IMG/VR virus record: IMGVR_UViG_3300023284_000011
Coordinates: 1-20,628 of that record
Length of the DNA: 20,628 bases
Reading direction: 5' to 3' (one strand)
Origin: a virus
Shown: positions 1 to 20,628 of the stretch, piece after piece
How the letters are laid out: every line of letters starts with the position of its first letter
Position numbering within the stretch: the first letter of the stretch is position 1
Program-made: the position numbers and the translations under genes
Notes under the pieces: generated by a model
Database searches by the model: none
Seen by the model: only the letters and a program-made list of their open reading frames with translations
What the model was told of the DNA's origin: nothing

Positions 1-145
1 TGACGAAACAAGTGTATTAGTGAAAGAATTTATCTCTTGTTATTGTCGGCTTAATATTGTTGATGAACCAGCAGAACAATGGCGAAATGCTGAAATGAAA
101 CGTTTGGCTTCTTTACAAGAGTTAATGTATTATGGAGGTATTTGA
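1..145 (+). CDS. Head-tail adaptor (connector), 3' end only
   Basis: This frame is open from the left edge and ends at TGA 143-145, giving 47 visible residues ending in LQELMYYGGI. Its start lies outside the window. It sits immediately upstream of a head-closure-like gene and overlaps that gene's ATG (TGATG), the usual place for the HK97 gp6-like adaptor that docks under the portal in 936 phages. The visible end is mostly helical in composition (RNAEMKRLASLQELM), as expected for the C-terminal helix of such adaptors. The functional call comes mainly from position and from resemblance to 936 gp7; the fragment is too short to prove it. It also carries the GGAGG (134-138) ribosome site of the next gene. 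Confidence 0.6.
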   Translation, partial: DETSVLVKEFISCYCRLNIVDEPAEQWRNAEMKRLASLQELMYYGGI

Positions 146-459
146 TGATATTTTCGCAAGTTACATTGCAAGTAGAGACGACTGTTAAGAAGAAGAACGG
201 TGCAGAAGCTAATGTTATAAAGCCTATCGTTTTACCAGCAGTCAAACAGAGAATTAGTCAGACAAGGCTTGATGAGTTTTCTATGATTGGGCTAGGTAAA
301 AACGTAAGATACGAGCTTAACGGAATCGGAGAAATGGAAGACTTGATTTTCAACTATTTCTTGGACGAAAAAGGCGATACTTTCAAGCGGACAACATGGG
401 AAAGAGACCCTAAGAATAATAAGGTGATTTTAGAGGGAGTCGTGAGCAACGGACTATGA
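145..459 (+). CDS. Head-closure / head-tail joining protein
   Basis: A 104-residue soluble protein. I chose ATG 145 because GGAGG at 134-138 sits 6 bases before it and because it overlaps the upstream stop; an in-frame TTG at 142 is less likely. It is the second gene of the head-tail connector set and fits the 936 gp8 slot, a stopper-type small beta protein that closes the DNA channel between adaptor and tail. No catalytic motif is visible and none is expected. Residues such as ELNGIGEMEDLIFNYFLDE suggest a mixed alpha/beta fold. The end overlaps the next ATG by four bases (ATGA at 456-459), indicating translational coupling. The exact role (stopper or other joining protein) is inferred from order. 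Confidence 0.6.
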   Translation: MIFSQVTLQVETTVKKKNGAEANVIKPIVLPAVKQRISQTRLDEFSMIGLGKNVRYELNGIGEMEDLIFNYFLDEKGDTFKRTTWERDPKNNKVILEGVVSNGL

Positions 460-797
460 GCGAATTTGATTCTTATATAGATTGGTACAACAATTTACTT
501 ACAATGCCTCTAAATGACGTTATTTTAGGCGTTAAGGACACGATAGAAGACAAGACGGTATATTTGTCACTTAGTGACTCAAAGGTGCTTAAAATGGATA
601 ATACGAGCTTTGTCATGGGTTACTATTATCAAGTTGTTTTATCTGTTAAAGATGTTGACGATGAACTTGTAGGACTAGTCGGAGATGTTTTACGAGACGG
701 TTGGAATATGACGAACTGGTCAGAGAATAGCCATTTGTACAATTATACCGGAACGGTTTATTTGCCTTGTGGTGCAGGTGGTCAACCATGGCAATGA
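456..797 (+). CDS. Tail completion / tail terminator-type protein
   Basis: A 113-residue protein that starts in an ATGA overlap with the preceding gene and ends just inside the next. It begins MSEFDSYIDWYNNLLTM and has a C-terminal stretch (SHLYNYTGTVYLPCGAGG) that looks like the last strands of a small beta protein. In 936 phages the third gene after the portal-proximal adaptor has been described as a tail completion or terminator protein; the fourth looks more like HK97 gp10. The assignment between these two slots is not certain from sequence alone. The protein is structural and would act at the head-proximal end of the tail tube, limiting its length and joining it to the capsid. Confidence 0.5.
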   Translation: MSEFDSYIDWYNNLLTMPLNDVILGVKDTIEDKTVYLSLSDSKVLKMDNTSFVMGYYYQVVLSVKDVDDELVGLVGDVLRDGWNMTNWSENSHLYNYTGTVYLPCGAGGQPWQ

Positions 798-1153
798 ATT
801 TACTTAATACAGCAAGCATAGCTAAAGAAATGCAAACTAAAGTAACGGAACGCATGGGCGATTGGTTTGAAGCAGAGTTTAAGGCAAAAGCTAATGCTGC
901 AGCCCGAAGGACTAGATTAATCAGAAGCCATGGTCATACCTATACTTATGCCAGATATCAAAATACTGGGCAATTGTCAAGTAACTTAAAGCAAGTTAAA
1001 AAAGGCGATAAAATAGTAGTAAATGCAGGAACTAGGGCTAATTACACTAGCGGTTATCATGGTATGTATTTCTTAGTTGAAAAAAATGGTATGCAAGACG
1101 TTAAAACAACATTGAAAAAAGGCGCTAATTATGCTAATTCAATGAAATTATAA
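788..1153 (+). CDS. HK97 gp10-like neck / tail completion protein
   Basis: A 121-residue basic protein. ATG 788 is preferred because AGGTGG at 776-781 lies 6 bases upstream. ATG 794 (an ATGA overlap with the previous stop) and TTG 767 are alternatives. The N-terminal helix (SIAKEMQTKVTERMGDWFEAEFKAKANAA), the basic segment RRTRLIRSHGHTYTYARYQNTGQL followed by a short beta region, and the C-terminal helix resemble the HK97 gp10 / SPP1 gp16.1 family that bridges connector and tail. It is the last connector gene; 56 bases separate it from the NPS gene, the first sizeable gap in the operon. Confidence is good that it is a neck/tail completion protein and moderate for the exact family. Confidence 0.6.
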   Translation: MAMNLLNTASIAKEMQTKVTERMGDWFEAEFKAKANAAARRTRLIRSHGHTYTYARYQNTGQLSSNLKQVKKGDKIVVNAGTRANYTSGYHGMYFLVEKNGMQDVKTTLKKGANYANSMKL

Positions 1154-1209
1154 AAGTAGAAAGTGACTTAATTACATTTGATTGAAATTAACAATGATGG
1201 TATTTTTAA

Positions 1210-4014
1210 ATGAGTTTAGATAATTTTAGAAATAGAACGATTTTGTGGGACACAGTCAACAAAGACCTTCCCCAGCCAATACAAATAATGCAAGGCGATG
1301 TCAATGCTAGAACGTTATTAATTAAAATAGTTGATAACGGAACTGAAATTGATTTAACTGGTCATTCATTAAAACTTACATATCAATATACTAACGATAG
1401 CAATTCAGGCTTTATTGTTGTACCTCCTAAGGACTTAATTAAGGGAGAGTTTGTTTTGGTAATTCCTACCGAAATGACAGCGCCAGGAGTTATTGAAGCG
1501 AACTTAATACTTCTCAATAAAGACAAAGATCAAGCCATTGTCAGCAAGAATCTTACATTTATATCAGATAGTTCTACTGTTTCTGATTTAGCTCAAGAAG
1601 TAAATAATAAGATTGATGATTTTACGAAATTATTATTGGAAAATATGCCACAAGTACTGCATAGTGAGTTGAATGATTTACATGCTCAAACTGATTCAAA
1701 TAAGAGCAATATTGAACTTAAAGCCAATCAAACTGATTTAGACAACTTACAGGCTACTGTTGATAAACAAGGTGTTGCAATTTCAACAAAAGCTGAACAA
1801 TCAGAGTTATCAATCACAAATAAAAATGTAACGACTATTCAAGAAACAGCAAAACAAGCTGAAACTGAAGCCAAAAATGCAATGGCAAAGGCTACCGAAG
1901 CACAAGCGAACAGTTTACCACTTAATGGCAATGCGGTCAGTGCAAGCAAACTGGAAACAGCTAGAAAACTTGGAGTAAATCTTCAAGCCTCAGCGTTTCA
2001 AAACTTTGACGGGACTGCTGACGCAACTGATATTGGAGTTTCAGGTGTGCTTCCTATTGCAAATGGAGGTACTTCAACAAGTGACGGAGTTATAAATACA
2101 ACAGCATACGCTAATAGCGCAGACGGTACGGACGGTTTCACAACTGTTTATCCGAATTTGAATTTGTTAGTTAATAGTTCAGCCAAAACCAAAGATGGGT
2201 TCTTTAAAAGTTTCGACAAAGTAGAAAACGGCTATGGAGAAGTTACAATAAAGGGAACTAATACATGGTTTGCTAAAAGCTTAAGAGATGGTTTCTCTAT
2301 TAAGCCTAGAGATTATAAACCCAACGATAAATATACGATGAGTATGGATGTTATGTTCACAAGTTGGAACGCTCCTGCTGGAACAACCATTAGTGGACTT
2401 TGGATCGGTCAGAGGTATACTTCTGGTGGAGGAATAGACTCATGGAAGCATATATGTACTATTGATTTACCTAAAAACCCTAGCAAAATGCTGAACCAAT
2501 GGATAAGAATAACACAAACTTCAACGATACCTCCGTATGAAAACCCTGCTGTTGGTACGCAAGCAGCCATCATGGCTAAATTTACCGGCCCTAGTGAAGG
2601 TAGTTTCACGATTAGAGTTAGAAAGCCAAAACTAGAACAAGGTTCAACTGCTACTCCTTGGATGCCCTCATCTAGCGAAGTAACAACTGCTGACTGGCCA
2701 AAGTATATTGGCTATAGTAATACCCTTAAAATTAATAAAGTTCCAACTGACTTTACTTGGTTTCCCATTGCAGATACAGATTTATCATCTCTTTTTGTCC
2801 ATAAATTAGGTGACGAATCAATTGAAAGTATATCTGTCAGTGGCTCGTTTTCTTCTAAAATTGTTTCTAGAAAAATTGAATCATCAACAATCAAGCATAC
2901 CTTTGTAAGAACAGGAAATACAGTTACACTTACTACAGAAACCAAATCAGTTATTGATCCAACTATCTCGTATGATATCCCACCTGGATATAGACCATTC
3001 AATGATGGCACTGACCCTATTTATGAACAGGTATTGTCCGGAGGGAAAAGTGCAACCATTAGTTCTTCCGACGCAAAATGGCAACCTCGTGCATCTAGTG
3101 GTTTAGATGCAAGATCAGTTGGAACGACTAGTTGGCCAACAAGTGATAGTTTCCCAGTGAAGTTTCCAATTAATAGATATAAACCATATATTGGTCAAGA
3201 TGGGGCAAAAGTAGGTAACGAATATTGGTTATTTGGTGGGTCATCGCCAGACCATAGGTCAACAGATTACATCCACAGGATCGATCCCACAAGTTTTAAA
3301 GAGATTGGGGTAATTAAGCACAATCTTGGACATGCTAACGGCGTTGATTATCGCGATAATGCATTACTTGTCTTTAATGGTAGTGCATATCCACCAGAGA
3401 TTAATTTATATAAAAACCCAGATAACGAAAAGACTGAGTTAAGAGTAAATGATCATGCAAACACTCAGATTATATTTAAAGAAGGTGGCAAGCGACTTCC
3501 TGGTGATGGTTCTGCATGTTTTGGCGTTGATAAAAAGACTGTTTATTATTCTTATACTACTGGCAGAAAACAAGTTGTAATTTTAAAAATTTTACTAGGT
3601 CTTGGCAACAATGATTTATCTGATAAAACTACTGATAAGTCTGATAACAAACATTGGGGTAGTTTCGTAAGTGGCAAAAGCAGTGATGATTACAATGGCA
3701 CTGCTCAAGTAATTGCGTCTTATACTGGTGACATTTTAGGGGATAATCAGCCTCAAGGAATGGCGTTTAACGGAGATTTATATTTAGGCGTATCTATGCA
3801 TGAACCAAAAGCTTATCAATTACGCCTACTTGATAACGGTAGATTTAAAGTCGTAGACATGTATAATGCAGAAACGACTGATGATGAAAATAGGGTCATT
3901 CCTTTAGAACCAGAAATTACACTTATTGATCCGGTAAAACGACGCTTATTTATTGGCTCAAGTAGTGCAACTGATAAAAGTCTATCAAACGTAGCCGAAT
4001 TTACTTTATATTAA
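1210..4014 (+). CDS. Neck passage structure (NPS) protein, BppU-like N-terminus
   Basis: A 934-residue protein. Residues 1 to about 125 resemble the BppU N-terminal domain that attaches accessory proteins to lactococcal phage tails. About 130-235 is a heptad-rich helical stalk. About 240-296 is a tail-fibre-type segment (FDGTADAT, LPIANGGTS). About 310-497 is a module framed by FTTVYPNLNLL (310-320) and ATPWMPSSSEV (481-491), like carbohydrate-binding modules of lactic phage tail proteins. About 655-934 is beta-rich with repeated blade-like strands (NEYWLFGG, GVDYRDNALLVFNG, PQGMAFNGDLYLGV), suggesting a propeller. Its place between neck and MTP genes matches the NPS gene present in some but not all 936 phages, which forms a collar and whiskers. 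The ribosome site is weak (GATGG at 1196-1200). It is probably an accessory adsorption protein; the glycan-binding role is inferred. Confidence 0.8.
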   Translation: MSLDNFRNRTILWDTVNKDLPQPIQIMQGDVNARTLLIKIVDNGTEIDLTGHSLKLTYQYTNDSNSGFIVVPPKDLIKGEFVLVIPTEMTAPGVIEANLILLNKDKDQAIVSKNLTFISDSSTVSDLAQEVNNKIDDFTKLLLENMPQVLHSELNDLHAQTDSNKSNIELKANQTDLDNLQATVDKQGVAISTKAEQSELSITNKNVTTIQETAKQAETEAKNAMAKATEAQANSLPLNGNAVSASKLETARKLGVNLQASAFQNFDGTADATDIGVSGVLPIANGGTSTSDGVINTTAYANSADGTDGFTTVYPNLNLLVNSSAKTKDGFFKSFDKVENGYGEVTIKGTNTWFAKSLRDGFSIKPRDYKPNDKYTMSMDVMFTSWNAPAGTTISGLWIGQRYTSGGGIDSWKHICTIDLPKNPSKMLNQWIRITQTSTIPPYENPAVGTQAAIMAKFTGPSEGSFTIRVRKPKLEQGSTATPWMPSSSEVTTADWPKYIGYSNTLKINKVPTDFTWFPIADTDLSSLFVHKLGDESIESISVSGSFSSKIVSRKIESSTIKHTFVRTGNTVTLTTETKSVIDPTISYDIPPGYRPFNDGTDPIYEQVLSGGKSATISSSDAKWQPRASSGLDARSVGTTSWPTSDSFPVKFPINRYKPYIGQDGAKVGNEYWLFGGSSPDHRSTDYIHRIDPTSFKEIGVIKHNLGHANGVDYRDNALLVFNGSAYPPEINLYKNPDNEKTELRVNDHANTQIIFKEGGKRLPGDGSACFGVDKKTVYYSYTTGRKQVVILKILLGLGNNDLSDKTTDKSDNKHWGSFVSGKSSDDYNGTAQVIASYTGDILGDNQPQGMAFNGDLYLGVSMHEPKAYQLRLLDNGRFKVVDMYNAETTDDENRVIPLEPEITLIDPVKRRLFIGSSSATDKSLSNVAEFTLY

Positions 4015-4060
4015 AGGTGCTTTTAACATCACTTTTATGAATAACGCGTTTAACTTAACT

Positions 4061-4081
4061 TAGTAGACTTTATATCTACTA
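4061..4081 (+). promoter_or_regulatory. Perfect hairpin in the MTP leader
   Basis: TAGTAGA (4061-4067) and TCTACTA (4075-4081) form a perfect 7-bp stem with a 7-base loop. It is followed by an A-rich stretch, not U, so it does not look like an intrinsic terminator on the + strand. It lies 25 bases before the ATG of the most abundant tail protein and upstream of AAAGGA (4091-4096). It could shield the 5' end of a processed MTP mRNA. That role is inference. Confidence 0.45.
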
Positions 4082-4105
4082 AAAAAATAAAAAGGAAAAT
4101 AGAAA

Positions 4106-5011
4106 ATGAAATTAGATTATAACTCACGTGAGATTTTCTTTGGTAATGAAGCTCTAATCGTAGCCGATATGGCCAAGGGAAGTAACGGAAAACCAGTTTT
4201 CACTAACCATAAAATTGTAACTGGTTTGGTATCAGTTAGCGAAATGGAAGACCAAGCGGAAACTAAAAGCTTTCCAGCTGATGACGTGCCAGACCATGGA
4301 GTAAAAAAAGGTGCTACCTTGCTTCAAGGTGAAATGGTATTTATTCAAACAGACCAAGCACTTAAAGAGGATATCTTAGGTCAACAACGAACAGCAAATG
4401 GCTTAGGTTGGTCTCCTACTGGTAATTGGAAAACTAAATGCGTTCAGTACCTTATTAAAGGTCGCAAGCGTGATAAAGTTACAGGAGAATTTATTGACGG
4501 TTATCGTGTAGTCGTTTATCCAAATTTGAGACCAACATCAGAAGCTACAAAAGAATCAGAAACAGATTCAGTAGACGGTGTAGACCCTATCCAATGGACT
4601 TTAGCAGTACAAGCAACTGATTCAGATATTTATTTGAATGGCGATAAAAAAGTTCCTGCTATTGAATACGAAATTTGGGGAGAACAAGCAAAAGATTTTG
4701 TAAAGAAAATGGAAAGTGGACTGTTCATCATGCAACCTGATACGGAACTTGCTGGTGCTGTTACGTTAATTCCTCCAGTTATTCCAAATGTTCAAACGAA
4801 AACCAAAGGGCGTAATGACGGAACAATTGTTTTACCAGCTTTCTTGAAAAACTCTAAAGGGCAAGATGTAAAAGTAACAGCGGTAATTAAAGATGTAAAA
4901 GGAAATATTGTAAGAAACAACGAACTTGCTCCTGGCGTTTATATCGTTACATTCTCTGCTGAAGGCTATCCAGATGTTTCGGTAGGCGTTGCTGTAACTG
5001 ACAAACCCTAG
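4106..5011 (+). CDS. Major tail protein (MTP), short form
   Basis: A 301-residue tail tube protein, closely recognisable as the 936-group MTP (ORF11 of sk1 and p2). It starts MKLDYNSREIFFGNEALIVAD with AAAGGA 9 bases upstream. The N-terminal part (to about residue 210) is the tube domain. The C-terminal part from about 225 (KGRNDGTIVLPAFLKNSKG ... GVYIVTFSAEGYPDVSVGVAV) is an Ig-like domain projecting from the tube. The frame ends at TAG 5009-5011, directly after AAA CCC. A +1 slip on CCC would fuse it to the 208 downstream codons (see the extension), giving a minor 509-residue form. The tube domain polymerises as stacked hexamers around the tape measure. Identification is strong. Confidence 0.92.
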   Translation: MKLDYNSREIFFGNEALIVADMAKGSNGKPVFTNHKIVTGLVSVSEMEDQAETKSFPADDVPDHGVKKGATLLQGEMVFIQTDQALKEDILGQQRTANGLGWSPTGNWKTKCVQYLIKGRKRDKVTGEFIDGYRVVVYPNLRPTSEATKESETDSVDGVDPIQWTLAVQATDSDIYLNGDKKVPAIEYEIWGEQAKDFVKKMESGLFIMQPDTELAGAVTLIPPVIPNVQTKTKGRNDGTIVLPAFLKNSKGQDVKVTAVIKDVKGNIVRNNELAPGVYIVTFSAEGYPDVSVGVAVTDKP

Positions 5012-5026
5012 TGTGCCCGACGGGGC
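5003..5026 (+). promoter_or_regulatory. Programmed +1 frameshift site, MTP to TpeX
   Basis: The MTP frame ends AAA CCC TAG (5003-5011). A tRNA on CCC (5006-5008) can re-pair one base downstream on CCT (5007-5009), turning the stop into C CCT AGT and continuing in the open frame to 5636. A GC hairpin follows 5 bases later (GCCC 5015-5018, loop GACG, GGGC 5023-5026) and could stall the ribosome. CCC before a stop is the same kind of slippery site described for Listeria phage PSA, and frameshifted MTP extensions are known in 936 phages. The -1 frame does not lead into the downstream ORF. Confidence 0.8.
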
Positions 5027-5636
5027 TTACCACGTAGCCTTTGCATATAGCAAAGATGGAAGAGATAGATTCACGACCGTTTATCCTAACTTGAACTTGT
5101 TAGACGGTACTAGAGATTTCAGCGGAAATTGGGCTAATGCAGGTAGTTGGCAAAATGACGGAACGCATGAAGGGCGAACTGTTAAGAAAACAACCGCTCA
5201 ATGGAATGGTATTCATAAAACATTTACTGCACCTAAAGACGGAACATATACGTTCTCAGCTGATGTAAAAGGGTCTGGCGGTAAGTCAAATATGTATAGA
5301 TACGTTTCCGTAAATGGTGGGGGATCAAATACTTTAGTAAAGGATAAAAAACTTGACGATTCATTTGATTGGCAAAGAGATTCCTTCACAGTAAACTTGA
5401 AAGCTGGTGACACTGTTAACCCTAGATATGAAATAAATGCTCCAAATGCAGGTACAACTTTATGGACTGCTGGTCATAAGTGGGAAGAGGGTCCAATTGC
5501 TACTCCTTGGATGCCTTCGTTTAGTGAAGTAACGCCCGAAGATTATCCAAGCTATATCGGAACATACACTGATAATGACTCTAACACACAAAGTACAGAC
5601 CCAGGAAAATATACTTGGAAAAAAATAGTAGAATAA
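5010..5636 (+). CDS. Tail protein extension (TpeX), made as an MTP fusion
   Basis: 208 codons in the +1 frame relative to MTP, ending at TAA 5634-5636. A GTG at 5013 exists but has no ribosome site, so translation by frameshift from MTP is far more likely. The extension starts with AYHVAFAYSKDGRDRFTTVY and ends with ATPWMPSFSEVTPEDYPSYI then a GTYTDN...YTWKK tail. Between them is a beta-rich module (DGTYTFSADVKGSGG, SMYRYVSVNG-type strands) typical of carbohydrate-binding modules of lactic phage tails. Decorating a minority of tube subunits, it could give weak reversible binding to cell-wall polysaccharide before the baseplate engages. The same flanking motifs occur in the NPS protein. The module call is family knowledge; the ligand is unknown. 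Confidence 0.82.
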   Translation, partial: SVPDGAYHVAFAYSKDGRDRFTTVYPNLNLLDGTRDFSGNWANAGSWQNDGTHEGRTVKKTTAQWNGIHKTFTAPKDGTYTFSADVKGSGGKSNMYRYVSVNGGGSNTLVKDKKLDDSFDWQRDSFTVNLKAGDTVNPRYEINAPNAGTTLWTAGHKWEEGPIATPWMPSFSEVTPEDYPSYIGTYTDNDSNTQSTDPGKYTWKKIVE

Positions 5637-5655
5637 ATAAAGGAATATATATAAA

Positions 5656-5931
5656 ATGGCAAAACAATTAAGCACAGCACGTAAATTTAAAATGATTACA
5701 GGTAAAGACCTTTTTCAACAACAAAAGGCAATGGATACAGAACTTAAAAAAGAAGACGGAGAAATTACTGATGTGATGGAGTTCGTTCAATATGGTTTAT
5801 ACTTGGCTCTTTTTCAAGATAACATTGTAAAAGCTAAAAGCGACTTTGCAGACTTTCGTACTAGCTTTGAGTTCGATACTGACGGTAAAGGTCTTAAAGA
5901 ACTCGTCGAACTGTGGCAGAAAGAAATTTAA
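5656..5931 (+). CDS. Tail assembly chaperone 1 (ORF12 type)
   Basis: A 91-residue helical protein starting MAKQLSTARKFKMITGKDLF, recognisable as the 936 ORF12 tape-measure chaperone (gpG equivalent). It lies between the tail tube and tape measure genes, where such chaperones always sit. In the p2 system ORF12 is known from its structure to form oligomers thought to wrap the hydrophobic tape measure before tube assembly. The ribosome site is weak (AAAGGAAT at 5639-5646, 9 bases before the ATG). The gene ends at TAA 5929-5931 and does not overlap the second chaperone gene, unlike the G/GT pair of lambda. Confidence 0.8.
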   Translation: MAKQLSTARKFKMITGKDLFQQQKAMDTELKKEDGEITDVMEFVQYGLYLALFQDNIVKAKSDFADFRTSFEFDTDGKGLKELVELWQKEI

Positions 5932-5950
5932 TGAGCTGAAAGGACTGTAA

Positions 5951-6463
5951 ATGATTTTAAAACATGCAATTAGATACTTAGAACTAACTGGTTCGGACTT
6001 TATTACAGATTTAAAAGACTTTGCAGACCTACAGAAATCTTTTGTCGCTGGTTATATTCCTGATGACTTTACGGAGCAAATGGAGAGCTTTACAGACAAG
6101 TTGTTGATACTTTGGGTAGATTGTAACGGAGGACTGCAAAACGCCTTAGACGACAAAACAGAGCTTCCTACAACTAATGAGTTAATCAATATCTTCTGTA
6201 AGACTGTTTTTATTAAAGAAGAAGAGGAAACGGAAGACGATATGGTCTTCTTTTCTTCTAGTCCATTGATTAAGAAGAAGAAAGATACTGTAAAGGGAAA
6301 TAAAACTTTAGAACTTTTGACTGTTTTAGGCAATAACGAAATTGATATAACGCAGTTCATGGAAATGGAACTAGAACTTGTTTATAAATTAATCGAACTT
6401 ATTGCAGAGAAGAAGAAAGAGGAAAAAGAAAAAGAGAAAAGGCGTAAAAGAAAGGGTATGTAA
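5951..6463 (+). CDS. Tail assembly chaperone 2 (ORF13 type)
   Basis: A 170-residue protein starting MILKHAIRYLELTGSDFITD. The N-terminal 150 residues are mainly helical and acidic (KEEEETEDDM). The last 25 are an extreme charged run of Lys, Glu and Arg ending RRKRKGM. By position it is the gpT-like partner of ORF12, expected to bind the tape measure during assembly; it is not in the virion in related phages. AAAGG (5939-5943) precedes ATG 5951 by 7 bases. Its frame is closed just upstream by TAA 5948-5950, so it must initiate independently. It overlaps the tape measure start by one base (TAATG, 6461-6465). Confidence 0.72.
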   Translation: MILKHAIRYLELTGSDFITDLKDFADLQKSFVAGYIPDDFTEQMESFTDKLLILWVDCNGGLQNALDDKTELPTTNELINIFCKTVFIKEEEETEDDMVFFSSSPLIKKKKDTVKGNKTLELLTVLGNNEIDITQFMEMELELVYKLIELIAEKKKEEKEKEKRRKRKGM

Positions 6464-9222
6464 TGGCAAGTAATGCAACATTTGAGGTCGAGATATACGG
6501 TAATACCACGAAATTCGAGAACTCACTTAAAGGCGTTAATACCGCAATGTCAGGGCTTAGAGGAGAAGCTAAAAACTTAAGAGACGCTCTAAAACTTGAC
6601 CCCACAAATACCGGGAAAATGGCGCAATTGCAAAAGAACTTACAAACGCAGTTGGGCTTATCACGTGACAAAGCAACAAAATTAAAAGAAGAACTTTCTA
6701 ATGTTGACAAAAGTACGTCATCAGGTCAAAAGAAATGGCTACAACTTACCAGAGCTTTAGGCACAGCAGAAACGCAAGCTAACAGGCTAGAGGGCGAAAT
6801 AAAGCAAGTCGAGGGTGCTATTAAATCAGGTTCTTGGCATATTGATGCTAAAATGGACACCAAGGGTGTAAATAGCGGAATTGACGGAATGAAGTCACGC
6901 TTTAGCGGTCTTAGAGAGTTTGCTGTTGGTGCATTTAGGCAAATCGGTGCAAGTGCTGTTAGTGCTGTTGGCAATGGTTTAAGGGGCTGGATATCTGACG
7001 CAATGGACACCCAGACAGCCATGATTGCCTTAAAGAACACGATGAAATTCAAAGGCAGTGGAAAAGATTTTGACTATGTAAGCAATTCTATGCAGAAACT
7101 CGCTAGAGATACAAACGCAAATAGTGAAGATACTTTAAAACTTTCAACAACATTTATCGGTTTAGGTGATAGTGCTAAGTCAGCAGTTAGTAAGACGGAA
7201 GCATTAGTAAAAGCTAACCAAGCGTTTGGTGGTACTGGGAAAGACCTTAAAGGTGTCGCACAGGCTTATGGTCAAATGGCAGCTTCTGGCAAGGTTACTG
7301 CTGAAAATATTGGGCAACTAACTGATAACAATACCGCTCTTGGTGCTTCTTTAAAGGACACTATTATGAAAATGAACCCCTCATTACAGCAATATGGTTC
7401 ATTTAATGAAGCTGTTTCGGCTGGTGCTGTCTCAATGGATATGCTTGATAAGGCTATGCAAAAAACAGCAGACGGTTCAAGCGGTGCTGCAAAGACTATA
7501 AGGGATACTTGGGCTGGTTTTAATGAAGATATGTCGCAAGCATTGCTTCCTACACTTGAGGCTTTAACTCCTGTTATCGATGCTATAATTGATAAAATGG
7601 GTGAGTGGGGTAAAGGTGCTGGTAAAGCCATTGATAGCATTGTTAAGTATGTCAAAGAACTGTGGGGAGCGTTAGAAAAGAATGGCGCTTTAAGTTCTTT
7701 CTCTAAAATTTGGGACGGTTTAAGATCAACTTTTGGTTCAGTTTTAAGTATAATCGGACAACTAATAGAATCATTTGCTGGTGTAGATTCAAAAACTGGC
7801 AAAAGTGCAGGCTCTGTGGAGAGCGTAAGTAAAGCTATTGCTAATTTGGCAAAAGTTTTAGCCGACGTCATAAAGAAAATCGCTGATTTTGCAAAGAAAT
7901 TTAGTGAGAGTAAAGTAGCAATCGATACTTTAAAATGGTCTTTAGCAGCCTTAACAGCAGGTTTTGTAGCTTTTAAAATCGGTTCTGGAATAGTTAGTGC
8001 TATTGGTATTTTCAAGAAGTTACAGACAGTAATTCAAGCAGGAACGGGTGTAATGGCAGCTTTCAATGCTGTTATGGCTATAAACCCATTCGTAGCTCTT
8101 GGTATAGCGATCGCAGCCATTGTTACTGGTTTAGTTTATTTCTTCACTCAAACAGAAACAGGGAAAAAAGTGTGGCAGAGTTTTGTAGACTTCTTATTGC
8201 AGTCAATTGAAGCTATTAAACAGTTCTTTACTGGTTTAGGTGCTTGGTTTGGTGAGTTATGGACTTCCACAGTCGAGGGTACAAAAACCATATGGAACGG
8301 AATAACAGAGTTTTTTAGTGGTTTATGGAACGGGATAGTCACAATTGTAGCTTCCGCTTTCACTACAATAGCTAGTGCAGTAACAGGCGCTTATAACTGG
8401 TTTGTTACAACTTTCCAACCGTTAATAAGTTTTTATCAATCTATGTTTAACCTAATAGGATCAATTATCAATGTAGCTTTTCAACTTATCTTGGCTATTA
8501 TTCGCGGTGCTTACCAATTAGTCATTGGCGCATGGAAAGGCCTATCAGGTTTCTTTGGTGGAATGTTTAACGCTGTTAGTTCAGTAGTTTCGTCAGTATT
8601 CTACGCAATTGGAAGTTTTGCTTCTAGCTCTTGGGGAGTAGTTCGCTCAATATGGAGTGCAGCTTCAGGCTTCTTTAGTGGCATATTCAACTCTGTTCGT
8701 AGCATTGTTAGTGGAGTGTTCAGCGCTTTTGGTGGGTTCGCTTCAAGCGCTTGGGGAGCAATTTCAGGTGTATTTAGTGGAGTTGGCAGCTTCTTTAGTG
8801 GAGTTTTCAATGGTGCTAGAAGTGTAGTTAGTGGAGCGTTCAGTGCCTTTGGTCAGTTCGCCGTTAATGCTTACAATGCAATAACAGGAGCATTTAGTGG
8901 TATTGGCGGTTTCTTTAGTGGAATATTCGGAGGAATCAGTAGCACGATAAATAGCGTTCTTGGTGGCGTAACAAGTACAATCAATAATATATCAGGAGCT
9001 ATTAATGGTATTGCTGGAAAACTTGGCGGACTATTCAAAGGCTCTATGGTAGTAGGCTTAACAGATGTTAATTTATCTTCTAGCGGTTACAGTTTGAGTA
9101 CGAACAGCGTATCAAGCGACAATAGAACATATAACACATTCAACGTACAAGGCGGTGCTGGTCAAGATGTTTCTAACTTAGCACGAGCAATCAGACGAGA
9201 ATTTGAACTAGGGAGGGCTTAA
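6463..9222 (+). CDS. Tape measure protein
   Basis: A 919-residue protein that sets tail length and is ejected ahead of the DNA. Residues 1 to about 130 are helical and charged. About 172-345 match the conserved tape measure domain of Gram-positive siphophages (KLARDTNANSEDTLKLSTTF, GQMAASGKVTAENIGQLTDN). Hydrophobic, potentially membrane-spanning stretches lie near 494-517, 543-561 and 662-680. From residue 696 there are three contiguous 40-residue repeats and the start of a fourth, each beginning GFFxGxFN. The short C-terminal tail (GRTYNTFNVQGG-like, to RREFELGRA) probably docks to Dit/Tal. AAAGGG (6451-6456) precedes the start, which overlaps the chaperone stop. The gene is closed by a TAATG overlap with Dit. 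Confidence 0.92.
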   Translation: MASNATFEVEIYGNTTKFENSLKGVNTAMSGLRGEAKNLRDALKLDPTNTGKMAQLQKNLQTQLGLSRDKATKLKEELSNVDKSTSSGQKKWLQLTRALGTAETQANRLEGEIKQVEGAIKSGSWHIDAKMDTKGVNSGIDGMKSRFSGLREFAVGAFRQIGASAVSAVGNGLRGWISDAMDTQTAMIALKNTMKFKGSGKDFDYVSNSMQKLARDTNANSEDTLKLSTTFIGLGDSAKSAVSKTEALVKANQAFGGTGKDLKGVAQAYGQMAASGKVTAENIGQLTDNNTALGASLKDTIMKMNPSLQQYGSFNEAVSAGAVSMDMLDKAMQKTADGSSGAAKTIRDTWAGFNEDMSQALLPTLEALTPVIDAIIDKMGEWGKGAGKAIDSIVKYVKELWGALEKNGALSSFSKIWDGLRSTFGSVLSIIGQLIESFAGVDSKTGKSAGSVESVSKAIANLAKVLADVIKKIADFAKKFSESKVAIDTLKWSLAALTAGFVAFKIGSGIVSAIGIFKKLQTVIQAGTGVMAAFNAVMAINPFVALGIAIAAIVTGLVYFFTQTETGKKVWQSFVDFLLQSIEAIKQFFTGLGAWFGELWTSTVEGTKTIWNGITEFFSGLWNGIVTIVASAFTTIASAVTGAYNWFVTTFQPLISFYQSMFNLIGSIINVAFQLILAIIRGAYQLVIGAWKGLSGFFGGMFNAVSSVVSSVFYAIGSFASSSWGVVRSIWSAASGFFSGIFNSVRSIVSGVFSAFGGFASSAWGAISGVFSGVGSFFSGVFNGARSVVSGAFSAFGQFAVNAYNAITGAFSGIGGFFSGIFGGISSTINSVLGGVTSTINNISGAINGIAGKLGGLFKGSMVVGLTDVNLSSSGYSLSTNSVSSDNRTYNTFNVQGGAGQDVSNLARAIRREFELGRA
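8548..9000 (+). repeat. 40-residue (120-bp) tandem repeats in the tape measure
   Basis: Units start at 8548, 8668, 8788 and 8908, exactly 120 bp apart. They begin with residues GFFGGMFNAV, GFFSGIFNSV, SFFSGVFNGA and GFFSGIFGGI, and the first three share xSSxVSSxFxAxGxFAxxxW-like spacing. The fourth is partial and drifts into Ser/Asn-rich sequence. Exact phasing implies duplication of a tail-length unit. Confidence 0.8.
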
Positions 9223-10118
9223 TGGTAAGACAGTACAAAATACATACCAATTTAGACGGAACAAATGATAAAGTTTGGGACGTTACAAATGGAAAAGTTA
9301 GATTTTATCAGCCCTCTAATTTAGGGCTACAATCAACCAATAATATTTGGCAAAGTAACGGCGTTGGAGTAATGGGAACACGCTCAATCACTCAACCTCA
9401 AATAGAGTTCAAACTAGAAACGTTTGGCAAAAGTTTGAAAGAGAACTATCAATTAATGAAAGACTTCATAAACGATATTCTTAACCAAAAGTTCGTTACA
9501 CTTGAATATCAAACAGAGGTTTTTCAGGTATATGCTGATTTAGCTTTAGCAGAAGTTACTAAAACAGAGGGTTACGGTAAAAATGGTACTTTCAGCGAAA
9601 AGATAACGTTCGACATAATCACAAAGTGGTACACTTACGAAAACTTAACTCTTGAAAAGACTCAAAATGGTCAAGTTATTGCTGGTAAATCTAAAATTTA
9701 TGGTGGAACAGCACCGGGAAACTATAAATACATCAAAGGGACTTCTTACACTTATTACGGAGAAACAAATATAGAACGATTAAGCCGTTGGGATATAAAA
9801 GAAGAAATATTTAGTTTTGTAGGAATACTATATCCACATCTCCCTAAAATACCTGCTGGCATTAGGTTTTTAGACGATAATGGAAACGAATATACAGCAA
9901 TTGTATTTAAGACGGAACAGGTACAGAATTATATTTTAATCAATACAGATGTAAATGACGAAATTTATCAAGGTTGGAAGGGAACAACTTCATTAAATTT
10001 ATTTCCTGTAATGGACTTTGAACGATATAGAACACGTATAATCAAACAAGGTCAAATGGAGTTAGTCAATCTAACCAAGGCAGAGTTTAAAATCAAGAGA
10101 AAGGCGGACTTCGTTTAA
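9222..10118 (+). CDS. Distal tail protein (Dit)
   Basis: A 298-residue baseplate hub protein, matching the 936 ORF15 type in sequence style and length. It starts MVRQYKIHTNLDGTNDKVWD with GGGAGG (9211-9216) 5 bases upstream. The N-terminal half would form the hexameric ring that continues the tail tube. The C-terminal half (from about residue 150, KSKIYGGTAPGNYKYIKGTS onward) is the galectin-like part carrying the arm that holds receptor-binding trimers in p2. It overlaps both neighbours by one base (TAATG), as expected for subunits made in fixed ratio. Function follows from family knowledge of the p2 baseplate, in which six Dit form the ring. Confidence 0.88.
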   Translation: MVRQYKIHTNLDGTNDKVWDVTNGKVRFYQPSNLGLQSTNNIWQSNGVGVMGTRSITQPQIEFKLETFGKSLKENYQLMKDFINDILNQKFVTLEYQTEVFQVYADLALAEVTKTEGYGKNGTFSEKITFDIITKWYTYENLTLEKTQNGQVIAGKSKIYGGTAPGNYKYIKGTSYTYYGETNIERLSRWDIKEEIFSFVGILYPHLPKIPAGIRFLDDNGNEYTAIVFKTEQVQNYILINTDVNDEIYQGWKGTTSLNLFPVMDFERYRTRIIKQGQMELVNLTKAEFKIKRKADFV

Positions 10119-11245
10119 TGTTAGAAGCTAATGTTTATGATAACTTTAACCCTAACTACTACAATATATCTGATTTTAGCCTTAAAAATGGTAAAAAAGT
10201 TAAAAGAGGTCTACCTATACCAAAAGCAAGATGCCAAGTCATTAACTATGAGTTATGGGAAACTGGTTACCTTTATACTTCATCGGCTACATTGACCGTT
10301 TCGGTAGAAGTTGGGGATATTGTTCAAATTCTTTTTCCTGAAGTTATTCCAATTGAGGAAGCTCTAGGTCAAAAGAAAAAGTTAAACTTAGATATGGTCT
10401 ATTTTGTTACGAGTGTAGATGAAAGTAACAAAGCCACGTTAAAGAACTATTTTTGGGCAATGATTGAAGGCCTAGATGTTCCTAATGCAATAACTAAAAG
10501 GACAAACTCCGCTATCATTGACTATTTGATTGACCCTAATAAGAATGATTTAATGAGTTATGGCTACTTCCTTAATTCAAGTATCTTTGCTGGAAAGGCT
10601 ACAATCAACCGTAAAGCAGAAACTTCATCAGCTACTGACGTAGCAAAAAGGATATTTTCCAAGGTTCAATTTCAACCAACTACAACCATTCAGCATGCTT
10701 CATCTGAAACAGACCCCAGGAACTTGTTATTTATTAATTTTGCTTCAAGGAACTGGAATAGAAAAAGAATCACAACAAGGGTAGATATTAAGCAAAATGT
10801 AGCAATGGACACGGAAACAATAGTAGAACGTTCGGCTTATAATTTTGCTGTTGTATTCATTAAGAATAAGGCAACAGATGACTATACAGACCCTCCTAAA
10901 ATGTATACAGCCAAAAATAACGGCGATGTCATTGATTATAGCACTTATCATGGAGACGGAACAGACTTGCCAGATGTAAGGACAGCAAAAACATTATTTT
11001 ATGACAGAGATGACCACGGAAACCCTCCTGATATGTCTACTATTAAGGCTGAAATTTCTCCCTCTACGATAGTCACAAGGTTATTCTTTAATCAAAATGA
11101 ACTATTGCCTTTATATGTTAATGACTTAGTAGATATATGGTATGAAGGTAAACTGTATTCAGGTTACATAGCAGATAGAGTCAAAACAGAGTTCAATGAT
11201 AGACTTATTTTTGTAGAAAGTGGAAACAAACCGAATGTTATATGA
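10118..11245 (+). CDS. Tail-associated lysin-type baseplate cap (Tal)
   Basis: A 375-residue protein starting MLEANVYDNFNPNYYNISDF, the ORF16-type Tal of 936 phages. In p2 this protein forms a trimer closing the tail tube below Dit and opens on activation. This copy has the short gp27-like form only: there is no added peptidase or glycosidase domain, so it should act as the tube plug rather than as a cell-wall-degrading enzyme. It starts in a TAATG overlap with Dit and its end overlaps the next gene by 11 bases. The call is strong for the structural role. Confidence 0.85.
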   Translation: MLEANVYDNFNPNYYNISDFSLKNGKKVKRGLPIPKARCQVINYELWETGYLYTSSATLTVSVEVGDIVQILFPEVIPIEEALGQKKKLNLDMVYFVTSVDESNKATLKNYFWAMIEGLDVPNAITKRTNSAIIDYLIDPNKNDLMSYGYFLNSSIFAGKATINRKAETSSATDVAKRIFSKVQFQPTTTIQHASSETDPRNLLFINFASRNWNRKRITTRVDIKQNVAMDTETIVERSAYNFAVVFIKNKATDDYTDPPKMYTAKNNGDVIDYSTYHGDGTDLPDVRTAKTLFYDRDDHGNPPDMSTIKAEISPSTIVTRLFFNQNELLPLYVNDLVDIWYEGKLYSGYIADRVKTEFNDRLIFVESGNKPNVI

Positions 11246-11522
11246 GTACGTAGCCACTTATGGCGACAAATATAGAATAGATAGCTTTAAAGGGCATAGA
11301 GAGCTTCGTAAAGACCACTCAGAACTATTGTCAGGTAAAGTATACTATAATAGCAAAAGGACGCTTAGAATTGAAACTACGCTCTTGTATGAAGTTGGTC
11401 AATTTGTATCAATTGGTGGTTATCCGTATGGCGGTAGAAAATTTAGACTATTAGAACTTTCAATTACTGATAACCCAGTTTTAGATAAAGCGGAGATAAT
11501 TTCAAGAAAGGTAAAAAAATGA
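11235..11522 (+). CDS. Small baseplate-region protein (ORF17 type)
   Basis: A 95-residue protein from ATG 11235 (MLYEYVATYGDKYRIDSFKG). A GTG at 11220 would add five residues but has no better ribosome site. It lies between Tal and receptor-binding protein genes, the ORF17 position of sk1 and p2, and looks beta-rich with a basic centre (HRELRKDHSELL). Related phages carry it in the same place; its exact role is not settled, with baseplate assembly the most likely. It overlaps Tal by 11 bases and the receptor-binding gene by four (ATGA at 11519-11522), so it is clearly coupled to baseplate synthesis. Confidence 0.7.
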   Translation: MLYEYVATYGDKYRIDSFKGHRELRKDHSELLSGKVYYNSKRTLRIETTLLYEVGQFVSIGGYPYGGRKFRLLELSITDNPVLDKAEIISRKVKK

Positions 11523-12361
11523 CAATCAAAAACTTTACATTCTTTAGTCCAAATGGTACAGAGTTTCCAGTAGGTTCAAATAATGACGCTAAACTCTACA
11601 TGATGTTATCAGGAATGGACTACACAACGTTCAGGCGTACTGACTGGAGTTCTCCTGTTAATACAGCCTTAAATGTTCAATATGTTAATACTTCTTTCAT
11701 TGTTGCTGGTCGTTACTTTGAATTGATTAATGAGACCGTAGCCCTTAAGGCTGACTCGTTAAACTATATTCACATTAATATCGATTTGACGAAAACGACA
11801 GCACCGGTTAGCGTATCTTGCGAAACAGCAGATAACAGTAATACAATTGACTTGAATAATGCTTCTGGGGTTTATAAACGTGTTGTAGACATCATTACAA
11901 CTAATGGTTTAGGAGTGACGAACCGTGTAACACCTGACCAAAAAACAACCGTAGGAGATTTAACTTCTAGCAAAATTAGAACAAAAGATTTAGAGTTTAC
12001 TGGAAACTTAAAAACTCCAGCGAAAAGAATTCTTTTTTCTGGGGCTTCGTTGTTACTTGACGGAGACGTTGTCAATGTTTCCAAAAATATATCAGACTGT
12101 GCTAATGGTTGGGTTCTTCACTTCACAGAGTTTAAATCACATATGAACGGAAATACAAAAAACTCACTTAATCAGTGGTTCTTTATTCCTAAAGAATCAG
12201 TACAGTTAGCTGATGTAGGACATTCTTTCGCTCTTGCTAACTCTACTGGCGGTGTTGCAACTAAATTTGCATATTTGCAAGGGAATAAAATCACAGGTCA
12301 TGGGGTAAACAATAACACATCTTCAAAACAATTCGCACTACAACACGTATTGGAATATTGA
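11519..12361 (+). CDS. Receptor-binding protein (RBP)
   Basis: A 280-residue protein starting MTIKNFTFFSPNGTEFPVGS, recognisable as a 936 RBP (ORF18 type, p2 about 264 residues). Residues 1 to about 140 are the conserved shoulder that binds the Dit arm. About 141-163 (TPDQKTTVGDLTSSKIRTKD) fit the interlaced neck. About 164-280 are the beta-barrel head (LEFTGNLKTPAKRILFSGAS ... HGVNNNTSSKQFALQHVLEY) that binds surface saccharide and sets host range. AAAGG at 11507-11511 precedes the ATGA-overlapped start. The head is the part that varies between phages and most likely defines the strains this phage can adsorb to; its specificity cannot be read from sequence alone. Confidence 0.88.
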   Translation: MTIKNFTFFSPNGTEFPVGSNNDAKLYMMLSGMDYTTFRRTDWSSPVNTALNVQYVNTSFIVAGRYFELINETVALKADSLNYIHINIDLTKTTAPVSVSCETADNSNTIDLNNASGVYKRVVDIITTNGLGVTNRVTPDQKTTVGDLTSSKIRTKDLEFTGNLKTPAKRILFSGASLLLDGDVVNVSKNISDCANGWVLHFTEFKSHMNGNTKNSLNQWFFIPKESVQLADVGHSFALANSTGGVATKFAYLQGNKITGHGVNNNTSSKQFALQHVLEY

Positions 12362-12390
12362 TAAATATAATTTAGAAAGCAAACAAAAAA

Positions 12391-12744
12391 ATGGTAACGA
12401 AAATGATTTTAATAACTGTCTTGATTTTAGCGATTTTTTTCGCTACGTGGGTAAAAGATAGAGAAGCAATGAACCCACCTTTTAAACATAGACTTGTAAT
12501 TGATTTAACGGTTGTCTTCGCGCTATGGGTTTTGTATGCAGTATTTTACTTTACACAAACACCCTCAACTTCTGATATCGCCAAAACCGTGATTAATGTA
12601 GGTTTATTGTACTTTGTAGGACAGTTTGTTTATTTAATCGCAAAAATCAGCCCTATGTTTGACGGTTTGGTTAAACTCATTAAAAAGAACGGTGTAAATA
12701 TTCCGGAAGCAGAAGCAGAACAAACGGAGGATAAAAAAGAATGA
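12391..12744 (+). CDS. Holin
   Basis: A 117-residue membrane protein with three likely membrane segments (about residues 5-21, 34-54 and 66-85) and a charged C-terminus (KLIKKNG ... EAEAEQTEDKKE). It lies directly upstream of the endolysin, overlapping it by four bases (ATGA 12741-12744), the standard lysis cassette. The start MVTKM offers two Met codons four residues apart (12391 and 12403) with a Lys between, the pattern of a dual-start holin. The only ribosome site is a weak AGAAAG at 12374-12379. The pair would act by forming membrane holes that release the endolysin, which has no signal peptide. Confidence 0.85.
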   Translation: MVTKMILITVLILAIFFATWVKDREAMNPPFKHRLVIDLTVVFALWVLYAVFYFTQTPSTSDIAKTVINVGLLYFVGQFVYLIAKISPMFDGLVKLIKKNGVNIPEAEAEQTEDKKE

Positions 12745-13445
12745 ATATAACTAATGCTGGTGTTCGTGGGCATAACCCTACTGGGGTTGTAATTCACAAT
12801 GACGCCGGTTCAAATGGCGCTAACGTTGGCTTCTACAACAACTGGTTACCTAATCATAACCCTGAAAATGGCTTTGCTCATGTTTATATTGGAAATGACG
12901 GAAGATTGCAGGCTTCGGACTTCTCTAACATGGCATGGCATTGTGCTAACTCATACGGTAATGCAAATTATGCCAGTTGGGAAGTATGCCAATCAGAGGG
13001 CGATTTAAACCAGTTCTTGAGGAATGAACAGGCGGTACTAGATGATGTAGCCAAGTACATGAAACAATGGGGCTTAACTCCTAATCGTGATACTGTGAAG
13101 CTGCATCAAGAGTTATCATCTACTTCATGCCCTAGACGTTCCGTAGAGGTACATGGTGGCACGGTAGAGAGTTGTCGCTCATACTTTATCGCAGAACTAA
13201 ATAAACGCCTTACAGGACAAACTGGGGGCTCTAACAATAACACAACAGAAAGCGGAGAAATTGAAATGTTTTTAATTAATTGCAAGGACACAAAGAATTG
13301 GTATGTATGCAACGGAGTATCAGCACGACATATTAAAACAACTCGTATGCTTGGCGGTTTCCAAGGTAAATTTGGAGCAATCAAGTTACCAGAAACAGTT
13401 ATGTATCAAAAGGAATTTGAAGCAGAGTATGGAAAAGTAAACTAA
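12741..13445 (+). CDS. Endolysin, N-acetylmuramoyl-L-alanine amidase (Amidase_2)
   Basis: A 234-residue cytosolic lysin of the 936 type. The catalytic part (1 to about 158) has the Amidase_2 pattern: VVIHNDAG with H19, AHVYIG with H47, and LHQELSSTSCP with H122 and C130. H19, H122 and C130 are the likely zinc ligands; E81 (SWEVCQ) may be catalytic. A Ser/Asn/Thr linker (about 161-173) leads to a small C-terminal domain (176-234) presumed to bind the cell wall. It cleaves the amide between muramic acid and the stem peptide at lysis. There is no signal peptide, so export depends on the holin. ATG 13266 (M176) has its own ribosome site, so a separate C-terminal product is possible. Confidence 0.92.
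   Translation: MNITNAGVRGHNPTGVVIHNDAGSNGANVGFYNNWLPNHNPENGFAHVYIGNDGRLQASDFSNMAWHCANSYGNANYASWEVCQSEGDLNQFLRNEQAVLDDVAKYMKQWGLTPNRDTVKLHQELSSTSCPRRSVEVHGGTVESCRSYFIAELNKRLTGQTGGSNNNTTESGEIEMFLINCKDTKNWYVCNGVSARHIKTTRMLGGFQGKFGAIKLPETVMYQKEFEAEYGKVN
13254..13268 (+). promoter_or_regulatory. Internal ribosome site and start in the endolysin gene
   Basis: GGAG at 13254-13257 lies 8 bases before in-frame ATG 13266, which encodes M176, just after the flexible linker. Initiation here would give a 59-residue protein equal to the C-terminal domain alone. Similar internal starts yielding free cell-wall-binding domains are known in several clostridial and enterococcal phage endolysins. Whether it is used here is not shown. 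Confidence 0.5.
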
Positions 13446-13448
13446 AAA

Positions 13449-13472
13449 AAAGACAGCTTTATAGCTGTTTTT
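13449..13472. terminator. Bidirectional intrinsic terminator between late and early operons
   Basis: ACAGCT (13453-13458), loop TTAT, AGCTGT (13463-13468), extended by A-T pairs and one G-U pair to 13449-13472. On the + strand it is followed by a T-rich run (TTTTTCTTTTT). On the - strand the run of A at 13444-13451 gives a U-tract. It lies just after the endolysin stop and 24 bases after the end of the - strand operon, so it serves both converging transcripts. Confidence 0.88.
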
Positions 13473-13495
13473 CTTTTTCTTCTCCTTTTTGTTGC

Positions 13496-13765
13496 TTAAT
13501 TGCTTACCTGATTAATTGCTTCAATAATATTATTGCCAGCATTTATTAGAATTTCATCACTTACAGTTACATTCTTTCTTGAAAATAGTTCGTTCTCAAT
13601 CTTCATAAAGTGCATTGCTTTAGCTAAAAATTGAGCTGATGATTCATAATAGATTGTCTCTAGTTCATCATCTGATAGCTGTGTTAAATCATCGTTAGCA
13701 AAAGTTGTGAGTTTTCGCTTAATTTCTTTACCATTGTCATCTTCCTCTACGTAAAAACGTTTCAT
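13496..13765 (-). CDS. Hypothetical early protein, last gene of the early region
   Basis: An 89-residue acidic protein (MKRFYVEEDDNGKEIKRKLT) that I do not recognise at family level. It looks mainly helical from residue 25 on (LSDDELETIYYESSAQFLAKAMHFMK). Its ATG overlaps the previous gene's stop (ATGA at 13762-13765), and AGGA lies 8 bases upstream, so it is translationally coupled. It is the most promoter-distal gene of the operon driven from 14426-14454 and is followed by the bidirectional terminator. Small, poorly characterised genes of this kind are typical of this end of 936 early regions; some counteract or reprogram host functions. Nothing in this sequence points to one role. Confidence 0.7.
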   Translation of the reverse strand: MKRFYVEEDDNGKEIKRKLTTFANDDLTQLSDDELETIYYESSAQFLAKAMHFMKIENELFSRKNVTVSDEILINAGNNIIEAINQVSN

Positions 13766-13941
13766 CTATTCATTCCTTTGATTTCAAATTTTTCAACAAT
13801 ATACCTTTTAGAGCCAAACTCAAGGCTCACTAGATAATTATTAAAAGGGTCATTCTTGTTCAGGTCATTCGCAATCTTTCGTGCTGTTGACCGTGGATAT
13901 TTTGAACTATTGATTTCGCTTGTATAATTGTGTAAGATCAT
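13762..13941 (-). CDS. Hypothetical small early protein
   Basis: 59 residues from ATG 13941 (MILHNYTSEINSSKYPRSTA). I preferred this start over an in-frame TTG at 13965 because AGAGG lies 7 bases before the ATG and the TTG would overlap the upstream gene without a ribosome site. The N-terminal half (SKYPRSTARKIANDLNKNDP) has a helix with an SxRTxxKIAxDL-like pattern that could belong to a short DNA-binding or protein-binding helix, but no family is recognised. The C-terminal half is a predicted beta hairpin (NYLVSLEFGSKRYIVEKFEI). The gene is coupled to the next by ATGA. Confidence 0.6.
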   Translation of the reverse strand: MILHNYTSEINSSKYPRSTARKIANDLNKNDPFNNYLVSLEFGSKRYIVEKFEIKGMNR

Positions 13942-13957
13942 CTCATTGCCTCTTTCA

Positions 13958-14146
13958 TTATCCAATTACTCCTGTCTTTATGTTTAATCTTTGCTGACTT
14001 GATAAGTGATATAAATTGCACCACTTGCAGTAATAAGATCTAACCGGTATTTTATCATTTTTGTTTTTCTTGCTCTTTTTAACATGCTGGGCATTTACTA
14101 TTGAATATAAAGCACCCATTTTTGTGTATTTGCGTTTCTTACACAT
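13958..14146 (-). CDS. Small basic protein with CxxC motif
   Basis: 62 residues, strongly basic (MCKKRKYTKMGALYSIVNAQ, KKSKKNKNDK). A C40-x2-C43 pair followed by H47 (YYCKWCNLYHLSS) suggests half of a zinc finger, perhaps with a further ligand such as C2. AAGGAG lies about 10 bases before the ATG. The start overlaps the stop of the upstream HTH-like gene by 8 bases. The basic character and likely zinc site fit nucleic-acid binding; that is inference. No named family is recognised. Confidence 0.6.
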   Translation of the reverse strand: MCKKRKYTKMGALYSIVNAQHVKKSKKNKNDKIPVRSYYCKWCNLYHLSSQQRLNIKTGVIG

Positions 14147-14393
14147 AATCTAACCACTCCTTAATCGTAAATAATTCAAAGCCATTTAGCTTACTTTGTT
14201 TTTCAAACTCTACTTGGTTTCTATCTAGGTCTACCAACAGTTCAATTACAGGCATACCGTTATCAAGCCATCTGATGACTGTATTAGCTTTAAGTCCGAA
14301 ATAATTAGCACATTGAGCCTTACCACTAAAGTGTAGTTCCTCTTCCGTCATAGGGTTATAAGCTACTACCTTTATAGCTTTTTGAGTTGCCAT
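14139..14393 (-). CDS. Probable DNA-binding (helix-turn-helix-like) early protein
   Basis: 84 residues from ATG 14393, with AAAGGAG 8 bases upstream. Residues about 24-48 (GKAQCANYFGLKANTVIRWL then DNGMPV) read as a helix-turn-helix in which the domain recognises DNA through the second helix, similar to NUMOD1-like or excisionase-like short DNA-binding modules. The N-terminus is a short beta strand (KAIKVVAYNPMT). It is the first gene after the promoter at 14426-14454, a good place for a regulator of late or middle transcription. The DNA-binding call is moderate; no target is visible. Confidence 0.65.
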   Translation of the reverse strand: MATQKAIKVVAYNPMTEEELHFSGKAQCANYFGLKANTVIRWLDNGMPVIELLVDLDRNQVEFEKQSKLNGFELFTIKEWLDYV

Positions 14394-14425
14394 TGTTTAA
14401 TCTCCTTTCTTAACTCTATGTATTT

Positions 14426-14454
14426 ATTATATAAAAAAAAGTTCATACTGTCAA
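14426..14454 (-). promoter_or_regulatory. Strong sigma-A promoter for the terminal early operon
   Basis: On the - strand TTGACA (14454-14449) is separated by 17 bases from TATAAT (14431-14426), both perfect consensus. The first gene starts 33 bases downstream of the -10. The -35 hexamer is also the loop of an upstream terminator hairpin (14433-14464). Confidence 0.88.
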
Positions 14455-14464
14455 GCATAAACTT
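14433..14464 (-). terminator. Intrinsic terminator whose loop is the next promoter's -35
   Basis: On the - strand AAGTTTATGC (14464-14455) pairs with GTATGAACTT (14448-14439), 10 bp including two G-U pairs. The 6-base loop is exactly TTGACA (14454-14449), and six T follow (14438-14433). It lies 9 bases after the stop of the DUF3310-like gene. The stem is AT-rich, so efficiency may be moderate. Confidence 0.7.
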
Positions 14465-14473
14465 TATTATCAA

Positions 14474-14782
14474 TTATTTTATTCCTTCCCAGCGTTCAAA
14501 ATCATCAGCTAGTTCTTGTATAAAGCCCATAATGTCGTCAGTAGTGTATTCTGTAAGCTCATTCTCGTTACTTAAGTTAGCAAGTTCTTTGGCATAGTCT
14601 AAAGCCTTGTTACGGTCTTTGTCGTAACTTTCACCCTCTTTCTTGCCAGCTCTCACTAGATACTTCAATACCTGCATTGTATTCCAGCCCACAAGCTCTT
14701 CGTAGTTAAAATTATGTTTCAAGTATTCGTTAAGTTCTACACCGTATTCGTTGACATAGTGCTTATTTTCTTTAAAATTCAT
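14474..14782 (-). CDS. DUF3310-like phage protein
   Basis: 102 acidic residues starting MNFKENKHYVNEYGVELNEY. The core GWNTMQVLKYLVRAGKKEG followed by YDKDRNKALDYAKELANL matches the DUF3310 pattern (GNxxKYlxRaGkK ... DLxKAxxYl), a small helical family common in phages whose function is not established, sometimes loosely called nucleotide kinase-like. ATG 14782 overlaps the stop of the 39-residue membrane peptide gene (TAATG), and GGAGG sits 8 bases before it, inside that gene. It is the last gene before the terminator at 14433-14464. Family call moderate to good; activity unknown. Confidence 0.7.
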   Translation of the reverse strand: MNFKENKHYVNEYGVELNEYLKHNFNYEELVGWNTMQVLKYLVRAGKKEGESYDKDRNKALDYAKELANLSNENELTEYTTDDIMGFIQELADDFERWEGIK

Positions 14783-14901
14783 TAGATGTTACCTCCAAGC
14801 CATGCAATAAGCAACGTCGCAAGCATACCTATCCAAGTGATAGCGATAAGTGTAAAGCCGACACCTGCAGCTATCATTAAAGTTTTTACTGTATCTTTCA
14901 T
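14782..14901 (-). CDS. 39-residue membrane peptide
   Basis: A small gene from ATG 14901 (MKDTVKTLMIAAGVGFTLIA) to TAA 14784-14782. GAGGAGG lies 4-5 bases before the ATG, one of the strongest ribosome sites in the window, and a good promoter (14927-14955) is just upstream. Residues about 8-35 are continuously hydrophobic (AITWIGMLATLLIAWL) with a positively charged N-terminus, long enough for one membrane span or a tight hairpin. It is the promoter-proximal gene of a two-gene operon and is coupled to the DUF3310-like gene by TAATG. The role is unknown: an early membrane peptide could act in superinfection exclusion, host membrane change or lysis timing. None of these is shown. Confidence 0.75.
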   Translation of the reverse strand: MKDTVKTLMIAAGVGFTLIAITWIGMLATLLIAWLGGNI

Positions 14902-14926
14902 TTTGTCCTCCTCTATTTATAACTAC

Positions 14927-14955
14927 ATTCTATCAAATTGCTTTTACTTTGTCAA
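14927..14955 (-). promoter_or_regulatory. Sigma-A promoter for the membrane peptide operon
   Basis: TTGACA (14955-14950), 17 bases, TAGAAT (14932-14927) on the - strand. The TGA stop codon of the methylase gene (14954-14952) is inside the -35 hexamer. The -10 is 26 bases before the ATG of the 39-residue peptide. Confidence 0.8.
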
Positions 14956-15845
14956 ATATTAACTCCCTTAACCATAAATAATTTCTCACATTTATCATTT
15001 CTTGTTCCGCCTTGAATGGTGCTACGTGCTTTATCAAAAGAATATACAACTTCAAAACGTTCATCTGAAATTGAATAACTTGAAATTATCACGATATTGG
15101 CCTTAGCTATTTCAAATGCCCAGTTATAAAACTCTTGACTATCAAATGAATTGATATAACTTTCTTGGTAACTACCCTCATAAGGAGGATCAAGATATAA
15201 TATAGCTCCAGAAACTTCGCTAAAATCATGATAACTTTTATTCGTTGCTTTTATTTTATTTAATTGCTGGAGTCGTTCAAGTTGTTGAAGTTGTTGAAGT
15301 TGTTCAAGTTGTTTAAGTTTTTGAAGTTGTTCAAGTTGTTTGTACTTTTCAATCGATCTCTTATATGTTTCGGTCTGTTTATAACCACTAAAAACGTCAT
15401 GCTTTTCGATAATTTCTTTAGCTAGATTATATTTCAAATCTGATTTTTCTTTGTTGTATAAATATCGCAACTTATTATTACCAAAAGAGTTTACTAGCAA
15501 CTTCAAAAAATCATCTGTCGTCTTGTTTTCTTTCGCTTCAATCTCTAAAAACTCCGTACGTGAAACAATAAGAGTTTTTATCCACTCACGGTCTTGTGAT
15601 ATAACTCGTTCAAATGCGTTGGTTATATCCTTGTCCAAGTCATTATAATGCACTTCTAAGCCATTTAAAACACATTCGGCTGTAATTGCTCCACCACCTC
15701 CGAAGATGTCGTATATCGGCTTATCTGTGCCAAAGTTTTGTTTGATAATTTCAATAATCTTCTTGCTTATCTTTTTCTTGCTCCCTTGGTACGGTAGTCC
15801 AATCGGTCTACCTTTTCTGATTTTCTTCTCGTCTAAATTAAGCAC
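14952..15845 (-). CDS. D12-class adenine-N6 DNA methyltransferase
   Basis: A 297-residue Dam/DpnM-type enzyme. Motif X is YQGSKKKIS (19-27), motif I DIFGGGG (46-52, S-adenosylmethionine binding), motif IV DPPY (219-222, catalytic); the order and spacing fit the alpha/D12 class. It transfers a methyl group to adenine N6 in a short DNA site, probably protecting phage DNA from a host restriction enzyme that recognises GATC-like sites; the target is not readable. Residues 171-197 are nine Leu-x-x triplets, inserted in the region between motifs I and IV where this class carries its target-recognition part. Start GTG 15845 has AAGG 4 bases upstream and overlaps the Cys-rich gene by 8 bases. No cognate nuclease is seen. 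Confidence 0.9.
   Translation of the reverse strand: MLNLDEKKIRKGRPIGLPYQGSKKKISKKIIEIIKQNFGTDKPIYDIFGGGGAITAECVLNGLEVHYNDLDKDITNAFERVISQDREWIKTLIVSRTEFLEIEAKENKTTDDFLKLLVNSFGNNKLRYLYNKEKSDLKYNLAKEIIEKHDVFSGYKQTETYKRSIEKYKQLEQLQKLKQLEQLQQLQQLERLQQLNKIKATNKSYHDFSEVSGAILYLDPPYEGSYQESYINSFDSQEFYNWAFEIAKANIVIISSYSISDERFEVVYSFDKARSTIQGGTRNDKCEKLFMVKGVNI
15255..15335 (-). repeat. 9-bp tandem repeat encoding (Leu-x-x)9 in the methylase
   Basis: Nine consecutive triplets LEQ LQK LKQ LEQ LQQ LQQ LER LQQ LNK. The first seven use CTT for Leu and mostly CAA/GAA after it, so the DNA is a near-perfect 9-bp repeat (CTTCAACAA type); the last two use CTC and TTA. Such a tract can gain or lose in-frame units by slippage. 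Confidence 0.9.
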
Positions 15846-16086
15846 TATTCCTTGTCTTTCTAATTTGGTAAAATTTATTCCATTTTTCTATAAGTTCTAG
15901 CAACTTAGGTTCATTGTATTCGGTAAATAGTTCAACCTGCGATGCATACCAACAATGTAAACAGCGATCGCAACTATAACAGATGTTTCTATATCCTCTA
16001 CAACCTTTGCAAACTCCTAAACCGTCACTCGTTGGAATATCGAAGCAATGGCAATATCTTTTATCATTAAAATATTTTCTTTTCAT
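15838..16086 (-). CDS. Small Cys-rich (zinc-binding) protein
   Basis: 82 residues from ATG 16086. A GTG at 16092 is in the AAAGG ribosome site and is rejected as the start. Eight cysteines occur in the first 45 residues (C12xC14, C26xxC29, C36xxC39xxC42xxC45), with H13 and H44 nearby, enough for two zinc sites of ribbon or treble-clef type. The C-terminal half (SQVELFTEYNEPKLLELIEK) is helical. It is expressed from its own promoter (16115-16143) and overlaps the methylase gene by 8 bases, so the two are translationally coupled. It may be an adaptor or nucleic-acid-binding partner, but no family is recognised. Confidence 0.68.
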   Translation of the reverse strand: MKRKYFNDKRYCHCFDIPTSDGLGVCKGCRGYRNICYSCDRCLHCWYASQVELFTEYNEPKLLELIEKWNKFYQIRKTRNSA

Positions 16087-16114
16087 TGTCACCTTTCTAG
16101 TTTAATTATATACT

Positions 16115-16143
16115 ATTATAAGCTATTTCTTTTTAATTATCAA
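16115..16143 (-). promoter_or_regulatory. Sigma-A promoter for the Cys-rich/methylase operon
   Basis: TTGATA (16143-16138), 17 bases, TATAAT (16120-16115) on the - strand. The -35 and spacer lie in the last codons of the upstream zinc-ribbon gene, and its TAG (16125-16123) falls in the spacer. No terminator hairpin with a U-tract separates the two genes, so readthrough is expected. Confidence 0.78.
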
Positions 16144-16425
16144 GCGAAAAGCACGATAAACCACTAATAAAATAATTGTTATTATAAATAGCGGTGGAAT
16201 AAATACAGTTACAGCAAACCAAATAATAGATACTAAAGTATAGATCATGATTTTAAGTATTAATTTACCAGCATGAGTTTCTTGAAACCTAAGTTCTGTA
16301 TAAGTTGTTTCTTGTTCTTTTTGCTCCTCAAAAATAGTTTCCGTTTCATAATGATTGCCACAATAATCACATTTACCATTAGTGAAACTTGAAGCCCCAC
16401 AGGTTACGCATTGTTTTAATTCCAT
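16123..16425 (-). CDS. Zinc-ribbon membrane protein
   Basis: 100 residues from ATG 16425, with a purine-rich AAGAAAGAGAG ribosome site. The N-terminus holds a zinc ribbon (C6xxC9 ... C19xxC22: QCVTCG and CDYCG), like the short zinc ribbons that head many membrane proteins of Firmicutes. Residues about 30-52 are a Glu/Thr-rich linker. Two hydrophobic spans follow (about 55-76 and 77-95) and a basic end RLIIKKK. The likely topology has both termini in the cytoplasm. It is a single-gene transcription unit from the promoter at 16459-16488, reading through to the methylase operon. An early membrane protein with a zinc ribbon may sense or modify the envelope; function unknown. Confidence 0.7.
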   Translation of the reverse strand: MELKQCVTCGASSFTNGKCDYCGNHYETETIFEEQKEQETTYTELRFQETHAGKLILKIMIYTLVSIIWFAVTVFIPPLFIITIILLVVYRAFRLIIKKK

Positions 16426-16458
16426 TGTTGTAACTCTCTTTCTTAACTTTATATATTG

Positions 16459-16488
16459 ATTATAACAAAAAAAACTCTAAGCTGCAAA
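16459..16488 (-). promoter_or_regulatory. Extended -10 promoter for the zinc-ribbon gene
   Basis: TGTTATAAT with -10 TATAAT at 16464-16459 carries an upstream TG dinucleotide (extended -10). The best -35 is TTTGCA (16488-16483), 18 bases away and 4/6 to consensus. That hexamer is the loop of the terminator at 16467-16500. Confidence 0.65.
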
Positions 16489-16500
16489 GCCTAAAGTCTT
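16467..16500 (-). terminator. Intrinsic terminator of the SSB/Sak3 operon
   Basis: On the - strand CTTTAGGC (16496-16489) pairs with GCTTAGAG (16482-16475), 8 bp with two G-U pairs; it is extended by AAGA/TTTT to about 12 bp. The 6-base loop is TTTGCA and the U-tract is eight T (16474-16467). It begins 9 bases after the stop of the upstream gene. Confidence 0.85.
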
Positions 16501-16508
16501 ATATGATG

Positions 16509-17018
16509 TTATTTTTCTTTCAATTTATTTTTGAACCAGATGATTCGTTCCTTAAACCAAGCGTCAACTCCTTCATGACGTAGCCATTTACCTTGCTTCA
16601 CACCGTTCTTTTCCATGAACTCAATCACTTTAGTTGGAGTTTCTGGTTCGTCCCACATATTATATTTTGCTGAATGGTATTTACTAAACATTTCGAGTGT
16701 TTCGATGTAACTATCTTTCAGAAGTTCCGTGTCAAGCAATTTTTGGGCTTTCTCAGCACGTTTAGCAAGTCGTTCGTTAGCTTGTTCCAGTTGTTCCTTT
16801 TGTCGCTGCAAGCTCAAGTTATGGTTGATGTAAGCAATTTGCTGTGCATGTCTTCCAAGTTTGCCTTGTGTATTAAGCTCAATCAGTTTAGCCATTCCCT
16901 CGCCAAGAATTTCATCAGCTACAAAATTATGCTTGTATTTTTTATTTGTGTTTCTTACGTAGTTATCAAGTGTTTGTTTGATTTTAAGTTTTTTGTGTAA
17001 TTCTCGTAGTGTTGTCAA
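16509..17018 (-). CDS. Hypothetical coiled-coil early protein
   Basis: 169 residues from TTG 17018, supported by AAGGAG 7 bases upstream and a TTGA overlap with the preceding stop. The N-terminal half is basic and helical (ELHKKLKIKQTLDNYV). Residues about 70-98 are a clear coiled coil (LQRQKEQLEQANERLAKRAE). The C-terminus is Trp-rich (GKWLRHEGVDAWFKERIIWF). I do not recognise the family. It is the last gene of the recombination operon, directly after SSB and a small acidic gene, so a DNA-metabolism role is plausible; that is inference from context only. Terminator 16467-16500 follows. Confidence 0.7.
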   Translation of the reverse strand: MTTLRELHKKLKIKQTLDNYVRNTNKKYKHNFVADEILGEGMAKLIELNTQGKLGRHAQQIAYINHNLSLQRQKEQLEQANERLAKRAEKAQKLLDTELLKDSYIETLEMFSKYHSAKYNMWDEPETPTKVIEFMEKNGVKQGKWLRHEGVDAWFKERIIWFKNKLKEK

Positions 17019-17230
17019 TTTAATACTCCTTCATATATTTTACCAAACTTCAAAGCGTTAATTTTAACTAACTGTTTCAAGTCTGATATGAATTGCTGTT
17101 CTCCGTCAAAGTCAAATGGCATTGATACATTTTCCTTGATCCAAGTGAAAGCTCCGTCAAAGTCTTGTTTAAGTAAGCTCATCTTATCCACGATGTCGAT
17201 AATTTGCTCTCTCTCTTCCGCTGTGTACAT
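17015..17230 (-). CDS. Hypothetical small acidic protein
   Basis: 71 residues from ATG 17230 (MYTAEEREQIIDIVDKMSLL), with AAAGTAGG upstream. It is largely helical and acidic in its N-terminal two-thirds, with the central stretch WIKENVSMPFDFDGEQQFIS, and ends KINALKFGKIYEGVLN. It is coupled to the next gene by TTGA and lies 12 bases after SSB in the same operon. No family is recognised. Confidence 0.65.
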   Translation of the reverse strand: MYTAEEREQIIDIVDKMSLLKQDFDGAFTWIKENVSMPFDFDGEQQFISDLKQLVKINALKFGKIYEGVLN

Positions 17231-17242
17231 GTAACCTACTTT

Positions 17243-17596
17243 CTAGAAAGGTAGTTCCGATTCATTAACTTCAATCGGTTCAGAACCACCAAATAAGTCT
17301 TGCTTAGCTTGTGCTTGACTATCATTAGAGATAAATACTTTTTCAACTGTTGGGAAAACAAAGTTGTAATTTACGTATTCGCCTGATTCCTTAGCTTGTA
17401 CGCGACCGCTGATCGTTACGACGTCACCTAATTGAATGAAGTCAGGCAAGAACGCTGAACCGTAAGCAACTTTTACGTTAGAACCCTTTTCTTTTTCAAA
17501 CAAAGGAACTGAAATAATTTTCTTATCGCCTTTTGCTGTGCTTACTGTACGTGTGTTTTTTTCGTTTACTTGCGTTGTAACTGTGATAATTGCCAT
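17243..17596 (-). CDS. Single-stranded DNA-binding protein (ORF34 type)
   Basis: 117 residues from ATG 17596, with AAAGGAG 9 bases upstream. The sequence (MAIITVTTQVNEKNTRTVST ... LGDVVTISGRVQAKESGEYV) is the p2 ORF34 kind of SSB, an OB-fold protein distinct from bacterial SSB, with an acidic flexible end finishing ESELPF. That end resembles the SSB C-terminal tip (DDIPF) used to recruit partner enzymes. It would coat ssDNA during phage replication and assist Sak3. It lies 4 bases downstream of sak3, an established pair in 936 phages. Strong call. Confidence 0.88.
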   Translation of the reverse strand: MAIITVTTQVNEKNTRTVSTAKGDKKIISVPLFEKEKGSNVKVAYGSAFLPDFIQLGDVVTISGRVQAKESGEYVNYNFVFPTVEKVFISNDSQAQAKQDLFGGSEPIEVNESELPF

Positions 17597-17600
17597 TTAA

Positions 17601-18167
17601 TTATTCTCCTTTTTTCGCTTCTTGCTGTGCTTTCCAAATTGTCATGATATCAAAGATTTCTTTTTTTGTCTTTGTTTTCAAGTTCTCAATGTTTTCATAT
17701 CCTAGCTGTTCAGCTCGTTTGATAAGTGGTTGAATTTCACGAAGTCGTTGCTTTTCAGCTTCCAATTCTTTCTGCTCTTCTGTCATGTCAGGAAGGTCTT
17801 CATTTGCGTAGATGTATAGCCCTAAACCATGACGAGCAATTGCCTTAACTAGTCCGCGTTGAATGGCTTTGTTAACATCCATTGAAGTCACTTTTTCAAG
17901 CGGGATAGATTGATTACGATAGTCCATCACAGGAAGGTATTCGATATGCTCTAAACCCTCAATAGTCATACCAACCTTAACCCATGCTGTACGACCGTCT
18001 GTATGATAGTTTAAACCTTGCTCATTTTCATAAACTTTACTATTTGCTTCAGGATAAACTTTTTTTACCTCAGACCAAGCGAACGCCCAACTCAGATAGT
18101 CAAGATTATTCTTTTTACTTTTTTTGTCATTAACATTAATGATGCTTAAGGTTTCAAATACGCTCAT
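17601..18167 (-). CDS. sak3: Sak3 single-strand annealing recombinase (DUF1071)
   Basis: 188 residues starting MSVFETLSIINVNDKKSKKN. The core YLSWAFAWSEVKKVYPEA, LNYHTDGRTAWVKVG, HIEYLPVMDYRNQSI and DVNKAIQRGLVKAIARHGLG is the DUF1071/Sak3 signature. The p2 homologue (ORF35) has been reported as an ATPase involved in recombination and in sensitivity to the abortive infection system AbiK, with mutations escaping AbiK. The C-terminal 60 residues are charged and helical (EEQKELEAEKQRLREIQPLI). It starts in an ATGA overlap with a 36-residue gene. It would anneal complementary ssDNA during phage recombination, working with the SSB. The AbiK link is family knowledge and not read from this sequence. 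Confidence 0.9.
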   Translation of the reverse strand: MSVFETLSIINVNDKKSKKNNLDYLSWAFAWSEVKKVYPEANSKVYENEQGLNYHTDGRTAWVKVGMTIEGLEHIEYLPVMDYRNQSIPLEKVTSMDVNKAIQRGLVKAIARHGLGLYIYANEDLPDMTEEQKELEAEKQRLREIQPLIKRAEQLGYENIENLKTKTKKEIFDIMTIWKAQQEAKKGE

Positions 18168-18274
18168 TTATAGACAACCTCTTCTTTCAAACGTTGGTTT
18201 TTAAGTTCTTCAGTAATTTTTTTCACAACTTCTTCGAGCTGTTTTTCGTCAAACTTAATGTTAATTGCTTCCAT
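18164..18274 (-). CDS. Hypothetical 36-residue early protein
   Basis: 36 residues from ATG 18274 (MEAINIKFDEKQLEEVVKKI). AGAGGAG lies 4 bases before it, far better than any upstream start in the same frame (the frame is open to 18379 but without a ribosome site). It is amphipathic helical throughout (EVVKKITEELKNQRLKEEV), like a short coiled coil. It overlaps the preceding gene by 14 bases and sak3 by four (ATGA), so it is tightly coupled to sak3 translation. Function unknown. Confidence 0.68.
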   Translation of the reverse strand: MEAINIKFDEKQLEEVVKKITEELKNQRLKEEVVYK

Positions 18275-18527
18275 TTTCTCCTCTTTCCACAGTGAATACA
18301 TCGCCTTGCCTTGTAATTTCAATATTATACTTAAGCATTGGTAAAATATATCCGTCGTCCCAATAGTTCCACAAGTCATTTATTAGGCCATACAGACACT
18401 CGTTAGGGCCAGCCCTATACTTTACTTCGTTCATCTCTTCAAGCTCTTTAGACAGCTTTCTAACGTTTCTAGCATAGTGTTTACTAGCTTTTTCTTCTGC
18501 TTTTAAACTTTTGTAATTGCTTTTCAT
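18261..18527 (-). CDS. Hypothetical early protein
   Basis: 88 residues from ATG 18527 (MKSNYKSLKAEEKASKHYAR). Start evidence is moderate: AGGA lies 9 bases upstream, inside the preceding gene, which it overlaps by 44 bases. The frame is open further to 18674 but that would place it wholly over the preceding gene. The first 45 residues are basic helical (YARNVRKLSKELEEMNEVKY). The rest includes CLYGLINDLWNYWDDGYILP and ends in strands (YNIEITRQGDVFTVERG). No family is recognised. Confidence 0.6.
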   Translation of the reverse strand: MKSNYKSLKAEEKASKHYARNVRKLSKELEEMNEVKYRAGPNECLYGLINDLWNYWDDGYILPMLKYNIEITRQGDVFTVERGENGSN

Positions 18528-18771
18528 AAATAAATTTCCTAATATCTTCCTTCTGTTGCTTTTCCTCTTTATCAGTCCAGCCAACCTTTTGGCCTTTTCG
18601 CTTACCGCTTTGATAAACTCGTCTATTATCTTCAGGAAAGCCATTTTTCTCGAAGTACATTCTAGTGTATTCAAAGTAATTTAAACTGTTGATATACTGT
18701 TGACTATTTTTTTTGTGATAATTTAAAGTAATTCTTCGCCTTTCAGCTAGTTCTTTAAAAGATGTTATCAT
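18484..18771 (-). CDS. Hypothetical basic early protein
   Basis: 95 residues from ATG 18771, with AAAGGAG 5 bases upstream and a strong promoter (18798-18826) just before it. It is basic and rich in Lys, Arg, Gln and Tyr (YHKKNSQQYINSLNYFEYTR, GKRKGQKVGWTDKEEKQQKE). It is the first gene of the operon that leads to sak3 and ssb. No family is recognised with confidence. Confidence 0.7.
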   Translation of the reverse strand: MITSFKELAERRRITLNYHKKNSQQYINSLNYFEYTRMYFEKNGFPEDNRRVYQSGKRKGQKVGWTDKEEKQQKEDIRKFIYEKQLQKFKSRRKS

Positions 18772-18797
18772 TAGTTCTCCTTTATTTCTATAAGACT

Positions 18798-18826
18798 ATT
18801 ATATCAAAGTTATTTTTTATTGTCAA
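18798..18826 (-). promoter_or_regulatory. Strong sigma-A promoter for the sak3/ssb operon
   Basis: TTGACA (18826-18821), 17 bases, TATAAT (18803-18798) on the - strand, perfect consensus. The TGA stop of the preceding gene (18825-18823) is inside the -35. The first gene starts 27 bases downstream. No hairpin with a U-tract precedes it, so readthrough from the ATPase operon is expected too. Confidence 0.88.
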
Positions 18827-19089
18827 GCATTAGATATCATTTTTTTATTTATTTCTGCTTTTAATTGCAATGCTTTAATCAATGCACGTTTAGAATAATC
18901 ATTTTCGCAAGCTGTATGCAATTTCTTAGACTGTCTGACTAGAAATTCAGCACGACCAAGCCATACTTTGAAAAGCTCGTCATTGTGCCATTCTGCTTTT
19001 ACCATTTCATCTAACGCACGATACAGCCAACCGTAAACTTCGGCGTGTAATTTAATAGCTTTGTTCTTGTAGACGTTCATTGAGTTCAT
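18823..19089 (-). CDS. Hypothetical early protein
   Basis: 88 residues from ATG 19089 (MNSMNVYKNKAIKLHAEVYG). GAAAGAG lies about 8 bases upstream; M4 (19080) has no ribosome site. It is helical, with Trp-bearing segments (VYGWLYRALDEMVKAEWHND, VWLGRAEFLVRQSKKLHTAC). It overlaps the preceding gene by 38 bases and ends with TGA within the next promoter's -35. No family is recognised. Confidence 0.65.
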   Translation of the reverse strand: MNSMNVYKNKAIKLHAEVYGWLYRALDEMVKAEWHNDELFKVWLGRAEFLVRQSKKLHTACENDYSKRALIKALQLKAEINKKMISNA

Positions 19090-19234
19090 TTTTTGCTCTT
19101 TCTATTAATTGGAAGTCATCACTATATAAAACAGGTTTTGAATATTGTTCATTCATATTAAACCTTGAATAATAGTCATAGAAGTATTCATTTACTTTTT
19201 CGTGATAGTAAACAACGTATTTTTTATCACTCAT
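19052..19234 (-). CDS. Hypothetical Tyr-rich small protein
   Basis: 60 residues from ATG 19234 (MSDKKYVVYYHEKVNEYFYD), rich in Tyr in the first half (VVYYHEKVNEYFYDYYSRF) and ending in a charged helix (ERAKNELNERLQEQSY). The start overlaps the ATPase stop by 8 bases; AAAGG lies about 10 bases upstream inside the ATPase gene. It is probably coupled to the ATPase. Function unknown. Confidence 0.63.
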   Translation of the reverse strand: MSDKKYVVYYHEKVNEYFYDYYSRFNMNEQYSKPVLYSDDFQLIERAKNELNERLQEQSY

Positions 19235-20123
19235 TTTCTATTACCTTTCCTTGCTCTTTAGCTAAGTCTAAGAAAGCCTGTGCTGATTCTTTCGTCGTTT
19301 CTAATGGAGTTTCCTGTTTGACTTTTTCAACTAGTTCGCTATCTGGTTCTTTTTTAGATTTATTGACACAAGTAAATACTGAATCAACGTAAGAAAAGTT
19401 TAAATCATCATCAAACTGGTAACCACGCGCTTTTACTGTTAACTTAGAGAAGTCGTTATGCTTGCCACGTTTAGGGCTTAGCATTAACATAAACTCTGCC
19501 CAAGCTGTAAGAGTAGAACCACCTAAGGCGTCACTAGGCTTTACAATATAGGTTTTATCGTCCATTGAGTTTGCATAAGCTGATTTGTTTGCATGAGCTA
19601 CTAACAAGAAAGTGACATCTTGGAAAAGTAATTTAAGCCGTGTAATTCTTCTAAGCATTGGTTCAAAGTCTTTACTGTAGATAATATCGCCATCTCTTAG
19701 CATTGTCATAAGGTTGTCTAAAATAACGAACTTGATATCATTTTCTTTGATGTACTCATACAATAAATTCATGTGGTGTGAATCATCAAGCATAAACTCG
19801 CCACCTGTTAAGAAATGCAAGTCTTCTGGCGCAGTGTCTTTATTTCTGAGCCTTTTGTTTAGTTCTCTGTCTGTGTCCTCATTGTCGATGTATAGTGTCT
19901 TACTACGCTTTGTATCATAACCAAAAAAAGGTAACCCTTGCGACACCATCAACGCCATGTGCATTGCTAGAGAGCTTTTAAACGACTTAAACGGTGCTAC
20001 AAGTATTCCAGCTTGCGAACTTGGCATTAAAGTATCAATAAGCCAGTCATCTTTTAAATTTATTAAGTCTTCTCGCTCTTTTAAGTGCTTAGCTGTCTGC
20101 ACTTTATCAAATATGTTAGTCAT
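19227..20123 (-). CDS. RepA/AAA_25-like P-loop ATPase (replication helicase or recombinase)
   Basis: 298 residues from ATG 20123 (MTNIFDKVQTAKHLKEREDL), with AAAGGAG 7 bases upstream; a longer open frame to 20192 has no ribosome site and would run into the terminator. Walker A lies at A43 PFKSFKS50 (both usual glycines replaced, Lys49 and Ser50 kept), then YIDNED (about 95) and a Walker B-type segment FVILDNL (about 155). It resembles RecA-fold RepA/AAA_25 ATPases, in which an aromatic residue often precedes the Lys. It would act in phage DNA replication or recombination with SSB and Sak3. The C-terminal region is acidic and variable. It is the first gene after promoter 20142-20170. Confidence 0.78.
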   Translation of the reverse strand: MTNIFDKVQTAKHLKEREDLINLKDDWLIDTLMPSSQAGILVAPFKSFKSSLAMHMALMVSQGLPFFGYDTKRSKTLYIDNEDTDRELNKRLRNKDTAPEDLHFLTGGEFMLDDSHHMNLLYEYIKENDIKFVILDNLMTMLRDGDIIYSKDFEPMLRRITRLKLLFQDVTFLLVAHANKSAYANSMDDKTYIVKPSDALGGSTLTAWAEFMLMLSPKRGKHNDFSKLTVKARGYQFDDDLNFSYVDSVFTCVNKSKKEPDSELVEKVKQETPLETTKESAQAFLDLAKEQGKVIENE

Positions 20124-20141
20124 TTTTTTCTCCTTTAGTAT

Positions 20142-20170
20142 ATAATAACAAAAAAGACTTGAAAAGTCAA
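20142..20170 (-). promoter_or_regulatory. Promoter for the ATPase operon, within a terminator hairpin
   Basis: TTGACT (20170-20165), 17 bases, TATTAT (20147-20142) on the - strand, 5/6 matches in each box. The -35 uses the last four stem bases and first two loop bases of the hairpin at 20150-20175. The ATPase ATG is 19 bases past the -10. Confidence 0.75.
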
Positions 20171-20175
20171 GCCTT
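20150..20175 (-). terminator. Terminator hairpin before the ATPase gene
   Basis: AAGGCTTGA (20175-20167) pairs with TCAAGTCTT (20162-20154), 9 bp with one G-U, loop CTTT; T continues to 20150. It ends transcription of the 73-residue gene 41 bases upstream. The sequence is part of a 31-bp repeat shared with 20464-20494. Confidence 0.78.
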
Positions 20176-20216
20176 AAGTCTATTAAGTTCATAAATGTGT
20201 AGCCATAAGCAATAGG

Positions 20217-20438
20217 TTAGTCACTAGTTACCTCCATTGGCTCTGATTCTACGCAATAAACTTTGAATGGTTTTTCTTCTTTTGCTCCATTTCCAAAGAA
20301 TAGCTCCCATTGATAATTTAATAAAACGCAAGTCTTAATAGCTTCGTGTTTTTTTGTATAAAGAGACAATCGTTTTCCGCTATAATTTTTAGCCACCATG
20401 TCTTTATTAGTTGTTGGTGCAACATAGTAAATTTTCAT
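20217..20438 (-). CDS. Hypothetical early protein
   Basis: 73 residues from ATG 20438 (MKIYYVAPTTNKDMVAKNYS), with AAAGGAG 7 bases upstream. It is a mixed alpha/beta protein (KTCVLLNYQWELFFGNG, PFKVYCVESEPMEV). It is a single-gene unit between two copies of the same terminator-promoter element. No family is recognised. The gap from 20124 to 20216 to the next gene holds only that terminator-promoter element and AT-rich filler. Confidence 0.68.
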   Translation of the reverse strand: MKIYYVAPTTNKDMVAKNYSGKRLSLYTKKHEAIKTCVLLNYQWELFFGNGAKEEKPFKVYCVESEPMEVTSD

Positions 20439-20456
20439 TTTTTTCTCCTTTATTAT

Positions 20457-20485
20457 ATAATATCAAAAAAGACTTGAAAAGTCAA
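20457..20485 (-). promoter_or_regulatory. Promoter for the 73-residue gene, within a terminator hairpin
   Basis: TTGACT (20485-20480), 17 bases, TATTAT (20462-20457) on the - strand. The arrangement is the same as at 20142-20170, with the -35 in the hairpin 20465-20490. The ATG is 19 bases past the -10. Confidence 0.75.
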
Positions 20486-20494
20486 GCCTTAAGT
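20464..20494 (-). repeat. 31-bp direct repeat, second copy (first at 20149-20179)
   Basis: 31 identical bases, same orientation, 315 bp apart, each containing a terminator stem-loop and a promoter -35. Flanking bases and coding sequences differ, so the element is duplicated as a regulatory unit. Confidence 0.95.
20465..20490 (-). terminator. Terminator hairpin after the right-edge gene
   Basis: The same 9-bp stem (20490-20482 with 20477-20469), CTTT loop and T run as at 20150-20175. It lies 5 bases after the stop of the edge gene. Confidence 0.78.
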
Positions 20495-20495
20495 G

Positions 20496-20628
20496 CTATT
20501 TAATGCAATGTTTACATTTAGGGTCATCTACATGGATATATTCTTTTACAACTTCTTTTTTTAAACTTTTTATTCTAAGTTGTTCTTTTTTTAAGTCCAT
20601 GCAGTGTGATATTGACCAGCCACAACCA
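20496..20628 (-). CDS. Hypothetical early protein with Cys pairs, 5' end outside window
   Basis: An open frame enters from the right edge and ends at TAG 20498-20496, giving 43 codons. The residues include CGWSISHC near the edge, a Lys-rich helix (MDLKKEQLRIKSLKKEVVKE) and the end DPKCKHCIK. The two Cys groups (CxxxxxxC and CKHC) could form one zinc site around a helix. An internal ATG at 20600 has no ribosome site, so the gene very probably begins outside the window. Function unknown; it would be another small Cys-bearing early protein. Confidence 0.55.
   Translation of the reverse strand, partial: GCGWSISHCMDLKKEQLRIKSLKKEVVKEYIHVDDPKCKHCIK

Follow-up and report, generated by a model that had tools for sequence, protein, structure and literature searches.

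Crutz-Le Coq et al. reportedly described in 2002, in the proteins gpl12 and gpl20 of phage bIL170, a hypervariable domain of 110 to 150 amino acids (aa) lying between two conserved motifs of ∼20 amino acids. This domain is said to be common to Lactococcus and Streptococcus phage proteins, which is in substance the finding presented here, and the 2002 account is said to have been made without structures, carbohydrate-binding module (CBM) identity, TpeX, or a census. The annotation of l12 in GenBank ("central domain similar to variable domains found in late ...") fits this description. Among 113 phages, Hayes et al. (2019) found CBMs in the neck passage structure protein (NPS) and in TpeX, the extension of the major tail protein (MTP), reported that two of them bind the host, and proposed shuffling (PMC6669499). 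In the P335 phages TP901-1, Tuc2009, and PhiLC3, residues 1-440 and 588-700 of NPS are conserved and a differing CBM fold lies between them, which is the same cassette; the accessible part of that 2022 study covers three phages and one carrier protein, without DNA analysis (PMC9692632). BppA-like CBMs have further been described in the Tals of Streptococcus thermophilus phages (PMC9437275), and Smug et al. (2023) likewise reported ongoing domain exchange in the NPS of Lactococcus phages, although the example in the part of the text at hand is a C-terminal replacement without a conserved-end cassette (PMC10684548). The principle of a variable CBM between constant parts is already known for these phages, and the finding is mostly in print. 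What is new here are the DNA-level breakpoints, the quantification of reciprocal mosaics, the census, and a neck protein with a KSY1-like C-terminal domain; a limited search of the accessible parts of open-licence literature found no DNA-level crossover map, and a search on the motif letters found no paper.

RESULTS

The window, that is, the whole stretch of DNA that was analyzed, is a virus record of 20,628 bases and corresponds to the late region of a Lactococcus phage of the 936 group (Skunavirus) (Table 1). DNA is shared with its positions 1200-5640 in 433 of 50,697 phage records, 419 of those 433 being named Lactococcus, and genes for Dit, a baseplate (Tal-position) protein, a receptor-binding protein, and an amidase lie beyond TpeX. 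As in the neck passage structures of 936 and P335 phages, the NPS has a BppU-like N-terminal domain (BppU_N, aa 10-147, E = 1.8e-23), and its gene (1210-4014) stands upstream of MTP (4106), as in 936 phages; the protein matches the neck passage structure family PHROG 2370 at E = 9.4e-224 and CBM_4_9_1 "BppA domain 1" (PF22637) at aa 327-473 (E = 2e-23). TpeX matches CBM_4_9 weakly (E = 0.00047, under the Pfam curated cut-off). Like the 936 phages of Hayes et al., the window has the same two proteins, the relation to BppA, and a conserved C-terminal stretch adjoining the variable CBM; unlike most of them, it has CBMs in both NPS and TpeX, a combination that was seldom met by Hayes et al. An extra KSY1-like C terminus on the NPS also sets it apart. 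The accessible part of their study gives no DNA breakpoints and does not set the ends of NPS against those of TpeX (PMC6669499). Elsewhere in the window, a D12-class adenine methyltransferase (14952-15845, - strand) contains a Leu/Gln-rich low-complexity stretch, QLEQLQKLKQLEQLQQLQQLERLQQL, in the middle of the protein.

Table 1. Features of the window referred to in the text
Feature	Position	Strand	Remarks
NPS, neck passage structure protein, 934 aa	1210..4014	+	BppU_N, CBM_4_9_1, PHROG 2370
NPS cassette left conserved end, FTTVYPNLNLL	2137..2169	+	shared similarity starts ∼15 codons upstream
NPS interior, Tuc2009/ul36 BppA-type CBM	2170..2649	+	interior group 1
NPS cassette right conserved end	2650..2703	+	ATPWMPSSSEVTTADWPK
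NPS C-terminal part	2872..4011	+	78% identity with a baseplate/tail protein, gp068, of Lactococcus phage KSY1
MTP, major tail protein with C-terminal domain	4106..5011	+	L_lac_phage_MSP E = 5.6e-113; Phage_tube_C E = 1.2e-37
Presumed +1 frameshift site, AAA CCC TAG (5003-5011)	5003..5026	+	followed by GCCCGACGGGGC at 5015-5026
TpeX (MTP extension) reading frame	5013..5636	+	PHROG 5983 E = 1.2e-72
TpeX cassette left conserved end, FTTVYPNLNLL	5070..5102	+	
TpeX interior, predicted CBM-like beta-sandwich	5103..5498	+	interior group 0; model pLDDT 83, Z 12.6 (residues 27-161)
TpeX cassette right conserved end	5499..5552	+	ATPWMPSFSEVTPEDYPS
Phage single-stranded DNA-binding protein (SSB)	17243..17596	-	PF16773 E = 2.2e-57
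Sak single-strand annealing protein (SSAP)	17601..18167	-	PF06378 SSAP_Sak E = 3.5e-38

TpeX is presumably made by a +1 shift at AAA CCC TAG and not from its own GTG start; MTP ends with a CCC-stop, and the extension is open in the +1 frame. TpeX and such a shift, at a CCC.UAG shifty stop, have been shown for a relative, and an MTP-TpeX fusion was seen by Western blotting in virions of PhiC0139 (PMC4759559). The heptamer AAACCCT together with the 12-mer GCCCGACGGGGC occurs in 21 of 24 loci with a TpeX frame. This 12-mer, a perfect 4-bp hairpin that also encodes a conserved PDGA, is exact in those 21 loci and in 0 of 51 loci without a TpeX frame; the MTP stop at the shift site varies between TAG, TGA, and TAA. 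The hairpin may stimulate the shift; the words hairpin, stem, and pseudoknot are absent from PMC4759559, and the stretch after the shift site showed no unusually stable folding compared with shuffled sequence (z = -0.98).

The C-terminal part of the NPS (∼380 residues) makes this a neck protein that bears the baseplate domain of another phage. It was found in 4 of 50,697 phage records (two each for KSY1 and r1t, the r1t match covering 95 residues only) and in three IMG/VR loci. A search of solved structures with it gave no matches, and we claim no fold for it, since the prediction was built from two sequences and reached a mean pLDDT of 29.

An earlier note on this DNA had claimed that both proteins begin a module with FTTVYPNLNLL and carry ATPWMP near its end, that 18 bases are identical between the two right ends, and that the interiors nevertheless differ. 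Both motifs are present where they had been placed, and the right end common to the two proteins can be written ATPWMPSxSEVT. The 18 identical bases, TGCTACTCCTTGGATGCC (2649-2666 and 5498-5515), are likewise seen and sit within a larger 77-nucleotide (nt) repeat of 75% identity (2635-2711 and 5484-5560). The likeness of the NPS and TpeX ends is far beyond chance. By eye, the two codings of FTTVYPNLNLL (2137-2169 and 5070-5102) differ at 5 of 33 bases, all in third codon positions, and these silent differences rule out that one module was recently copied within the phage. Between the ends, no homology was detectable: a search with the TpeX protein against its own record reached the NPS at the two ends only (E = 2.5e-9 at 2587-2766 and 1.6e-6 at 2101-2178), and a profile comparison of the interior families of NPS (group 1) and TpeX (group 0) gave a probability of 0.3%.

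Both proteins are related to BppA, to different extents. The NPS module aligns end to end with the crystallized Tuc2009 BppA (PDB 5e7t_B; E = 1.5e-104, query residues 1-220), so that homology spans junction and CBM, and its interior is 79% identical to that of the Tuc2009 locus and 78% to that of the ul36 locus. TpeX matches 5e7t_B by sequence at both ends only (residues 6-49 and 149-204), where the BppA junction sequences lie. These alignments place a BppA frame in both proteins and a BppA interior in NPS only. In the model of TpeX, built from 33 sequences (mean pLDDT 83, pTM 0.68; mean pLDDT 59 for residues 31-40), a beta-sandwich of predicted CBM fold occupies the space between the ends. 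The best Foldseek match of this model is 5e7t_B (E = 1.1e-10, TMq 0.63), and chains containing CBMs match its residues 27-161 with Z up to 12.6 (rmsd 2.8, 130 residues aligned). The fold search also matched structures of insecticidal and clostridial toxins through a common beta-sandwich domain; we attach no meaning to these matches. The N- and C-terminal segments of BppA form a junction that anchors its CBM (PMC6669499). Since the model places strands before the sandwich (residues 5-11) and after it (181-187 and 201-204), the conserved ends are, by comparison with Tuc2009 BppA, most likely the two halves of such a junction domain. The model and its CBM-like structure matches rule out a foldless linker as the interior, in line with the earlier note, which had expected a folded domain; on the NPS side the interior is a near homologue of a solved CBM protein. 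We read both interiors as folded, predicted carbohydrate-binding modules that would bind sugar.

For comparison across phages, loci found with both window modules were combined with 24 named phage regions, yielding 146 left ends. The right end was recognized by pattern in 139 of them, which reduce to 104 distinct modules; of the seven left out of the statistics, three have variant right ends by eye (L117, L136, and L147) and four are incomplete, because the sequence stretch ends (L028 and L056, which come from one contig, and L039) or a stop intervenes (L132). The sample is biased in that it was collected with window-derived peptides and requires the left-end pattern for entry. It gives 5,356 module pairs, which share modules and hence are not independent, with both flanks measurable in 4,278. 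TpeX modules have no upstream flank inside the reading frame and so stand outside the pair sets (A to C); they were compared separately.

Clustering at 40% identity and 70% coverage divided the interiors into 20 groups, a count that ranges from 14 to 21 with the cut-off. About 20 interior families are thus distributed among NPS, TpeX, BppA, and Tal/antireceptor proteins of Lactococcus and S. thermophilus phages, and 11 of the 12 groups with at least two members are found in more than one carrier context. By carrier, as labeled with our own patterns on the downstream sequence, we count 8 groups in NPS (21 modules), 3 in TpeX (9), 8 in BppA (16), 11 in collagen-type Tal/antireceptor proteins (27), and 13 in unlabeled carriers (26). 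When the 12 larger groups were compared by profile, they resembled one another little; the strongest pairs are 0/8 (88.7%), 3/9 (79.8%), 2/3 (54.8%, over 16 columns), and 2/9 (52.2%, over 16 columns), and some groups are therefore remote relatives. In three BppA-like proteins (L017, L018, and L019), two tandem cassettes with group 0 and group 1 interiors are joined by a shortened junction, LTANYPNLNLL, which brings the two interior types of the window together in one protein.

The earlier note had further proposed a cassette whose interior is exchanged between conserved ends, and had suggested looking in other phages for the same ends with different interiors. Such modules were found, and the swaps, which support the cassette reading, run in both directions: (i) where the carrier is the same (both outer flanks at least 90% identical in nt), 74 of 101 pairs carry interiors of different groups, which in these 74 pairs (47 modules) share a median of 44% nt over aligned codons and 21% aa; and (ii) where the interior is the same (at least 80% nt), 60 of 98 pairs (43 modules) place it in unrelated outer flanks. 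Identity profiles in 15-base bins, computed with slightly different cut-offs (209 and 60 pairs), stay at ∼82 to 93% in the flanks as far as the inner border of the left end and then fall to ∼30%, with the right side mirrored; the profile of the shared-interior pairs is inverted.

The modules of the window behave in the same way. Its NPS is 89 to 97% identical in nt to ten other Skunavirus NPS genes upstream of the cassette and 69 to 94% in the ends, and the interior is 4 to 48% identical to these ten in global alignment, where shuffled sequence gives a mean of 12 and a maximum of 41. The NPS of L017/L058, a contig on which a BppA-like gene is also found, agrees with the window NPS at 93% nt upstream, 98% in the junction, 100% in the left end, and 92% in the interior, and the two part after the right end, where the window enters the KSY1 gp068-like domain. 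TpeX has outer flanks 83 to 95% identical to those of LP9210, 51701, and CHPC965 and interiors of 10 to 14% in global alignment, which is background level. The closest NPS and TpeX interiors (84% DNA identity) lie in different phages. There is no support for interiors having passed directly from one of the two proteins to the other in a single phage. In the three loci with typed interiors in both proteins (L172, L231, and the window), the two differ in all three, which is uninformative, as the chance of differing, estimated by hand from type frequencies, is ∼0.83 for each.

Fourfold silent sites locate the transitions more finely. In same-carrier pairs, silent identity is 0.91, 0.87, 0.74, and 0.61 at codons -50 to -30, -30 to -15, -15 to -8, and -8 to 0 before the left motif, and 0.61, 0.81, 0.80, and 0.92 at codons 0 to 6, 6 to 12, 12 to 18, and 18 to 25 from the start of the right motif; in shared-interior pairs, it climbs on the left side through 0.29, 0.48, and 0.63 to 0.80 inside the interior. 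Intermediate values inside the ends in both pair sets fit crossovers scattered through the ends. When modules were bootstrapped (300 replicates), the ends gave 0.67/0.71 versus 0.89/0.91 for the flanks, an order that was reversed in no replicate. The 27 same-carrier pairs with interiors of the same group dip in the ends too (0.74 to 0.80 on the left, 0.66 at codons 0 to 6 on the right), which may reflect earlier exchanges within a group or could stem from faster silent change there. In pairs unrelated both inside and outside, the ends share 0.62 to 0.63 of fourfold sites, compared with 0.34 to 0.35 expected from codon usage. The observed share equals that inside interiors at 60 to 70% aa identity; the ends are hence of more recent common ancestry than the sequence on either side.

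A census of 74 loci fetched by MTP, plus the window, was independent of the cassette in its selection. An NPS frame was found in 40 of these loci, with the left end in 20 of the 40 and both ends in 19, comprising seven interior types. The other 20, all in Skunavirus loci (e.g., L181, L188, L205, and L211), may belong to the groups to which beta-helix or esterase-CBM folds have been assigned (PMC6669499). A TpeX frame is present in 24 loci, with the left end found by pattern in 17 and, by eye, as one-residue variants in the other 7; the resulting 24 of 24 is not independent of the left end, because these frames are recognized by the sequence adjoining it. For the right end of TpeX, a script assigned 16 loci to six types, 7 more loci show it by eye, and one is incomplete. 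Two interior types occur in both proteins (in 7 NPS and 7 TpeX loci, and in 2 NPS loci and 1 TpeX locus), and 9 of the 75 loci have both genes. Absences are lower bounds, some loci being fragmentary. One contig, IMGVR_UViG_3300023220_000015 (L028/L056/L163), has an NPS module identical to that of the window, with MTP at 94% and TpeX at 96% over the available stretches; on these sequences, recombination between NPS and MTP within one population is possible.

DISCUSSION

In this study, we followed two short conserved ends in a neck and a tail protein of one Skunavirus across related phages, and we are confident that NPS and TpeX carry BppA-type adhesion cassettes in which homologous (homeologous) recombination, with its crossovers in the ends, replaces the interiors. 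In the mechanism we propose, each protein would bear a variable beta-sandwich of ∼115 to 160 residues held in a short conserved junction, and this junction would dock any interior onto the carrier protein, making the interiors plug-compatible. Crossovers inside the conserved end segments would then swap interiors between phages and prophages of Lactococcus during co-infection, and the shared interiors suggest that S. thermophilus phages take part. The phage-encoded Sak annealing protein, which the window carries together with an SSB, probably assists as the candidate recombinase, given that phage Rad52-like proteins, including the Sak group, perform relaxed homologous recombination on short diverged sequence (PMC3945230). 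The outcome would be a virion with different adhesion modules at neck and tube, which would presumably add weak multivalent contacts to the host cell-wall polysaccharide and could benefit adsorption.

Exchange might also be real and yet proceed by illegitimate recombination followed by selection for folded proteins, with the ends conserved as protein only. The ends are under strong protein constraint, selection can yield mosaic joints at domain borders, and no conserved recombinase motif was found in 936 phages, according to the accessible part of PMC4759559. What makes this unlikely in our judgment are the silent sites: even in otherwise unrelated cassettes, the ends agree well beyond the codon-usage expectation, and the graded fall of silent identity through the ends is the signature of homology-directed crossovers. 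A separate question is whether the interiors bind glycans at all or serve as structural spacers or assembly domains, a reading to which the reported non-essential nature of the TP901-1 NPS (PMC6669499) would lend itself. We rate it as quite improbable, as the folds match carbohydrate-binding modules, BppA enhances the binding of Tuc2009 (PMC9692632), and like modules of other interior types bind host cells at the NPS and TpeX positions in two relatives (PMC6669499); in our sample these published binders fall in group 2 (2R06A TpeX) and group 15 (PhiA.16 NPS).

Without any exchange, the two modules could be ancient paralogues: diversifying selection on point mutations would have driven the interiors apart, and structural constraint would have held the ends. 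The silent differences between the ends of the window's two copies would fit such an origin, and both interior groups could be remote homologues within one beta-sandwich superfamily, with 5e7t_B being the top fold match of TpeX. Yet same-carrier flanks keep 0.91 silent identity while their interiors drop to ∼21% aa, and near-identical interiors stand in unrelated carriers; gradual divergence cannot yield both. The mosaics and silent sites thus refute paralogue divergence as the main process, leaving the account as a whole very doubtful; for the most ancient ties between interior families it may hold. A dedicated switching system (a diversity-generating retroelement, an invertible segment, or a site-specific recombinase) would explain why interior types alternate so sharply while the ends stay constant but is the least credible explanation, for within window positions 1-7000 neither interior has a further copy or a template beyond short repeats and the breakpoints are spread over the ends and not fixed, even if a recombinase could lie elsewhere in the genome, the Pfam and PHROG scans having covered 12 and 4 window proteins.

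Homologous replacement of the interiors leads to a bolder proposal, which in our view might just as well prove wrong as right: the two ends would act as a shared DNA crossover address through which ∼20 unrelated or very remote CBM families, pooled among neck, tube, baseplate, and Tal/antireceptor proteins of phages that infect two bacterial genera, are traded by Sak-type relaxed recombination. If this is true, one adhesion module may land at any of several positions on the virion. The ends most likely serve as a structural socket and, on the silent-site evidence, as the place of recombination, which gives a base-resolution view of the way in which adhesion surfaces are refitted in dairy phages. 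How phage adhesion evolves thereby becomes testable, and the conserved ends aid the annotation of modules that are hard to recognize by their interior alone.

Follow-up and report, generated by a model that had tools for sequence, protein, structure and literature searches.

Merged terminator-promoter elements predicted between the early genes of Skunavirus phages

In T4-like phages, an early promoter and a terminator stem-loop form composite elements known as promoter early stem-loops or PeSLs (Arbiol 2010 and Comeau 2014, cited in PMC4503421). PeSLs are repeated between early genes, and genes are shuffled there between related phages; recombination into small circles is a further trait of the class. 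In halovirus HF2, intergenic repeats of 29 and 58 bp have promoter activity and keep their position across the genus, but HF2 is an archaeal virus, and the abstract of that paper reports promoter activity only and describes no merged terminator (PMC8707807). The third point of comparison is the sk1 record (GenBank AF011378), which annotates seven early promoters (E1-E7). It has no annotated terminators at E2 and E3, whereas the layout that we describe here pairs a predicted terminator with a promoter. We found no report in open-licence papers of merged sites, or of a joint role for them, in lactococcal phages.

We propose, with a probability of roughly 0.8, that each copy of a short repeat in a 936-type phage is a merged terminator-promoter that insulates early units and also provides about 57 bp of homology for exchange. 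PeSLs and the Skunavirus elements are both small composites of a promoter and a stem-loop, both are present in several copies between early genes, and both are sites of gene shuffling. The hosts, the phages, and the sequences are unrelated, though, and the arrangement differs. In the first 50 kb of RB49, we found three tight hairpin-promoter pairs, with the -35 starting 12-16 bp after the hairpin. In these PeSL-type pairs the promoter is beside the stem-loop, while in the Skunavirus elements the hairpin contains the -35, and the U-tract forms part of the spacer. We did not find the merged architecture in c2, in Q54, or in the first 50 kb of RB49. By analogy, the Skunavirus elements would work like PeSLs, yet in merged form, and we do not class them as PeSLs. 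Their terminator role is predicted from the hairpin, the U-tract, and covariation.

The repeat and its setting

The window, which is the entire 20,628-bp stretch of DNA that we analyzed, is a fragment of a 936-type Lactococcus phage (Skunavirus). The region is matched by 370 phage records, every one of them from a Lactococcus phage or Skunavirus. The early genes of the window are on the minus strand, and the features that matter here are:

20496-20627, minus strand: upstream gene (phrog_4505); its 5' end is cut by the window, and its stop is about 5 nt before the copy-1 hairpin
20436-20492, minus strand: family A cassette, copy 1 (predicted terminator hairpin, promoter, RBS, and start codon of the 73-aa gene)
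20469-20490, minus strand: copy-1 hairpin, AAGGCTTGA/CTTT/TCAAGTCTT, with -35 TTGACT at 20480-20485 and -10 TATTAT at 20457-20462
20217-20438, minus strand: gene for a 73-aa hypothetical protein between the cassettes (phrog_2541)
20121-20177, minus strand: family A cassette, copy 2, which runs up to the ATG of the ATPase gene
20154-20175, minus strand: copy-2 hairpin, with -35 at 20165-20170 and -10 at 20142-20147
19227-20123, minus strand: gene for an AAA ATPase (phrog_1284, Pfam AAA_25), downstream of copy 2 and with its ATG at the copy-2 end
17601-18167, minus strand: gene for a Sak-like single-strand annealing protein

A search of Pfam with the 73-aa phrog_2541 product gave zero matches. 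The phrog_1284 ATPase is often annotated as a DNA polymerase subunit. The Sak-like protein could be what drives recombination between short repeats. Another kind of repeat in the window, a run of tandem 9-nt repeats at 15255-15344, lies within a predicted D12-class DNA methyltransferase gene (an LQQLKQL-like run).

A sequence-only reading of this DNA had reported an exact 31-nt repeat at 20149-20179 and 20464-20494 with one 73-residue gene between the copies, and we confirmed both points. The full repeat is longer, at 60 nt (20120-20179 and 20435-20494; 97% identity, spacing 315), and it continues through the RBS up to the start codon. That reading also placed a complete terminator stem-loop and a promoter (TTGACT, 17 bp, TATTAT) in each 31-mer; the hairpin and the -35 are there, but TATTAT is just outside the 31-mer and inside the 60-mer.

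This repeat, which we call family A, reads on the minus strand throughout: a hairpin (AAGGCTTGA-CTTT-TCAAGTCTT) and then T's, with a promoter made of TTGACT, 17 bp, and TATTAT. In gene-strand order, the preceding gene's stop is followed by the hairpin, T's, TG-N-TATTAT, AAAGGAG, and the start codon. TTGACT is inside the hairpin and the T's are inside the 17-bp spacer. The folding energy of the hairpin is -9.1 kcal/mol (z = -4.2; 0 of 200 shuffles were equally stable). The promoters have 10-12 of 12 consensus matches, like a sigma-70-like early promoter.

Sibling families and pairing in their stems

We scanned for hairpins with a -35 inside them and a T tract at their end. The early strand of the window has four such sites and the opposite strand has zero; the shuffled early region had a mean of 0.03. 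Two of the four are the family A copies, and the others are a family B site at 16488 and a family C site at 14454:

16459-16500, minus strand: family B merged terminator-promoter (predicted), ACTTTAGGCT..AGCTTAGAGT, with TTTGCA, 18 bp, and TATAAT, before a 100-aa gene at 16123-16425
14426-14465, minus strand: family C merged terminator-promoter (predicted), AAAGTTTATGCT TGAC AGTATGAACTTT, with TTGACA, 17 bp, and TATAAT, before an 84-aa gene at 14139-14393

The sequence-only reading had suggested that the repeat may recur further right, outside the window; the recurrence that we found is leftward, inside the window, and has different stem sequences. At least three sequence families share a common layout, and family A is one of these. 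In families B and C/D, the -35 TTGACA forms the closing pair and the tetraloop, while in family A the -35 is in the stem. Each of the 33 early regions has one or more of these T-tract promoters on its early strand, and the opposite strand has none. Family B is present in 35 of 35 records, in one or two copies, and precedes 10 types of downstream gene (5 for family C/D). With all families combined, each relative has up to 5 sites, between early genes.

We also gathered promoters with a T-tract spacer without requiring a hairpin. (The U-tract is part of this rule, but not of the homology search for family B.) All 150 distinct promoters of this kind belong to the hairpin families, and a few have damaged stems. 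The control set, TTGACA with a T tract but without a -10, had just four cases. Family A is too invariant for covariation. In family B, the arm pairs were 443 Watson-Crick, 139 G-U, 1 A-C, and 33 other; in family C/D, they were 282 Watson-Crick, 104 G-U, 0 A-C, and 10 other (in both, the rows are related and are not independent events). Across 25 distinct C/D sequences, 96.7% of cells were paired, versus 30-52% with the partner slid, and the covariation score was 0.37, versus 0.06-0.12 when slid (again with related rows). The two C/D arms change together in the way that RNA pairing requires, and TTGACA remains constant, so the hairpin and the promoter both look to be under selection. Because the hairpin is upstream of the start of its own promoter, it is present only in RNA from the preceding gene, which, along with the U-tract, suggests a terminator.

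The stem is not intact everywhere. E2 of sk1 is a family A site and E3 is a family B site, and both stems are damaged, which is why our strict scan missed sk1. (E5 and E6 look like plain promoters.) Stems are damaged with the promoter kept in sk1 E2 and in four of our other sites (L070, L087, L090, and L103), and sk1 is among those in which the family B 5' arm is damaged. Termination would therefore not always be kept.

Exchange, gain and loss at the cassette

To define the edges of the unit, we gathered 66 family A sites with full flanks from 936-type contigs and compared one representative of each of their 36 flank combinations. Where both flanks differ (506 pairs of sites), identity is about 1.0 over about 57 bp (about -8 to +48 from TTGAC) and about 0.3 just beyond this (background 0.31). 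The family A unit is thus about 57 bp and nearly invariant in relatives, and its downstream edge is the start codon. At the 66 sites, it joins 21 upstream flank types with 11 downstream gene types, and a single upstream flank type is paired with six downstream types. Two lineages of the ATPase are found behind the same cassette (about 95% and 43% identical to the ATPase of the window). With its reassorted flanks, empty sites, and scars, the family A cassette is a site of gene exchange between relatives.

The sequence-only reading proposed that the two copies could recombine and delete the gene, and three relatives are indeed in a gene-less state: the window minus exactly 315 bp (the gene and a cassette) aligns end to end with L076, L071, and L093 (459-460 bp, 93-95% identity, at most one gap). 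The direction is a separate matter, as the 315-bp difference would be compatible with either loss or gain. Immediately ahead of the cassette and ATPase gene of L069 and L043 is a fossil of an ATPase 5' end, about 61 nt long, with GGCTT as the short match at the joint. This suggests that a unit was replaced.

There are also cassette-free junctions. In five relatives (L083, L097, L103, L100, and L099), the 73-aa gene and the start of the ATPase gene overlap (GTGACTAG or GTGACTAA). The TGACTAAC repeat of the window could be the deletion joint for such a 73-aa/ATPase junction. At a place that is cassette-free in LP9908, LP0509 carries an antirepressor-like gene together with a second cassette (L063 versus L064), and a dated series may show the gain. 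Earlier LP phages have one place that matches the query, while LP0509 and later ones have two (with dates inferred from their names).

Alternative readings and what the joint may mean

The sequence-only reading described a mobile part that ends one gene and starts the next. The end/start layout is supported by the sequence and by covariation, but independent hopping is not: among 50 whole records, family A has one copy in 48, two in LP0509, and zero in 88605. We rejected a mobile multicopy cassette because there are just 1-2 copies of family A per record. In GenBank phages, family A is at 332 places in 321 records, all from Lactococcus phages or Skunavirus; we found none in plasmids. Cellular genomes have three exact matches, all in contigs whose alignment to 936 phage DNA has about 86-95% identity. 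The matching assemblies are a Clostridia MAG, Staphylococcus caeli, and Oceanibaculum pacificum (L113, L114, and L115), and these contigs are probably phage contamination. That the cassette is a transposable element in its own right is thus extremely improbable. It does stand before many different genes, but it is restricted to Skunavirus-like sequence, it is a 57-bp non-coding unit that nearly always has one copy at one locus and encodes no enzyme, and we saw no transposase or target duplication at family A sites.

The inverted repeat around the -35 could instead be the operator of a regulator from the phage or the host, with the hairpin being incidental. In favor of this, the -35 and the dyad overlap, and there is almost no variation in family A, but we think it quite unlikely: the non-Watson-Crick pairs in families B and C/D are G-U on the early strand and almost never A-C, which a DNA dyad would not predict, and the arms differ between families and are followed by a U-tract. 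A better contender, which we consider possible but less probable than our proposal, is that the conserved sequence is a strong early promoter and RBS that is kept for expression, and that shuffling is a side effect of sequence identity. This fits the annotated promoter in sk1 and the survival of the promoter where stems are damaged (sk1 E2 and L090), but it leaves the covarying arms unexplained. For the recombination part, a side effect is a plausible account. It has also been found that RNA polymerase often stays on the DNA after termination and can restart (PMC6978322). Here it would be released within about 20 bp of the next start, so termination on top of the next promoter might hand the polymerase directly to that promoter. 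We view such recycling as unlikely, as the restart in PMC6978322 is usually in the reverse direction.

The layout is not confined to Skunavirus. In viral contigs, a scan with the T-tract promoter pattern (with no hairpin required) gave at least 220 distinct matches, and among the matches listed (L121-L358), 48 of 220 had a hairpin over the -35, as compared to 7.2 expected from local shuffles. The stems differ widely. Lactococcus phage WRP3 has seven merged sites with seven different stems on one strand (L359-L365), and a 72-kb contig has five with other stems; shuffles of either gave none. (Both were picked because they already had a match, so they do not measure how frequent the design is.) The same layout with unrelated stems in other phages suggests a general solution. 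It is a more doubtful step to treat terminators whose own hairpin holds the next -35 as a distinct control element, one with many separate origins in phages, on unrelated stems, and with end and start mechanically coupled.

Under the merged terminator-promoter that we propose, RNA polymerase from the upstream early gene would transcribe the hairpin and the U-tract and stop. The same DNA would carry the next -35, with the U-tract DNA as part of the spacer, and, from a TG-extended -10, the following early gene would be started some 12 nt ahead of its start codon. This would make every early gene or short operon an insulated unit. As the joint is nearly the same before many genes, it would also offer about 57 bp of homology for the exchange, insertion, or deletion of units, perhaps driven by the Sak annealing protein. 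The promoter role comes from the public record (E2 and E3 of sk1, GenBank AF011378), while we infer termination in vivo, insulation, and the involvement of Sak.

If so, the merged terminator-promoter is a compact part for ending one gene and starting the next, and a layout that is missed by annotation that seeks promoters and terminators separately. It would also be a concrete joint for gene turnover: related dairy phages have the same joint before many genes, and the genes there are swapped, gained, and lost.
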